Shown: positions 1 to 64,000 of the stretch, piece by piece | Layout of the letters: the number at the start of each line of letters is the position of its first letter | Numbering within the stretch: the stretch's first letter is position 1 | DNA from: Pedobacter puniceum | Lineage (GTDB): Bacteria > Bacteroidota > Bacteroidia > Sphingobacteriales > Sphingobacteriaceae | Assembly: GCF_009674685.1 (NCBI RefSeq) | Contig: NZ_WKJI01000001.1 | Span: 992,001 to 1,056,000 of the forward strand | DNA: 64,000 bases | Direction of reading: 5' to 3' | The notes under the pieces: model-generated | What the model saw: the letters and a program-made list of their open reading frames with translations, nothing else | What the model was told of the DNA's origin: nothing | Database searches by the model: none | Program-made: the position numbers and the translations under genes

Positions 1-2265
1 TAATTGTTTTTGCCCAATCTCTTTAAAGAAAATAGTTGCTTTGATATCGGGCTTAGAGCCTTCTAAATTAATCACTTTTCCAAAGCCAAAGCGTTCGTGT
101 TCTACCTCTTCGCCTACTTGTAGGTTAGAAGTATCATCTGGTGTAAACCCTTCGGTAGGCACATGTGCTTTTGCTAATAGGGAAGTAGTTTTTACTTTGC
201 CAGCTACCGGTGGTTTAGGCTTAGAAAAATAATCTCCGCTACTAGTATTACTAGAACTGGTTTTACTTTGCCATTGTGTACGTTCATTCTCAAAAAACGG
301 ATTACCTGCTGGGGCCTTCTTAACAAAATCTAATTCTAAATATTTAGGGTCTATTTCATCTAAAAACCTAGAAGGCTCACAATTAATTAAGCTACCAAAC
401 TTAAATCTAGATGTTGCATAGCTCATATGCAATTTCTTTTCGGCCCGGGTAATCGCTACATAAAATAAACGACGTTCTTCTTCTAAATCTGCTCTAGAAT
501 TTAAGGCCATTTGAGATGGAAACAAGTTTTCTTCTAAGCCTACAATATAAACTTGCGGAAACTCTAAACCTTTAGAAGAGTGTATGGTCATCAAGGAAAC
601 GGTATCTTTATTGTCTCCTTTATCATTATCATCATTGGTAAGTAAAGCTACATCTTGCATAAAAACATCTAAACCTTTGTCTTCGATATCTTCACGTTCA
701 GAAAATTCTTTAATACCATTTAACAACTCTTGGATGTTTTCATATCGGCTTAAGCCTTCTACAGATTTATCATCATATAAATCTTTTAGCAAGCCAGAGT
801 GCTGGGCAATATGCAAAGCAGCATCATAAGCATTGCTGTTTTTAGCAACAGCGGCAAAACTTTTAATGGTAGTAGCAAAATTACTAACAGATAATGCTGC
901 TCTATTATCAAGGTGTTGAGAAGCATTACTGATGATTTCAAACATGGTTTGATTTTGCTGATCTGCAGCAACGATAATTTTATCTATCGTAGTTTTTCCA
1001 ATTCCCCTTGCCGGATAATTGATAACTCTTTTAAAAGCTTCTTCATCACTAGGGTTAAATGTTAATCTGAAATATGCTATTAAATCTTTAATCTCTTTTC
1101 TTTGATAGAAAGATAAACCGCCATAAATTTTATAAGGGATATTTAGCTTTCTTAGAGCCTCCTCCATAGAACGAGACTGAGCATTTGTTCTATATAAAAT
1201 GGCAAAGTCATTCCAATTTAGAGCGTTATTACTTCTTTCTTGTAAGATAGATTCGGCAACACTTTTTCCTTCTTCATTATCAGAAAAAGAGCGAGTAATT
1301 TTTATTTTATCGCCGATATCGTTTTCAGAGAAAACATTTTTATCTAACTGGTTTTTATTGTTTGCAATAATGCTATTGGCAACATTTACTATATTTTGAG
1401 TAGAGCGATAGTTCTGCTCTAGCTTATAAATTTTAACGTCTGGATAATCCTTTTGGAAATTTAAGATATTTTGAATGTTAGCACCTCTAAAACCATAAAT
1501 ACTTTGCGCATCATCACCAACTACACATAAATTATAATTTACAGCAGCTAGCTTTTTTACAATCAGGTACTGCGAGAAATTAGTATCCTGATACTCGTCT
1601 ACCATTAAGTATTTAAACTTATGTTGATATTTATGTAAAACGTCTGGATGTTCTTTTAATAAAACATTGGTTTTAAAAAGTAAATCGTCAAAGTCCATTG
1701 CTCCAGCTTTAAAACAACGGGCAGCATAGGTTTCATAAACTTTACCCAACATACCTCTACCGGTAGAAAAATCTTCGGCCTGTATTTGCTCGTTCTGGTT
1801 ATACTCAGCGGCTGATATCAAATTGTTTTTGCACATTGAAATTCTTCCATATACAAAATTTGGGTTGTATAGCTTATCATCCAGATTCATCTCTTTCAGA
1901 ATAGCTTTAATTAAGCTTTTGCTATCATCAGTATCGTAAATGGTGAAGTTATTAGGATAGCCTATTTTATGTGCTTCTACACGGAGTATTTTGGCAAATA
2001 CCGAGTGGAAGGTACCCATCCAAATATTTTTGGCTTCAGCACCAACTACCTTCATGATACGCTCTCGCATCTCCTTTGCCGCTTTGTTGGTAAAAGTAAG
2101 AACCAGTATCTGAAACGGATCTACACCTTTTGATATTAAATGTGCTACACGATAAGTAATAACCCTTGTTTTACCAGAACCTGCACCAGCAACAATCATT
2201 ACTGGGCCTTGTGTTTGTTCTACAGCTTGTCTTTGTGAAGTGTTTAATCCTTTTAAATAATCCAA
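1..2265 (-). CDS. uvrD: UvrD/PcrA-family ATP-dependent DNA helicase, 3' end cut by window edge
   Basis: Superfamily 1A 3'-5' DNA helicase of nucleotide excision repair and replication-fork rescue. I translated it from the reverse strand: 755 codons are open up to base 1 with no stop. Near the N-terminus is DYLKGLNTSQRQAV (Q motif region), then Walker A AGAGSGKT (about residues 26-33), VLTFTNKAAKEM (motif Ia), MVDEYQDT (motif II), VVGDDAQSIYGFRGA (motif III), YRTNAQSR and MTIHSSKGLEFP (motif V), and YVAITRAEKKL (motif VI). The tail before the cut (VEHERFGFGKV) resembles the Tudor-like C-terminal domain of PcrA/UvrD, so only a few residues are missing. There is no in-frame ATG before the upstream stop; the start is a TTG preceded by an unusually good AAAAGGAG. 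PcrA/Rep naming cannot be separated by eye. Confidence 0.93.
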   Translation of the reverse strand, partial: MDYLKGLNTSQRQAVEQTQGPVMIVAGAGSGKTRVITYRVAHLISKGVDPFQILVLTFTNKAAKEMRERIMKVVGAEAKNIWMGTFHSVFAKILRVEAHKIGYPNNFTIYDTDDSKSLIKAILKEMNLDDKLYNPNFVYGRISMCKNNLISAAEYNQNEQIQAEDFSTGRGMLGKVYETYAARCFKAGAMDFDDLLFKTNVLLKEHPDVLHKYQHKFKYLMVDEYQDTNFSQYLIVKKLAAVNYNLCVVGDDAQSIYGFRGANIQNILNFQKDYPDVKIYKLEQNYRSTQNIVNVANSIIANNKNQLDKNVFSENDIGDKIKITRSFSDNEEGKSVAESILQERSNNALNWNDFAILYRTNAQSRSMEEALRKLNIPYKIYGGLSFYQRKEIKDLIAYFRLTFNPSDEEAFKRVINYPARGIGKTTIDKIIVAADQQNQTMFEIISNASQHLDNRAALSVSNFATTIKSFAAVAKNSNAYDAALHIAQHSGLLKDLYDDKSVEGLSRYENIQELLNGIKEFSEREDIEDKGLDVFMQDVALLTNDDNDKGDNKDTVSLMTIHSSKGLEFPQVYIVGLEENLFPSQMALNSRADLEEERRLFYVAITRAEKKLHMSYATSRFKFGSLINCEPSRFLDEIDPKYLELDFVKKAPAGNPFFENERTQWQSKTSSSNTSSGDYFSKPKPPVAGKVKTTSLLAKAHVPTEGFTPDDTSNLQVGEEVEHERFGFGKVINLEGSKPDIKATIFFKEIGQKQL

Positions 2266-2270
2266 ATCGT

Positions 2271-2278
2271 CTCCTTTT
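2271..2278 (-). promoter_or_regulatory. Strong Shine-Dalgarno sequence deciding the TTG start of the UvrD-like helicase
   Basis: Read on the minus strand the bases are AAAAGGAG, followed by five bases (ACGAT) and the TTG codon at 2265-2263. Genes in this window otherwise lack purine-rich ribosome-binding sites, as usual in Bacteroidota, so a near-perfect one in front of a weak start codon is notable and supports this TTG over the TTG six codons further upstream. Confidence 0.6.
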
Positions 2279-2329
2279 AACAAGACGCTAAATTAAAGAA
2301 TGGTCAGGAAATAATCTTCATGTTCATGA

Positions 2330-3787
2330 CTAAAGATTTCCACCATTTTGATTCGGATTTTTTAAGCCGTGTCTAGAAGGGTCATGCAAGGCTATATTGA
2401 TATCCATAATTTGCTCATCAATATCGTCAACACATTTTTTCATTTGTACGATACACTCTTTTTCCTCGATTAAATTATCCTGAGAAAGCATAATTAAACC
2501 TTTTAAGGTAGCAACAGGGCCACGTACTTGATGGGAGAGGTGGTAAGAATATTCTGAAAGTTTTTGGTTTTTACTGAGTAAGTCTTTGGTACGCTCGGCA
2601 ATAATTTCTTCTAATTTGAGGTTAACCCTATCTAAATCTTCTTTCTGTCGAATAACTTCTTTATTTAAAGCAAGAAGTTCTTGATTACTTTTTTCAGTTT
2701 TTCGCTTACTTCTTATTAAAATAAAAATAATAATGGCAGAAAGAGCAGAAACGATGATAGCGGCCATAAAGAGTATTCGGTTGTTTTTTTGGCGTTCTAA
2801 GCCAACTTCATATTGTTTTTGAATTTCTGCGTTTTTAACTTGTTCCTCGTTGAGTTTTACAATATTCGCTAAATTTTTTTGATATTCAACACTATCCAAT
2901 GCATGTACTTCTTTTAGATATTTTAATGCCTGCTTATGGTTTTGTTTTTTAAGCTCAATTTCATATTGGAGGAATTTGTATTCATAAATATACTTTTCAT
3001 TTTCTAGCTCTACAGCTAAAGAATAACCATCATTAGCAAATTCCTGAGCTTTATCAAGCATGTTTTTCTTTAAATAAATATATGCTAGTATGTCATAACA
3101 AGACACAATAATGGTTTGCAGTTTGTTTTTCTTAGAAATTTCAATTGCTTTTAAACAATAAAACTCAGCTTTTTTATTGTCATTTAAATAATAATATGAT
3201 ATAGCAATATTGGAGTATGATGTGGCTAAACCTATTTCATTATTAAGTTTTGAGAATAGTTCAATAGCTTTTTGAAAATAAGAAATTGAGTTTTTATAAT
3301 CTTTTTTTTCAATATATATAGTACCAATATTAGAATTACAACCAGCTATTAAATCTACTATGTCATACTTTTGAGCAATTTTTAGTGCCTTTTTGTAATA
3401 TCCGATTGCTTCGTTTGGGTCTAAACTTTTATAAATTCCTCCTAAATTATTATAACATCTTGCAATACCTTCCGAAAATCTAATTTTTTCATATATATCT
3501 AATGCCAAATGGTAGTATTTAATACTACTATCTTTCTTATTTAAGAAATTATAGTTCATGCCTATAACTCGATAAGCTTCACCTAAACCTTTCTTATAAT
3601 TAGTTTTTTTTGATAATGTTAAAGCTTCTTTTGCTGTTTCAATTCCTTTTAAAGGATTTGAAAATTTTAAACTCGATGCTTCTTTGTTCAGATTATCCAC
3701 CAATGTTGTATCCTTAGCATTATTTGCAATAACATCAAAACCTAAACAACATAAAAGTAGTACAAGGATAGTAGAGTTTAATTTCAT
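2330..3787 (-). CDS. TPR-repeat sensor protein with histidine phospho-acceptor region but no ATPase domain
   Basis: 485 aa. A signal peptide (about 1-21) precedes six or more tetratricopeptide repeats (about 30-300; repeated cores such as ARCYNNLGGIY and AGCNSNIGTIY), a membrane helix (about 338-358), a coiled coil (360-410) and the H-box YHLSHQVRGPVATLKGL with the candidate phospho-His at 419. The chain stops 66 residues later with no N, G1 or G2 boxes, so no HATPase_c domain is encoded. Only 64 bp separate its stop from the helicase gene, so no detached ATPase remnant lies downstream. Periplasmic TPRs would sense a ligand or partner; the DHp could dimerise with or be phosphorylated by another kinase. 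It is preceded by a very AT-rich 211-bp gap (3788-3998) in which I see nothing firm. Confidence 0.85.
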   Translation of the reverse strand: MKLNSTILVLLLCCLGFDVIANNAKDTTLVDNLNKEASSLKFSNPLKGIETAKEALTLSKKTNYKKGLGEAYRVIGMNYNFLNKKDSSIKYYHLALDIYEKIRFSEGIARCYNNLGGIYKSLDPNEAIGYYKKALKIAQKYDIVDLIAGCNSNIGTIYIEKKDYKNSISYFQKAIELFSKLNNEIGLATSYSNIAISYYYLNDNKKAEFYCLKAIEISKKNKLQTIIVSCYDILAYIYLKKNMLDKAQEFANDGYSLAVELENEKYIYEYKFLQYEIELKKQNHKQALKYLKEVHALDSVEYQKNLANIVKLNEEQVKNAEIQKQYEVGLERQKNNRILFMAAIIVSALSAIIIFILIRSKRKTEKSNQELLALNKEVIRQKEDLDRVNLKLEEIIAERTKDLLSKNQKLSEYSYHLSHQVRGPVATLKGLIMLSQDNLIEEKECIVQMKKCVDDIDEQIMDINIALHDPSRHGLKNPNQNGGNL

Positions 3788-3998
3788 GTAAATGCTTATA
3801 TGGTACAGTAAATGTATTTAATAAAATTAAAAATATTTATGAGTAGTAAAAAAAAATTAAAAATATACTAAAAAATAAATAATTTATTTAATTAAATATA
3901 TATTTATTATAATAATTAAAATATATTTTATTTTGTAAATATAGGTTTATATATTTAAATATTATTTCATTTAAACAAATAAATTTAAATATAAAATC

Positions 3999-4142
3999 AT
4001 GAAAAAATTATTCTTACTATCATTTCTATCTATTACTATTTTAATGGTTTCTTGTAAAAAAGAAGAAGCTTTAGTTGTTAAAAAGACAAATTCTACAACT
4101 GTAATGCATGGCGCTAAAACTATTCCTACATATGAAGAATAA
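3999..4142 (+). CDS. 47-aa lipoprotein
   Basis: Short ORF starting MKKLFLLSFLS with lipobox MVSC (Cys19) followed by KKEE; the mature peptide would be 29 residues ending IPTYEE. No homologue is recognised. It deserves annotation because it has its own ATG after an AT-rich leader, a textbook lipoprotein signal, Bacteroidota-style acidic/lysine residues after the Cys, and a hairpin terminator only 8 bp after the stop, which makes it look like a monocistronic unit. It lies between the divergently read TPR sensor and the dipeptidase. Role unknown; the alternative is a vestigial signal peptide from a longer lost lipoprotein. Confidence 0.6.
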   Translation: MKKLFLLSFLSITILMVSCKKEEALVVKKTNSTTVMHGAKTIPTYEE

Positions 4143-4150
4143 AATATCAT

Positions 4151-4186
4151 AAAGGGAATTGCCAAAATCTTGTAACAATTCCCTTT
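4151..4186 (+). terminator. Hairpin terminator after the 47-aa lipoprotein
   Basis: AAAGGGAATTG (4151-4161) and CAATTCCCTTT (4176-4186) form a perfect 11-bp stem with a 14-nt loop. The sequence after it is AT-rich (ATAATTTGC) with only a short T run, so strength is uncertain. It separates the small lipoprotein from the dipeptidase. Confidence 0.65.
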
Positions 4187-4224
4187 ATAATTTGCTTCTC
4201 CAAATCATCATATTCAGATAATCT

Positions 4225-4232
4225 TATATTTG
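4225..4232 (+). promoter_or_regulatory. Bacteroidota-type -7 box TATATTTG upstream of the dipeptidase
   Basis: TATATTTG fits the TAnnTTTG -7 consensus of Bacteroidota primary sigma factors and ends 15 bp before the ATG at 4248. No clear TTTG -33 element sits at the usual spacing; the nearest is 30 bp upstream at 4191. Inference from motif match only. Confidence 0.4.
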
Positions 4233-4247
4233 CATAAAAGCAATTTT

Positions 4248-5618
4248 ATGCAAGAGATAAAAGATTATATAGAACAACATAAACCTCGTTTTTTAGAGGA
4301 ATTATTTGCCTTATTAAGATTTCCATCAGTAAGTGCAGACCCTAAATACAAAGGTGATGTTTTAAAAACGGCTGAATTTGTAGCTTCTAAACTAGCTGAA
4401 GCTGGTGCTGATTTGGTAGAAGTTTGTCCTACGGCAGGTTATCCTATTGTTTATGGCGAAAAAATCATAGATAGCAGCTTGCCTACAGTCTTGGTTTATG
4501 GGCATTATGATGTTCAACCACCAGATCCTTTAGAGCTTTGGGAAACACCTCCTTTTGAACCAACAGTACGTGATGGTAAAATATTTGCCCGCGGTGCTTG
4601 TGATGATAAAGGTCAGTTTTACATGCACATCAAAGCATTTGAAACGATGATGAACACCCAACAACTTCCTTGCAATATCAAATTTATGATTGAAGGGGAG
4701 GAAGAAGTAGGTTCTGATAATCTTGGACAATTTGTAAAAGATAATAAAGCCAGATTACAAGCCGACGTAGTGCTTATTTCTGATACTTCTATGATTAGCA
4801 TGGAAAACCCATCTCTGGAAACAGGGTTAAGAGGTTTAGCCTACATGGAGGTTGAAGTTGTTGGCCCTAATCGAGATTTACATTCTGGTGTTTATGGAGG
4901 TGCTGTTGCAAACCCCGCAACAATTCTTTGCCAAATGATTGCTTCTTTACACGATGAAAACAATCATGTTACCATACCCGGTTTTTATGATGGCGTTATA
5001 GAACTTTCTGATGCTGAAAAACAAGCCTTAAATGCAGCTCCTTTTGATTTAGATGAATACAAAAAAGATTTAGCTGTTGATGATGTTTGGGGAGAAAAAG
5101 GTTATAGCACTTTAGAGCGTACAGGCACCAGGCCAACGCTAGAAGTAAATGGTATTTGGGGTGGTTACACTGGGCCGGGTGCTAAAACAGTTTTACCTTC
5201 AAAAGCTGAAGCTAAAATTTCTATGCGACTTGTTCCAGGGCAAGATTGGCAAAGAATATCAGATTTATTCAAAAATCATTTCGAAAGTATTGCTCCAAAA
5301 TCTGTTAAAGTTAAAGTAACGGCTCATCATGGTGGCATGCCTTACGTAACACCGGTAGACTCTGTTGCTTTCAAAGCAGCTTTCAAAGCTATTGAAGAAT
5401 CTTTTGGTAAAGCACCTGTGCCAACTAGAGGCGGAGGTAGTATTCCAATCGTAGCTTTGTTTGAGCAAGAATTAAATATTAAAACCGTTTTGATGGGTTT
5501 TGGCTTAGATAGCGATAACTTACATTCTCCTAATGAGAAGTATGACATTTATAACTATTATAAAGGCATAGAAACCATACCTTTATTCTTTAAGCATTTT
5601 GCAGATTTAAGTAAGTAA
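4248..5618 (+). CDS. M20-family dipeptidase (metallopeptidase)
   Basis: 456 aa from the ATG at 4248; a TTG at 4230 would add six residues but overlaps the putative -7 box. Zinc-dependent M20 exopeptidase of the carnosinase/CNDP-like dipeptidase group, probably cytosolic as no signal peptide is seen. Metal-site motifs: VLVYGHYDVQPPDP (His86, Asp88), GACDDKGQ (bridging Asp119), MIEGEEEVGS (acidic pair 151-153), ISDTSM, and a late LHSPNE. The lid/dimerisation domain carries DLHSGVYGG. Length matches the family. It stands alone between a terminator and a repeat element; likely role is cleavage of imported dipeptides. Exact substrate cannot be told. Confidence 0.9.
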   Translation: MQEIKDYIEQHKPRFLEELFALLRFPSVSADPKYKGDVLKTAEFVASKLAEAGADLVEVCPTAGYPIVYGEKIIDSSLPTVLVYGHYDVQPPDPLELWETPPFEPTVRDGKIFARGACDDKGQFYMHIKAFETMMNTQQLPCNIKFMIEGEEEVGSDNLGQFVKDNKARLQADVVLISDTSMISMENPSLETGLRGLAYMEVEVVGPNRDLHSGVYGGAVANPATILCQMIASLHDENNHVTIPGFYDGVIELSDAEKQALNAAPFDLDEYKKDLAVDDVWGEKGYSTLERTGTRPTLEVNGIWGGYTGPGAKTVLPSKAEAKISMRLVPGQDWQRISDLFKNHFESIAPKSVKVKVTAHHGGMPYVTPVDSVAFKAAFKAIEESFGKAPVPTRGGGSIPIVALFEQELNIKTVLMGFGLDSDNLHSPNEKYDIYNYYKGIETIPLFFKHFADLSK

Positions 5619-5629
5619 CAAAAAGAGGC

Positions 5630-5775
5630 TATCTCAAATCTCACAACTTTATGTCAGGCTGGGCGGAGTCGGTGCCCTTTCTTATCCTTCAACTCCGCTC
5701 AGGATGACATTTCCTTCGACTCCGCTAAGGACAAAGACTCAGCTTCATGTGATAAATATGATTTTTAAGACAGTT
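5630..5775 (+). repeat. Intergenic hairpin repeat, copy 1 (left border of the accessory block)
   Basis: About 145 bp, matched by a second copy at 12464-12590. Bases 5653-5707 are identical to 12491-12545 (55 bp). The core folds: CTGGGCGGAGT pairs with ACTCCGCTCAG (one G-T wobble) around a 22-nt loop. A second, weaker CTTCGACTCCGCTAAGG unit follows in this copy only. This is the GAGCGGAGTCGAAGG-type repeat widespread in Bacteroidota. No ORF lies inside. Confidence 0.8.
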
Positions 5776-6122
5776 TCCTGTTTTATTCAAATGAGATAAA
5801 AAGACCTTCCTACTTCGCTTTAATGCTATTTCTAAGTATTTAATTTATCGTTTATGTTAGATAAATAGTATAGGATATAGATTTAACCTTGTAGTGCTTT
5901 TAACTATAGCATTATTAAGCAACAAAAACTTAACAATACCTTAATTAAACTTAAACACAAGTAGCTATATCTTTATATCTGTAGCTACCGTACTAACTTA
6001 AAACAATTCTTATGAAAATAGGGCTATTAAAAGCCTATTATACAACAATTTTGTAACATATTAGATGTTGAACTCGTAATATAAGTTATATTTAAAAGAA
6101 AACATAAATCCAAATTAATATC
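5776..6122. other. Gene-free AT-rich stretch
   Basis: 347 bp between the repeat and the next (broken) lipoprotein gene. I see no ORF longer than about 14 codons, no convincing terminator and no RNA gene. It may hold the promoter of the broken gene at 6123. Confidence 0.5.
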
Positions 6123-6519
6123 ATGATAAAATCTGTCTATTTTAAATTTACCATCATCACGTTGATTTCTTTATTAAGTTTTGGCTGTGAGAAAGATTTA
6201 TTAAAAAAAGGAGAATATTGATCCAAAAGTAACCTACAAAGGTGTAGTGTTAGCTAAACAGTGCCCGAGTTACGCAATAATTCAGATAATTGATAAAAAT
6301 ATTGGCGATAATTGGGTTCAGAATAGTATAAGTTACGATCATGTAATTGCCATATCTAATCTACCTGAAGATTTTCAAAGCGACAGTATTTTTTTATCGA
6401 TTGATACTACAAAATTTAGCCAGGATTGTATCATACAGAAGCCATGTCAACAAATTGTAACCGTTGATTTGAGCAGTTTTGAAAAGATATATTGTGCTTC
6501 AAAAATAACCCCCAATTAA
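6123..6519 (+). pseudogene. Frameshifted lipoprotein gene, family not recognised
   Basis: Opens MIKSVYFKFTIITL with lipobox LSFGC and then EKDLLKK, but reading runs into TGA at 6219-6221. Removing one A from the A7 tract at 6203-6209 restores one frame giving KKENIDPKVTYKG, then the ORF ending ASKITPN at 6519, a lipoprotein of about 131 aa. The downstream part alone (GTG at 6247) would lack any export signal, which argues that both parts once formed one gene. Function unknown. Alternatives are a homopolymer sequencing error, or slippage that lets some full-length product form. Confidence 0.75.
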
Positions 6520-6530
6520 CTGCTTATAAA

Positions 6531-6818
6531 ATGAGAATTAAAATATTTTTACTGTTAATGTCCGTTTTTTATTGGACAGTTTCTTTTTGCCAAGATACTT
6601 ATTACTGGTCAGCAAAGGAGAAAATTTATTTAAAAAAGGATTCTAATAAAGTTATTGTGTATTTTAAAAATTTTGAAGGTTTGGAAAGATTTAAAAAATA
6701 CGATCAGACTATTTCAGATAATTCAAAAACAGCCGAAATATTAGTAGGAAGAACTAAGGCGGTACTTTTGGATTCTAATAAGATAGATGATTTTATTAAT
6801 TATGAAGATGAACCGTAG
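6531..6818 (+). CDS. Short exported protein, possibly an N-terminal fragment
   Basis: 95 aa from the ATG at 6531, 12 bp after the broken lipoprotein gene. A signal peptide (MRIKIFLLLMSVFYWTVSFC) is followed by QDTYYWSAKEKIYLKKDSNK. That opening resembles the N-terminal pro-region of some T9SS-secreted Bacteroidota proteins, where YYW-G-K-L-D-K precedes a long protease or repeat domain; here it ends after 95 residues. I therefore suspect a truncated remnant, but a small periplasmic protein is possible. Confidence in any function is low. Confidence 0.5.
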   Translation: MRIKIFLLLMSVFYWTVSFCQDTYYWSAKEKIYLKKDSNKVIVYFKNFEGLERFKKYDQTISDNSKTAEILVGRTKAVLLDSNKIDDFINYEDEP

Positions 6819-6979
6819 ATATTTTCAAGATAAACTCTTTGATGGACTCGTTATCGCTAATATTACTGAATTATGAGTGTTTAAGGATATAAAAAAAATT
6901 ATTTTTTATTTGAATGACACCTAATCTCGTATAATTATTTTAATTCTAATAGATATATCTTATAAGTTTAATCCTATTT

Positions 6980-7951
6980 ATGAAGCAATTATTAGCAACA
7001 TTTGTATTAGCCATTCTTCTAACATGTTGTAAGAAAACCGGTTCAGAAAAAGAATTACAAAATAGCTCATGGATTACTGTAACCAGATTGAATAATCCAG
7101 ACCACAGGTTTAGAGATATTGATTTTGTTAATGAAAAAGACGGTTATGCATTAGCAATAGAAGGAATTCTAGGAAACCACAGTCTTTGGTACACCAACAA
7201 TGGTGGAGAAATATGGAAATCAAACTCATTTGTTTTTAAAGATGAATTTCCTAATAGCATTGCCATAAATGGGACTACTGTTTTTTGCGTTGGGAAATCT
7301 ATTTATTGCTCAACAGACAAAGGCTCGACTTGGAAAAACCTAAACCCGCCTTTTGAGGGATACCGGGATATACAGTTCTTAAATAAGAATACCCTAATAG
7401 TAGGTAATGCAAATATCATCAGGAGATCTACAGACGGTGGAAATACATGGCAGGAAGTATTTAACTCAAATATTAGGGCTAGTTTTAAAAAATTCTTTTT
7501 CACTGTCCATCAAACTGGGTATGCTATTGCAGGCGAGACTTATGACAATACAAATTTTGGTATTGTTGCAAAAACAATTGACAATGGCCTTACGTGGAGG
7601 ATTTTAGATAAGCGATTTGTAAATGTAACAGACATCTTTTTTCTTAATGATAAAATAGGCTTTGTATTTACGTTTAACTACGAGCTTTTTAAAACATTGG
7701 ATGGAGGGGATACTTGGATACTGGTAAGTAATAAATCTCCAGATGCTTACCCTAATAGTTATTTTCTTTCCGAAAAAGAAGCGTATATAGGCGGTTATAG
7801 AGGCATATTCCACACATTAGATGGCGGCATAACCTGGAAAGAAGAGTATAAAGCGCAGGACTCAGTTGTAAATAAAATAATTTATAATGGCAAATCATTA
7901 TATGCTATAACTGGCAATGGAGCCATTTTGACTAAAAAAAATAATAATTAA
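6980..7951 (+). CDS. Ycf48/BNR-like beta-propeller lipoprotein
   Basis: 323 aa. Lipoprotein signal with lipobox LLTC followed by CKK. The rest is a repeating beta-propeller with Asp-box/BNR motifs: WYTNNGGEIW, STDKGSTW, STDGGNTWQEVF, TIDNGLTWRIL, TLDGGDTWILV, TLDGGITWKEE, each followed by a strand such as DIFFLNDKIGFVF. This is the YCF48-like sialidase-fold arrangement that Bacteroidota use in many surface or periplasmic lipoproteins. No sialidase catalytic residues are assignable, so an enzymatic role is not claimed. Probably anchored in the outer membrane, with a binding or scaffolding role. It appears to be one of the few intact genes of the accessory block. Confidence 0.8.
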   Translation: MKQLLATFVLAILLTCCKKTGSEKELQNSSWITVTRLNNPDHRFRDIDFVNEKDGYALAIEGILGNHSLWYTNNGGEIWKSNSFVFKDEFPNSIAINGTTVFCVGKSIYCSTDKGSTWKNLNPPFEGYRDIQFLNKNTLIVGNANIIRRSTDGGNTWQEVFNSNIRASFKKFFFTVHQTGYAIAGETYDNTNFGIVAKTIDNGLTWRILDKRFVNVTDIFFLNDKIGFVFTFNYELFKTLDGGDTWILVSNKSPDAYPNSYFLSEKEAYIGGYRGIFHTLDGGITWKEEYKAQDSVVNKIIYNGKSLYAITGNGAILTKKNNN

Positions 7952-7962
7952 AATAATCTGAT

Positions 7963-8043
7963 ATGAAAAAAATCTTTACACTTTCACTTAATCCGCTTAC
8001 ATTAAAAGTATTAGCTGTAACGAAATATTTTCTATATTCGTAA
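7963..8043 (+). other. 26-codon ORF, probable remnant of a signal peptide
   Basis: ATG followed by KKIFTLSLNPLTLKVLAVTKY and a TAA at 8041. It begins 11 bp after the propeller gene. The start resembles an exported-protein leader, but no mature region follows in any frame. Best read as debris of a lost gene rather than a functional peptide. Confidence 0.3.
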
Positions 8044-8105
8044 GGATAAATATATTTCACCAATAAGCAACAAAAAAGTCAGTCATTAATTGATAAACAT
8101 CTGTA

Positions 8106-8573
8106 ATTATTAAAAATCAAAGATTAATTCTATTTTTTCTTATTATTTCTACAATCACCACTTTTAGTTGTGAAAAGTCTGATACTAATTGTGATTCTCT
8201 TGAATTTGAAGCCATTAATTTTATAAATTATCCCTCATTAAAAATTATTAATGACGATGTTGAAGACATTTATCTGGTAATTAATTCTAAAGAGGAATTT
8301 GATCAGAAAATTTATATAGCTGAAGAATCGTTGGAACAATTTAATATCGATTTTAGCAATAAAACATTATTGATAGGAAAAAAAAGAATTGGAGGGATAC
8401 CAGGAAGTTTAATCTGCCAGACATGGCAAAAAGAATGCGGAAGTAATAATTACATTTATAAAGTTGATATAAAGAATGGAGGTTATACTGCATTAGGTAA
8501 TTTTTATTTTGGTATTATCGTAGATAAGGTTAGCGCCGATGAGATTAGGTTTGATGTTTATTTAAGTGAATAA
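8106..8573 (+). pseudogene. Lipoprotein gene lacking a standard start codon
   Basis: An open frame runs from a TAA at 8094 to the stop at 8573. It encodes NQRLILFFLII then lipobox TFSC, then EKSDTNCDSLEFE and a roughly 130-residue mature domain ending VDKVSADEIRFDVYLSE. The frame contains no ATG, GTG or TTG before the signal peptide. The best-placed candidate is ATT at 8106, where ATG would be expected (ATT ATT AAA AAT). The first usable codon is TTG at 8331, which would discard the signal and a third of the domain. I read this as a start-codon-loss pseudogene or a rare ATT start. No family is recognised; Cys-containing LICQTWQKEC suggests an extracytoplasmic disulfide. Confidence 0.6.
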
Positions 8574-8699
8574 TATCTAAGTAGATTTAATGGTAAATTA
8601 TTTTAAATACTATAAACATTAACTTGATTCCGTAACTATTATTAGCTGTATCTTTTTTTTGATAATCAACGTATTATCTTAAAAGCGATTCTTTTGAAA

Positions 8700-8835
8700 A
8701 TCTAAATCTCAAATCCTGCAGCTTCTACCTTTATGCTTTATTATTACCACAATTATGAAATGCGAAAAGGACGATACAACTCACCGGGAAAATGCAATTT
8801 TTATTTGCCCAGCTTAACTCTAATGATATTAAATT
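8700..8835 (+). pseudogene. Shredded fragment related to neighbouring genes
   Basis: Bases 8724-8780 encode a lipoprotein-leader-like FIITTIMKCEKDDTT. The stretch 8784-8830 closely matches 9503-9550, near the start of the large lipase-like gene (shared ATGCAATTT, then TATTTGCCCAGCTTAAC), with a roughly 5-nt deletion just before it. The frame is broken and ends in TAA. This is the debris of a duplicated or recombined copy. The 8574-8873 gap otherwise holds nothing I can name. Confidence 0.6.
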
Positions 8836-8873
8836 AATTAAATTTTCTTAGATTACTTTAAATATTTACCGAA

Positions 8874-9407
8874 ATGAAAAATTCACAAAGACTACACTTA
8901 GCATTAGCATTAATCTTCCTCGTTTTTACAAACATGCAATGTAAAAAAGGAACAGTATTACCAAGATCAAAGGAAGAACTACCAGCCATTACACAAACTG
9001 GTGCCAATACATTTGGCTTTTTGTTAAACGGAGAATTATGGTTACCTAAGGCTCCTTTGTTAAGAGAAAAGCTTGATTTAACCTATGATCCTACCTATAA
9101 AGATGGTTCTTTTGGAATAATTGCTAATAGGTATTTATCTGATACAGATCAAATGGAGCTAAGCATAGGTTTAACAGGAATAAATAAAGCGGATAGATAT
9201 TTTTTTAATGATAATGGTATAATATATCGAAGCACTAAATCAGGTTGTTATTATTTTGAAGACAGAAAAGTCTCAGGTTCGTTAATAATCACAAAAATAG
9301 ATTTAAATAATAAATTTATTTCAGGAACTTTCGAGTTCAAACTGGAAAAAGACGGCTGCCCAACTATTAATGCTACGCAAGGCAGGTTTGATCTTAAAAT
9401 AGAATAA
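8874..9407 (+). CDS. DUF6252-like lipoprotein
   Basis: 177 aa. Lipoprotein signal (MKNSQRLHLALALIF, Cys at about 23 in MQCKKG). The mature part starts ITQTGANTFGFLLNGELWLP and ends SGTFEFKLEKDGC...ATQGRFDLKIE; the TGANTFG-LNG-W opening and GTFEF...G-FD close are typical of a Bacteroidota beta-rich lipoprotein family annotated as DUF6252. Function is unknown for the family; a carbohydrate-binding-like sandwich is plausible. The gene looks intact and lies 20 bp before the broken lipase-like gene. Family assignment is from memory of the motif and unsearched. Confidence 0.7.
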   Translation: MKNSQRLHLALALIFLVFTNMQCKKGTVLPRSKEELPAITQTGANTFGFLLNGELWLPKAPLLREKLDLTYDPTYKDGSFGIIANRYLSDTDQMELSIGLTGINKADRYFFNDNGIIYRSTKSGCYYFEDRKVSGSLIITKIDLNNKFISGTFEFKLEKDGCPTINATQGRFDLKIE

Positions 9408-9427
9408 TCAATTAAATACATTTATAT

Positions 9428-12400
9428 ATGAGAAAAATCTACTTTACGCTCATTCTAATAATGGGCCTTAAATTTCTTTATGCTCAGGATACCACCCAGT
9501 TGGCCGGTAAGATGCAATTTGTATTTGCCCAGCTTAACCGTAATGCTATTTCAACAGGTTTTTTAGAAGAAAGGGCATTCCCACTGGTTTCTTTAACTCC
9601 GTTTAACGGGGTTTTAACTGATAGCAATAAAGTTTATCTTAATGCCTTGCGAGCTACATACTTTACGCAATACAGCGCATGCATGCTAAGTAATAATTCT
9701 ATGCTGCCTGTTGATACTATAAACCAACGTATCAACCAATATTTGCCTGCTACTACTGCAGTTCCTGTTGCCGTACATTTTGGTGAATTTAATTCCTTTA
9801 AATCTTATGCTGCTACCAGCAATCTGGTAAGTATAGGGGCAGATGATGTGATACACGATGTACCTAACCGCACTGAAAACCCTTACTTGTTAAGGCAACT
9901 GTTTACGGCTTGCCCTATTAAAAGCGAGTTTGAAAATAGCAATTTCTCACTTGTTTTTAAATCAAATTTATTTTTCACCAATACCAGTTTAAGTGTTAGT
10001 GCCTTATATATAGATTTTGATGATTGACAAGGCTACCAGGCTGCTGCCTGGAATACCGAAGTTTCCCCAACTTACTATACAGCAGGAGAAAAGAATATGA
10101 GAATAAAGCTGGTGCTAAGTAATAGCAGTCAGTATGAATGTTATGCCCCTATTACTGTAAAAGAGGTTACCATACTAGGGCGTTTCAGTTCTAGTGGTCC
10201 TAACCATACCGAGTTTTTTTATGCCACATCTAACCATAGCGGAGGAAAGGCTTATGTACGTTATAGCAGTAGTAATAGTACCGGGCATCTTAAAAAACCA
10301 CTAATAGTAGTAGAAGGTTATGATGCGTCCTTGGTGGCTCCTAATTTGGCAGGGGATAATTATAGTTATGAAAGTTTTATTACAAGCTTAAATCGTGTTG
10401 TAGATTTAGGTTACGATTTCAACTATCAGCTAGACGACATCGCCGGTTACGATCTTGTTTTTATAGATTATAATTACGGAACAGATTATATTGAACGTAA
10501 TGCCAGTTTGTTTAAAGATGTATTAAACTGGGTAAATGCAGATAAGGCCTTGGGTGGTAGTGTCCAGCAAAACGTAGTTTTAGGCATCAGTATGGGCGGG
10601 TTGGTGGCTCGCTATGCGCTGGCAGATATGACAAAAAAATAACCAGCCTACACAAACTCGCCTGCTAATTACACATGACAGCCCGCATCAGGGTGCTAAC
10701 GTACCGGTAGGCCTGCAAAAAGTAGTACAGGGTATGGGGCAGGCAGATATGTTCGGTAAAAAAATATTAGATGTTTTTCCACAATACAATGAAGTTACTG
10801 CTGTTTTAAATGAGCCTGCTACAGCGCAATTATTAACCTACAGATCTTTACAACATAATGGAAGCATACAAACTAATACCTGGCTTGCCGGTACCTATAA
10901 GCCCATGGTAACATTTGCTCCATCAGGTCCACAGCCTTCTTATCGTTTTATAGCAACCAGCCAGGGGTCAGAATGTGGTACGCCATTATTTGGTGCAGGT
11001 GCTCAGTTATTAAATGTACAGGCTAGTGGCGGTGCAGTAGTGTTTTTTTTACCAGGCTTCTATTCTAAATTTGGGGCAGAAATAAAAGCAAATGCGCTTC
11101 CTGCTACAGGGGGTAGCGTAGAACTGGCCAAGATAAAGTTGGAAGCAAAAGTAAAGTACTTGTTTGTGCGAGTAAAAAAAGAAACTTTTAACTTTTCTTA
11201 TCCTTTATCATCATCACCATACCTTCCAATTGATGGCGCACCGGGTGGAGCTTCACCTGTAGGCTCTACAGCTATATCTCCTCAGTCTTTTGGTGGGTTA
11301 ATAGGAATCATCTTTGGAGCTTACGTATTAAATGTAAATGTAGGAAGCCTTAATACCTTTACATTTGTGCCAACCCCAAGTGCACTTGATATTCAAAATT
11401 ATAATCAATCCAGTTTAAATTCTACCTATGTTGGGGGGTGGAATCCTTTAAATCCTTCCTCTGCAGAAACTTTTATTGCCCAGGAAGCAGCTTCCGGTAG
11501 CTTTAATGAAAGTCATACCCGCTTTACTGCAAGGAATGCAGAATGGCTTTACAAACAAATGGAGAATATAAGCAGTAACACCTTAAATTGCTCAAATATC
11601 TGTTCTCAAGCTACAAACAACTCTTTAATAAATGGCCCTTCCCAATTCTGCACCACTGCCACTTACCAAATTCCAAACTTGCCTAGCGGTGCAACCGTAA
11701 CATGGAGTGCTACAGGTAGCATTAGCATTTCTGGTTCTACTACAGCAAACCCTGTAAGTGTAAGCAAATCTATTGATGGAACAGGAACATTAACAGCAAC
11801 TGTAAGTACGGCATGTGGGAGTTTTAATTTGTCTAAGATGATTAATACAGGAGCACCCACTTTAGGAATGCCTAGTTTTACAAATTTAGATAATCAAAAC
11901 CCTTATTGGTGTTCAAATAATTCGGGTAATTCTTTTACTGTAGAATCTAATGATCTTAGTTCTACATATGAAGCAAGGCTATTAACATATCCATCTTTAA
12001 ATGTATATGCTTCCAACAATAATGCTTATCCTGGATTTGATGTTTTTGGTTATGTTCCACCTGGTTATTATGTTTTTCAATTAAGAGCCACAAATGCTTG
12101 TGGTACATCAGCTTGGGTAGAAACAGAGGTAGAATCTGTTTATTGTACAAGCGATTGGGAAAGCAATAATTTAAATGTTTATCCAAACCCTGTTGAAGAA
12201 ACCCTTACCATAACTTATTCAAGTACAGAAGGCATGCAAGCTTTTAAACTATCAAAAACAGCATCAGAAGAAAAACACCTACTTCTTTTTGATGATAAGG
12301 GTAAGGAAGTTAAAAAAGATATGATGAAGGCAGGAGAAACTAAATTGGAATGGGATATCAAAAACTTTCCAAGTGGTCGTTATTTCTTACATATAAAAGA

Positions 12401-12443
12401 AGGTAAAGAAGTTGTCAAAAAGCAAATCATCATCAAACATTAA
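9428..12443 (+). pseudogene. T9SS-secreted alpha/beta-hydrolase (lipase-like), broken by one nonsense codon and one frameshift
   Basis: An original gene of about 1005 codons. Part 1 (9428-10027) has a signal peptide ending FLYAQD and stops at TGA 10025-10027 right after LYIDFDD. The same frame continues QGYQAAAW without a break, so the TGA replaces one sense codon, probably GGA (DFDDG is common at this place in related proteins). Part 2 (10028-10642) carries the nucleophile elbow GISMGGLVARYALADM, then hits TAA after the A7 tract at 10633-10639. One A fewer restores NQPTQTRLLITHDSPHQGANVP. Part 3 runs to 12443 with an Ig/PKD-like domain (QFCTTATYQIPNLPSGATV) and a type A T9SS sorting domain (VYPNPVEETLTITY ... 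GRYFLHI). Without these lesions it would be an exported esterase/lipase. The parts are too similar in frame and content to be independent genes. Confidence 0.85.
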
Positions 12444-12463
12444 GAGATTGTTATATCCAAACA

Positions 12464-12590
12464 GGAGGCTGCCTCAAATCACCACTTTGTGTCAGGCTGG
12501 GCGGAGTCGGTGCCCTTTCTTATCCTTCAACTCCGCTCAGGATGATCGAGACACAGCTTGATGTAGTGAATATGATTTCTGACACAAGCT
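12464..12590 (+). repeat. Intergenic hairpin repeat, copy 2 (right border of the accessory block)
   Basis: Direct repeat of 5630-5775: same orientation, 55 identical bases (12491-12545), same flanking GAGGCT and TCAAATC on the left and AATATGATTT on the right. It lacks the second CTTCGACTCCGC unit of copy 1. The two copies bracket about 6.8 kb that contains all the broken genes of the window. Confidence 0.8.
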
Positions 12591-12675
12591 CTTTTAAGTG
12601 CCTTAATAATAATTAAGAATTTTCATCATATAATTAAAGATTACAAAAAAATAATTAATTTTGTCTTTAATTATT

Positions 12676-13281
12676 ATGAAAAACCAAATAAATATTAATC
12701 CTAAAAAAACTTTTAAGATAATATTTGCCTTAGTACTATCTGCTTTAATACTTTCATGTTCTAAGGAAGAGCCAGAGTTCATATGCAATGGAGATTTCTT
12801 TTTAGAAAAAAGAATTGTTAGAGATACAAGCGCTCAATACAGTAATGCTTTTCCTTTTGTAAAAAAGTGTTTCAAAATTGCTTCTGTTAGTAAATCTACA
12901 GAAAACCAATTATCAAAATTAAATATTAAACTTACGGAAACTGGAAATGGTGCATTGGGTAATTATTTAACTTTCACCCTTTATTACCAAAATGATGATG
13001 ATTTCTATACTAAGAGTTCAAGAAATATAACTTTAAGTGTTTCTAAATATTTGTATGATGACCAACAAACGGGTATAAATTTTAACGCTTATCCAAGTTT
13101 AAAAACAATAAATTCAAATCCTAAAATACAAGCAGGCGTTCATAATTTTAAGATATTAAATATAGATAAAGAAGCTAAAACTTTAACTTTTACTATTGAT
13201 AAAATTGTAGGGATAACCGGGCATGATTCTTATATAGAGTACGTAGGTTTTAGTCCTATTACCATTAAAATACCTGAATAA
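12676..13281 (+). CDS. Lipoprotein, family not recognised
   Basis: 201 aa from the ATG at 12676; a TTG at 12661 would only add LSLII before it. Signal peptide with lipobox LILSC followed by SKEEPEF. The mature region has few cysteines, a beta-rich composition and no motif I can name. It sits just outside the right copy of the block-bordering repeat, has its own AT-rich upstream region and ends 1 bp before a good terminator, so it looks like an expressed single gene. Outer-membrane or periplasmic location is inferred from the lipobox. Confidence 0.7.
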   Translation: MKNQININPKKTFKIIFALVLSALILSCSKEEPEFICNGDFFLEKRIVRDTSAQYSNAFPFVKKCFKIASVSKSTENQLSKLNIKLTETGNGALGNYLTFTLYYQNDDDFYTKSSRNITLSVSKYLYDDQQTGINFNAYPSLKTINSNPKIQAGVHNFKILNIDKEAKTLTFTIDKIVGITGHDSYIEYVGFSPITIKIPE

Positions 13282-13316
13282 AAAAAACCGATGGATATCT
13301 CTACATCGGTTTTTTA
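13282..13316. terminator. Bidirectional terminator between the lipoprotein and the nucleoside permease
   Basis: AAAAACCGATG (13283-13293) pairs with CATCGGTTTTT (13304-13314) around a 10-nt loop, with A and T tracts on either side. It can stop the plus-strand lipoprotein transcript and the minus-strand permease transcript ending at 13338. Confidence 0.8.
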
Positions 13317-13337
13317 TATTTTCAAATATCTTTTTAA

Positions 13338-14600
13338 TTAAGCTGCAGCTTTTTGTGTTACACTTGAATCTTTATAGTATTTATTTTTAAAAATAAATGG
13401 GAATATCAAAGCTAAAACTAAAGCATAGCCAGCAAAACTAAGCCATATTCCTTGCCAGTCTTTACTTTGGTCTGCTAAAGTAAAATACTTATCAATGATA
13501 ATTCCACTAGCAAAGCTTCCCAAAAGAGCACCAAAACCGTTAACCATCATCATAAATAAACCTTGAGCGCTTCCTCTTATATTGGCTGATGTTTGAGTTT
13601 CTATGTACAAAGAACCAGATATATTGAAGAAATCAAAAGCCATTCCGTAAATGATACATGATAAAATAATCATCCAAAGACCATCTGCTGGATTTGCAAA
13701 AGCAAATAATCCAAATCTTAAAACCCAAGCTATCATACTGAAAAGCATCACTTGCTTAATACCAAATTTCCTTAAGAAAAATGGAATCGCTAGTATAAAT
13801 AGTGTTTCAGAAATCTGTGAGATAGACATGATAATGGCAGGATATTTCACTGCAATTAAATCCTTATAAGCATCAACTTTATTAAAATCATGAATATAGG
13901 TGTCTCCATAAGCATTGGTAAGTTGTAAAGCAGCACCTAAGAACATAGAAAAGATAAAGAAAATAGCAAATCTACTTTCTTTAAATAGTTTAAAAGCATC
14001 TAAACCTAAGGCGTTAATAAAAGATTTAGTATTCTCTTTTTTAAGTAATGGAGGGCATTTAGGAAGTGTAAATGCATATAAACCTAAAAACAAAGAAACA
14101 GCTGATGCAATATAAAATTGATTTACCGATGTCTCATTATGTGTTAAACTTACCACCCATAAAGCTGCAATAAAGCCTATTGTTCCCCATACTCTAATAA
14201 GTGGATAATCTTTAATTACATCATAATTATTGTTTTTCAAGGCTGTATAAGCCACTGTTATCGATAAGGATAAAGTTGGCATATAAAAAATCATGTTTAA
14301 TAAAATAACCCAGAAAAATGTGGTAGGATTATCTACAAGGGGAAGACAAAATAGAACTGTTGCTCCTAAGATATGCATAATAGCATATAATTTTTCTGCA
14401 TTAACAAATCTATCTGAAATGATTCCTATAAGAGCTGGCATAAATATAGCCGAAATACCCATGGTAGAGAATATGGCTCCAAACTCGGCACCAGACCATT
14501 GTTTATTTTGAAACCAATAGGCACCTATGGTTATTAGCCAAGAACCCCAGATGAAAAATTGCATAAAGCTCATGACCGTTAAACGGAACTTCATATTCAT
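13338..14600 (-). CDS. MFS nucleoside:H+ symporter family permease
   Basis: 420 aa with about 12 hydrophobic segments. The N-terminal MKFRLTVMSFMQFFIWGSWL plus IGIISDRFVNAEKL (loop 2-3) are hallmarks of the NupG/XapB nucleoside permease family of the major facilitator superfamily, which imports nucleosides with protons across the inner membrane. C-terminal helix ends IFKNKYYKDSSVTQKAAA. Two nearby ATGs (14600, 14594) are possible starts; the longer is given. It is last in a same-strand run etfB-etfA-BFN-permease, with a 112-bp gap before it, so an independent promoter is possible. Substrate is inferred from family only; NAG transport has also been proposed for related Bacteroidota proteins. 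Confidence 0.85.
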   Translation of the reverse strand: MNMKFRLTVMSFMQFFIWGSWLITIGAYWFQNKQWSGAEFGAIFSTMGISAIFMPALIGIISDRFVNAEKLYAIMHILGATVLFCLPLVDNPTTFFWVILLNMIFYMPTLSLSITVAYTALKNNNYDVIKDYPLIRVWGTIGFIAALWVVSLTHNETSVNQFYIASAVSLFLGLYAFTLPKCPPLLKKENTKSFINALGLDAFKLFKESRFAIFFIFSMFLGAALQLTNAYGDTYIHDFNKVDAYKDLIAVKYPAIIMSISQISETLFILAIPFFLRKFGIKQVMLFSMIAWVLRFGLFAFANPADGLWMIILSCIIYGMAFDFFNISGSLYIETQTSANIRGSAQGLFMMMVNGFGALLGSFASGIIIDKYFTLADQSKDWQGIWLSFAGYALVLALIFPFIFKNKYYKDSSVTQKAAA

Positions 14601-14712
14601 GGAATAAGGATAATATGATTTAAAACTTAAAATTATTTTTTAATATACGATGTTTTAAGTCCTTTTATAGAAAAGTGTAATACAATTTTTAATAAAATAT
14701 GTAATTATAAGC

Positions 14713-15333
14713 TTATGAGGATTTTCTTTTATTGAGCTCATCTCTAATTTTAGCTGCCTTTTCATAAGCTTCTTCAGCCAAAGCTTCTTGAAGTTTAGTT
14801 TGCAATTCTTCATTAGAAAAACTAGAAAATTTATCGCCAGAACTAGAAGAGCTGCTAGCAACGTTGCTTAAAGGACCGTCTTCTGCAACGGGCTCAATAT
14901 TATCTAAAAACAAAAAGTCGTTACCTTCTATAACAATTCCCGCTGAAGCTAGTATAAACTCGTAGGTATAAATAGGGCATTCAAACCTTACTGCTAGAGC
15001 GATAGCATCTGATGTTCTGGCATCAATTTCTAAAATTTTCTTGCCATCATTACAGATGAGTTTCGCATAAAAAATACCTTCAACCAGGTTATAAATGATA
15101 ACTTCTTGAATGTTGATATGATAAGCGTCCGCAAAAGATTTGAATAAATCATGCGTTAGCGGACGACTAGGGGTCATTTTTTCAATTTCTATAGCAATTG
15201 CTTGAGCTTCAAATCCACCGATAATAATGGGTAGCCTTCTTCTTCCATTAACCTCGCCCAATACCAGGGCATAAGCCCCGGATTGAGTTTGGCTGTATGA
15301 TAATCCTATGATATCTAATTTTAATTTCTTCAT
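14713..15333 (-). CDS. Bifunctional nuclease (BFN/DUF151) domain protein with C-terminal UVR motif
   Basis: 206 aa. Residues 1-130 form a BFN/DUF151 domain (MKKLKLDIIGLSYSQTQ, RRLPIIIGGFEAQAIAIE, PLTHDLF, DARTSDAIALAVRFECPIY). A Ser-rich linker leads to a UVR motif (NEELQTKLQEALAEEAYEKAAKIRDEL) as found in UvrB/UvrC and McsA, which mediates protein-protein contact. BFN proteins have DNase and RNase activity in plants and are implicated in nucleic-acid handling in bacteria. It starts 14 bp after etfA on the same strand and is probably co-transcribed with it; such BFN-ETF proximity is often seen in this group. Physiological substrate unknown. Confidence 0.85.
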   Translation of the reverse strand: MKKLKLDIIGLSYSQTQSGAYALVLGEVNGRRRLPIIIGGFEAQAIAIEIEKMTPSRPLTHDLFKSFADAYHINIQEVIIYNLVEGIFYAKLICNDGKKILEIDARTSDAIALAVRFECPIYTYEFILASAGIVIEGNDFLFLDNIEPVAEDGPLSNVASSSSSSGDKFSSFSNEELQTKLQEALAEEAYEKAAKIRDELNKRKSS

Positions 15334-15347
15334 TTAATTAGACAAAC

Positions 15348-16325
15348 CTAGTTATTTGCTTTGAAAGATTTAAGCTCTTCAATTAATTTTGGTACAATTT
15401 CAAAAGCATCACCAACTATGCCATAATCTGCAACTTTAAAAAATGGTGCTTCAGGGTCTTTATTAATCACCACAATAACTTTTGATGATGAAACACCTGC
15501 CAAATGTTGTATAGCACCTGAAATGCCAATAGCTATATACAAATTAGGACTAATGGCTATTCCTGTTTGTCCAACGTGTTCAGAATGTGGCCTCCAATCA
15601 GCATCAGAAACAGGTTTAGAACAAGCTGTAGCAGCACCTAAAAGATTAGCCAATTCTTCAACCATACCCCAATTTTCAGGACCTTTTAATCCTCTACCGG
15701 CAGAAACCACCAACTCAGCATCAGGTAATGAAACTTTATCTGTTGCCCTAACAATATCTTTAATTAAAGCCGTTAAATCTGTTGGTTTAACTGTAGCTGC
15801 AAAGTCTTCTATAGCAGCCTGTCCTCCTGCTTCTACGATTTTATAGGAGTTTGGAGTTAATGAAATAACTTTTTTATCGGCATGAAGCTCTACATAGGCG
15901 AAAGCTTTATTTGAGAAAGCTGTTTTTTTAACAATAAATTTCCCATCATTTAGCTCTGGTAAAGATATAGCACCATCTACCAAACCAGCGTTTAATTTTA
16001 CAGCTATACGAGGGGCTAAACCTTTTCCGGAGAAAGAATTAGATAAAACTACTACAGAAGCAGCTATTTTTTCTGCTGCCTCAGCAATAACAGAAGCATA
16101 AGCTTGGTTGATAAAACTCTTTAAAGCATCCTGATTTACATTTAAAATTTTTGCAGCACCATAATTACCCAATTTTTGTAATTCGTCTTGGGCAACATTA
16201 CCTATAGAAACAGCTGTTAAGCTGGTGTTTAATTGGTCTGCAATTGCTTTTGCATAAGATACGGCTTCAAAAATTGATTTTTTGAATTTGCCTTCTGCAT
16301 TTTCTACATATACTAGAACTGACAT
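15348..16325 (-). CDS. etfA: Electron transfer flavoprotein alpha subunit
   Basis: 325 aa. FAD-binding subunit of the ETF heterodimer that carries electrons from acyl-CoA and other dehydrogenases to the quinone pool through ETF:quinone oxidoreductase. N-terminal domain MSVLVYVENAEGKFKKS; C-terminal FAD domain with VSAGRGLKGPENWGM, EHVGQTGIAISPNLYIAIG and SGAIQHLAG, followed by INKDPEAPFFKVADYGIVGD. Full length for the family. It follows etfB by 26 bp on the same strand, so the pair is an operon as usual. Confidence 0.97.
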   Translation of the reverse strand: MSVLVYVENAEGKFKKSIFEAVSYAKAIADQLNTSLTAVSIGNVAQDELQKLGNYGAAKILNVNQDALKSFINQAYASVIAEAAEKIAASVVVLSNSFSGKGLAPRIAVKLNAGLVDGAISLPELNDGKFIVKKTAFSNKAFAYVELHADKKVISLTPNSYKIVEAGGQAAIEDFAATVKPTDLTALIKDIVRATDKVSLPDAELVVSAGRGLKGPENWGMVEELANLLGAATACSKPVSDADWRPHSEHVGQTGIAISPNLYIAIGISGAIQHLAGVSSSKVIVVINKDPEAPFFKVADYGIVGDAFEIVPKLIEELKSFKANN

Positions 16326-16351
16326 CTTTTCTTAATTTTTTAGTGGATAGA

Positions 16352-17089
16352 TTAAATAACTTTGGCTTCTGCGTGTAGTAAGTCTACCAATTTCTGCGGC
16401 TCCGCAGCATCAATCAGGGTAACTTGTCCGCGAGGTGCAGGTGTCTCAAATTTCACGATTTTAGAAGAAGTTTGCACTTCAATAGGCTCTAAAACTTGTA
16501 AAGGCTTTGTTCTTGCAGACATAATACCTCTCATATTAGGAATTTTCCATTCGGCAACACCTTCGGCTGTACCAGCTACGAAAGGGAAGGGTATAGCTAA
16601 TACTTCTTTACCGCCTTCTATTTCTCTTTCTACCACGCCCATATTACCTTCAATATTTAACTTTTTGATGATAGAAACAGATGGGATATCTAAAATTTCT
16701 GCCAACATAGCCGGCACTTTAGCACCATTATAATCTATAGATTCTCTTCCCGCCAAGATTAAATCAAAATTTTGGTCTTTAGCGTAAGCAGCTATTTGTG
16801 TGGCTACAAAAAAAGCATCAGTAGGTACGGCGTTTACCCTTACCGCATCATGTGCGCCAATAGCCAAGGCCTTTCTTATGGTAGGCTCGGCAGAAGCATC
16901 ACCAACATGTATAACGGTTACCGTTCCTGCTCCGTTATCTGTTAATTCTATAGCTCTGGCCAAAGCAATTTCATCATAAGGATTAAGAATAAATTGAACC
17001 CCGTTTTGGTTAAACTGTGTATCGTTATCACTAAAAGTTATTTTTGTAGTGGTATCGGGTACATTACTTATACAAACTAGTATTTTCAT
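16352..17089 (-). CDS. etfB: Electron transfer flavoprotein beta subunit
   Basis: 245 aa. AMP-binding subunit of ETF. Begins MKILVCISNVPDTTTKI; contains FILNPYDEIALARAIEL, the ETF-beta signature region VEREIEGGKEVLAIPFP and MRGIMSARTKPL. First gene of the etfB-etfA-BFN run; the 120-bp divergent gap to the TPR gene at 17210 must hold its promoter. Length and motifs are ordinary for a group I ETF. No anomaly seen. Confidence 0.97.
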   Translation of the reverse strand: MKILVCISNVPDTTTKITFSDNDTQFNQNGVQFILNPYDEIALARAIELTDNGAGTVTVIHVGDASAEPTIRKALAIGAHDAVRVNAVPTDAFFVATQIAAYAKDQNFDLILAGRESIDYNGAKVPAMLAEILDIPSVSIIKKLNIEGNMGVVEREIEGGKEVLAIPFPFVAGTAEGVAEWKIPNMRGIMSARTKPLQVLEPIEVQTSSKIVKFETPAPRGQVTLIDAAEPQKLVDLLHAEAKVI

Positions 17090-17209
17090 CTTTCTTGTTT
17101 ATTTTGGTGTAGATAATTGATTTTATATTTTAGCGTATGATGATTTCAAAACTATACGTAGTTTTATCACCTCTTAAAACAAATTTAATTAATTAAGCGA
17201 AATTCTCTC

Positions 17210-17539
17210 ATGCCAATAAATAGATTAGAACGATTATTAGAATTCTTTAACAATGAGCCCAATGACCCCTTTCTAAAATACGCATTGGCTACTGAATATG
17301 TTCGGTTAAATAACGAAGATTTAGCTTTAAAGTTTTACCTTGATTTGGTAAAAAACCACGAAGATTATGTAGGGACTTATTATCATTTAGGTAAACTTTA
17401 TGAAGGTTTAAATCAAAAAGAAGAAGCTCTTAAAACTTACGAGAAGGGTATCCAAGTAGCTAGAAAGATAAAAGATCAACACGCTTTAAACGAACTTTTA
17501 GGGGTATATAATAATTTACAGGACGAATTATTTGATTGA
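17210..17539 (+). CDS. Small TPR protein
   Basis: 109 aa, cytosolic. About two and a half tetratricopeptide repeats: NDPFLKYALATEYVRLNNEDLALKF, then YVGTYYHLGKLYEGLNQKEEALKTYEKG, then a helix with HALNELLG. TPRs mediate protein-protein binding; no partner is indicated. Its last codons overlap the TTG start of the chromate-type transporter by 8 nt, so the two are likely translationally coupled, although a functional link is not obvious. Confidence 0.85.
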   Translation: MPINRLERLLEFFNNEPNDPFLKYALATEYVRLNNEDLALKFYLDLVKNHEDYVGTYYHLGKLYEGLNQKEEALKTYEKGIQVARKIKDQHALNELLGVYNNLQDELFD

Positions 17540-18755
17540 TATTTTGAGAAAAAGACACCTCATTTTTTTAAGGGATGTAATAAGTTTTATGCTTACCTCT
17601 TTTGGTGGGCCTCAAGCACATATTGCTATTCTTTTAAAAGATTTTGTACTTAAAAGAGCCTACCTCACAGAAGAAGAACTGTTAGAGCTCTATTCTCTTT
17701 CTCAAATTTTACCGGGCCCAGCATCAACCCAAACCCTTATTGGGATAGCATATAAGGTAGGAGGATATTTTCTGGCTATTATTACATTTTTCATTTGGGC
17801 GCTACCTTCTGCTGGAATCATGTGCTTTTTAGCCATCAGCTATAAAAGTTTATCCTTAAGTCGGGTTTTTGTTAATATAAACCAATATATACAGCCTATA
17901 GCATTAGGGATAGTTGCTTTTGCAGCTTATTCCTTTGGTAAAAAAATCATCAAATCTAAAGTAACCCTAGCTTTAACCATAGGTGCTGTTATTTGTTCGC
18001 TTATCCTTAAAAATGCCTATGCTTTTCCTATCATGATTTTGATAGGAGGGATCATTACATCAGCCACGGAAACAAAAAAAGAAGAAAACGAATTAAGGGT
18101 AAGGCTTTTTTCTAATATCAATATCAAAAAAGTTATTTACTTTATTGGGGTATTACTTTTCTTTGGTTTATTAGGAGCTACCATCAACAGAACATCTCCT
18201 TTTAGCTTACCGGTAAGGCTATTTGAGAATTTTTACAGAAACGGAATACTAATTTTTGGAGGTGGCAATGTACTTGTTCCTTTAATGTATACCGAGTTTG
18301 TAGAGATGAAACATTATTTAACTAGTCATGAGTTTCTGAGTGGTTTTGCTATACAGCAAGGTTTACCCGGGCCTACTTTTTCTTTCACTTCTTTTCTTGG
18401 CGCCATGACTTTAGCTAATAATGGCTATGGAGTTACTGGACAAATGATGGGAGCATTAATTGCTGTTTTAGGCATCAATTTGCCTGGCATTATCCTCATC
18501 TTATTTATTGTTCCCTTTTGGGATGATTTGAAAAAGATTACCCGTATTAAAAAATCATTATCAGGAATTAATGCGGTAGGAGTAGGTTTTATGGTTGCTG
18601 CTTTTATCCTTTTAATGATTCCTATAGGTACAAGTTATACCTCTTTAATGATTGTTTTGGCAACCTTTTTAATACTACAATTTACCAAAATAAAAACCCC
18701 ATACTTGATATTAGCTGGGGTTCTATTAGGTTGTATTCCTTTATGGTTAAGTTAA
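17532..18755 (+). CDS. chrA: Chromate-transporter (CHR) family membrane protein
   Basis: 407 aa, two homologous CHR halves as in the long-chain family. N-half: SFGGPQAHIAIL and LYSLSQILPGPASTQTLIG; C-half: FGGGNVLVPLMYTEFV and GFAIQQGLPGPTFSFTSFLGA. About ten membrane segments. Known members export chromate or sulfate-like anions. The start is TTG at 17532 overlapping the end of the TPR gene; TTG at 17544 is an alternative and no ATG is available before the first conserved motif. It converges on dnaB with overlapping stop codons (18752-18755). Substrate in this organism is inferred only. Confidence 0.88.
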   Translation: MIDILRKRHLIFLRDVISFMLTSFGGPQAHIAILLKDFVLKRAYLTEEELLELYSLSQILPGPASTQTLIGIAYKVGGYFLAIITFFIWALPSAGIMCFLAISYKSLSLSRVFVNINQYIQPIALGIVAFAAYSFGKKIIKSKVTLALTIGAVICSLILKNAYAFPIMILIGGIITSATETKKEENELRVRLFSNINIKKVIYFIGVLLFFGLLGATINRTSPFSLPVRLFENFYRNGILIFGGGNVLVPLMYTEFVEMKHYLTSHEFLSGFAIQQGLPGPTFSFTSFLGAMTLANNGYGVTGQMMGALIAVLGINLPGIILILFIVPFWDDLKKITRIKKSLSGINAVGVGFMVAAFILLMIPIGTSYTSLMIVLATFLILQFTKIKTPYLILAGVLLGCIPLWLS

Positions 18756-20299
18756 AAAGGCGGATCTTCATCATTATCCCAATTCTTAGGTTTTAGGGTG
18801 ATGCTTTCAAACTGTGTTGATGGACTAATTCCTGAGAATGGATCCACTTGAGTATCTTGACTACCCATAGCGCCAAATCCATCGTCTAAATCAGCAAATT
18901 TCACATATTTACCTATGAATTTAAGAGGGACAGTTCCGGTTTCGCCATTTCTATGTTTTGCAATGATAACCTCACCAATACCTGCGGTAGAATTACCATT
19001 TTCATCTTGCTCCAAACCGTAATATTCTGGTCGGTATAAGAATAATACCATATCCGCATCTTGCTCAATCGCTCCAGATTCACGTAAATCTGATAGCATT
19101 GGTCTTTTAGAACCACCCGGACGATTTTCTACCGCTCTACTTAACTGCGAAAGTGCAATAACAGGTACGTTAAGCTCTTTAGCAACTTGCTTTAAAGCTC
19201 TTGAAATACTTGAAATCTCTTGCTCACGGTTACCACCACCTTTACCATCGGCCTTGCCCTGCATCAATTGCAAGTAATCGATGATAACCATTTGGATATC
19301 GTATTGTGATTTTAATCGCCTACATTTAGCTCTAAACTCAAAAACATTAAGCGCTGGGGTATCATCTATGATTAAAGGCGCTTCACTTAAATTACCAATC
19401 TTAGAAGTTAACTGGTGCCATTCCCAATCTAACAAATTCCCTTTTCTGATTTTTTCTTGTTCTATTTCTGCTTCGCCTGCAATTAAACGATTGGTTAATT
19501 GAACAGAAGACATCTCTAGAGAGAAAACAACAACTGGCTTATTAAATTGTACAGCAGCATTTCGGGCGCAACTTAAAACGAAAGCCGTTTTACCCATCGC
19601 TGGACGAGCAGCTATGATTACCAAATCTGATTTTTGCCAACCATTGGTCATCCTATCTAAAGCTGTAAATCCCGAAGGGACACCCGTTAAAGAATCGTCT
19701 TTATCTTTTAAAGACTCTAGCATTTTTAGAGATTCTTTAACGATATCATCCATTTTACGAGAATCTCTTCTCAAGTTATTTTGGGCAATATCAAAAAGGT
19801 TTTTCTCGGCATAATCTAAGAGCTCAAAAACATCACTGGTATCTTCATAAGACTGATTGATGATATCTGTAGAAATCCTAATCAACTCCCTTTGGATAAA
19901 CTTTTGTGAGATGATACGAGCGTGATATTCAATATTAGCTGCTGAAGCAACCCTGTTGGTTAATTCTGTAATGTAGTATGCGCCACCCACCATTTCAAGG
20001 TCACCTTGTTTTCTTAGTTGGGCGGTAACAGTTAAAATATCAACAGGAGATGATTGCGTAAATAATGTTTGAATGGCTTCAAATATTTTCTGGTGTGCAT
20101 CTTTATAAAAAACGTTAGGTTTTAAAATATCGATAACAGCAGAGAGGGCATCTTTCTCTAACATCAAGGCTCCCAAAACAGCTTCTTCAAGGTCTAAGGC
20201 TTGTGGTGGCAATTTACCTAAACCAGAAACCATAGAACTTAATCTATTTCTTTTATCTTTCGATAGGGGAGACTTATTGGATTCGGCTTCTAAACTCAT
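18752..20299 (-). CDS. dnaB: Replicative DNA helicase
   Basis: 515 aa. Hexameric 5'-3' replicative helicase. N-terminal primase-interacting domain (PPQALDLEEAVLGALMLEKDA), linker, then RecA-like domain with Walker A ARPAMGKTAF (Lys237), Walker B VIIDYLQLM, motif ALSQLSRAVENRP with arginine-finger region, and LSDLRESGAIEQDAD. C-terminal acidic tail. No intein interrupts the Walker or H4 motifs. Its stop overlaps the convergent chrA stop by three bases. The 266-bp upstream gap shared with rlmB contains two TGTTGATAA sequences. Confidence 0.97.
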   Translation of the reverse strand: MSLEAESNKSPLSKDKRNRLSSMVSGLGKLPPQALDLEEAVLGALMLEKDALSAVIDILKPNVFYKDAHQKIFEAIQTLFTQSSPVDILTVTAQLRKQGDLEMVGGAYYITELTNRVASAANIEYHARIISQKFIQRELIRISTDIINQSYEDTSDVFELLDYAEKNLFDIAQNNLRRDSRKMDDIVKESLKMLESLKDKDDSLTGVPSGFTALDRMTNGWQKSDLVIIAARPAMGKTAFVLSCARNAAVQFNKPVVVFSLEMSSVQLTNRLIAGEAEIEQEKIRKGNLLDWEWHQLTSKIGNLSEAPLIIDDTPALNVFEFRAKCRRLKSQYDIQMVIIDYLQLMQGKADGKGGGNREQEISSISRALKQVAKELNVPVIALSQLSRAVENRPGGSKRPMLSDLRESGAIEQDADMVLFLYRPEYYGLEQDENGNSTAGIGEVIIAKHRNGETGTVPLKFIGKYVKFADLDDGFGAMGSQDTQVDPFSGISPSTQFESITLKPKNWDNDEDPPF

Positions 20300-20565
20300 A
20301 ACTACAAAAATATATAAAATTCCTGCATCGTGTGTAAGAGTTCTTAACTATGCAAGCATAGTAAATTTAAAAACCTCAAAATTAAAAGGCATTTATCGTG
20401 TGTATTCCACAATCAGATGTTCATAAGCTGTTGATAAACAAAATAAAGTGGCATTAAGATATCAACATGGGCCTGTTGATAAAAAGTAGTGCTGTTAACT
20501 TATAAAAATAACTTCTTCATAGAAGCGCTTTGAGCCTGTAAAAAAACGCTATCTTTACCACAATT

Positions 20566-21345
20566 ATGGATAGAAATTTTCAAAGACAGCCAAAAGAATC
20601 TAATCAGATGATTTTTGGTATTAGAGCAGTTATTGAAGCTATAAAATCTGGTAAAGATATTGAGTCTTTATTTTTACAAAGAGGTATAGCAGGGGGCTTA
20701 ATGTCTGAATTGAAAACCATTTTAAGAGAGTATGATATTCCTTCGCAACAAGTACCTGTAGAAAAACTGAACAGAATTACGGCTAAAAATCATCAAGGTG
20801 CTATCGCTTTTATTTCGCCTATCACTTATCAAAAAATTGAAGATATTATTCCTACCATTTTTGAGAATGGGGAAGTTCCTTTGATTCTTATTTTAGATGG
20901 GATAACCGATGTAAGAAATTTTGGTGCTATTGTGCGTACCGCAGAATGTTCTGGTGTACATGCCATTGTTGTTCCTAAAAAAGGCTCGGCTCAAATCAAT
21001 CCAGATGCGGTTAAAACGTCTGCCGGAGCATTGTATAAAGTACCTATTTGCCGACATGATAATTTGCTTAGCATTGCCAGGTTTTTAAAAGATTCTGGCT
21101 TACAAGTGGTCTCTTGCACTGAAAAAACAGATGATTTCATTTATAAACCCGATTATACAGCACCTACAGCTGTAATTATGGGAGCAGAAGATGAAGGTAT
21201 CTCATTCGATTTAATCAGAAACTCTGATTACCTAACCAAAATCCCGATGATGGGAGAGATAGAAAGTTTAAACGTTTCTGTATCTGCCGGCATTATTTTG
21301 TATGAAGTGGTGAGGCAAAGGGTAGGAGCTTCTGCTTCTCAATAA
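20566..21345 (+). CDS. rlmB: 23S rRNA (guanosine-2'-O-)-methyltransferase RlmB-like (SpoU/TrmH family)
   Basis: 259 aa. SAM-dependent SPOUT-fold enzyme, predicted to methylate 23S rRNA G2251 (E. coli numbering) in the peptidyl-transferase P-loop. The short N-terminal RNA-binding domain starts at IFGIRAVIEAI; SPOUT motifs are LDGITDVRNFGAIVRTAECSG (motif 1), VIMGAEDEGIS (motif 2) and LNVSVSAGIILYEVVRQR (motif 3). ATG at 20566 is unambiguous. TrmH-like relatives modify tRNA, so the exact target is inferred from domain order. Confidence 0.9.
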   Translation: MDRNFQRQPKESNQMIFGIRAVIEAIKSGKDIESLFLQRGIAGGLMSELKTILREYDIPSQQVPVEKLNRITAKNHQGAIAFISPITYQKIEDIIPTIFENGEVPLILILDGITDVRNFGAIVRTAECSGVHAIVVPKKGSAQINPDAVKTSAGALYKVPICRHDNLLSIARFLKDSGLQVVSCTEKTDDFIYKPDYTAPTAVIMGAEDEGISFDLIRNSDYLTKIPMMGEIESLNVSVSAGIILYEVVRQRVGASASQ

Positions 21346-21368
21346 ACTACTCAAAGCTTAACATTTTT

Positions 21369-21502
21369 GTCATAACGAACTTAGTGAAGCTATCTCTTCA
21401 TGCAGGTATTCATTATTTTGTCATAGCGAACGCAGTGAAGCTATCTCTTCATGCAGGTAACATTATTTGTTATAACGAACACAATGCAATGAAGCTATCT
21501 TT
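21369..21502 (+). repeat. Three tandem copies of a 40-bp GTCATAGCGAACGCAGTGAAGC repeat
   Basis: Units begin at 21369, 21420 and 21469 (periods 51 and 49 bp). The first two are 40 bp, nearly identical, and end CATGCAGGTA; the third is degenerate. They belong to the same family as the reverse-oriented copies at 23065-23290 across the DUF6266-like gene. Too few and too variable to be a CRISPR array. Confidence 0.7.
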
Positions 21503-22027
21503 AAAAGGTAATTTGTAAGAGAAAAGCTTTGTTTCTGATGATGATAGTGAAATATGGCTTAAAAGTATTTTTATTTTTCCTCCTCCTGCACCTCCTCCAA
21601 GAGGAGGACACCTTGCAAATAGGTTAGGAATAAAGCTTTTATATGAAATTTTACTTTAAAAAATAGAATTTCTAATGCTTATCCTTGAAAAGTTCATCTT
21701 TTAAAAAAGATTTCAATTTATACTACTCTTGATAGGTATGCCGCCAGTATCTCCCTCTGGAGGGAGAATTAAAAGAGGGAGGGATTTTTTTGTTAAGTCT
21801 TTTAGACATCTTAATACTTTCTACTTTAAAATATCCACTCTTTACGCATCTTTCTACTTTATACTATATACTCATATTAAATCAATATTATTTCCAATAT
21901 AATTCCACAGTAAGTCCACGTTTTTATTATTTTTTGTGGACTATTACTGTTAATAATTATTAATTAATTTATAAATGATAAGAATCTAAACAACACAATT
22001 CTTATATTTAGCCTTAAAATCTACGAT
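21503..22027. other. Repeat-rich intergenic stretch upstream of the DUF6266-like gene
   Basis: No ORF supported. It holds the CCTCCTCCAAGAGGAGG hairpin element at 21591-21637, a second hairpin-like CTCCCTCTGGAGGGAG plus AGAGGGAGGG at 21751-21783 ending in a T7 run (terminator-like in form but with no gene before it), and an AT-rich run (21880-22020) that probably contains the promoter of the next gene. Confidence 0.5.
21591..21637 (+). repeat. CCTCCTC-CAA-GAGGAGG hairpin element, left copy
   Basis: Seven-base-pair stem with a three-base loop followed by ACACCTTGCAAATAGGTTAGGAATAAAGCT. A direct copy with several changes lies at 23316-23360 on the other side of the DUF6266-like gene. Confidence 0.6.
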
Positions 22028-22993
22028 ATGGCAATTATTGATAAAAAAGGACGCATACACGGTAAAATAGGAAACCTGGTTTACCGCACTGTTGGTGATA
22101 CAGAGATTGTACAAACCAAAGCAGCCAAAGTAAAACAAACACTTTCTACCAAAGAGAGTGCTATGGAATTTGGTCTTGCCAGTAACTGTGGACGTATATT
22201 AAGATCGGTGTTTTCTACGTTTTGCTGCAATAGCGATGGTAAAATGATTAACCGAATGAACGTTACTTTGCTGAAATGTATTAAAGATAATATAAGCAAA
22301 GAACGTGGTAACCGCGATTTGCATGATGGAAATTTAGAACATCTGTTGGGTTTCCAATTTAACGCACATTCGCCTATGAATATGGCTTTAGCTATTCGTC
22401 CGCTTTGTTTTATGGAAGCAGGCAGGGTTAAAGTAAAGCTCCCAGAAATTAAAGAAAACACTCAATTACAGCAGTTGAAATATGGCAGACATGCGGTGTT
22501 ACGCTTGATGTTGGTAGCTGTTAATTTTAGAGAAAACTACTATGAATATCTTAGTTATCAGGATATTGATATTGCTAAAGGTGCTGTTATTCCAGAGCAA
22601 GAATGGAATCCTGATGTGGTTCTACCTCCTAGAAGTATCCTATTGGTTAGTGCATCTTTACATTATAGTGGTTTAACAGATGTAAGCGGCCAGGCACAAA
22701 GCATCAACAGTAAAGATTTTAGTCCTGCCGAGCTTATTGGCGCTTTCCATATATCCGAAGAAGAATTTACTCAGCAAATAGAAAAAGCAGAAGAGGAGCG
22801 TATGCGCTATCCTTTAGATAATTACCGCGGACAAGAAATTTTAAAAGAAATAAATAAAAAGCGTGGTAAAAATAGCAGATCACAAGTCTTAAAACCAAAG
22901 ACATCTATTATCAAAACTGCGGATAAAAAAGAAACAGTCCCGGAAATACCTATAGGCAAAGTATTTTACCAGACGGAATTGAATTTTGGGTGA
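22028..22993 (+). CDS. DUF6266-like conserved hypothetical protein
   Basis: 321 aa, soluble, no signal peptide. The N-terminus MAIIDKKGRIHGKIGNLVYR, then VQTKAAKVKQTLSTKESAMEFG, matches the GKVGN-hydrophobic ... T-A-EFG pattern of DUF6266, a Bacteroidota family of unknown role. A central basic, cysteine-containing region (FSTFCCNSDGKMINRM) and a Lys/Arg-rich tail (KKRGKNSRSQVLKPK) suggest possible nucleic-acid contact, but this is speculation. The gene stands alone with repeat arrays of one family on both sides in opposite orientation, so it may have been moved as a unit. No phage or toxin gene lies beside it. Confidence 0.65.
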   Translation: MAIIDKKGRIHGKIGNLVYRTVGDTEIVQTKAAKVKQTLSTKESAMEFGLASNCGRILRSVFSTFCCNSDGKMINRMNVTLLKCIKDNISKERGNRDLHDGNLEHLLGFQFNAHSPMNMALAIRPLCFMEAGRVKVKLPEIKENTQLQQLKYGRHAVLRLMLVAVNFRENYYEYLSYQDIDIAKGAVIPEQEWNPDVVLPPRSILLVSASLHYSGLTDVSGQAQSINSKDFSPAELIGAFHISEEEFTQQIEKAEEERMRYPLDNYRGQEILKEINKKRGKNSRSQVLKPKTSIIKTADKKETVPEIPIGKVFYQTELNFG

Positions 22994-23064
22994 GGGGGGA
23001 ACGGAATGATTGAAAAAAGGAATATTTCATGTGTTGGTAAGGATGTAGTATTCGCTATGACAAA

Positions 23065-23144
23065 GCGAGGAACGAAGCTTATCTCATAATATTTATAGGG
23101 ATAACTTGCATTAAGGGATAGCTTCACTGTGTTCGCTATGACAA
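23065..23144 (-). repeat. 80-bp GCGAGGAACGAAGC repeat, copy A
   Basis: Differs from copy B (23211-23290) at four of 80 positions. It starts GCGAGGAACGAAGCTTATCTC and ends GGGATAGCTTCACTGTGTTCGCTATGACAA; the ends are imperfect inverted repeats of each other. The end is the reverse complement of the 21369 units. Confidence 0.75.
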
Positions 23145-23210
23145 AGCGTTTGTCACTGCGAGGAACGTGGCAGTCTAGCATCACCACTATGTTGGCTATG
23201 ACAAAGCGTT

Positions 23211-23290
23211 GCGAGGAACGAAGCTTATCTCTTAATATTTACAGGGATAACTTGCATTAAGGGATAGCTTCATTGTGTTCGCTATAACAA
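23211..23290 (-). repeat. 80-bp GCGAGGAACGAAGC repeat, copy B
   Basis: Direct copy of 23065-23144, start-to-start distance 146 bp. Between the copies is a further partial unit (CACTGCGAGGAACGTGGCAG at about 23154-23173). Confidence 0.75.
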
Positions 23291-23315
23291 AATTAAATGT
23301 ATGAAATGCTTTTTA

Positions 23316-23360
23316 TCTCCTCTAAGAGGAGGACACTTAGCAAATGGGTTAGAATGAGCT
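23316..23360 (+). repeat. TCTCCTC-TAA-GAGGAGGA hairpin element, right copy
   Basis: Direct counterpart of 21591-21637: same stem, then ACACTTAGCAAATGGGTTAGAATGAGCT. Together the two copies enclose the DUF6266-like gene and about 1.7 kb. Confidence 0.6.
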
Positions 23361-23463
23361 ATCTCTAAAACACAGGTTGTAAGAGATAAGCTTCATTCCT
23401 AAAGATGACAAAACCTAAACATCCACCTTTCAGGCTCTTTATACTTTTTACTTTCTACTTTTC

Positions 23464-24546
23464 CTAAATAAACTTATTCCCAAACTTCTGTTTCACATCA
23501 GCAACTACTTGTTTCACATGTTGCTCGTTACTTCTAGGGCAAATTAATAAGGTATTGTTAGATTCTACAACGATATAATCATGTAAACCTTCTAAAATAA
23601 CCAGTTTATCAGAGGGTACATTAACCATGCAGTTAGAAGAATCGTACATCATTACTTTTTCTGAATTGATGACAGCATTACCTACATAATCTTTTTCTGA
23701 AAGGTCGTAAACAGAAGCCCATGTACCTAAATCAGACCAGCCAAAATCTGCTGGCATCACATATACATTTTCTGCTTTTTCCATCACACCGTAATCAATA
23801 GAAATGTTCACGCATTTCTGAAAACCAGCTTGTATATATTCCTTTTCTCTTGGGGTGTTATAATGTTTTTCGCCTTCTTTAAATATTTCAGCAATATCAG
23901 GTAAAAACTGGTCAAAAGATTTAGAAATAGCTTTTGCAGACCATACAAATATCCCGGCATTCCAAAGAAAGTCTCCACTAGCTAAAAAAGTTTCGGCAAT
24001 TTCAAGACTAGGTTTTTCTGTGAAAGTTTTAACCTTGTGCAGGTTATCCAGCAAAGTTTTATCAGAATATTGGATGTATCCGTAACCCGTATCAGGTCTT
24101 GATGGTTTAATGCCTAATGTAATCAAACAATCGTGATTACTGGCTGCATCTAGTGCTTTATTAATAATTTCAACAAAGTTTTCTGTATCTAAAATTAAGT
24201 GGTCTGATGGGGCTACTACAATATTAGCATCGGCATCAATCAATTTTATTTTTGCCGTACCATAAGCAATACAAGGTGCTGTATTACGCATAATGGGTTC
24301 ACAAATAATTTGATGATCTTCTAAATCAGGAAGATGTTCTTTAACCAAATCAAAATAGCTCTCATTGGTTAAAATAAAAATATTTTCTTTTGGTAATATC
24401 TTTAAAAATCTATCGTAGGTGTTTTGTATTAAACTTTTACCAGTTCCTAAAATATCTAGAAATTGTTTAGGAAAAGTGGTTCTGCTAACTGGCCAAAAGC
24501 GACTTCCAATACCGCCAGCCATGATAAGTGCAAAATTATTGCTCAT
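23464..24546 (-). CDS. manC: Mannose-1-phosphate guanylyltransferase
   Basis: 360 aa. Makes GDP-mannose from GTP and mannose-1-phosphate for polysaccharide, O-antigen and fucose synthesis. Nucleotidyltransferase signature FALIMAGGIGSRFWPVSRTTFPKQF with the product-binding APSDHLI, ETGYG-like PDTGYGYIQ, FTEKPS and WNAGIFVW. The short form lacks the C-terminal phosphomannose isomerase domain of bifunctional ManC, so isomerase must be encoded elsewhere. It follows kdsD by one base, so the two are co-transcribed, an envelope-sugar pair. Confidence 0.93.
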   Translation of the reverse strand: MSNNFALIMAGGIGSRFWPVSRTTFPKQFLDILGTGKSLIQNTYDRFLKILPKENIFILTNESYFDLVKEHLPDLEDHQIICEPIMRNTAPCIAYGTAKIKLIDADANIVVAPSDHLILDTENFVEIINKALDAASNHDCLITLGIKPSRPDTGYGYIQYSDKTLLDNLHKVKTFTEKPSLEIAETFLASGDFLWNAGIFVWSAKAISKSFDQFLPDIAEIFKEGEKHYNTPREKEYIQAGFQKCVNISIDYGVMEKAENVYVMPADFGWSDLGTWASVYDLSEKDYVGNAVINSEKVMMYDSSNCMVNVPSDKLVILEGLHDYIVVESNNTLLICPRSNEQHVKQVVADVKQKFGNKFI

Positions 24547-24547
24547 T

Positions 24548-25513
24548 TTATATTATACCTTCTTTAAGTAAATCATGCAAATGTATTACACCATTGTAAT
24601 TATTGTCTTTTGTAACTATAAGTTGTGTAATATTATGCTGTTTCATCAATTTTAATGCATTTACTGCTAATTCATCACTTGCTATTGTTTTAGGTTGTAT
24701 ATTCATGATGTCTTTGGCAGATAATTCTTCAAAGTAAGTGAATTTTTCCATCATTCTTCGCAAATCTCCATCAGTAATTACACCTTTTAAATTATTTTCT
24801 ATGGTTACAGCTACCACACCAAGTCTTTTCTTGGTAATCTCTAAAATCACATCTCTGATACTTGCATCAGGATGAACTTCTGGTTTTTCATTTAATACTG
24901 CTAAATCTTGTACCTTAAGGTATAAGCGTTTACCTAGTGAACCTCCTGGATGATATTTAGCAAAATCTGCGCTGGTAAACGCTCTGCATTCTAGTAAAGC
25001 TACTGCCAAAGCATCGCCCATAGCTAGCTGAGCGGTGGTACTGGTAGTAGGCGCTAAATTATGCGGGCAGGCCTCTGTTTCTATGGTAACATCTATTTTA
25101 TAATCAGATTGTTGGGCTAAGTATGATTGCATATCGCCCACAATACAAGCCAGTTTATTATCTGCCTGTTTCAAAAGCGGGATTAAAACTTTAATCTCTG
25201 CTGTATTACCACTCTTTGATAAGCAAATCACCAAATCATCTTTTTGTATGATACCTAAATCACCATGAATAGCATCAGCAGCATGCATAAATATAGCAGG
25301 TGTTCCGGTAGAGTTGAAGGTAGCTACAATTTTTTGTGCGATGATAGCACTTTTGCCTACACCAGTCATAATAACCCTACCTTTTAGGTTTAATATCGCC
25401 TCAACAAGATGATAAAAATCATGATTTAATTTAGAAGATAAATTTAGAATTGCCTGTGATTCAGTTACTAAGGTTCTTTTAGCTATATCAAGAATTTCTT
25501 GAGGTGATTTCAA
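24548..25513 (-). CDS. kdsD: Arabinose-5-phosphate isomerase (KpsF/GutQ family)
   Basis: 321 aa. Converts ribulose-5-P to arabinose-5-P, first step to Kdo. SIS domain (about 30-175: GRVIMTGVGKSAIIAQKI, FMHAADAIHGDLG, CLSKSGNTAEI, EACPHNLAPTTSTTAQLAMGDALAVALL) then two CBS domains (about 205-320). Start is TTG at 25513: the frame has a stop TAA five codons earlier and no ATG until deep in the SIS domain. kdsA, the next pathway enzyme, lies 2.3 kb away beyond recQ, divergently transcribed. Confidence 0.93.
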   Translation of the reverse strand: MKSPQEILDIAKRTLVTESQAILNLSSKLNHDFYHLVEAILNLKGRVIMTGVGKSAIIAQKIVATFNSTGTPAIFMHAADAIHGDLGIIQKDDLVICLSKSGNTAEIKVLIPLLKQADNKLACIVGDMQSYLAQQSDYKIDVTIETEACPHNLAPTTSTTAQLAMGDALAVALLECRAFTSADFAKYHPGGSLGKRLYLKVQDLAVLNEKPEVHPDASIRDVILEITKKRLGVVAVTIENNLKGVITDGDLRRMMEKFTYFEELSAKDIMNIQPKTIASDELAVNALKLMKQHNITQLIVTKDNNYNGVIHLHDLLKEGII

Positions 25514-25604
25514 AATGAAAAAAGTTTAAATTTTAATACTATATAATCACAAAAATATGTTATTTTGATGTTTAAAATTAGCATAGGTTAATTTTTCCTT
25601 AAAA

Positions 25605-27794
25605 ATGCAGATTAAAAAATCATTAATTGATAATTTACAAACGTTTTTTGGCTTTGACAATTTCAAAGGAGACCAGGAAGCTATCATAACCAGTATCTTA
25701 GAAAAGAAAGATACTTTTGTTATTATGCCTACCGGAGGCGGTAAATCTATCTGTTACCAATTACCAGCGCTTATGAGCGAAGGTACAGCAATTGTAATTT
25801 CTCCTTTGATTGCCTTGATGAAAAATCAGGTAGACCAATTAAGGGCCTTTGGAGGTTATGATAGTATTGCCCACTTTTTAAATTCATCATTAACCAAAAC
25901 AGAAATTACCAAGGTTAAAGAGGATGTAACTGCTGGGCAAACCAAACTCTTATATGTTGCGCCAGAATCTTTAACAAAACAAGAAAATATAGATTTTTTA
26001 AAATCTATAACAGTTTCTTTTGTAGCTGTAGATGAAGCCCATTGTATATCAGAATGGGGGCATGATTTTAGACCTGAGTACAGAAAAATCCGTCAGGTAA
26101 TTAATAATATCAGAGAAAACATACCTGTTATTGCTTTAACGGCAACGGCAACACCAAAAGTTCAGCATGATATTCAGAAGAATTTGCAGATGACTAAGGC
26201 AAATATCTTCAAATCATCTTTTAACCGTCCTAACTTATATTATGAGGTAAAACCAAAGTCTGATGTTTTAAAAGAAATCATCAGGTATGTTAAAAATAAT
26301 CCGGGTAAGTCTGGTATTGTTTATTGCCTAAGTCGTAAGAAAGTTGAAGAGGTAGCTAATGCTCTAGAAATTAACGGAGTTAAATCTTTACCTTACCATG
26401 CTGGTTTAGACCCCAAAGTAAGAGCCGAAACACAAGATAAATTCTTGATGGAAGATGTTGATGTAATTGTGGCTACCATTGCATTTGGTATGGGTATAGA
26501 TAAACCAGATGTGAGGTATGTTATACACCATGATATTCCTAAAAGTATGGAGGGCTACTACCAAGAAACGGGTAGAGCCGGTAGAGATGGTGGTGAGGGG
26601 CATTGTATTGCTTTCTATTCTGATAAAGACGTAGAGAAGCTAGCTAAATTTATGAAAGATAAACCTGTTTCTGAAAGAGAAATAGGTACGCAAATATTAA
26701 AAGAGGTTATAGATTATTCTGAATCTGCTGTATGTAGAAGAAAACAAATCCTGCATTATTTTGGGGAAAACTTTAACGAAGCTGGTTGCAATAACATGTG
26801 CGATAACTGTCGGGCTCAAAAGCAATCTTTTAATGCCGAAGAGCATTTAAGTAAAGTTTTAAACATGATACAGGAATTTGGCGAAAAGTTTGACGACCAT
26901 TACATCATCAATGTGTTAATGGGACAAGAAACAGCACAAATTCAATCTTATAAGCATCATCAATCACCACATTTTGGTTCAGGAAAAGCAGAGGGTTTGT
27001 TTTTATGGAAATCTGTTCTTAGACAAGCTGTTTTAAATAATTTCTTAGCCAAAGATGTAGACAACTTTGGTTTGTTGAGGTTAACCAAAAATGGTCAGTC
27101 TTTTCTTACCAATCCTTATGCTTTAAGATTTGTGATGAACAGATCTATGGATATTCCTGAAAAGGATGATGATTCATCTGTACAACATGGTAGTGGCGCT
27201 TTAGATACGCAGCTTTTGCAGATGTTAAAAGACTTAAGGAAGAAAATCGCTAAGCAAAAAAATCTTCCTCCTTTTGTTATCTTCCAAGACCCATCTTTAG
27301 AAGAAATGTGTACGCATTATCCAATTAATATGGATGAGTTGAAACATATTTCTGGTGTAGGCAATGGAAAAGCGCTAAAATTTGGAACTCCTTTTATAGA
27401 ACTTATTAAGAAATACGTTGAGGATAATGATATAGACAGACCAATAGATTTTGTTGTTAAAACAACAGCAAATAAATCGGCTTTAAAAGTTTCTATTATC
27501 CAAAATATAGATAGACAAATTTCTTTAGAAGATATTGCAGCCTCTAAAGGCATTACTTACGAAGAAATACTAAAAGAGGTAGAATCTATTGTAAGCTCTG
27601 GCACCAAACTTAATTTGAATTACTTTATTGATGAGGTTATTGATGAAGACAGGCAAGATGAGGTTTTTGATTACTTTAAAACCGCAGAAGTAGACTCTAT
27701 TGATAAAGCTTTAGAAGAGTTAGGTTCTGATGATTATAACCGCGAAGAAATACAATTAATGAGAATCAAGTTTATGTCTGAATTAGGAAACTAA
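25605..27794 (+). CDS. recQ: RecQ-family ATP-dependent DNA helicase
   Basis: 729 aa. 3'-5' helicase for recombination and fork repair. Walker A MPTGGGKSICYQLPAL (Lys47), DEAH box at 143-146 (VDEAHCISEWGHDFRPEY), motif III TATATP, motif VI ETGRAGRDGG. The RQC domain carries the zinc cysteines (CRRKQIL ... CNNMCDNC), followed by a winged helix. An HRDC domain (about 530-605, LRKKIAKQKNLPPFVIF) and a C-terminal helix-turn-helix domain (about 625-729, ISLEDIAASKGITYEEIL) complete it; this extra tail is frequent in Bacteroidota RecQ. Divergent from kdsD across 91 bp. Confidence 0.96.
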   Translation: MQIKKSLIDNLQTFFGFDNFKGDQEAIITSILEKKDTFVIMPTGGGKSICYQLPALMSEGTAIVISPLIALMKNQVDQLRAFGGYDSIAHFLNSSLTKTEITKVKEDVTAGQTKLLYVAPESLTKQENIDFLKSITVSFVAVDEAHCISEWGHDFRPEYRKIRQVINNIRENIPVIALTATATPKVQHDIQKNLQMTKANIFKSSFNRPNLYYEVKPKSDVLKEIIRYVKNNPGKSGIVYCLSRKKVEEVANALEINGVKSLPYHAGLDPKVRAETQDKFLMEDVDVIVATIAFGMGIDKPDVRYVIHHDIPKSMEGYYQETGRAGRDGGEGHCIAFYSDKDVEKLAKFMKDKPVSEREIGTQILKEVIDYSESAVCRRKQILHYFGENFNEAGCNNMCDNCRAQKQSFNAEEHLSKVLNMIQEFGEKFDDHYIINVLMGQETAQIQSYKHHQSPHFGSGKAEGLFLWKSVLRQAVLNNFLAKDVDNFGLLRLTKNGQSFLTNPYALRFVMNRSMDIPEKDDDSSVQHGSGALDTQLLQMLKDLRKKIAKQKNLPPFVIFQDPSLEEMCTHYPINMDELKHISGVGNGKALKFGTPFIELIKKYVEDNDIDRPIDFVVKTTANKSALKVSIIQNIDRQISLEDIAASKGITYEEILKEVESIVSSGTKLNLNYFIDEVIDEDRQDEVFDYFKTAEVDSIDKALEELGSDDYNREEIQLMRIKFMSELGN

Positions 27795-27813
27795 AACATA
27801 AACTTATATAAAC

Positions 27814-28623
27814 ATGATGAAACTAGACAAACTAAAACACACCCATACCAACAATTTCTTCCTAATGGCGGGCCCTTGTGCTATAGAAGGTGAGGATATA
27901 GCGTTAAGAATAGCTGAAAGAATTGTTGAGATTACCGATAAGTTGCAAATACCTTATATTTTTAAAGGCTCTTTTAAAAAAGCAAACCGCTCTAGGGTTG
28001 ATTCTTTTACTGGTATTGGTGATGAAAAGGCCCTAAAAATACTACAAAAAGTTTCTCAAACTTTTGATGTACCTACGGTAACCGATATCCACGAAAGTAC
28101 TGATGCGGCAATGGCTGCGGCTTATGTAGATGTTTTGCAAATTCCTGCTTTTTTATGCAGACAAACAGATTTATTGATAGCTGCTGCACAAACCGGCAAG
28201 TATGTAAATGTTAAAAAAGGACAGTTTTTATCTGCAGGCTCTATGAAGTTTGCTGTAGATAAAATTAAAGATGCCGGAAATAACAACGTCATCTTAACAG
28301 ATAGAGGTAATACCTTTGGCTATCAAGATTTAATTGTTGACTTTAGAGGGATACCAGAAATGAGAAGCTTTGATGTTCCGGTGGTGATGGATTGCACACA
28401 CTCTTTACAACAACCCAATCAAACATCTGGAGTAACAGGTGGTAAGCCTGCCTTAATAGAAACTATTGCTAAAGCGGCTATTGCTGTTGGTGCAGATGGA
28501 CTTTTTATAGAAACACATCCAGACCCGAAAAATGCAAAATCTGATGGTGCGAATATGTTACAATTAGATTTGTTAGAAGATTTGTTAAAGAAATTAATCA
28601 GAATTAGAGAAGCTATTATTTAA
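27814..28623 (+). CDS. kdsA: 3-deoxy-8-phosphooctulonate synthase
   Basis: 269 aa. Condenses PEP with arabinose-5-P to Kdo-8-P for lipid A-core. Motifs: FLMAGPCAIEGED, IFKGSFKKANRSRVDSFTG, VPTVTDIHE, DVLQIPAFLCRQTDLL, VKKGQFLSAGSMKF and the C-terminal FIETHPDPKNAKSDG. It starts 19 bp after recQ on the same strand and overlaps the convergent OmpA-like gene by 8 bp. With kdsD it supplies two of the Kdo steps in this neighbourhood. Confidence 0.97.
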   Translation: MMKLDKLKHTHTNNFFLMAGPCAIEGEDIALRIAERIVEITDKLQIPYIFKGSFKKANRSRVDSFTGIGDEKALKILQKVSQTFDVPTVTDIHESTDAAMAAAYVDVLQIPAFLCRQTDLLIAAAQTGKYVNVKKGQFLSAGSMKFAVDKIKDAGNNNVILTDRGNTFGYQDLIVDFRGIPEMRSFDVPVVMDCTHSLQQPNQTSGVTGGKPALIETIAKAAIAVGADGLFIETHPDPKNAKSDGANMLQLDLLEDLLKKLIRIREAII

Positions 28624-30532
28624 TAGTTTCTCTAATTTCTGTAATCACAAACTCTGTTCTTCTATTGCTTGCCCTTCCTTCTGGCGTAAGATTATCAGCA
28701 ATAGGATTTGACTCTCCGAAACCTTTATACTTAATTCTGTTTTCGTTAATACCAGCTGTTAAGAGATAGTTATAGACAGATTTAGACCTGTTTTGAGATA
28801 ACAATAAATTAGATTGATTGTCTCCAATGTCATCTGTAAAACCTCTTATTTCTATCACTACCTTAGGGTTTTCCGTTAAAAACTCAATCAGTTTCTCGAG
28901 TTCTACTTTAGACTCTGTTTTGATGTTATACTTATTAGAATCAAAGAAGATATTTCTTAAAATAACTTTATTACCTATAGCAATTTTATGCAGAGGAACA
29001 TCTAAAACAACAGGTTCTCCAGGTTTATGATGCTCTACAGAAAAGCTTTCAGAATAAAACAAATAACCTTTTTTAGATACATTTAAACTATAAAGTTTAT
29101 CATTGGGTAGGGTAGCCATAAACGTTCCATCTACTTTATTGGCATAAGAAACGTAAAGAGAATTTTCTGTTTTTAAATCAACAATATCAACCACAGCATC
29201 TAAAGGTTGCTTACTTTCTGCATCATAAACTTTACCCTTTACATAATTAACTGTTTTAGGCTTTAAGGCACTTGGTAAATCAAAAGAATAAATATCAAAA
29301 CCACCAAAGCCATTAAAATTATTGGAAGAGAAAAATGCTTTAGTACCGGTAGCATTAATGGTTAAACCACTTTCTTCGCCATAAGTATTGATAGGATAAC
29401 CTAAATTTTGTGCATCAGACCAATTACCATCTTTATCTAACCGAGATATAAAAATATCCTTATTACCTAAACCTATCCAACCGTTAGATGAGAAGTATAA
29501 AGTTTCATTATCTGGATGAATAAATGGCGATTGCTCGTCATAAGGAGTATTGATTTTAGAACCAAGATTGATAGGATTACCCCATTTCCCTTCATCAGTA
29601 AGTTCACTTTTCCAGATATCATAACTTCCAAAACCATCTTCACGATCACTTACATAATATAAAGTTCTACCATCTGCAGAAATAGAGGGTTGAGATTCCC
29701 AGCCTTTGGTATTGATAGGATTTCCTAAATTAATAGGCTTACTCCAGCCATCACCTTCTCTTTGCGACACATAAATATCACATCTGCCTAAGCCATCGGG
29801 TCTGTTACAACCTGTAAAAAAAAGAAATTGCCCATCAGGAGAAATACATTGTGCACCCTCATTGTAGTTAGGCGTATTGATATTGGTACTTAAATAATTA
29901 GCTTTTTCCCAGTTTGCATTTTTCTTTTTCGAAATATAGAAGTCCTCGTTATTGTTAATCTGACGAGTAAAAATCAAAGTATTTTCATCTGTAGTTAAAG
30001 CCGCTAGATACTCTTGATCGCTAGTGTTAATACTAGGACCTAAATTTTCTGGTTTAAATGAAACAGGGTTTTTAATTGCTAAAATTGAAAACTCACAATC
30101 TTTAAGATATTTATTTGTTAAGGCAAGTCTTTTAGCTTCTTGAGGTTTTGCTTTAGAGAGGTAACTATTCAAATGTGTAATAGCCTCTTTGTAATCTCCA
30201 GTTTTAATTTCACACTCGGCTAAATAGAAATATCTTTCTGGGGCAAAATCTGGTTTTATAGCAAAAGCTTTGCGATAAGTAGACTTAGCATTTATTAAAT
30301 CAAAGGTTACCCTGTAAACATCAGCTAATAATAAATAGGCTTCAATAAATTGATCATCCTGTTTAACAGCATAGTTTAATTCAACTTTTGCCTCTGTAAA
30401 ACGATTTAAATCTAAGAAGTAACTAGCTTTTTCATAACTTCTAATAGCAGTTTTATCCTTAGAGGAATATTTATCCTGCCCGAAGCATAGTATACTTATG
30501 CTTAACAATAAGAAACAGGATAAAAGTCTCAT
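28616..30532 (-). CDS. OmpA-family protein with TPR, propeller and CarboxypepD-reg domains (PorE-like architecture)
   Basis: 638 aa, exported (MRLLSCFLLLSISILCFGQD; either signal peptidase I or a lipobox at Cys16). Domains in order: TPR helices (about 25-150), PD40/WD40-like propeller (about 160-410, repeated DG-LFF-S and SADGRTLYYVSDREDG...DIW), CarboxypepD_reg-like beta sandwich (about 418-505, VKGKVYDAESKQPLDA) and OmpA_C peptidoglycan-binding domain (about 515-635, FFDSNKYNIK ... RGFTDDIGD ... RASNRRTEF). This order is that of Porphyromonas PorE, which ties the type IX secretion machine to peptidoglycan. Many Bacteroidota carry several such proteins, so T9SS membership is a hypothesis. 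Confidence 0.85.
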   Translation of the reverse strand: MRLLSCFLLLSISILCFGQDKYSSKDKTAIRSYEKASYFLDLNRFTEAKVELNYAVKQDDQFIEAYLLLADVYRVTFDLINAKSTYRKAFAIKPDFAPERYFYLAECEIKTGDYKEAITHLNSYLSKAKPQEAKRLALTNKYLKDCEFSILAIKNPVSFKPENLGPSINTSDQEYLAALTTDENTLIFTRQINNNEDFYISKKKNANWEKANYLSTNINTPNYNEGAQCISPDGQFLFFTGCNRPDGLGRCDIYVSQREGDGWSKPINLGNPINTKGWESQPSISADGRTLYYVSDREDGFGSYDIWKSELTDEGKWGNPINLGSKINTPYDEQSPFIHPDNETLYFSSNGWIGLGNKDIFISRLDKDGNWSDAQNLGYPINTYGEESGLTINATGTKAFFSSNNFNGFGGFDIYSFDLPSALKPKTVNYVKGKVYDAESKQPLDAVVDIVDLKTENSLYVSYANKVDGTFMATLPNDKLYSLNVSKKGYLFYSESFSVEHHKPGEPVVLDVPLHKIAIGNKVILRNIFFDSNKYNIKTESKVELEKLIEFLTENPKVVIEIRGFTDDIGDNQSNLLLSQNRSKSVYNYLLTAGINENRIKYKGFGESNPIADNLTPEGRASNRRTEFVITEIRETIK

Positions 30533-30570
30533 GCGTATAATTTAAGTTCAGTTAACTAAATTATGTATTA

Positions 30571-31194
30571 TTAGGGTATATTCAAATATTTATGCGTTTG
30601 TAAAGATATTTCCCATTTAGGATTATTCTTTACATAATCTATAATTAAAGGTAGCATTTCATTAGCTTTTGACCATTCTGGCTGTAAGTACAATTTACAA
30701 TTTTGGCCAACTAATAAGGCATGTTCCTCTGCCCAAGCAAAATCACTCTTATTAAAAACAATGATTTTAAGTTCATTTGCAAATTGAGCAATAGATGGAG
30801 TAGGTGCTTTAAACTTTTTTGGCGATAAGCAAATCCAGTCCCAATGGCCAGATAAAGGATAAGCACCAGAGGTTTCTATAAAGGTTAAAATGTTATTTTC
30901 TTTTAACTTTTTAGTTAGGTAATCAAGATTATACAACAAGGGCTCTCCACCAGTAATGACAACAGCTTTACCTGGATATTGAATTGCATTTTTAACAATA
31001 TCATCACTTGGAGTTAACGGATGCAAATCAGCGTCCCAGCTTTCTTTTACATCACACCAATGGCAACCTACATCGCAACCGCCTAGTCTAATGAAATAGG
31101 CAGCTTTACCTGTATTAAATCCTTCGCCTTGTATGGTATAAAACTCTTCCATCAAAGGAAGTAAAGTGCCGTCTTCTGGGATAAAATTCTTCAA
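30571..31194 (-). CDS. queE: 7-carboxy-7-deazaguanine synthase (radical SAM)
   Basis: 207 aa. Forms CDG in queuosine/7-deazaguanine synthesis. Substrate lid EEFYTIQGEGFNTGKAAYF, then the cluster motif GGCDVGCHWCDV (Cys40, Cys44, Cys47; CxxxCxxC), and AVVITGGEPLLY. Start: TTG at 31194 is the only bacterial start codon ahead of the conserved N-terminus and places residue 1 about 15 positions before EEFY, as in relatives. A TATCTTTG -7 box lies 20 bp upstream. Divergent from the Rieske gene; no other queuosine gene in view. Confidence 0.93.
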   Translation of the reverse strand: MKNFIPEDGTLLPLMEEFYTIQGEGFNTGKAAYFIRLGGCDVGCHWCDVKESWDADLHPLTPSDDIVKNAIQYPGKAVVITGGEPLLYNLDYLTKKLKENNILTFIETSGAYPLSGHWDWICLSPKKFKAPTPSIAQFANELKIIVFNKSDFAWAEEHALLVGQNCKLYLQPEWSKANEMLPLIIDYVKNNPKWEISLQTHKYLNIP

Positions 31195-31213
31195 GCTAAT
31201 CTTTTTAATTGTG

Positions 31214-31221
31214 CAAAGATA
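31214..31221 (-). promoter_or_regulatory. Bacteroidota-type -7 box TATCTTTG for queE
   Basis: Minus-strand TATCTTTGC matches TAnnTTTG and ends 19 bp before the TTG start at 31194, giving a short leader. No clear TTTG -33 partner is seen. Confidence 0.45.
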
Positions 31222-31267
31222 ATGCTATTTTGCTTAAAAATCCTGTTTTTATAACGCAGAAGCTCGT

Positions 31268-31588
31268 ATGCAGTGGATAAAAGTCTTAGATCATCTTCCA
31301 GAACAGGAAAATATGGTACAAATTAAAGTTTACCATAAGAAAATTAATATTATCAAACATCAGCATCAATTTTATGCGTTTGCGAATAAATGTCCACATG
31401 CCGGAGCCGATTTAGGCAGTGCTTGGTGCAATGAAGGTTATATCATTTGCCCGGTTCACCGTTATGGATATTGCTTAAAAACAGGTAAGGGTAAAGCAGG
31501 GCAGGGCGATTATCTCAGAATTTATCCTTTAAAAATTGAGGACAATTGCATTTTTATCCAAATAAAAAAACCTTGGTGGATGATATAA
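31268..31588 (+). CDS. Rieske [2Fe-2S] ferredoxin-type protein
   Basis: 106 aa, cytosolic. Cluster ligands C-x-H ... C-x2-H in KCPHAGADLG and ICPVHRYGYCLKTG (His/Cys pairs spaced as in nitrite-reductase small subunits and dioxygenase ferredoxins). It acts as a small electron carrier; no partner oxygenase or reductase is adjacent, so its redox partner is unknown. Starts ATG 31268, 73 bp from the divergent queE start. Confidence 0.9.
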   Translation: MQWIKVLDHLPEQENMVQIKVYHKKINIIKHQHQFYAFANKCPHAGADLGSAWCNEGYIICPVHRYGYCLKTGKGKAGQGDYLRIYPLKIEDNCIFIQIKKPWWMI

Positions 31589-31697
31589 TTATTAATATTC
31601 AAGAATTTTTCCACAGGAAGAAGCAATTACATCTAATTTATTAACTTCGCAGTTATGCTTTTATATAAGCACTTTCTTTTATAGAATATTTTAAAAT

Positions 31698-34295
31698 ATG
31701 GCCGAAGAAACTGATAATCAAAACGAAAACCAACACGACAAGATTATACCTATCAATATTGAGGAGGAAATGAAATCAGCATACATTGATTATTCAATGT
31801 CTGTTATCGTTTCCAGAGCTTTACCTGATGTTAGAGACGGCTTAAAACCGGTTCACAGAAGGGTATTATTTGGTATGTTAGACCTAGGTTTGGCAAGTAA
31901 TAAACCTTATAAAAAATCTGCCCGTATTGTGGGCGAGGTATTAGGTAAGTATCACCCACATGGTGATGCTTCTGTTTATGATACGATGGTGCGTATGGCG
32001 CAACCATGGTCTTTACGCTATCCTTTGGTAGATGGGCAAGGTAACTTTGGTTCTGTTGATGGCGACTCGCCAGCAGCGATGCGTTATACCGAGGCTCGTT
32101 TCAAAAAAATGGCAGAAGAGCTATTGGCAGATATCAATAAAGATACTATTGACTTCCGCTTAAATTTTGACGATTCCTTAGAAGAGCCTACTGTTCTACC
32201 TTCTAAATTTCCTAACCTTTTGGTTAACGGAGCATCGGGTATTGCAGTTGGTATGGCAACAAATATGCCACCACACAATTTAGGTGAAATTGTAGATGCT
32301 ACAGCGGCGTTAATTGATAATAAGGATATTGAGGTTAGCGAACTGATGAAGCATGTAAAAGCTCCTGATTTTCCTACTGGAGGTTTTATATACGGTTATG
32401 AAGGTGTAAGAGAAGCTTTTGAAACCGGTAGAGGTAGGGTAATGATGCGTGGTAGAGCAGAAATTGAAACCTTTGGTAATGAAAGAGAGCGTATCATCGT
32501 TACTGAAATCCCTTATCAAGTGAATAAGGCGATGATGATTGAGCGTACTGCCGAATTGGTAAATGAGAAGAAAATTGAAGGTATTTCTGAGATTAGAGAT
32601 GAGTCTGATAGAGATGGTATGCGTATCGTTTACGAAATAAAACGTGATGCCAATGCAGCAATCGTACTTAACAACCTTTATAAATATACTGCCTTACAAA
32701 CTTCTTTTAGTGTTAACAATATTGCTTTAGTTAATGGCCGACCAATGCTTTTAAATCTTAAAGATTTAATAAGACATTTTGTTGATCACAGACATGAAGT
32801 TGTTATCAGAAGAACCAAGTTTGAGCTTAATGAGGCAGAAAAAAGAGCCCATATCTTAGAAGGTTTATTAATTGCTTTAGATCATTTAGATGAGGTTATT
32901 AAATTAATCAGAAGTTCACAAACTCCAGATGATGCTCGTGAAGGTTTAATGAGCCAATTTGGTTTAACAGATATTCAGGCAAGAGCCATATTAGATATGA
33001 CTTTACGCCGTTTAACAGGTCTTGAAAGAGATAAGATTAAAGAGGAATATGCTGAGCTGATGAAATTAATTGAGCGTTTACAAGCTATTTTAGCTGATGA
33101 AGGCTTAAGAATGCAAATTATTAAAGACGAACTTTTTGAGTTAAAAGAAAAATACGGTGATGAAAGAAGAACAGAAGTTGTACACTCTGCAGCCGAACTT
33201 TTAACAGAGGATTTTATTGAGGATGAGGATGTTGTAATTACCATTTCAAGAGAAGGTTACATTAAAAGAACTCCTTTAACAGAGTATAGAACGCAAGGAA
33301 GGGGTGGTAAAGGTTCTATTGGTTCTACATCAAGAGATGAAGATTTTATTGAGCATATTTTCATCGCATCTAACCATAATTATTTATTATTCTTTACAGA
33401 TAAAGGTAAATGTTACTGGTTGAGGGTTTTTGAAATACCAGAAGGTACAAGAACTAGTAAAGGAAGAGCTTTACAAAATATCATCAATATTGAAAAAGAA
33501 GAAAAGATAAGAGCTTATATTAAGGTTGTTAATCTTAAAGATCAAGACTATCTGGAAAACAATTTCATTATCATGTGTACCAAGAAAGGTACTATCAAGA
33601 AAACTACGCTTCAAGCTTACAGTCGCCCAAGAACTAATGGTATCAATGCAATCAATATTAATGACGGTGATGAACTATTAGAAGCAAACTTAACTACTGG
33701 TAATTCAGAAATTATTATGGCTTTACGTTCTGGCAGGGCTATTAGATTTAATGAATCTACAGTGAGGCCAATGGGTAGAACAGCTACTGGAGTTAGAGGT
33801 GTTAAATTAGCTCATGATAAAGATGAAGTTGTGGGTATGATTAGTATTGATTCTCCAGAGGCAACTATTTTAGTAGTTTCTGAAAAAGGATATGGTAAAC
33901 GTACAGATTTAGAAGATTACCGAGTTACCAACCGTGGTGGTAAAGGTGTAAAAACTATTAAAGTAACAGAAAAAACTGGCGAACTTGTAGCTATTAAAGA
34001 TGTTACCGATAAAGATGATTTAATGATTATCAATAAATCGGGTATTGTTATCAGAATTGCGATGAGTCATTTAAGAGTTATGGGACGAGCCACACAAGGA
34101 GTAAGACTTATAAATCTTAAAGCTAATGATGAGATTGCTTCTGTTGCTAAAGTAGAACACGATGAAACAGCCGAAGAGGATACTGACGCAATTGTTAAAG
34201 ATATCGAAATCATTGAAGGAGATGTAACTGAAGAGGATTTAGATGATGATGAGGACGATGCAGTAGAAGATGAGGGTGAAGAAACAGCAGAATAA
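31698..34295 (+). CDS. gyrA: DNA gyrase subunit A
   Basis: 865 aa. Topoisomerase II breakage-reunion subunit. N-terminal [21 protein letters not shown], catalytic Tyr130 in [10 protein letters not shown] (E. coli Tyr122), C-terminal beta-pinwheel with the GyrA-box QGRGGKG, and a long acidic tail. The quinolone-determining loop reads [10 protein letters not shown], so Ala91 stands where E. coli has Ser83 and Ser92 where it has Ala84. The gyrA box marks it as gyrase rather than ParC. A TAACTTCG sequence at 31642-31649 resembles a -7 box. A TPR gene follows 42 bp downstream without a terminator. Confidence 0.97.
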
Positions 34296-34337
34296 ATAAA
34301 ACAATTAATCGTTTAACACATACAATTAATAATAAAA

Positions 34338-35516
34338 ATGAAAAAACTATTATCGAGCCTTATAGCACTAAGTCTTTGTACAGTTGTAATGGCTCAAAAA
34401 TCAGAAATTAGTGCCGCAAAAAACACTTATGCAATTTTTGAGGTTGGTATGCAAACTAAAGCATCAGCTAAGAAGCAATTAGAAACTTTAAATACAGCTA
34501 AAGCTTCTATTGATAAAGCTACTGTTCATGAAAAAACTTTAAATTCTCCAGAAGCTTGGGGATATAAAGCTTTAATATACTCGGCAATTGCTGTTACTGA
34601 TACGGTAAATAAGAGTAATGCTGATGCAGCTTTTAAAACAGCACAAGAAGCTATTGCAAAAGCTAAAGAGCTAGATAAAGAAGGTAAAGAGAAAAACAAC
34701 ATTGAAAACTCTGAAAGAAACCTTTCTATTGTGATGCAAAACAGAGGTGTTTCTGCATTCAATAAAAAGGACTATAAAACAGCTTATACATCTTTCAAAT
34801 ACATTTCGGATGTGATGCCTAAAGACTCTTTATTTAGTATGTATACAGCTATAGCTGCCAACAGTGCTCAGATGACAGATGAGGCTATTAAGTATTACAA
34901 TAAGACCCTTGAGTTGAACACCAAAAACCCTTCTTTATATCAAGAATTAGGTCGTTTATACATGTCTAAAGCCGATACTAATAGTGCCTTAAAAGTAATT
35001 GAAGCAGGTAGAGCAGTTCATCCGAATAATTTGAATTTAATTTATGATGAGTTGAACGTTTATTTAGCTAGAGGACAAGCAAGTAAACAAATTTCTAAAA
35101 TAGAAAGCGCTATTGCACAAGAGCCTAAGAATAAAACTTTACATTTTGTTGCTGGTGTAGCATATGCTTCAAATAAACAATTGGATAAAGCAGAAGCAGC
35201 TTATAATAAAGCTTTAGAGATAGACCCATCTTATGCCGATGCTGTTTATAACTTAGCTGTTATTTATATTGATAGAGGAAATGCTTTTATTAACCAAGCG
35301 AATGCTTTACCAAACAATAAAGGTACAGAAGCAAAATATAATGCATTAAAAAGCCAATTTAATGCTCAATTAGCTAAAGCTGCTCCCTTATTAGAGAAGG
35401 CAAGAGAGTTAAATCCTAAAGACAGAAATGTTGTTAGAGCGCTTAGAGAAGTTTATGTAAAATTGAATAAACTTGATAAAGCTGCTGAGTTGAAAAAGCA
35501 ATTAGACCAAATGTAA
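34338..35516 (+). CDS. Exported TPR-repeat protein
   Basis: 392 aa. Signal peptide MKKLLSSLIALSLCTVVMAQ. About eight TPR helices pairs: residues 130-160 (RGVSAFNKKDYKTAYTSF), 185-215 (YNKTLELNTKNPSLYQELGRLYM), 255-300 (LHFVAGVAYASNKQLDKAEAAYNKALEIDPSYADAVYNLAVIYIDRGN) and 355-385. Periplasmic scaffold, partner unknown. It lies 42 bp after gyrA with a strong terminator behind it, so it is probably read through from gyrA; the pairing is common in this family of bacteria. Confidence 0.88.
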   Translation: MKKLLSSLIALSLCTVVMAQKSEISAAKNTYAIFEVGMQTKASAKKQLETLNTAKASIDKATVHEKTLNSPEAWGYKALIYSAIAVTDTVNKSNADAAFKTAQEAIAKAKELDKEGKEKNNIENSERNLSIVMQNRGVSAFNKKDYKTAYTSFKYISDVMPKDSLFSMYTAIAANSAQMTDEAIKYYNKTLELNTKNPSLYQELGRLYMSKADTNSALKVIEAGRAVHPNNLNLIYDELNVYLARGQASKQISKIESAIAQEPKNKTLHFVAGVAYASNKQLDKAEAAYNKALEIDPSYADAVYNLAVIYIDRGNAFINQANALPNNKGTEAKYNALKSQFNAQLAKAAPLLEKARELNPKDRNVVRALREVYVKLNKLDKAAELKKQLDQM

Positions 35517-35543
35517 AAAGAGTCTTTCTTTTAAAAATTATAA

Positions 35544-35580
35544 CAAATAGCTCGCAATGTTGCGAGCTATTTGTTTTTTT
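35544..35580 (+). terminator. Strong intrinsic terminator after the gyrA-TPR unit
   Basis: CAAATAGCTCGCAA (35544-35557) and TTGCGAGCTATTTG (35560-35573) are perfect 14-bp arms, physically closing as about 13 bp with a four-base loop, followed at once by a T7 tract. Confidence 0.92.
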
Positions 35581-35672
35581 AAGGTTATTTTTTAGAGAAA
35601 TATCATTTATTTGGGTTTTAATTGCAATTTTATTTGGATTGATTTTCAGATTAACGTAATTTTCGCCCAATT

Positions 35673-38261
35673 ATGTTTACACTTAGACCTCAACTAAATT
35701 CTAAAGAGACTGTATTTAAAAACGAGATTACAACAAAATTCGAATTATATAACAGTCTTTTCCTTACTCTGCCATTTTATCGTGTAAAAAATACCGGACT
35801 AGCGCTTCCATATTTCTTTGCACATTGTGAGAGCGGTGTAGAAGAAAAACAAAGACCAGATGATATTATAGAATCTTTCTTTGCTAAACAAAAGGGTATT
35901 ACAGACCAGCATGAAATAACCGATTTACTTTTCAGATTTATCCAATACATAGAAAGGCAAGTTGTATTATTTGACGCTGTAGAAGATGCTGCTTTTGTAA
36001 AAACCAGATCTAATGAAGACTTAAGCTCCTTAAGTACTTTAATGAGTAGTGCTTTAGAAGATGAAGAACTTTATAAACGTATTCAGGATTGTTTAAGAGA
36101 ATTTAAATTGAGATTGGTTTTAACAGCACATCCAACTCAGTTTTATCCAGGTCCGGTGTTAAGTATCATGACAGACTTAACCGAGGCTATCAAAAACAAT
36201 GATGTAAACGCCATTAATCTTCTTTTACAACAATTAGGTAAAACACCTTTCTTCAAGAAGAAAAAGCCAACCCCAGTTGATGAAGCTGTTAGTTTAAATT
36301 GGTATCTAGAAAATATACTTTACCAAACAGCGTCAGACGTACATAATAACCTAGAAGAAGTTTTTAAACTTAATTTAGGAAACCATAGTTTAATAGAATT
36401 AGGTTTTTGGCCTGGTGGCGATAGGGATGGAAATCCTTTTGTTACCGCTGAAACTACTAAACAAGTTTCTGTTTTCTTAAGACAAGCACTTTTCAGATGC
36501 TACTATAGAGATTTTAAGAAACTTAAACGTAGAATTACTTTTAACGGTACAGAGCAATATTTAGAAGAACTAGAAAATCTTATCTACAATAACGCTTACC
36601 AACAAAATTCATCTTGCTTAAACATCAAGGAAACCTTATTAACGAATTTAAGAAAGGTAAAAGAGGTTTTAATCAATTATCACGATAGTTTATTTACTGA
36701 GCTGGTTGATGATATGATTTGGAAAGTAAAGCTTTTTGGTTGTCATTTTGCTTCATTAGATATCAGACAAGATAGCCGTATTTTACGTAAGCTTTTTAAA
36801 GAGTGTATAGAATCAGAAGAACTTAAAGGTCTTTTACCAGAAAATTATTTTGATTTAACTGAAGAAGAAAAAATAGCTGCTATACCTTTAAGCGAAGCAG
36901 ACTTTACTAATTATGCTTCTTTTGCCGAATTAAGTAAAGATTCTTTAGATGTTATCCGTCTAATTAAACAAATGCAAACAGATAATGGTAAAAGAGCCTG
37001 CCACAGGTTTATCATTAGTAATTGCCAAAAAGCATCAGATATTCTTCAGTTAAAACAATTGTTTTTATGGAGCGGATGGAAAGCAGAAGAATTGGACATA
37101 GATTTTGTACCTCTTTTTGAGACTATAGATGATTTAAAATTTGCTGATAATGTTATGGAGAGTTTATATGCTCATCCTGTTTACAGCAAACATCTAGAGA
37201 TTAGAAAAAAACGCCAAGTTATCATGCTAGGTTTCTCTGATAGTACCAAAGATGGTGGTTATTTAATGGCAAATTATTCTATTTTCTATGCTAAATCTAG
37301 CTTAACAGCTGTTTCTAGAAAATACGATATAGATTTAGCTTTCTTTGATGGAAGAGGAGGGCCACCTGCCAGAGGAGGGGGTAAAACGCATAAATTCTAC
37401 GCTTCATTTGGTAAAGATATCGCTAATAAGCAAATCCAAATGACGGTTCAAGGGCAAACCATCAGTTCTCATTATGGAACTTATGAAAGCTCTACCAACA
37501 ACATGGAGCAGCTTATCCATGCAGGTATCAATTCTGCATTAGAGAAACAGCATACCAATACCATGAGCGATGAGGAAAAAGTGCTTTTCTCTAGAATGGC
37601 TGATATTAGCTATAATGCTTTTATGGATTTAAGGAAACATCCTTTATTCTTGAAATTTATGGAGGTACAAACTCCTTTAAAAATGCTTTCTCAAATCAAT
37701 ATCAGTAGTAGACCAGTAAAAAGAAACTCTGATGCCGAATTGAAATTGGAGGATTTAAGAGCTATTAGCTTTGTTACTTCATGGAGCCAAGCAAAATTAA
37801 ATATACCAGGTTTTTATGGTGTTGGTACAGCTTTAAAAACTTTAAAAGAATCGGGTAAATGGGAGCAAGTGAAAGGATTATATAAAAACTCTGGCTTCTT
37901 TAAAACAGTTATAGATAATTGTATGATGTCTATGAGTAAAGCTGATTTTAGATTAACCGAGTATTTATCTGAGGATGCTACATTTGGTGAGTTTTGGAAA
38001 GGTATGAAAGCCGAGTTTGACCTTACCCAAAGTTTAGTATTAGAGCTTTCTAACACAGAAACTTTAATGGAAAATTATCCAACAGATAAACGTTCTATCT
38101 CTTTAAGAGAAAAAATTGTATTGCCTTTGGTTATCATCCAAAGATATGCGATTATCAAATCTTTATCTGATGATGTATCTGAGGAAAGAAAACAAATCTA
38201 TAACAAACTTATTTTAAGAACCCTTTATGGTATAGTAAATGCAGCTAGGAACTCTGCATAA
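35673..38261 (+). CDS. ppc: Phosphoenolpyruvate carboxylase
   Basis: 862 aa. Fixes bicarbonate onto PEP to give oxaloacetate, replenishing the TCA cycle. Catalytic His153 in LVLTAHPTQ, GGDRDGNPFVTAETT, Lys526 in GFSDSTKDGGYLM, and the loop FFDGRGGPPARGGG. In that loop Asp559 stands at the position of E. coli His579, and R561/R567 match R581/R587. C-terminal helices are intact, though the usual C-terminal NTG ends as NAARNSA. I regard it as the Bacteroidota lineage variant rather than an inactive copy. Monocistronic: terminators both sides. Confidence 0.95.
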   Translation: MFTLRPQLNSKETVFKNEITTKFELYNSLFLTLPFYRVKNTGLALPYFFAHCESGVEEKQRPDDIIESFFAKQKGITDQHEITDLLFRFIQYIERQVVLFDAVEDAAFVKTRSNEDLSSLSTLMSSALEDEELYKRIQDCLREFKLRLVLTAHPTQFYPGPVLSIMTDLTEAIKNNDVNAINLLLQQLGKTPFFKKKKPTPVDEAVSLNWYLENILYQTASDVHNNLEEVFKLNLGNHSLIELGFWPGGDRDGNPFVTAETTKQVSVFLRQALFRCYYRDFKKLKRRITFNGTEQYLEELENLIYNNAYQQNSSCLNIKETLLTNLRKVKEVLINYHDSLFTELVDDMIWKVKLFGCHFASLDIRQDSRILRKLFKECIESEELKGLLPENYFDLTEEEKIAAIPLSEADFTNYASFAELSKDSLDVIRLIKQMQTDNGKRACHRFIISNCQKASDILQLKQLFLWSGWKAEELDIDFVPLFETIDDLKFADNVMESLYAHPVYSKHLEIRKKRQVIMLGFSDSTKDGGYLMANYSIFYAKSSLTAVSRKYDIDLAFFDGRGGPPARGGGKTHKFYASFGKDIANKQIQMTVQGQTISSHYGTYESSTNNMEQLIHAGINSALEKQHTNTMSDEEKVLFSRMADISYNAFMDLRKHPLFLKFMEVQTPLKMLSQINISSRPVKRNSDAELKLEDLRAISFVTSWSQAKLNIPGFYGVGTALKTLKESGKWEQVKGLYKNSGFFKTVIDNCMMSMSKADFRLTEYLSEDATFGEFWKGMKAEFDLTQSLVLELSNTETLMENYPTDKRSISLREKIVLPLVIIQRYAIIKSLSDDVSEERKQIYNKLILRTLYGIVNAARNSA

Positions 38262-38278
38262 AACATAAAATCTAAACG

Positions 38279-38310
38279 AAAGCCTTCTGTAAATGCAGAA
38301 GGCTTTTTTT
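38279..38310 (+). terminator. Intrinsic terminator after ppc
   Basis: AAAGCCTTCTG (38279-38289), six-base loop, CAGAAGGCTTT (38296-38306) and a continuing T tract. Separates ppc from the NHEJ pair. Confidence 0.9.
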
Positions 38311-38359
38311 ATGCCTTTTCTTTGGAATAGTAATTGTTTTTAAAAACAAAACAACTACT

Positions 38360-39127
38360 ATGAGATCTATCTGGAATGGCACCATTGCCTTTGGTTTAGT
38401 AAATATTCCTATCAAGCTCTACTCGGCTATAGATAATAGCACTTTAGATTTAGATATGTTGGATAGTCGAGATCATGCTCGTATTCGCTTTTTAAGAGTT
38501 AATGAAAAAACAAAGAAAGAAGTCCCTTATGAAAAGATAGTTAAAGGTTTTTTCTTGAAAGATGATTACATCATTTTAGAAGATCAGGATTTTGAGGATG
38601 CCAGCCCGGACAAAACCAAAACCATTGATATTCAAACATTTGTACAGTCATCAGAAATTAACCCGATGTTGTTTGAAACTTCTTACTATGCAGAAGCTAG
38701 TAAACAAGGACAAAAAGCTTACGCTTTACTTCTCAATGCCTTAAAGAAGACTAAGATGGCAGGGGTGGGGCAGTTTGTGCTTAGGCAAAAAGAAAATTTA
38801 TGCATCATACATCCGCAAGACAATGTTATTGTAATTTCAAGAATACGTTTTGCTCAAGAAATAAAAGACACATCAGAAATTAATACTCCTGATGATTTAA
38901 AAATCCCTAAAAAAGAACTAGATGTAGCTTTAGCTTTAATAAAACAATATACTGCCGATTTTAATATCGATAAATATAAAGACACTTATACCGCAGAACT
39001 TTTAAAAATTATAAAGGCAAAAGCTAAAGGAAAACGACCAACCATCAAAAAACTGAAACCTAAAAAAGCTAAAAGTGATGATTTGTACGAGCAATTATTA
39101 GAAAGTTTGAATAAGAAAGGAGCATAA
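38360..39127 (+). CDS. ku: Ku homodimer protein of bacterial NHEJ
   Basis: 255 aa. Ring-shaped DNA-end binder that recruits LigD. N-terminal MRSIWNGTIAFGLVNIPIKLYSA is the canonical bacterial Ku start; the beta-barrel core follows (VPYEKIVKGFFLKDDYIILEDQDFE, ETSYYAEASKQGQKAYALL) and a Lys-rich C-terminal tail (KAKAKGKRPTIKKLKPKKAK) typical for DNA bridging and LigD recruitment. ligD starts one base after its stop, making a two-gene operon with no terminator between. Confidence 0.96.
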   Translation: MRSIWNGTIAFGLVNIPIKLYSAIDNSTLDLDMLDSRDHARIRFLRVNEKTKKEVPYEKIVKGFFLKDDYIILEDQDFEDASPDKTKTIDIQTFVQSSEINPMLFETSYYAEASKQGQKAYALLLNALKKTKMAGVGQFVLRQKENLCIIHPQDNVIVISRIRFAQEIKDTSEINTPDDLKIPKKELDVALALIKQYTADFNIDKYKDTYTAELLKIIKAKAKGKRPTIKKLKPKKAKSDDLYEQLLESLNKKGA

Positions 39128-39128
39128 A

Positions 39129-41582
39129 ATGTCTTTAACAAAGTATCAGCAAAAAAGAAATTTTGAGCAAACTACAGAACCTAAATCTCTGCAAAAGGCT
39201 AAAAGAAAAACATTGAGTTTTGTGGTACAAAGGCATCATGCATCGCACTTACATTATGATTTTAGATTAGAAATAGATGGTGTTTTAAAAAGTTGGGCCA
39301 TTCCTAAAGGTCCGTCGTTAAACCCCAAAGATAAACGTTTAGCCATGATGGTAGAAGACCATCCTTATGATTATAAAAATTTTGAAGGTGAGATTCCTAA
39401 AGGAAATTATGGCGCTGGTACCGTTTATATTTTTGATGCAGGTAATTATCAATCTTTATCAAAAACTAGAAAAGAAGATGAAAAAGAGTTAAAAAAAGGC
39501 TTAGCTACGGGTAGCTTAAAATTTAAACTGAATGGTAAAATTCTTAAAGGAGAATTTGCTTTAGTTAAGCTTAAAAACTCAGAACAAGATGCTTGGCTTC
39601 TGATTAAACATCAAGATGAATTTTCTGTAAACAAGAGTTTTAATATCGAAAATCTTATCCCTAAAGAGGTTATAAAAGCAGGAAAGGATTTTAAAAAACA
39701 GAAGCCAGAAAAGAAACATCAGCCAAAAGAAAAACAAAAAAAAGTTCAAGAGCATGGCTATTCGCCCATGTTAACCAAATTGTCAAATCATATTTTTAAT
39801 GATAAAAATTGGCTTTTCGAAAGAAAAATAGATGGTTACAGAATTCTTGCCAGCACAGGAGAAAAGATTACATTAACCTCAAGAAATGGTATTGATTATA
39901 CATCAAAATATCAACAAATCAGTAATCATCTGAAAGAAATTAAGGTTGATGCGATTTTAGATGGTGAAATTGTTGCAGAGAATAAAGATGATGTTCATCA
40001 GTTTCAATGGTTACAAAATTTTGATACAAATGCTAAAGGACTTACGCTTAAATTTTATGTATTTGATATTTTAAAACTCCATGAAAATGAACTTTTAGAT
40101 ATGCCCCTTTTAAAAAGAAAAGAGCTCTTAAAAGTATTGCTAGAGAAGTATAAAGCTAAAAATATTGTTTTTAACGATTATATTTTAGCCGATGGCGAAA
40201 AGCTTTTCGAAGAAGCTAAAAAGCAAAAATGGGAGGGAGTGATTGCTAAAAGAATTGATGATGAATATTATCCTGGTAAAAGAACAGACTCTTGGTTGAA
40301 GATTAAATTAAATAACAGCCAAGAAGCTATTATTTGCGGCTTTACAAAACCCGCTGGAAGTAGAAAATATTTTGGAGCTTTAGTTTTAGGAATGTATGAT
40401 GATAACCAGAAGCTCAGTTACATAGGTAATTGCGGAACAGGTTTTAATGATGAAACATTAAAAAATCTTCATCAACAAATGGAGGATATCATTACCACAG
40501 AAAAGCCTTTTGCTGATAAAGTAAATATGGAAAGCAAGGTAACCTGGCTAAAACCCCAATTAATTTGCGAGGTAAATTATACCGAGTGGACTTTAGACCA
40601 TCATTTAAGGCATCCGGTTTTTAAGGGCTTAAGATTAGATAAAGATATGGAAGAAGTAAAAGAAGAAAAGGTTCTTAAAAACGAGGAAACTAAAACTTTT
40701 GGAACTAAAAAAGTGAAATTAACTAATCTAGACAAGTTGTATTGGCCCAAGGAAAAAATCACCAAGGGAGAGCTGCTAAATTATTATGAAAGCATTGCCA
40801 ATTATATTTTACCTTATTTAAAAGATAAGCCACTTTCTTTAAACAGGCATCCAAACGGAATAACTAAACCTGGCTTTTATCAAAAAGATGTAGACTTAGA
40901 GCAAATTCCGAAATGGGCAAAAACAGCTCAAATACACTCAGAAAGCAATAACAAGGAGATTGATTATCTGATATGTAACGATAAAGCATCATTATTATAC
41001 ATGGCAAATTTAGGTTGTATAGAGATAAACCCATGGTTAAGCACTTATAAAAAGCCAGAAAATCCAGAATATATGGTGATAGATTTAGACCCCGATAAAA
41101 ATGATTTCAAAGAAGTTGTACAGGTAGCTTCAGCGGTTAAAGAAGTTTATGACGAGATGAATATTAAAAGCTTTGTAAAAACTTCCGGCTCTAGTGGTAT
41201 CCATATTTTTATTTACTTGGCAGCAAAATATGATTATAAGATTGTAAAGAACTTTGCTGAGTTTATTGCGCAAAAGGTACATGAAAAAACATCAGAAATT
41301 ACCAGTTTAGAAAGAAGTCCTTCTAAAAGAAAAAACTTAATTTATATAGATTACTTGCAAAATAGAAGAGGACAAACCATTGCAGCACCATATTCTGTAA
41401 GACCTAAACCTAATGCAACGGTTTCTTTTCCTTTAAGTTGGGATGAAGTAGATGAAAACTTAGATATGAAGGATTTCCATCTTAAAAACGTTTTAGCACT
41501 TTTAAAAGACAGAGAAGACCCTTGGAGGGATATGAAAAATCAAAAAATAGACATTTTAAAGACACTCAAAACCCTTAAATAG
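39129..41582 (+). CDS. ligD: Multifunctional ATP-dependent DNA ligase D
   Basis: 817 aa. Domain order: 3'-phosphoesterase (about 20-165; HHASHLHYDFRLEIDG with His36, His42, Asp44 and His78 aligning with the metal ligands of Pseudomonas LigD), ATP-dependent ligase (about 205-510; nucleotidyl Lys233 in FERKIDGYR, then RPVF-type OB fold), and polymerase/primase (about 530-810; NLDKLYWPKEKITKGELLNY, LSLNRHPNG, MVIDLDPDK, SGSSGIHIFI). All three activities look intact. A Lys-rich linker (185-210) separates the first two domains. It heals and seals double-strand breaks with Ku. Confidence 0.96.
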   Translation: MSLTKYQQKRNFEQTTEPKSLQKAKRKTLSFVVQRHHASHLHYDFRLEIDGVLKSWAIPKGPSLNPKDKRLAMMVEDHPYDYKNFEGEIPKGNYGAGTVYIFDAGNYQSLSKTRKEDEKELKKGLATGSLKFKLNGKILKGEFALVKLKNSEQDAWLLIKHQDEFSVNKSFNIENLIPKEVIKAGKDFKKQKPEKKHQPKEKQKKVQEHGYSPMLTKLSNHIFNDKNWLFERKIDGYRILASTGEKITLTSRNGIDYTSKYQQISNHLKEIKVDAILDGEIVAENKDDVHQFQWLQNFDTNAKGLTLKFYVFDILKLHENELLDMPLLKRKELLKVLLEKYKAKNIVFNDYILADGEKLFEEAKKQKWEGVIAKRIDDEYYPGKRTDSWLKIKLNNSQEAIICGFTKPAGSRKYFGALVLGMYDDNQKLSYIGNCGTGFNDETLKNLHQQMEDIITTEKPFADKVNMESKVTWLKPQLICEVNYTEWTLDHHLRHPVFKGLRLDKDMEEVKEEKVLKNEETKTFGTKKVKLTNLDKLYWPKEKITKGELLNYYESIANYILPYLKDKPLSLNRHPNGITKPGFYQKDVDLEQIPKWAKTAQIHSESNNKEIDYLICNDKASLLYMANLGCIEINPWLSTYKKPENPEYMVIDLDPDKNDFKEVVQVASAVKEVYDEMNIKSFVKTSGSSGIHIFIYLAAKYDYKIVKNFAEFIAQKVHEKTSEITSLERSPSKRKNLIYIDYLQNRRGQTIAAPYSVRPKPNATVSFPLSWDEVDENLDMKDFHLKNVLALLKDREDPWRDMKNQKIDILKTLKTLK

Positions 41583-41607
41583 TTGTTTTTTTATTATATT
41601 TTGCGAT

Positions 41608-41970
41608 ATGAGGTTTTTATTTACTTTAATTACTATAATTTTAATATCCTTTAACTGCCATAGCTTAGCAATAGATAAGCAAAAGCAATCTTTATTGCTT
41701 AAAAACGATTGCTTTTCAGTAAAAAGTTATTTTAAGAAGTATGTAAAAGCTAATAAATTACTCACATCAGATATTAATCAGGAAAACCAATTTATTTTAA
41801 GAAAAAACGCCAGGCTAACAGCCAATTTTAACAGGTCTGGTTTTAACTTAAACTTTGAAAATAATGATAATTATATCCTTCATAAAAGTTTAATAACCTC
41901 AATATCACAACATTATTATATATCTCAGTTATTATTTCCATTTCATAGTTTTCTGGAAAAGCTTTCTTAA
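41608..41970 (+). CDS. Small exported protein of unknown function
   Basis: 120 aa. Signal peptide MRFLFTLITIILISFNCHSLA, then a basic, Asn-rich segment (FNRSGFNLNFENNDNY) and no motif I recognise. A lipobox is doubtful (Cys17 is followed by HSLA). It lies 25 bp after ligD and 44 bp before the antiporter, on the same strand, but nothing ties it to NHEJ. A short taxon-restricted gene is the simplest reading; the low-complexity composition leaves some doubt that it is coding. Confidence 0.5.
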   Translation: MRFLFTLITIILISFNCHSLAIDKQKQSLLLKNDCFSVKSYFKKYVKANKLLTSDINQENQFILRKNARLTANFNRSGFNLNFENNDNYILHKSLITSISQHYYISQLLFPFHSFLEKLS

Positions 41971-42014
41971 AGCTAATGAACTCTATTAAATCAAAATAAT
42001 ACGATATATAATTT

Positions 42015-44228
42015 ATGATACACTTACCAAATTTAATCACAGATTTAGGACTTATACTCGGCGCTGCAGCCATTATTACACTCATCTTCAAATACTTGAA
42101 ACAGCCTTTAGTTTTAGGTTATCTCATTGCTGGATTTCTAGTAGGCCCACATTTTTCATTATTTCCCACCATTGTAGAAACAGAAAACGTAGCTGTATGG
42201 GCAGAAATAGGTGTAATTATCCTCTTATTTAGCTTAGGATTAGAATTTAGCTTCAAAAAGCTGATGAAAGTAGGAGGTTCTGCCTCTATAACTGCTATAA
42301 CAGAAGTAGTAGTTATGCTTTTATTAGGTTATTTTACAGGAAAAGCTTTTGGTTGGTCTACAATGGATAGTATTTTTCTTGGCGGTATACTTTCTATATC
42401 CTCAACAACTATTATCATTAGAGCCTTTGAAGAATTAGGCGTAAAGGGACAAAAGTTTGCAGGCTTAGTATTTGGAGTTCTTGTGGTAGAAGATTTGGTT
42501 GCTGTAGTGCTATTGGTTTTACTATCTACATTAGCGGTTAGTCAGCAATTTGCGGGCTCAGAAATGCTATTTTCTATATTAAAGCTTATCTTCTTTTTAG
42601 TGATTTGGTTTGTACTGGGTATATTCTTTTTACCGAGTTTTTTAAAAAAAATTAAACCATTAATAAGCGAAGAAATGTTACTGATTATTTCTTTGGCATT
42701 GTGCTTTTTGATGGTAATTGCAGCAACAAAAGTTGGTTTTTCTCCGGCTTTAGGAGCTTTCATCATGGGCTCTATATTGGCAGAAACCAGTCAGGGTAAA
42801 AAAATAGAACATTTAGTAATGCCTATTAAGGATTTATTTGGCGCAGTATTTTTTGTTTCCGTTGGGATGTTGATAGACCCATCCATGTTAGCAGAACATG
42901 CTTTACCTGTAATAATTATTGTTTTAGTAACCATAGTGGGAAAAATATTCAGCTCCTCATTAGGTGCTTTAGCATCAGGGCAACCTTTAAAAACATCGGT
43001 TCAAACGGGTTTTAGCTTGGCACAAATAGGGGAGTTCTCTTTTATAATAGCCACACTAGGAGTTACTTTAAATGTAACCAGCTCTTTTTTATATCCAATT
43101 GCGGTAGCAGTATCTGCTATAAGTACTTTTACCACACCTTATCTCATAAAATTATCTTTTCCGTTTTATAATTGGCTAAATAAAGTTTTACCATCAAAAT
43201 GGATAGAGAATTTAAATAGATATAGTTCTGCTACCCAGAGCGTTACTACAGTTTCTAACTGGCAATTATTTGTAAAATCATACACGGCTAATACTTTAAT
43301 CCACTTTAGCATAAGTTTAGCTATCATTTTACTGTCTTCTAATTATTTAAGTCCGTTTATACAAGGAAAAACAGAAAATGCAGTTTGGAGTAATATTGCA
43401 TCATTAGTAATTACCATCATCATTTTATCACCATTTTTATATGCTTTAAGCTTTAGAAATCTTTATAATGGGGTAGTGGTTGAGTTAAAAAATGAGCGAT
43501 TATACCGTAATTTAGTTTTAGTAATGCGCTTATTTAGGCTTTTATTATCTGCAGCATTAATCATTACTTTATTAAATAATCTGCTTTCTGTAACAGTTGC
43601 GCTTTATGCTGCATTGTTGATAATTGTGGTATTATTTATTTTTTGGAAACAGGTTCAAAATGTGTATCTAAAATTAGAAATGTTATTCTTAAAAAATTAT
43701 CATGATGAAGAGCAACAACCAAAAAAAGAGCAACAAATACTAGCACCTTGGGATGCCCACTTTACAGAGATAGACGTTAAACCAGAGTCGCCAGCTGTAG
43801 GAAAAACCTTAATGGAGTTGAAGTGGCGAGAAAGGGCTGGTATAAATGTAGCTATGATAAACAGAGGAAGTATAACCATTCATTCTCCAGAAAGTAACAC
43901 CATTATTTATCCTGGAGATATTTTAAAAATTATTGGTACCGATGCTCAAATTAGGAAACTAAGTTCTATCATCAGACCTGATAAAAAAGCTATCGAACAG
44001 CATGATAATTATCAACCTAAATTACATAAGCTATTGGTGAGAAAGAATTCATTTTTAGAAGGTAAATCTTTAAGAGAATCAAAAATTAAAGACTTAACCG
44101 ATGGAATTGTTGTAGGTATAGAAAGAAACGCTGAGCGTATTGTAAATCCAGAATCTAGTTGGGTATTCCAAGAAAATGATATGGTTTGGATTGTAGGAGA
44201 TAGCGCTAAAATACAATCAACTTTATAG
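42015..44228 (+). CDS. CPA2-family cation:proton antiporter with two C-terminal RCK_C domains
   Basis: 737 aa. Residues 1-385 form a Na+/H+-exchanger core (LGYLIAGFLVGP, GLEFSFKKLMKVG, SSTTIIIRAFEELG, VLVVEDLVAVVLL, FSPALGAFIMGSILAET), about 11-12 helices. A further group of four hydrophobic segments (about 430-545) follows, then two TrkA-C/RCK_C modules (about 590-655 and 665-735; PAVGKTLMELKWRERAGINVAMI and NSFLEGKSLRESKI). There is no NAD-binding TrkA-N domain, unlike KefB/KefC. It probably exchanges K+ or Na+ for H+. ATG 42015. Confidence 0.9.
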   Translation: MIHLPNLITDLGLILGAAAIITLIFKYLKQPLVLGYLIAGFLVGPHFSLFPTIVETENVAVWAEIGVIILLFSLGLEFSFKKLMKVGGSASITAITEVVVMLLLGYFTGKAFGWSTMDSIFLGGILSISSTTIIIRAFEELGVKGQKFAGLVFGVLVVEDLVAVVLLVLLSTLAVSQQFAGSEMLFSILKLIFFLVIWFVLGIFFLPSFLKKIKPLISEEMLLIISLALCFLMVIAATKVGFSPALGAFIMGSILAETSQGKKIEHLVMPIKDLFGAVFFVSVGMLIDPSMLAEHALPVIIIVLVTIVGKIFSSSLGALASGQPLKTSVQTGFSLAQIGEFSFIIATLGVTLNVTSSFLYPIAVAVSAISTFTTPYLIKLSFPFYNWLNKVLPSKWIENLNRYSSATQSVTTVSNWQLFVKSYTANTLIHFSISLAIILLSSNYLSPFIQGKTENAVWSNIASLVITIIILSPFLYALSFRNLYNGVVVELKNERLYRNLVLVMRLFRLLLSAALIITLLNNLLSVTVALYAALLIIVVLFIFWKQVQNVYLKLEMLFLKNYHDEEQQPKKEQQILAPWDAHFTEIDVKPESPAVGKTLMELKWRERAGINVAMINRGSITIHSPESNTIIYPGDILKIIGTDAQIRKLSSIIRPDKKAIEQHDNYQPKLHKLLVRKNSFLEGKSLRESKIKDLTDGIVVGIERNAERIVNPESSWVFQENDMVWIVGDSAKIQSTL

Positions 44229-44341
44229 ATATAAATGCTTCCCTTGAAGGGAGGTGATTTCACTACTTAACATAATGTTAATTATAAGACGTAAATATAA
44301 ACTAATATTATGCAGAGTATATAATGTTTAATGAAATAAGC

Positions 44342-44557
44342 TTATCTAAATGTCTTTATCCAAAGCTCTTCAACTTTTGTACGAGCCCAATCTGTTTTTC
44401 TAAGAAATTTTAAACTAGAATTTACACTTGGATTTTCATTAAAGCATTTAATCTTAATTTTTAATCCAAGTGTTGGCCAACCATAAAACTCAACCAAATC
44501 ATTTATAATAGCTTCTAAGGTTCTGCCATGTAATGGATTATTTGGTTGCTTTTCCAT
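44342..44557 (-). CDS. VF530-family (DUF2132) DNA-binding protein
   Basis: 71 aa. Contains [22 protein letters not shown], the signature of the VF530/DUF2132 family of small proteins, with [24 protein letters not shown] Vibrio member has a solved fold and is proposed to bind DNA; role unproved. It starts 4 bp after the DEAD-box gene on the same strand and is probably co-transcribed with it. Confidence 0.85.
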
Positions 44558-44561
44558 TTCT

Positions 44562-45683
44562 TTAAATACTAATCTTTTCGAAATAAATATTTAGCTCTTT
44601 TTCTAAAGCCGTAATTTTTTCTAATTCTGATGGTGCTACAAATGCCAATGAAAGCCCTTTATTTCCGGCTCTAGCAGTTCTGCCGCTCCTGTGTGTAAAA
44701 TATTCTAATTGCTCTGGTAATTGATAATGAATAACATAAGATAAATTACTTACATCGATTCCTCTGGCAGAAATATCTGTTGCTATTAATACCTGTAATC
44801 TTTCGCTTTTAAAAGCTCGCATTACTTTTTCGCGGTCTCTTTGACCTAAATCTCCGTGTATGGCCTCAACCTTTAAATTTTTGGCTAATAATTGCTTGGC
44901 AAGCGTTTGTGCGCCAGCTTTTGTTTTACAAAATACAATACCACGTTTACCATCATTATTCTTGATAAAACTCTGCAAAAGATTAGGCTTATCTTTAATA
45001 TCGCAAATCACATATTGATGTTTGATAGCTGTATTCATTACATCTTTATGGTCTACTTCTATTTTATAAGCATCATCAGCCATATAATCGCTAATAATTT
45101 GCTTAATAGCTGATGGTATGGTTGCAGAAAAAAGCCAAATATTTCTGTCTATTTGTGCAGTATGACTTAAGATTTTATCAATATCTTGCTTAAAACCCAT
45201 GCTTAACATTTCATCGGCCTCGTCTAAAACAATATTTTTAACTTCCATTAAATCAACCGCTTTACGCTCTAATAAATCTATTAAGCGACCTGGTGTAGCT
45301 ACCAAAATTTGTGTTGGACGCTTTAATCTACCTATTTGAATGTCAATTTTTTCACCACCGTAAACAGCTTCAACAAAAATCTTTTTGCTTACATATTTGG
45401 TGAACTTAAAAAGCTGTTTAGCTATTTGTTGACCTAATTCTCTGGTTGGACAAATAATTACCGCTTGAATGTTTTTTTGCTCTGGATTTACCAGTTGTAA
45501 TAATGGCAAACCAAAGGCAGCTGTTTTTCCTGTTCCGGTTTGTGCCTGGCCAATAAAATCTGTTTTACCTTTTAATAAAACAGGAATAGCTTGGGTTTGA
45601 ATAACCGTTGGGGTATTTATATTTAATTCATTAAGGGCTTTGATAAGCTCTTGATGAATTCCTAAATCTTTAAAATTGCTCAA
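44562..45683 (-). CDS. DEAD-box RNA helicase
   Basis: 373 aa from a TTG at 45683, giving the usual opening [20 protein letters not shown] at 45704 is also open, and neither frame position has ATG. Q-motif [10 protein letters not shown], motif I AQTGTGKT, Ia [57 protein letters not shown]. The protein ends soon after motif VI with no basic C-terminal extension or RNA-binding domain, so it is a minimal-core helicase, likely for ribosome assembly or mRNA turnover at low temperature. Confidence 0.93.
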
Positions 45684-45729
45684 AATATAATATTTAAGCA
45701 GCAAAGTTAAGCTTATTTATAGGGATATG

Positions 45730-46455
45730 CTATTTTAAGACATATTCTATACCTCCGGCAAGGTGTTTTAAAAATAATTCGTCTTGAAAATCTTCAATAG
45801 TATGCCCTAATCCGGTATAAAATACTTTTCCTCCGTCAAATTCATGATACCACGCCATCGGATGAAAATCAGGCATTTTACCGCCGGTATAGCTCTTTTC
45901 ATCAACCGTCATGATTACTTTTACATCTTTATTGAAGTCTTTAAAATTATACCATTCGTCTGTATGCATCCAAGGATTTGGTAAACCCTTTGTTGATGGA
46001 TGATTAGCGTTTAAAATATCTAGTTTGGCTTCTTGAACTTTTGGATGACCAGCAAAAAAACCACCAACAAGCTTACCATACCATTCCCAATCAAAATTAC
46101 AATCTGTTGCGGCATGTACACCAACAAATCCCCCACCTCTATTGATGTATTTTTTAAAAGCAGCTTTTTGAGCATCGTTAAATAAAGATTTACCCGTAGG
46201 ATTTAAGAATAACAAAGCTTTAAATTGCTTTAAGTTCTTATCTGTAAAATCCTCTGGGTTTTCTGAATGTATAATGGTATAACCTTTTTCTTTTCCAATC
46301 TTTTTGATGGCTTCTAAGCCTGGTTCGATACTTTTATGCCTGTATCCTTTTGTGCAAGAAAATACTAAAATTTTAACTTCTCTTTTCTTGGCAATAAAAC
46401 TGCTTAGCGATAAGAAAAACGTAGTAATGATAACTGCGAGGAACAAATTTTTCAT
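45730..46455 (-). CDS. ThuA-domain protein, exported
   Basis: 241 aa. N-terminal membrane or signal segment (MKNLFLAVIITTFFLSLSSFIA) then the ThuA class I glutamine-amidotransferase-like fold: VLVFSCTKGYRHKSIEPGLEA, ALLFLNPTG, GGGFVGVHAATDCNFDWEWYGKLVGGFF, HPMAWYHEFDGGKVFYTGLGHT. ThuA was first linked to trehalose utilisation; in Bacteroidota these proteins commonly accompany 3-keto-glycoside and sugar metabolism. No other sugar gene is next to it, so the substrate cannot be told. Confidence 0.88.
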   Translation of the reverse strand: MKNLFLAVIITTFFLSLSSFIAKKREVKILVFSCTKGYRHKSIEPGLEAIKKIGKEKGYTIIHSENPEDFTDKNLKQFKALLFLNPTGKSLFNDAQKAAFKKYINRGGGFVGVHAATDCNFDWEWYGKLVGGFFAGHPKVQEAKLDILNANHPSTKGLPNPWMHTDEWYNFKDFNKDVKVIMTVDEKSYTGGKMPDFHPMAWYHEFDGGKVFYTGLGHTIEDFQDELFLKHLAGGIEYVLK

Positions 46456-46556
46456 TTATAAGGTTTTATGGTTTAATATCACAAAGGAATAAAAACTTCT
46501 TTAATTTAAATGTATTTAAGACTCATAAATATTTAAACAATTTTTAAATTGCAGTC

Positions 46557-48686
46557 ATGCTACTTCAAAAACCGTTAGATGATTTCAGAAACTTCTTATA
46601 CACTCAGTATTTTTCTGACGGTATAAAGATTACTATAGGAGTACTTCTACCCTCTTTAATTTTTGCTCAGTTTAATCTTTTAGAAATTGGTATTAATCTT
46701 TCTTTAGGAGCTGTTTGTTGTAGTATTTCAGATACTCCTGGCCCATGGTTACATAGAAGAAATGCTATGTTAATTACCAATTTTTTGGTGTTTTTAGTGG
46801 CACTCATAACTTCATTAATTAACCATAATCCTATCCTTATAGGTATAGAAATACTGGTTTTTTGCTTCATTTTCTCCATGTTTTATGTTTATGGCACAAG
46901 AGCTTCTTCTGTTGGAACTGCTGCATTACTTATCATGGTTTTAAATGTTGCTCATCATGAAACTAGTTTAAACTCATATGAGCATGCAGGTTTGGTTTTA
47001 TCTGGTGGAATATGGTATTTTCTTTTAAGCGCTTTATTTTCTTTTGCTAGACCTTTTAGATATGCCAGACAAACTCTAGGTGAGTGTGTACAAGAAGTTG
47101 CTGGTTATATGCGCCTTAGAGCCGATTTCTATAACGCTAAAATACCTGTAGAAGACATTTTCAAAGCTTTAGTTGACAAACAAGTTCTTGTACATGAAAT
47201 ACAAGATAATGTAAGAGAAATACTATTTAAAACCAGAAAGCTGGTTAATGAATCAACAAGTGATGGAAGGCTGCTTATCATGATTTTTGTTGATATAGTT
47301 GATTTATTTGAGCAAACCATGGCTACCCATCATGATTATGAAATCATTAGAAAGCGTTATAAAAATCATGATATATTACCTGCTTATGCTTTATTGATTC
47401 ATAAACTAGCATCAGAAATAGAATATATTGGTTTTTGTTTGATTCATCAGGTAAAACCTAGAAAACATGCTGTAAAAATTGAAGATTTAGATAAGCTTAA
47501 AAAACAGCTTGATGATTTAGAAAAAGCAGGTATATCTGTTCTGGTTTTAAAGAAAATACTAGTTAATCTCAGACATATATTCTCAAAAACGAATACTATT
47601 TTCAGTTATTTCGATAATGACAATAGCTTTATCAAACAAGCAAAATCTGGCTCAACAGACCATGATAAATTTGTAACACACCAAAGTTTTGATATTAAGC
47701 TTTTTAGAAGCAATTTAAACTTAATGTCTGGAAATTTCAGATATGCATTACGTGTTTCTTTGGTTGTTTTTACAGGTTATTTAGTTGGTTTTTTACTCCC
47801 GGTTGGGCATCATAGCTATTGGATAATTTTAACCATACTGGTGATTTTAAAGCCCGGTTTTAGTACTACTAAGCAAAGAAATATTGAAAGAGTTATAGGA
47901 ACCATCATAGGTGGTATTACAGGAGCTTTAATTATTTACTTTATTAAGGATGAAACTGCCAGATTTATTCTAATGGTTTTATTTATGCTGATTACCTATA
48001 GTATACAGCGGGTAAACTATTTTATTAGTGTGTTATTTATGACACCTTTTATACTGATATTATTCAGCTTCATCAGCGCAACTATTAACGAGAGTTTGGC
48101 GGTAGAAAGGATTATTGATACACTTATTGGTTCTGGTATTGCCTTTTTATCTAGTTATTTAGTTCTACCTAGTTGGGAATCTTACCAGTTTAAGAACTAT
48201 ATGTTAGATATGCTTAAAGCTAATCAGAAATATCTAGATGCTATTTTTAGAAGATTTAATCCTCAAAATCAAATCAATATTACCGAGTATAAATTGGCTA
48301 GAAAAGAAGTTTATGTAAATACAGCCAATTTAGCGGCTGCTTTTCAAAGAATGCTGAACGAGCCTAAAACCAAGCAGCACAAAGCGGTTTTAGATGTACA
48401 TAAATTTGTAGTGTTAAATCATATTTTATCCTCTTATTTGGCAAATTTATCAACTAGCCTACAAGATTCTCAAATAATGTTTAATGCTGATCAGCAGAAG
48501 CTTTTTAGGAAATCTCAGCATTATTTAAAACTTGCTATAGAATGGTTATCTGAAACCACACACGAACAAGAATTTGTTCATGTTTTTGAGGGTGTAGTTG
48601 AAACTAACGAGGATTTAGCTACAGAACAATTAGAGCTTATTGTAAAAGTATCAGCTGATATATTGAAAATTACCGAAAAGCTTTAA
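46557..48686 (+). CDS. FUSC/YccS-family inner-membrane protein
   Basis: 709 aa. Two sets of about five membrane helices: residues 20-165 (GIKITIGVLLPSLIF, NFLVFLVALITSL) and 395-545 (GHHSYWIILTILVILKPGFSTTKQRNIERVIGTIIGG is the FUSC signature). They are separated by a soluble loop of about 220 residues and followed by a soluble C-terminal region. The family includes YccS, YhfK and the AaeB aromatic-acid exporter; substrate here unknown. No membrane-fusion or outer-membrane partner is adjacent. Tail-to-tail with the TIGR03915 gene. Confidence 0.88.
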   Translation: MLLQKPLDDFRNFLYTQYFSDGIKITIGVLLPSLIFAQFNLLEIGINLSLGAVCCSISDTPGPWLHRRNAMLITNFLVFLVALITSLINHNPILIGIEILVFCFIFSMFYVYGTRASSVGTAALLIMVLNVAHHETSLNSYEHAGLVLSGGIWYFLLSALFSFARPFRYARQTLGECVQEVAGYMRLRADFYNAKIPVEDIFKALVDKQVLVHEIQDNVREILFKTRKLVNESTSDGRLLIMIFVDIVDLFEQTMATHHDYEIIRKRYKNHDILPAYALLIHKLASEIEYIGFCLIHQVKPRKHAVKIEDLDKLKKQLDDLEKAGISVLVLKKILVNLRHIFSKTNTIFSYFDNDNSFIKQAKSGSTDHDKFVTHQSFDIKLFRSNLNLMSGNFRYALRVSLVVFTGYLVGFLLPVGHHSYWIILTILVILKPGFSTTKQRNIERVIGTIIGGITGALIIYFIKDETARFILMVLFMLITYSIQRVNYFISVLFMTPFILILFSFISATINESLAVERIIDTLIGSGIAFLSSYLVLPSWESYQFKNYMLDMLKANQKYLDAIFRRFNPQNQINITEYKLARKEVYVNTANLAAAFQRMLNEPKTKQHKAVLDVHKFVVLNHILSSYLANLSTSLQDSQIMFNADQQKLFRKSQHYLKLAIEWLSETTHEQEFVHVFEGVVETNEDLATEQLELIVKVSADILKITEKL

Positions 48687-48694
48687 ATCTATCC

Positions 48695-49462
48695 TTAAAC
48701 CACAAATTTTTCGGTTAGATATTTCCAATACCTTCTAGGTACATGTTGAATATGTAAACGAGAATTTTTTCTTGCTTGGATTGTTGTTTTCTTAAAATAG
48801 GTTTGCCATAAATGTTGATACAACTTTTCATCTTTAACCAGCATTTCTAAACCTTCTTGTTTGTTTAGATGATTAGCAAATTTCATTTCTACCAGTTCAA
48901 CCTTATGTAAGTTATAATAAATGCCATAGGTTCTTTTCTGGTCAAAAATCATCCATTTTTGGTCTTGATAACGGTCTTTAAAATGCTTTGCTATTACTGG
49001 TAAAACATTAAAATCTGGTTCTATTTCGGCATAATAAATACCATCTAATGTTAGCCTAAAACGTACAAAAGCTTCCATTCTATGCTTCTCGCGATGTACC
49101 ATTTGCGCATATTGAGATAATTTTAAAACAGATGGATGAGAAAAATCCTGAATAATATTTCGGTTTGGATTACTTAGCGCATATTGTACAACTGCCCACA
49201 AATGCGTTTCTATATCTTCATATTCTGATAAAAAGGTATAAAGCATCCGGTGTAAACCTAAATCCCCAATGAGTGATTTTAATTTTTGATACACTCTTTC
49301 TGCTTTAGGAGCTTGTGTAAATACTTTTCTTGTTTGGGCAAAAAGCTGCTCGGTTTGTAAAGCCTCTTTTATAATCTTAACTTGTTTTAGCTTAAACTCA
49401 TAAGCTTCAAAAACTGCAGTTAAAAAGCCTTCAAAAGTATGGTCGTACAATAAAATATTCAT
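48695..49462 (-). CDS. TIGR03915-family probable DNA-metabolism protein
   Basis: 255 aa, cytosolic. Starts MNILLYDHTFEGFLTAVFEAYE, characteristic of TIGR03915, and contains QYAQMVHREKHRMEAFVRF and a C-terminal HLRRIP-like RLHIQHVPRRYW. In many genomes it pairs with, or is followed by, a uracil-DNA glycosylase-type domain (TIGR03914); this protein ends without one. Its ATG overlaps the last base of the radical-SAM gene's stop, so the two are translationally coupled. Function is unknown but a repair or modification role is inferred from the constant pairing. Confidence 0.88.
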   Translation of the reverse strand: MNILLYDHTFEGFLTAVFEAYEFKLKQVKIIKEALQTEQLFAQTRKVFTQAPKAERVYQKLKSLIGDLGLHRMLYTFLSEYEDIETHLWAVVQYALSNPNRNIIQDFSHPSVLKLSQYAQMVHREKHRMEAFVRFRLTLDGIYYAEIEPDFNVLPVIAKHFKDRYQDQKWMIFDQKRTYGIYYNLHKVELVEMKFANHLNKQEGLEMLVKDEKLYQHLWQTYFKKTTIQARKNSRLHIQHVPRRYWKYLTEKFVV

Positions 49463-50721
49463 CAGAATAAAGCTAACTGAGCGTTATATTGATCTTGATA
49501 TTTGCTTTTAGTATTGCCTAAAATAAATTGCTTTAAATTGCTGCTATTCAAAAATTTAAGATTTCCAAAATGCATTCCATATGAAATAAAATATTTGGCT
49601 CTATTTAAGGCTACACCTAGCTTTTTTAAATGAGTTTCATTTAACTGACTAAAGCGTCTGGCTTCAATAATTTTCCAAGCAGATTTTACACCAATACCAG
49701 GTACTCTTAAAATCATCTCGAAATCTGCTTTTTGAATATCTATTGGAAATACATGCTGATTTCTTAACGCCCAGCTCAATTTTGGGTCAACATCTAAATC
49801 TAAAAAAGGTAAGTTTGGATCTAGTATTTCATCGGCTTTAAAGCCATAAAAACGCATTAACCAATCTGCCTGATAAAGCCTGTTTTCTCTTACCATAGGC
49901 ACTTTACTTTGCAAAGAAGGTAAACGAGCATCATCGGCTATGGGAACATAGCCAGAATAGTAAACCCTTTTTAGCTGATAATTTTTGTAAAATGAATCTG
50001 CTGTTTGGATAATTTCTAAATCGTTCTCTTGTGTAGCACCAACGATGAGCTGTGTACTTTGCCCAGCAGGAGCAAATTTGGGTGTATTCCTGAAAAGCTT
50101 TTTTTCTTCTTTAAAAACAATAATCTCGTTTTTAACATAATTCATGGGCTTTATCATGTCTTCCCTATTTTTATCAGGAGCTAAAAGCTTTAATCCTTTT
50201 TCTGTAGGAAGTTCTAGATTTATACTTAATCTATCAGCATAAAGTCCGGCTTCTTTCATCAACTCATCAGAAGCACCTGGGATACTTTTTAAATGAATAT
50301 AACCGTTGAAATTTTCTTCCAAACGGAGCTTTTTAGCTACTAAGACCAATCGCTCCATCGTAAAATCAGCATCTTTAAAAATACCTGAGCTTAGAAATAA
50401 ACCTTCAATGTAATTTCTTCTGTAAAAGTTTATGGTTAAATCAACAACCTCTTGAACGGTAAAAGCTGCTCTTTTTATATCATTACTTTTACGAGTTACA
50501 CAATAAGCGCAATCATAAATACAATGGTTGGTTAGTAAAATTTTGAGTAAAGAAACACATCGCCCATCTTCTGTGTAAGAATGGCAAATACCCATTCCGG
50601 TAGAATTTCCTAAACCTTTGTTTTGATTATTTCTTTTAGCACCACTGGATGAGCAGGAAACATCATATTTAGCCGCATCAGCCAGAATTTCTAATTTTTC
50701 TGTTATCCTATCAAAATTCAT
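49462..50721 (-). CDS. TIGR03916-family radical-SAM DNA repair/modification protein
   Basis: 419 aa from the ATG at 50721 (the TTG two codons earlier is less likely). Radical SAM cluster motif CIYDCAYC (Cys67, Cys71, Cys74). A second set of cysteines sits ahead of it (Cys23, Cys46, Cys55, in VSCSSSG, GICHSY and GRC), which might hold another metal or cluster. Conserved LSINLELPTEKGL follows, and a helix-hairpin-helix DNA-binding motif is at about 339-355 (LRVPGIGVKSAWKI). A radical-SAM core plus HhH suggests chemistry on DNA. Co-transcribed with the TIGR03915 gene. A control region with two palindromes lies immediately upstream. Confidence 0.92.
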   Translation of the reverse strand: MNFDRITEKLEILADAAKYDVSCSSSGAKRNNQNKGLGNSTGMGICHSYTEDGRCVSLLKILLTNHCIYDCAYCVTRKSNDIKRAAFTVQEVVDLTINFYRRNYIEGLFLSSGIFKDADFTMERLVLVAKKLRLEENFNGYIHLKSIPGASDELMKEAGLYADRLSINLELPTEKGLKLLAPDKNREDMIKPMNYVKNEIIVFKEEKKLFRNTPKFAPAGQSTQLIVGATQENDLEIIQTADSFYKNYQLKRVYYSGYVPIADDARLPSLQSKVPMVRENRLYQADWLMRFYGFKADEILDPNLPFLDLDVDPKLSWALRNQHVFPIDIQKADFEMILRVPGIGVKSAWKIIEARRFSQLNETHLKKLGVALNRAKYFISYGMHFGNLKFLNSSNLKQFILGNTKSKYQDQYNAQLALF

Positions 50722-50724
50722 AAT

Positions 50725-50770
50725 CAAATTTACTAAAATATTTAGTAATAAATTGACTAAAAATTTTAGT
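50725..50770 (-). promoter_or_regulatory. Tandem palindromic operator and -7 box of the radical-SAM repair pair
   Basis: Two perfect 15-bp palindromes: ACTAAAATATTTAGT (50732-50746) and ACTAAAAATTTTAGT (50756-50770), centres 24 bp apart. A minus-strand TAAATTTG (50732-50725), a TAnnTTTG match, overlaps the edge of the first palindrome and ends 3 bp before the ATG. The layout fits repressor binding over the promoter. Inference: the regulator is unidentified. Confidence 0.55.
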
Positions 50771-50771
50771 T

Positions 50772-51644
50772 TTATTTTTGAATTCTGATGGTATAATCTT
50801 TTATAGTTTCTTTAGGTTGGCCTAATTCATCCCATGTGAATTGAGAGACAAATTTTTCCTCATACTTATTAAGCGCCTCTAAAATATGGTAGATATAATT
50901 GATTTTATTTGAAAATTTACCCATAAACTTTAACACACCAATTGGCGTTTTAAATACGTTTAAACGTTTCCTTTTATAGTTATCGATAAAAATTCTTACT
51001 GCCTCTTCTGGATAATAAGCTTCTGGACCTTGAACGTTGTATTCTCTATTTTCATCAGTTAAAACCTCAAAAGATTTGGCAACTTGTTTACCATAATCGG
51101 CACCAGAAATCCAATACATTTTAGCTTCTGCTTTGCCTGCTAAATTCATCTGATTACCATTCATGAAGCCACCTTTATCAAAGTTCTCCATAAAGCTGCT
51201 TGGGTAAAATATGGTATAAGGTATTTTACTGCTTTTAAGAATTTGAACAGCTTTTTGTTTAACATCAAACACCCACCAATTGAAATTATTTTGTCCTTGA
51301 TAATCTTTAACCAAAGAAGATAAATAAGCAATTCTTTGGATGTTATTTTCTTTTGCTGCTTCTATTAAATTTAGCAAACCTGTTGTTTCAGGCATGAAAT
51401 CTTTAGGTTTAGCGTGTTGCGGTATATGAAGATTTAGGTAAATAGCCTCCTGCCCTTTTAAGGCTAGAGATAAGGTGGTTCTTGAAGCTAAATCGGCAAA
51501 AACGATATTAGCTTGAGGAAATAACTCTTTAGCTTTTTTAATATTTCTCGCTAAAATGGTTACCTCAAAACCAGCCTTAATCAACTCATCTGCAACTGGT
51601 TTCCCTAGCATACCAGTAGCACCCAACACTGCTATTTTCTTCAT
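50772..51644 (-). CDS. NAD(P)-binding NmrA-like short-chain reductase/epimerase
   Basis: 290 aa. Rossmann fold: KIAVLGATGMLGKPVADELI (GxxGxxG), VTILARNIKKAKELF, IVFADLASRTTL, AIYLNLHIPQH, IAYLSSLV, TIFYPSSFMENFD. The SSL-x(20+)-K arrangement of classical SDRs is not clear, so the NmrA/atypical SDR group fits. It overlaps the upstream DsbA-like gene by 4 bp (ATGA). Substrate unknown; a redox-sensing or quinone role is possible for NmrA relatives. Confidence 0.82.
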   Translation of the reverse strand: MKKIAVLGATGMLGKPVADELIKAGFEVTILARNIKKAKELFPQANIVFADLASRTTLSLALKGQEAIYLNLHIPQHAKPKDFMPETTGLLNLIEAAKENNIQRIAYLSSLVKDYQGQNNFNWWVFDVKQKAVQILKSSKIPYTIFYPSSFMENFDKGGFMNGNQMNLAGKAEAKMYWISGADYGKQVAKSFEVLTDENREYNVQGPEAYYPEEAVRIFIDNYKRKRLNVFKTPIGVLKFMGKFSNKINYIYHILEALNKYEEKFVSQFTWDELGQPKETIKDYTIRIQK

Positions 51645-52291
51645 AAAGCTATTTCGTTTAACACATTTTGAACGCGTAATTCCATAGTTTCTAAGTTAGC
51701 ATAACCTTTAGCTATCATATAAAATTTAAGTTCGCCAGTTCTGATAAATGCTGCAGGATAACCCGTAACCTGTAATTGTCTGGCTAAGGCAAAATCGTAA
51801 TAGGCAGCTTGTTTAAATTCTTCTTGATTAAGTTTGCTTATAAAATCTTGAACCGGAATTTGATATTTTTCTGCTAAATGAATATAACTATCATCTTTAC
51901 TTAAATCTAAACCATGAACATAAATGGCAGATTGTAAATCGTGAGCAAATAAAATAGCTTTTTCTGGAAAATAAGATTTAAAAACTGCTAATGCTATAGC
52001 CGGTTTTTCAGAACTTAAGAATAAATCTCCTTTCTGTAATTCGGCCAAGAAAGCTTCTCCAAACATAACTCCTGTAGTGTTTTCAACATCTTTATAAGCC
52101 GTTTTAATGTAAGGAGCCACATCATTAATAGTACCTTCACGTTCGCCCATCATCATGCCACCAGATAAAACTTCGAAATCAAATTTATCGGCATAATTTT
52201 CAAAAAGACTTTTCATAACTGGGCTAAATCCGTAACACCAGCCACAAATAGCATCGTAAACGTAAATGATAGAAGGCTTCTTATTTTCCAT
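51641..52291 (-). CDS. DsbA-family thioredoxin-fold protein
   Basis: 216 aa, cytosolic (no signal peptide). N-terminal IIYVYDAICGWCYGFSPVM carries a CGWC-type dithiol site; the cis-Pro region is TGYPAAFI. It resembles the FrnE/DsbA-like oxidoreductase and 2-hydroxychromene isomerase group. Coupled to the NmrA-like gene downstream, so the pair may act in thiol or quinone detoxification; inference only. Confidence 0.87.
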   Translation of the reverse strand: MENKKPSIIYVYDAICGWCYGFSPVMKSLFENYADKFDFEVLSGGMMMGEREGTINDVAPYIKTAYKDVENTTGVMFGEAFLAELQKGDLFLSSEKPAIALAVFKSYFPEKAILFAHDLQSAIYVHGLDLSKDDSYIHLAEKYQIPVQDFISKLNQEEFKQAAYYDFALARQLQVTGYPAAFIRTGELKFYMIAKGYANLETMELRVQNVLNEIAL

Positions 52292-52353
52292 AAAACAAAG
52301 CTAAAAGAAAGCTTTTTTAAAAGTGTTTATGGATAGTCAAATTAGGCTTTGAA

Positions 52354-52836
52354 TTATAAAGGCATCGTCATTTTTAAAATTGGATAGCTTTGATTTTTGT
52401 AAGTGATGCTAAAATCATTATCAACAAACTGAAAACCATATTTAAGATAACATTGGGCTGCTACTTTATTAGTAGATAGTAAATATAAATCCATACGTTT
52501 AATGCTAAGCTCAAGTTTAGCCTGAGCAATTAATAAATTTATCAATTGCTTGCCTAAGCCTTTACCTCTGTTTTGGCTTTCGCCGATAAGTAAATGTCCT
52601 AAACGGGCAGAATCATCTTTCTGCGGAATTACTTCACCATAAGCTAGAGGCTTATTTTTATCATCAATACCTAAATAAATAAGCCTTTCGGGATGCTTTT
52701 GTGTATAGCTTAACATTTGTTCTCGCGTAAGCGGATAATCGAAAGCTATACCTGCAAATTTGAGTAAGGTATCTTCATCTTTAATCCAATTTGTTAAAAT
52801 TGGGATATGTTGTTCTTTAAAAGGAATGAGTTTCAT
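52354..52836 (-). CDS. GNAT-family N-acetyltransferase
   Basis: 160 aa from ATG 52836; a TTG at 52860 would add eight implausible residues. Acetyl-CoA binding motif A is GHLLIGESQNRGKGLGKQLINLLI; the rest is the typical GNAT beta-sheet with C-terminal YLKYGFQFVDN. Substrate cannot be inferred. It begins 61 bp after bioB ends on the same strand. Confidence 0.87.
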   Translation of the reverse strand: MKLIPFKEQHIPILTNWIKDEDTLLKFAGIAFDYPLTREQMLSYTQKHPERLIYLGIDDKNKPLAYGEVIPQKDDSARLGHLLIGESQNRGKGLGKQLINLLIAQAKLELSIKRMDLYLLSTNKVAAQCYLKYGFQFVDNDFSITYKNQSYPILKMTMPL

Positions 52837-52896
52837 CTTTAAACAAAAAAGGACAATCAAAAAAGATTGCCCCCATTCAAATAATTTATGTTTTGC

Positions 52897-53892
52897 TTAA
52901 GCAGTTACTTCTTCTGCTTTTTGGTTTGGCTTACCGTTTTTAAAAGCTTTTCTAGGTGTTAAACCTAAAAGCTCAAACATAGCCATATCATCTTTAAAAT
53001 CTGGATTTGGTGTGGTTAATAATTTATCACCAGCAAAAATAGAATTTGCTCCTGCCATAAAACATAAAGCTTGTTCTATGGTACTCATTTCTGTTCTTCC
53101 TGCTGATAATCTTACACAAGTTTTTGGCATGATGATACGAGCGGTAGCTATCATACGAACCATATCCCAAATTGGAACACGAGGTTGATTTTCTAGAGGC
53201 GTTCCCTTTACCGGTACTAAAGCATTCACCGGAACAGATTCTGGATGTTGAGGCATATTAGCCAAAACACGTAGCATAGAAACCCTATCATTAACAGTTT
53301 CTCCTAAACCTATAATTCCGCCACTGCAAACCGTTAATTTTGCTTTACGAACGTTTTCTATAGTTTGTAAACGATCATCATAAGTACGTGTACTGATGAT
53401 TCTTTTATAATCTTCCTCAGAAGTATCTAAATTATGGTTGTAGGCATATAAACCAGCATCAGCAAGTCTTTGTGCTTGGTCTGCATTTAACATCCCTAAA
53501 GTACAGCAAACTTCCATATCCATCTCGTTCACGGCTTTTACCATATCAATAACCTTATCAAAATCGCGGTTATCACGTACTTCTCTCCAAGCTGCACCCA
53601 TACATAAACGAGAAGCACCACCTTCTTTAGCTTTTTTTGCTGCATCCAATACTTCGTCTACTTTCATCATAGCATGTACATCAACATCTGTATGATAACG
53701 GGCTGCTTGTGGGCAATAAGAACAATCTTCTGGACAACCGCCAGTTTTTATAGATATTAAAGAGCTTATTTGCACTTCTGAATAGTCTTTATTAGCTCTG
53801 TGGATGGTAGCGGCTTCGTAAACTAAATCTAAAAATGGTCTATTATAAATCTCTAGAATTTCTTCTTTTGTCCAGTTATGTTTTGTTTGCAT
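52897..53892 (-). CDS. bioB: Biotin synthase
   Basis: 331 aa from ATG 53892 (MQTKHNWTKEEIL); an in-frame ATG at 53913 would add seven residues and cannot be excluded. Radical SAM enzyme inserting sulfur into dethiobiotin. Cluster motif GGCPEDCSYCPQ (CxxxCxxC), plus YNHNLDTSEE, GGIIGLGE, the [2Fe-2S] ligands in CMGAAWR and CTLGML, and RLSAGR. It stands alone; bioA/D/F are not in the window. Confidence 0.96.
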   Translation of the reverse strand: MQTKHNWTKEEILEIYNRPFLDLVYEAATIHRANKDYSEVQISSLISIKTGGCPEDCSYCPQAARYHTDVDVHAMMKVDEVLDAAKKAKEGGASRLCMGAAWREVRDNRDFDKVIDMVKAVNEMDMEVCCTLGMLNADQAQRLADAGLYAYNHNLDTSEEDYKRIISTRTYDDRLQTIENVRKAKLTVCSGGIIGLGETVNDRVSMLRVLANMPQHPESVPVNALVPVKGTPLENQPRVPIWDMVRMIATARIIMPKTCVRLSAGRTEMSTIEQALCFMAGANSIFAGDKLLTTPNPDFKDDMAMFELLGLTPRKAFKNGKPNQKAEEVTA

Positions 53893-53951
53893 GATTTGTA
53901 ATTTTTTGAGCATTAACTATTGCTAAAATAGCATAGCCAAATTTGCTACAA

Positions 53952-55301
53952 TTATAATAATAATTTTGAGGCTAAGCCTAATAAAAGCAAGAATCCGAAA
54001 ACATCGGTAAAGGTGGTAATGATGATAGATGAAGCAATTGCGGGGTCTATACCAATACGCTTAAGTATCAAAGGGATGGTAGAACCTGCCAAGCCAGCAA
54101 TAATTAAGTTGCCTGCCATTGCAATAAAAATCACCAAACCTAACATAGGGTTTGAATCATAAAAAAAAGCTACTAAAAACAACACTAAACCTATAACAGC
54201 ACCATTTACTAACCCAACTGTAAATTCCTTAATTACAGTACTATAAGCTTGGTTATCTGATAAATCACTTAAAGTAATTCTTCTTACTGTAACCGCTAAA
54301 GCCTGAGTAGCTGTATTACCTCCCATACCGGCAATAATAGTCATGTATGCAGGTAAGATAATTAAATGATTTATGGTAGGTTCAAAGTATCTAATTACTG
54401 ATGATGCTAAGAAAGCCGTAACTAAATTTATAAGTAACCAAGGTAACCTAGATTTTACAGCCGCTTGCCAGTTACCACTTAACTCCTCGTCCTCAGATAC
54501 CCCTGATATTTTTAACATATCCTCGGTATTTTCTTCTTCTAAAACGTCAATAACATCATCAAAGGTAACTCTTCCCAAAAGTTTCATATCATCATCCACT
54601 ACGGGAATACTGGTAAGATTGTATTGAGAGATTAAATCGGCTACTTCTTCTTGGTCTACCTGCGCTTTAACATAAATGAAGTCTTCATTAATTAAATCGG
54701 CAACTTTAACGCTTGCTTTTGCTTTGATAAGATTTTTAAGAGAAATAATACCTTTAAGCGTATCAGATTCATCAACAACATAAACAGTATAAAACTCTTC
54801 TATTTCTTCGCTTTGTTGGATAATTTCATCAATAGCCTGCTTTTTAGACATATTTGCATATATCTTGATGAGCTGGGTATTCATCAAACCACCGGCAGAA
54901 TCTTCTTTATAACTTAATAAGTTACGGATGTTTGATGCGTCTTCAGTATCTAAATCCTGAAGAATTTCTTGTTGATCTTCTTCATCAAGCTGGGCGATAA
55001 TATCTGTCGCATCATCATAATCAAGTTCTTCAACAATTTCTTGCCTACGTTCTGGATCTAGCTCTAATAAAAGTTCTTCGGGGTGTGCTTCAAAATCCAT
55101 TTCAGAAAGTACTTCTGAGGCACTTTCTGCCGGTAATAAATTGATGATTCGCTTTTGCGACTCGAGCGGGATTTTACTGAAAAGTATTGCAATTTCTGAA
55201 GCATGATATTCTCCTAAAAGCTTTATCAACTCCTCCTCATTGCCTTCTAAAGCTTGTTTTAGTTTTAAAACGTCGGTTTTATCAATTTCAAATGATTGCA
55301 T
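53952..55301 (-). CDS. mgtE: Mg2+ transporter MgtE
   Basis: 449 aa. N-terminal MgtE_N superhelix (about 1-130; LPAESASEVLSEMDFE, ILQDLDTEDASNIRNLL), two CBS domains (about 135-255), a connecting helix, and five membrane helices with PAYMTIIAGMGGNTATQALAV and DPAIASSIIITTFTDVFGFLLLLG. Mg2+-gated homodimeric channel at the inner membrane. Ends full length. Upstream neighbour corA (39 bp) is on the same strand, so two unrelated Mg2+ systems share one run. Confidence 0.96.
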   Translation of the reverse strand: MQSFEIDKTDVLKLKQALEGNEEELIKLLGEYHASEIAILFSKIPLESQKRIINLLPAESASEVLSEMDFEAHPEELLLELDPERRQEIVEELDYDDATDIIAQLDEEDQQEILQDLDTEDASNIRNLLSYKEDSAGGLMNTQLIKIYANMSKKQAIDEIIQQSEEIEEFYTVYVVDESDTLKGIISLKNLIKAKASVKVADLINEDFIYVKAQVDQEEVADLISQYNLTSIPVVDDDMKLLGRVTFDDVIDVLEEENTEDMLKISGVSEDEELSGNWQAAVKSRLPWLLINLVTAFLASSVIRYFEPTINHLIILPAYMTIIAGMGGNTATQALAVTVRRITLSDLSDNQAYSTVIKEFTVGLVNGAVIGLVLFLVAFFYDSNPMLGLVIFIAMAGNLIIAGLAGSTIPLILKRIGIDPAIASSIIITTFTDVFGFLLLLGLASKLLL

Positions 55302-55339
55302 CTTTGCGAATTTAAGCTAAAAATCCTCAATTCAGTACT

Positions 55340-56467
55340 TTAATCTTTAAACCATCCTTTTTTACCAAAATACCATAACTGCCCAATTACAATAAGCAGC
55401 ATTACTACACAAACGATGATATACCCATTAGGCATATATAATTCGGGCATATTATAAGGTAATATTTCGCCTGTTTTGGGGTCTTGGTAAGAAAAATTCA
55501 TTCCGTATACACCCACAATAAAGGTTAAAGGAATAAATAATGATGAAATGATGGTTAAGAATTTCATCACTTCATTCATTTTGTTGCTCATTAAAGACAA
55601 ATAAACATCCATTAAACTAATAGAAGTCTCTTTATAAGATTCTATCAAATCAATAATCTGAACGCTATGGTCATAAGCATCTTTAAAGAAAACCGTAACC
55701 TCTGGATGAATAATGTTGGATGGCTTTTTAAGAATTTCTATTAATTTATCTCTTTCGGGCCAAGCAGCTCTTCTCATAGCTATCATAATTTTCTTAACAC
55801 CCAAAATCCTGTACATTAATAATTTATGAGGCCTTTGGTAAAGATGTTCTTCAACAATTTCTAACTCATCTCCTAACCTATTTACAATAGTAAAATAATG
55901 GTCTATAACGGTATCCATCAAGGCATAAAGCAAGTAAGAAGGCCCTAAATAGCGCAAATTACCGCCTGCTTTAGTTTTAAGTCTTACCCTAACAGGCTCT
56001 AAAACATCCTGATAATCTTCTTGAAAGGTAATTAAAGTATCCTTAAAAACCAGAAAAGACAATTGCTCATTACGCATCACCAAGCCACTATCTAGCTCAA
56101 GCATTCTGCTTGTGATGAATAAATAATCATCATAATCATCGCATTTTGGCCTTTGGTAAGTATTTACAATATCTTCCATCACCAAAGAATTAATGTTATA
56201 ATGCTGCTTTACCTGATTTAGAACTTCTTGCGAACCCAAGCCTTTAATATCTATCCAATAAAAGTTATTAGGGTGTTCTTTTATAAATTCTAAAGCTTCG
56301 TTTATATGAAGTGTTTCAAGTTCTTTGATATGAGTTTCATGATAAGCATAAACCACAATTTTACTAGCTAAAGCATTTTCTGTAATTACAAAAGTACCAG
56401 GTACTTCGCCAGGTTTACTCCTACGCTGTTTAGCTTTGATATTGAAAAATTGTGGTGTTTTTACCAT
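55340..56467 (-). CDS. corA: Mg2+/Co2+ transporter CorA
   Basis: 375 aa. Large N-terminal cytoplasmic domain with the long stalk helix, two C-terminal helices, and the selectivity motif YGMNF (IVGVYGMNF). The Pro/Gly loop YQDPKTGEILPYNMPEL is somewhat longer than in CorA of Thermotoga. Ends KKGWFKD. Forms a pentameric channel. Its start is one base away from the stop of the wbqC-like gene, so coupled translation is likely. Confidence 0.95.
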   Translation of the reverse strand: MVKTPQFFNIKAKQRRSKPGEVPGTFVITENALASKIVVYAYHETHIKELETLHINEALEFIKEHPNNFYWIDIKGLGSQEVLNQVKQHYNINSLVMEDIVNTYQRPKCDDYDDYLFITSRMLELDSGLVMRNEQLSFLVFKDTLITFQEDYQDVLEPVRVRLKTKAGGNLRYLGPSYLLYALMDTVIDHYFTIVNRLGDELEIVEEHLYQRPHKLLMYRILGVKKIMIAMRRAAWPERDKLIEILKKPSNIIHPEVTVFFKDAYDHSVQIIDLIESYKETSISLMDVYLSLMSNKMNEVMKFLTIISSLFIPLTFIVGVYGMNFSYQDPKTGEILPYNMPELYMPNGYIIVCVVMLLIVIGQLWYFGKKGWFKD

Positions 56468-56468
56468 T

Positions 56469-57080
56469 TTAAAGATATTTTACTGCCTGAGGACCTTGAT
56501 TAAATAATAAATCAACAATACTTAAATTAGGTATAAAGTTGTATTTATCTTCAAAAACCTGATAATATTTTTTTGGTTGATAATCACTAGAAATTTTAGG
56601 ATGAATGCTGCTTCTAAAATCTTTTAGCTGTGGATATTCTGCTTGATAGCTTTCTGTAAAACTATAAGTTACATCTAGTTTTAAGAGCTTTAATATAGTT
56701 TGTAACAGTTCTAAATTATAATCAAATAGAAAATTATATCTATGATGATAAAAAGGTGCAAAAGCATCTTCATAAAACTCAAAATAGGCAGAACTTCTGT
56801 ATGATGCTTGTAAACTCATCCAATGGATACGTTGCCAATTGGCATCATAACTTATCTTAACATCCTTAACACAAGTATGTAATTTAGCGCCTTTTACTAC
56901 CGGAACTGTAATACTTAAAGCGCCATTAGCGCCATAAATACTTGCTCTATTTCTATAAGTTTGCTTTGGAAAATGTTCATTTTTATCTATTAAAATTGTA
57001 TCATTTTTAAAATTCAACAACTCTTTAAAAAATTCTATAGGTGGTAAATAAAGTAAAGGAAATATTGCGCCAGATTCCAT
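56469..57080 (-). CDS. WbqC-family protein
   Basis: 203 aa. LLYLPPIEFFKELLNFKNDTILIDKNEHFPKQTYRNRA, then LSITVPVVKG and the aromatic WQRIHWMSLQASYRSSAYFEFYEDAFAPFY, mark the WbqC family, which is encoded in O-antigen clusters and related sugar pathways (proposed glycine or amino-sugar transfer, not settled). First gene of the wbqC-corA-mgtE run and divergent from the acyltransferase across 40 bp. Confidence 0.88.
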   Translation of the reverse strand: MESGAIFPLLYLPPIEFFKELLNFKNDTILIDKNEHFPKQTYRNRASIYGANGALSITVPVVKGAKLHTCVKDVKISYDANWQRIHWMSLQASYRSSAYFEFYEDAFAPFYHHRYNFLFDYNLELLQTILKLLKLDVTYSFTESYQAEYPQLKDFRSSIHPKISSDYQPKKYYQVFEDKYNFIPNLSIVDLLFNQGPQAVKYL

Positions 57081-57120
57081 TTCAAAATATTTATGTTTGC
57101 AATTAAAACCAACGAAAATA

Positions 57121-58014
57121 ATGATAAATAAATGGCTTTCTTACGTAGCTGCGTTTTTTTTGTACTTAGTTTCTTTGCTGCCTTTAAGAGTGCTATATCT
57201 TTTGTCTGATTTTGCTTTTATCATCATCTTTTATGTTATCAAGTACAGAAGAAAAGTGGTAAGAGAGAATCTTGTAAATTCTTTTCCAGAAAAAAGTGAG
57301 GAGGAAATTAATGGAATTGAAAAAAGATTTTTCCGCTATTTAGCTGATTTAATTTTTGAGACCGTTAAAATGCTCTCTATATCAGAAAAAGAAGTTTTTA
57401 GACGTTTTACATTTACCAATACCGAGTTATTAAGAAAGTTTGAGTCGCAAAATAAGAGTTGTTTATTGGCAGTTGGGCATTACGGAAATTGGGAATGGTG
57501 TACTATTGTAACCCCATTAATTGTAAAAAGTAAGCCGCTTATCATTTACAAACCCTTAAACAACAATATTTTTAATGAAGTTTTTAAAAGAGCTAGAGAA
57601 AAAAGTGGGACTTTAATGGTGCGTATGAAAATGACTTTGCGTGAGATGGCTCGTTTTAAAAACCAACTTACAGTTACAGTTTTTGCTGCCGACCAAACCC
57701 CTGCCCTGGCAGACCCTCATGAGTGGATAAAATTTCTAAACCAGCCTACAGCAATTTTTATGGGCATAGAAAAAATTGCTCGTTCTACAAACTATCCTGT
57801 TATATTTTGTGATCTTAACAGAGTTAAAAGAGGTTATTATTCTTGCGATTTTAAGTTGGTTCATGATAACCCAGCCACTACCACAGATAAAGAAATAACT
57901 TTAAAACATGCTAAAATTCTAGAAAATAGGATAAAACAAAAACCAGAATTTTGGCTTTGGTCTCATAAACGTTGGAAATTTAAACCAGCAGCAAATACAA
58001 CCATACATGAATAA
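57121..58014 (+). CDS. Lysophospholipid/Kdo2-lipid A acyltransferase family protein
   Basis: 297 aa from the ATG at 57121. LpxL/HtrB family: N-terminal membrane helix (WLSYVAAFFLYLVSLLPLRVL), acyl-transfer motif VGHYGNWEWC (H-x4-E/D equivalent), and a DQTPALAD loop. It would add a secondary fatty acid to lipid A at the inner membrane, or act in ornithine/serine-lipid synthesis. Its last 8 bp overlap the start of the glycosyltransferase gene, so the two probably work on one envelope lipid or glycan. Confidence 0.88.
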   Translation: MINKWLSYVAAFFLYLVSLLPLRVLYLLSDFAFIIIFYVIKYRRKVVRENLVNSFPEKSEEEINGIEKRFFRYLADLIFETVKMLSISEKEVFRRFTFTNTELLRKFESQNKSCLLAVGHYGNWEWCTIVTPLIVKSKPLIIYKPLNNNIFNEVFKRAREKSGTLMVRMKMTLREMARFKNQLTVTVFAADQTPALADPHEWIKFLNQPTAIFMGIEKIARSTNYPVIFCDLNRVKRGYYSCDFKLVHDNPATTTDKEITLKHAKILENRIKQKPEFWLWSHKRWKFKPAANTTIHE

Positions 58015-59023
58015 TCCTAAAGTTGCAGTTGTTATTCTAAACTGGAATGGAGAAAAGCATTTAGCAAATTTTCTTCCATCAGTTTTCAATAGTACATATC
58101 CTAACATGGAAATTATTATTGGAGATAACGCATCAACAGATAATTCTTTAAATTTTCTAAAAGATAATTTTCCTTTAGTAAAAGTTATCGTGAATCATGA
58201 AAATTTTGGTTTTGCAGAAGGATACAATCAAGTTTTGAAACAAGTATATGCTGATTATTTTGTTTTGCTTAATTCTGATGTTGAAGTTACACCAAACTGG
58301 ATAGAGCCTGTTATTAAGATGATGGAGGCTGATGCTAAAATAGCTATAGCGCAACCTAAAATACGATCTTATTATAACAGAGATAGTTTTGAATATGCAG
58401 GTGCTGCCGGAGGTTTTATAGATACTTTTGCTTATCCTTTTTGTAGAGGTAGAATATTTGATACCATAGAGAAAGATTATGGCCAATATGATGATGAAAA
58501 AGAAATATTTTGGGCTTCTGGATGTGCTTTATTCATCAAATCAAATATTTGGAAAGAAATAAACGGCTTAGACGAACATTTCTTTGCTCACATGGAAGAA
58601 ATTGATCTTTGTTGGAGAGCAAAAAACAAAGGATATAAAGTTATGTATTGTGGCTTTTCTACAGTATACCACGTTGGTGGAGGAACTTTACAAGCAGAAA
58701 GCCCATACAAAACCTATTTAAATTTTAGAAACAATCTCTATCTCATTAAAAAGAACGAGCCAATTTCTCGTTCTATATTTTTAATTCCTTTTAGATTTTG
58801 CTTGGATTTTTTGGCACTTATCAAATTTTTGCTTGATAAAAAAGCAGATAATGCCTGGGCTATTTCTAAGGCGCATAGGCATTTTGTAAGTGCTTTATTT
58901 GAAGGAAAAATCAAAAACAGCTACATCTCTCCACAACAAAACCTTGCTGGTAAATATCAAAACAGCATTGTTTTTGATTATTTTGTGAGAGGTAAAAAAC
59001 TTTTCAAAGAAATCTGGAAATAA
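58007..59023 (+). CDS. Glycosyltransferase family 2
   Basis: 338 aa, GT-A fold. VAVVILNWNGEKHLANFLPS, IIIGDNASTDNSLNFL, NFGFAEGYNQVL, LLNSDVEVTP (DxD equivalent), EIFWASGCALFIKSN, FFAHMEEIDLCWRAKNKGY and HVGGGTL are the GT2 rhamnosyl/galactosyltransferase-like set. Cytoplasmic with a weak C-terminal amphipathic region. Translationally coupled to the acyltransferase. Donor and acceptor unknown. Confidence 0.9.
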   Translation: MNNPKVAVVILNWNGEKHLANFLPSVFNSTYPNMEIIIGDNASTDNSLNFLKDNFPLVKVIVNHENFGFAEGYNQVLKQVYADYFVLLNSDVEVTPNWIEPVIKMMEADAKIAIAQPKIRSYYNRDSFEYAGAAGGFIDTFAYPFCRGRIFDTIEKDYGQYDDEKEIFWASGCALFIKSNIWKEINGLDEHFFAHMEEIDLCWRAKNKGYKVMYCGFSTVYHVGGGTLQAESPYKTYLNFRNNLYLIKKNEPISRSIFLIPFRFCLDFLALIKFLLDKKADNAWAISKAHRHFVSALFEGKIKNSYISPQQNLAGKYQNSIVFDYFVRGKKLFKEIWK

Positions 59024-59437
59024 CTATAAAAAGCTTTTTAGAGCTAATTCATAAGACATCAATCCAAAACCTGTTATGATACCTTTACAGTTTTTTGCCA
59101 TCATGCTATGATGTCTAAACTCTTCACGAGCGTAAACATTAGAAATATGAACCTCAACAACCGGAGTTTTTATACCAGCAATAGCATCTGCAATAGCAAC
59201 AGAAGTATGGGTATAAGCGCCTGCATTTAATACAATGCCATCATAATCAAAACCAATTTCATGCAGTTTATTTATGATTTCACCTTCTACATTACTTTGG
59301 TAATAGCTTAACTCAACATCAGGATATTTAGCCAAAAGCTGTTTGTAAAAGCTTTCAAAACCTTCGCTACCATAAATTCCTGGTTCGCGTTTGCCTAATA
59401 AATTTAAATTTGGTCCGTTGATAATTTGTATCTTCAT
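59024..59437 (-). CDS. aroQ: Type II 3-dehydroquinate dehydratase
   Basis: 137 aa from ATG 59437 (a GTG immediately upstream adds one Met). IQIINGPNLNLLGKREPGIYG carries the catalytic Tyr; NAGAYTHTS and VEVHISN carry the conserved Asn/His; Arg in YAREEFRHHS. Third shikimate-pathway step; dodecameric enzyme. Stops one base after the convergent glycosyltransferase stop; divergent from xerD. Confidence 0.96.
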   Translation of the reverse strand: MKIQIINGPNLNLLGKREPGIYGSEGFESFYKQLLAKYPDVELSYYQSNVEGEIINKLHEIGFDYDGIVLNAGAYTHTSVAIADAIAGIKTPVVEVHISNVYAREEFRHHSMMAKNCKGIITGFGLMSYELALKSFL

Positions 59438-59473
59438 CACTTCAAACTTATCATTAAAAATTCAAAAGATAAA

Positions 59474-60373
59474 GTGGAATGGCAATCATTTAAAAAAGGA
59501 TTTAAATCTTTTTTGAAATTAGAGAAATCTCTATCAGAAAATTCTGTTCAGGCTTACATACGCGATGTAGAAAAACTGGTTCAGTTTTTAGAGATGAAAA
59601 GCCCATCGGTTTCTTTATTAAAAGCTAAACCTCAAGACTTAAGAGATTTCATTAAATGGATTACCGAGTTAGGAATGTTAGCTACTACACAGGCTAGAAT
59701 TATTAGTGGCATTAAGGCCTTTTACAAGTACTTAATCTTAGAAGATTTATTAGAAATAGACCCTTCTGCATTATTAGAGACCCCAAAAACAAGAAGAAAA
59801 CTACCAGAGGTTTTAAGCGTTCATGAAATAAATTTATTACTCGATGGTTTAGATTTATCAAAACCAGAAAACACCAGAAATAAAGCCATGTTAGAGATTT
59901 TGTATGGCTCAGGACTTCGTGTTAGTGAGTTAGTAAACCTCAAATTATCAGACTCATATTTGGATTTAGAGTTCCTGAAAATCAAAGGAAAAGGTAATAA
60001 AGAAAGATTAGTGCCTGTAGGAAGTTCTGCCTTAAAATACCTCCAAATATATTTAGATACCGTTAGAAATCATCTGGATATAAAAAAAGGTCATGAGGAT
60101 TTTATATTCCTCAATAAAAGAGGCACAAAGCTATCAAGGGTGATGATTTTTATGATTATTAAAGATTTGGCAAAAGCTGTAGGTATTAACAAAACTATAA
60201 GTCCGCATACGTTTAGACATTCTTTTGCAACCCATTTAATAGAAGGTGGTGCAGACTTAAGAGCTATACAAGAAATGTTAGGTCATGAAAGTATCACTAC
60301 AACAGAAATTTATACCCATCTGGATAGAGACTTTTTAAAACAAACCATTACACAATATCACCCAAGAAGTTGA
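59474..60373 (+). CDS. xerD: Site-specific tyrosine recombinase XerD-like
   Basis: 299 aa. The start chosen is GTG at 59474 (MEWQSFKKGF): the open frame extends upstream into the aroQ start region, but with this start the catalytic residues are R149, K173, H245, R248, H271, Y280, each exactly one above E. coli XerD. Motifs: GSGLRVSELV, GKGNKERLVPVG, HTFRHSFATH, LGHESITTTEIYTH. It resolves chromosome dimers at dif with XerC and FtsK. Its 3' end overlaps prmC by 16 bp. Confidence 0.95.
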   Translation: MEWQSFKKGFKSFLKLEKSLSENSVQAYIRDVEKLVQFLEMKSPSVSLLKAKPQDLRDFIKWITELGMLATTQARIISGIKAFYKYLILEDLLEIDPSALLETPKTRRKLPEVLSVHEINLLLDGLDLSKPENTRNKAMLEILYGSGLRVSELVNLKLSDSYLDLEFLKIKGKGNKERLVPVGSSALKYLQIYLDTVRNHLDIKKGHEDFIFLNKRGTKLSRVMIFMIIKDLAKAVGINKTISPHTFRHSFATHLIEGGADLRAIQEMLGHESITTTEIYTHLDRDFLKQTITQYHPRS

Positions 60374-61176
60374 GCTTTTATAAAACGATTGTTATTGTTT
60401 AAATCTTTGATGATTTGAGCTTTAAAGCCTTTTTTCTGGATAAGTTCTTGTGTTTCTACTGCTAAGTTTTGATTAATCTCGAAAAGCAATAGTCCGTTTG
60501 GATAAAGATTTGTTTGGGCGAAATCAGCTATTTTATCATAAAAAATCAAGGGATTTTCATCTTCAACAAACAAAGCTAAATGCGGCTCAAAATTTACAAC
60601 ATTATCATGCATATTTTGCTTTTCTGATGTTGCTATATAAGGAGGATTACTTACTATAATATGAAATTTAGGATAATCATCGGCTTTTAAAGCCAGGGCA
60701 TTATCTTTTTTAAAATGTACCTCTACCCCATTTTCTGTAGCATTTGCTTTGGCAAGTTTTAGTGCTTCTTCGCTAATATCAATGGCATGAACTTGAGCGG
60801 CTGGCAAATTCTTTTTTAGAGAGATAGCAATACATCCGCTACCGGTACCTACATCTAAAATTTCTTGATTTGATGTTTTTTTAAGTTCTTGAAGAATCAT
60901 ATAAACCAATTCTTCTGTTTCTGGTCTAGGGATAAGTACATGCTCATTTACTTTTAATTTTAGGTTATAGAAATAAGCATAGCCAAGAATTTGCTGAAGC
61001 GGCTGCTTTAAAGCTAGTTTAGCCAAATAACCATTAAATAATTCTTTTTGTTGTGGTTCTGGTAAATATGCTAAATCTTCACTAATCCACTTAAACAAAG
61101 CATTTATTTCTTCTTTTTCATAAACACTTTCAAGTACTTTAAAATAATTTTCCTTAATAGCTTTCTTCTCTAACAT
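60358..61176 (-). CDS. prmC: Release-factor glutamine N5-methyltransferase
   Basis: 272 aa. SAM-dependent methylation of the GGQ Gln in RF1/RF2. N-terminal helical domain, ETEELVYMIL, SAM motif ILDVGTGSGCIAISL, catalytic IVSNPPYI, and a C-terminal FEINQNLA. Its ATG lies 23 bp inside the end of the upstream histidine kinase gene, an overlap that suggests coupled translation. Confidence 0.95.
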   Translation of the reverse strand: MLEKKAIKENYFKVLESVYEKEEINALFKWISEDLAYLPEPQQKELFNGYLAKLALKQPLQQILGYAYFYNLKLKVNEHVLIPRPETEELVYMILQELKKTSNQEILDVGTGSGCIAISLKKNLPAAQVHAIDISEEALKLAKANATENGVEVHFKKDNALALKADDYPKFHIIVSNPPYIATSEKQNMHDNVVNFEPHLALFVEDENPLIFYDKIADFAQTNLYPNGLLLFEINQNLAVETQELIQKKGFKAQIIKDLNNNNRFIKAQLLG

Positions 61177-62218
61177 GACCTTCTTTAAAAAGTGGCAAAG
61201 TAAATAAAAATGTAGAACCTTGTCCTTTTTTACTTTTTATATCAAAAGATCCGTTATTTTTTCTGATAAACTCTTGACAAAGAATCAAACCTAAACCTGT
61301 TCCTTTTTCATCATTTAAACCACTGGTACTATAAAAATTACGCTTATAAATCTCTTTAATTTCTGCCGGAGAGAGTCCAATACCATTATCTTGAACAGAA
61401 AATTGAGCTAACTCCCTCTTTTTTGTACAAGTTATGTTTATTTCACCATCTTGAGGGGTAAATTTTAAAGCGTTATTAAGCAGATTCCTAATGATTACAT
61501 TAAACATTTCTTTATCTGCAAGAAGCTGTAAATCAGCTGGTACGTTTACCACTATTTTTATGTTTTTTTGAAGGATGTTATATTTCTGTAAATCAATATT
61601 ATCCTGAATAATTTTTAAAACATTAAAGTTAGATTTCTGAAGTTTTTCTCCTTGCATTTGGCTTTTTGCCCATATCAATAAATTATCTAATAAGTTTGAT
61701 GTTGAGTTAAACTGAGACTTAAGCTCTCCTATCAATAATTTAGACTCCCTTTCATCAAGTAAATGCTCATCAAATAAGTTTAAAGTCCCTTTTAAAGATA
61801 AAAGCGGACCTCTCACATCATGAGAAATAATAGAAAAAAATCTATTTTTTAGATTGTTAAGCTCTTCTAGTTCTTTCTTTTGTTTATTAATTTCTTCATT
61901 TTGCTCTCTTAAAATTCTATTATTTGTTTTAGCTCTTCTTCCGCTTTTATATAGTCTGTAGGATAAAAATAGTGCTGTTAAAGAGAATATTAAAGTAGCA
62001 TAAATCAATAAGTTACGATTTTCTATCTTTAGCTCATTTTTGATATTTTTCTCTTTTAGGTTATTATTTTCTACATGCAGACTATCAAGAATATCTACAA
62101 TAGGGCTATCTTGTAAATTACTTAAATAAAGAGCATCTTGCTGCGATTGGTGCGCCCGTGTCTTTAAAAAGCAAAACAAGAAAATCAAAAAAAATATGGC
62201 AGACTTCTTTATGGTCAT
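61154..62218 (-). CDS. Sensor histidine kinase
   Basis: 354 aa. Signal peptide (1-22), a short periplasmic coiled segment, membrane helix 70-88, coiled coil, DHp with His133 (FSIISHDVRGPLLSLKGTL) and a complete ATPase domain: N box IIRNLLNNALKFT (245-249), G1 DNGIG (277-281), F box region, G2 GTGLG (306-310). The sensor region is very small (about 45 residues), so the signal may be sensed in the membrane or by a partner. No response regulator is adjacent: an orphan kinase, coupled with prmC. Confidence 0.93.
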   Translation of the reverse strand: MTIKKSAIFFLIFLFCFLKTRAHQSQQDALYLSNLQDSPIVDILDSLHVENNNLKEKNIKNELKIENRNLLIYATLIFSLTALFLSYRLYKSGRRAKTNNRILREQNEEINKQKKELEELNNLKNRFFSIISHDVRGPLLSLKGTLNLFDEHLLDERESKLLIGELKSQFNSTSNLLDNLLIWAKSQMQGEKLQKSNFNVLKIIQDNIDLQKYNILQKNIKIVVNVPADLQLLADKEMFNVIIRNLLNNALKFTPQDGEINITCTKKRELAQFSVQDNGIGLSPAEIKEIYKRNFYSTSGLNDEKGTGLGLILCQEFIRKNNGSFDIKSKKGQGSTFLFTLPLFKEGHVREESY

Positions 62219-62259
62219 TAAATTGTATTTATTAAATAAAAGTCTAAACGACTAATTAT

Positions 62260-62267
62260 TATCTTTG
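62260..62267 (+). promoter_or_regulatory. Bacteroidota-type -7 box TATCTTTG before ribD
   Basis: Matches TAnnTTTG and ends 4 bp before the GTG start at 62272, implying a very short or absent leader if used. Part of the 53-bp divergent gap with the histidine kinase. Confidence 0.4.
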
Positions 62268-62271
62268 ATAC

Positions 62272-63324
62272 GTGAACAAGCAAGAAATTGTTTTACAAAG
62301 AGCTATAGAATTAGCAAAATTGGGTGCAGGAAGTGTAAGTCCAAACCCTATGGTTGGTGCTGTTATTACGCATCAAGGTAAAATTATTGGTGAAGGATAT
62401 CATCAAAAATATGGTGAAGCACATGCCGAGGTTAATGCTATCGCAGATGTATTTTTAAAACACGAAAATGCTGTAGAACTGTTAAAAGAAGCAACACTTT
62501 ATGTTACTTTAGAACCTTGTGCCCATTTTGGTAAAACCCCACCCTGCTCAGATTTAATAATTCAACACCAAATACCTGAAGTAGTTATTGGCTGTACGGA
62601 TCCTTTCTCTAAAGTAAATGGTAAAGGCATAGAAAAATTGCAAAATGCAGGCATAAAAGTTACTACAGGTGTTTTAGAGCAAGAGTGCCTAGCTTTAAAT
62701 AAACGTTTTTTTACCAGAGTAGAAAAACAGAGGCCCTATATCATTTTAAAATGGGCACAAACTTTAAATGGTTACTTTGCTACCAAAGATGGTCCTCAGA
62801 AATGGATAAGCGGTAAAGAAGCTAAAATGCTGGTACACCAATGGAGAAGTGAAGAAGATTGTGTTTTAGTAGGAAAAAGAACTGCTGAAATAGATAATCC
62901 GCAACTTAATGTAAGATTGGTTGAAGGTAAAAACCCTAAAAGAGCGGTTATTGATAGAGATTTAAAACTCGATAAAAAACTCCATTTATTTGATAATTCT
63001 ATAGAGACTTTTGTCTTTAACAAAGCTCTTACAGATGTAAAAGAAAATGTTAAATACATTAGTATAGAAGATTTCGACTTTTTCTTACCACAATATTTAT
63101 TGTATCAGTTATACTTACAAGATATACAATCTGTTATTGTAGAAGGTGGTATTAAAACCTTAGAAATGTTTATTAGTGCTGGTTTGTGGGATGAGGCCAG
63201 AATTCTCGTTTCACCTATTGCTTGGGAAGATGGTTTAAAAGCCCCAGAAATTAATGGCATTCAGGAAAGCATAATCCCTATTGGTAAAGATAAATTATTA
63301 ACGCTTACACCTCAACATCCATGA
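62272..63324 (+). CDS. ribD: Bifunctional riboflavin biosynthesis deaminase/reductase
   Basis: 350 aa from a GTG. N-terminal deaminase (about 1-145) with zinc ligands HAEVNAI (His51) and PCAHFGKTPPCSDLI (Cys83, Cys92), then the RibD_C reductase domain (about 150-350; VLVGKRTAEIDNPQLNVR, VIVEGGIKTLEMFI). Converts the GTP-derived pyrimidine to 5-amino-6-ribitylamino-uracil phosphate. Ends as an ATGA overlap with the EamA transporter gene; no FMN riboswitch is visible upstream. Confidence 0.96.
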   Translation: MNKQEIVLQRAIELAKLGAGSVSPNPMVGAVITHQGKIIGEGYHQKYGEAHAEVNAIADVFLKHENAVELLKEATLYVTLEPCAHFGKTPPCSDLIIQHQIPEVVIGCTDPFSKVNGKGIEKLQNAGIKVTTGVLEQECLALNKRFFTRVEKQRPYIILKWAQTLNGYFATKDGPQKWISGKEAKMLVHQWRSEEDCVLVGKRTAEIDNPQLNVRLVEGKNPKRAVIDRDLKLDKKLHLFDNSIETFVFNKALTDVKENVKYISIEDFDFFLPQYLLYQLYLQDIQSVIVEGGIKTLEMFISAGLWDEARILVSPIAWEDGLKAPEINGIQESIIPIGKDKLLTLTPQHP

Positions 63325-64000
63325 TATATTTAGCTATTGCTATTTTATGCAGTGTAACAGTTAGTATCAATTTCAAATTATTGAAAAGATATTATACAAA
63401 CGCTTACCAAGCAATTGTTTTTAATTATCCAACTGCTGCATTATTATGTTTTTTATTTTTTAAACCCGATTTAAATACTCAGCCTACAACACAAAATTTT
63501 ACTCTTTACGGAATTACAGCTATTCTCCTCTTGTCTATATTTTATTTTATTAGTAAGAGTATTGCTACATCAGGGATGGTACTAACGGTTATAGCGCAGC
63601 GTTTATCATTAGCTTTACCCGTTTTAGGATCTTTTTTATTGTTTAGCGAGCAATTAACGCCATTAAAAATTGTAGGTCTTGTTATAGGATTTTTAGCCAT
63701 TATTGCATCTAAGCCAGAAGGTAAATTTGATTTAAAAGACATGAAATTTTGGTTTCCTATTATTGTATTTTTAGGAACCGGGGTAATTGATGTCCTTTTT
63801 AATTTCCTCACTAAAATAGATGGAATAAGCTTTACAACTTCACTATTTTATATTTTCTCTATCGCTACGGTTTTAGCCTTTGCTAGTTTGGCTTATCAAA
63901 AAATAAATGGAACATTAAAATTTCAGACCCGAGCAGCTTTAGCAGGCATAGTTTTAGGCTTGTTTAATTTTGGCTCTATATACTTTTACATTTTTGCGCT
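63321..64000 (+). CDS. EamA/DMT-family transporter, 3' end cut by window edge
   Basis: 226 complete codons up to base 64000. ATG 63321 overlaps the ribD stop (ATGA). Hydrophobic throughout: MIYLAIAILCSVTVSINFKLLKRYY, then helices such as LYGITAILLLSIFYFISKS, VIAQRLSLALPVLGSFLLFSEQLTPLKIVG (EamA end-of-helix pattern) and a second repeat. About seven helices of a typical ten are in view. Drug/metabolite superfamily; substrate unknown. Coupling with ribD may hint at flavin-related transport, but that is speculation. Confidence 0.85.
   Translation, partial: MIYLAIAILCSVTVSINFKLLKRYYTNAYQAIVFNYPTAALLCFLFFKPDLNTQPTTQNFTLYGITAILLLSIFYFISKSIATSGMVLTVIAQRLSLALPVLGSFLLFSEQLTPLKIVGLVIGFLAIIASKPEGKFDLKDMKFWFPIIVFLGTGVIDVLFNFLTKIDGISFTTSLFYIFSIATVLAFASLAYQKINGTLKFQTRAALAGIVLGLFNFGSIYFYIFA

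Follow-up and report, generated by a model that had tools for sequence, protein, structure and literature searches.

The twin boxes and the genes that they precede

The closest described system is the non-canonical LexA of the Bacteroidetes, a phage-repressor-like protein with HTH_3 and S24 domains that binds either CTAA-N5-TTAG or GGA-N5-TCC (Sanchez-Osuna 2021, PMC8565304). It has been studied by EMSA and mutagenesis in Pontibacter actiniarum and Salegentibacter agarivorans, with in vitro binding of the repressor to CTAA-N5-TTAG in P. actiniarum and induction by mitomycin C (PMC8565304). The targets named include a COG1573-COG4277 uracil-DNA-glycosylase operon, splB, recA, dinB, umuDC and a GIY-YIG exonuclease; several boxes can occur in one promoter, and large CTAA-N5-TTAG regulons are present in the Sphingobacteriaceae (PMC8565304).

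The window analysed here is a stretch of 64,000 nucleotides from a Pedobacter-like genome, and the features of interest lie in its right part:

48695..49462, minus strand: TIGR03915 / DUF4130 putative DNA-repair partner, with a one-base overlap with the stop of the upstream gene
49462..50721, minus strand: TIGR03916 radical-SAM protein (rSAM_link_UDG, COG4277 type) with a C-terminal HHH-like stretch; ATG at 50721-50719
50725..50732, minus strand: putative -7 promoter element TAAATTTG (TAnnTTTG), starting where the core of the proximal box ends
50732..50746, no strand assigned: proximal SOS box ACTAAAATATTTAGT, core CTAA-N5-TTAG at 50733-50745
50756..50770, no strand assigned: distal SOS box ACTAAAAATTTTAGT, core at 50757-50769

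The radical-SAM protein scores 681 bits against the TIGR03916 profile (cut-off 343.5) and is 99% identical to its Pedobacter glucosidilyticus counterpart, and the gene behind it matches TIGR03915/DUF4130 in a profile search; we take TIGR03916/TIGR03915 to correspond to COG4277/COG1573. Directly upstream of the operon and on the same strand are NmrA-like and DsbA-like genes, and both 15-mers fall within the 50-bp gap (50722-50771) between the NmrA-like gene and the radical-SAM gene, both on the minus strand, with the distal box ending one base short of the NmrA-like stop codon.

These sites were first described, from the sequence alone, as twin perfect palindromes controlling the radical-SAM repair pair. 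Both 15-mers are present with their centres 24 bp apart, and perfect symmetry is confined to the distal one; the proximal 15-mer departs from that description, having 6-bp arms and an unpaired 3-base centre. Each is an exact match to CTAA-N5-TTAG with its fixed 5-bp spacer, and the -7 box does touch the proximal 15-mer, with which it has one base in common, just before the ATG. The proposal that such a pair is improbable by chance also holds, as 200 randomisations of the window under a first-order Markov model gave no case of two CTAA-N5-TTAG sites within 30 bp. The longer motif ACTAAA-N3-TTTAGT has only three occurrences across the 3.9-Mb genome: the present pair and one immediately ahead of a PA0069-type radical-SAM gene. 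Single CTAA-N5-TTAG sites are about as frequent in the window as chance predicts (3 seen, 2.9 expected), so the box count is no evidence and the argument is one of position and conservation. Genome-wide there are 25 palindromic places for the core box and 38 for a reversed control, so it is not over-represented and matches taken without context are mostly due to chance.

Conservation and geometry of the promoter

Upstream regions from 43 relatives retain RCTAA-N5-TTAGT and not the exact 15-mer, and the predicted functional unit is CTAA-N5-TTAG, not ACTAAA-N3-TTTAGT. A core box is present within 150 bp upstream of the orthologous operon in 24 of 25 Sphingobacteriaceae-like loci, compared with 5 of 215 other ORFs at the same loci. 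An independent draw of 101 family genomes contains the TIGR03916 gene in 56, and 29 of the 30 loci examined from this draw have a box before it, the exception being L248, where the gene is present without one. The motif is thus conserved before orthologous operons, which the sequence-only reading had left as one of the points on which its proposal could fail.

The usual arrangement before the TIGR03916 gene is a single box abutting the -7 element. Twin boxes occur at only five of the 30 family loci, all from the home genus and spaced 24 or 22 bp apart, such that, going by these loci, pairing is a local elaboration and not a conserved feature; a more distant relative (L027) has a box pair 23 bp apart. 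Four Salegentibacter loci (L008, L022, L025 and L043) have GGATTTTTTCC, a GGA-N5-TCC site, at the matching position before the orthologous operon, which suggests that the same operon has changed its SOS box between lineages. The present locus resembles the GGA-N5-TCC LexA group (PMC8565304) in the operon and in the position of its box, and differs from it in motif, with GGA-N5-TCC absent before its own operon.

Of 24 boxes examined upstream of orthologues, 17 have a TAnnTTTG element whose first base immediately follows the box core. In flavobacteria the -7 element occupies positions -12 to -5 (PMC9723704), by which transcription of the present operon would begin near 50720, on the ATG itself. 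The gap between TTTG and ATG is 3–7 bases in 16 of 23 orthologues and in 2 of 197 control ORFs, the control starts being approximate since they were taken as the first ATG of long ORFs. A -7 element 3–7 bases before the ATG is also seen in most SOS targets (L230-L259, L058-L177). With the element so near the start codon, the mRNAs of the orthologous operons are probably leaderless; only 5.5% of mRNAs are leaderless in Flavobacterium psychrophilum (PMC9723704). A more general proposal, to which we would give even chances, is that Sphingobacteriaceae SOS promoters run from the box core into the -7 element with the start on the ATG, all within about 35 bp, yielding leaderless transcripts of a kind rare in the phylum, and that the twin boxes of the home clade provide tighter silence.

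The regulon and its repressor

The box combined with the -7 element (RCTAA-N5-TTAGTA-nn-TTTG) has about 125 matches, spread over 67 of the 101 family genomes, compared with 7 for a reversed control. The genes behind 122 of these matches, named from profile matches where searched and otherwise by sequence recognition, include 27 for TIGR03916, 26 for PA0069-type radical-SAM proteins, 14 for DinB/UmuC, 11 for DnaQ-type exonucleases, 6 for 2'-5' RNA ligase-like proteins and 4 for UmuD, with single cases including the S24 repressor (lexA), an ImuA-like and a RarA-like protein. The TIGR03916 operon is the commonest target of the box in the family. The sequence-only reading had called for a genome search near recA, dinB and helix-turn-helix regulator genes, and boxes were found before all three classes: in the own genome they precede recA (L056), dinB (L047, two boxes 31 bp apart), a DnaQ-type exonuclease gene, the PA0069 radical-SAM gene, the operon and the repressor gene, and umuD carries a box in other family genomes.

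Several other genes have boxes. The 2'-5' RNA ligase/LigT-like genes (PF13563) have a perfect box and -7 element before their starts (L075, L093, L096, L137, L140 and L146); as far as searched, the main text of PMC8565304 makes no mention of them. In three family genomes (L111, L142 and L148) an HD-domain phosphohydrolase-like gene is closely preceded by an SOS box. Single matches, some of which may be chance, are located before defence- or mobile-element-like genes (L083, L095, L098, L104 and L132) coding for a C5 DNA methylase, a TIR protein, and SocA/Panacea, HATPase_c_3 and Schlafen AlbA_2 proteins. A perfect SOS box also precedes an ORF of 115-132 aa (L199:2759-3157; G000:C2, about 106.8-107.2 kb) that has no Pfam or NCBIfam match and sits in an apparent conjugative element with Tra-like genes nearby. 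Some regulon members are, as far as searched, unlisted in the published account.

The own-genome repressor is a protein of 260 aa (G000:C1:841857-842636) that matches both PF01381 (HTH_3) and PF00717 (Peptidase_S24) above cut-off, and a PDB search with its N-terminal domain returned only small HTH repressors. The residues KASAG (with the Ala-Gly cleavage bond), GDSM (serine) and VYKR (lysine) are kept in 30 of 30 orthologues. An orthologue is present in 95 of the 101 family genomes; the six with no repressor match also have no motif matches, and five of these six are less than 90% complete. The repressor gene has its own box, at -28 to -38 before the ATG in all 30 loci examined, a different position from that of the boxes in register with a -7 element. 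Divergent from the lexA-like gene, and with the boxed promoter region in common, is an ORF of 122 aa (L197:2722-3090) that almost all of the family genomes examined retain; it appears GIY-YIG nuclease-like by eye, with no Pfam match.

In its box, its HTH_3 and S24 repressor with Ala-Gly and Ser-Lys residues, its target classes (including the UDG/COG4277 operon), its multiple boxes per promoter and its place in the Sphingobacteriaceae, the system corresponds to the CTAA-N5-TTAG LexA group (PMC8565304). It differs in that neither this genome nor the exact twin promoter appears in the main text of that paper, which also does not discuss the abutting -7 element or the probable leaderless start. 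With canonical LexA (E. coli, CTGT-N8-ACAG) it shares an S24 repressor, a predicted RecA-triggered self-cleavage and an operator on the promoter, but the motif is unrelated and the winged-helix LexA DNA-binding domain (LexA_DNA_bind, PF01726) was not found in the genome in a search that detected it in E. coli, B. subtilis and the other control genomes.

Proposed mechanism, alternatives and significance

We consider it very likely that the palindromes are SOS boxes of a non-canonical LexA, which would repress the TIGR03916-TIGR03915 operon until damage triggers its RecA-dependent self-cleavage and transcription follows. In the undamaged cell, repressor dimers would occupy both boxes, covering the -7 element from the proximal box and the -33 region from the distal one, and RNA polymerase would be kept off a promoter whose start point lies on the ATG or no more than two bases from it. 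Upon DNA damage, RecA-ssDNA filaments would stimulate the repressor to cut itself at the Ala-Gly bond, and the cut repressor would leave the boxes so that the repair operon is transcribed. Polymerase exclusion and RecA-stimulated relief are proposed because of the box positions over -7 and -33 and the S24 family of the repressor; for this organism we infer occupancy, cleavage, induction, the start point and any cooperation of the two boxes. The operon is very probably silent until DNA damage, and the damage-responsive repression suggested by the sequence-only reading is supported by the published SOS box, by conservation before orthologues and by the boxes of recA, dinB and the repressor gene.

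Three other explanations were weighed. The palindromes could be operators of some other repressor, such as an oxidant or quinone sensor of the TetR, MarR or HxlR type with a link to the NmrA-like and DsbA-like genes, with the SOS match a coincidence; these genes do come next upstream in the same orientation, and many families of regulator use symmetric AT-rich operators. However, relatives with quite different upstream sequence retain the box, it precedes core SOS genes in the own genome and the SOS repressor gene at all 30 loci examined, and no other regulator is common to these targets, which makes this explanation very improbable; an NmrA/DsbA-linked redox regulator in particular was rejected for want of co-conservation. 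That the repressor binds but acts as an activator, or at a fine-tuning site with no exclusion of polymerase, is also highly unlikely: activation is not excludable without non-cleavable mutants (PMC8565304), but the abutment of the proximal box on the -7 element, seen for 17 of 24 orthologue boxes, is a position typical of repression.

The sites might also have no regulatory role, being chance AT-rich symmetry or a stem at the 3' end of the NmrA-like gene upstream. The genome is AT-rich, single boxes are about as frequent in the window as chance predicts and the distal box stops one base before the NmrA stop codon, but the absence of such a pair from all 200 randomised windows and the retention of the box in 29 of 30 loci leave this barely credible. 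An intrinsic terminator was rejected, as the stems consist of AT pairs with only one G-C pair each.

The SOS box reading thus stands as preferred. The site is real and belongs to a published regulon, and the idea of its regulation is not new; the additions are modest, namely a packed, probably leaderless promoter and the unlisted regulon members. A guess made from raw sequence has been validated, and the little-studied TIGR03916-TIGR03915 pair is, as judged from conserved sequence, firmly assigned to the SOS response in relatives of Pedobacter. Should the leaderless design prove true, a bacterial damage response would gain a translational feature.
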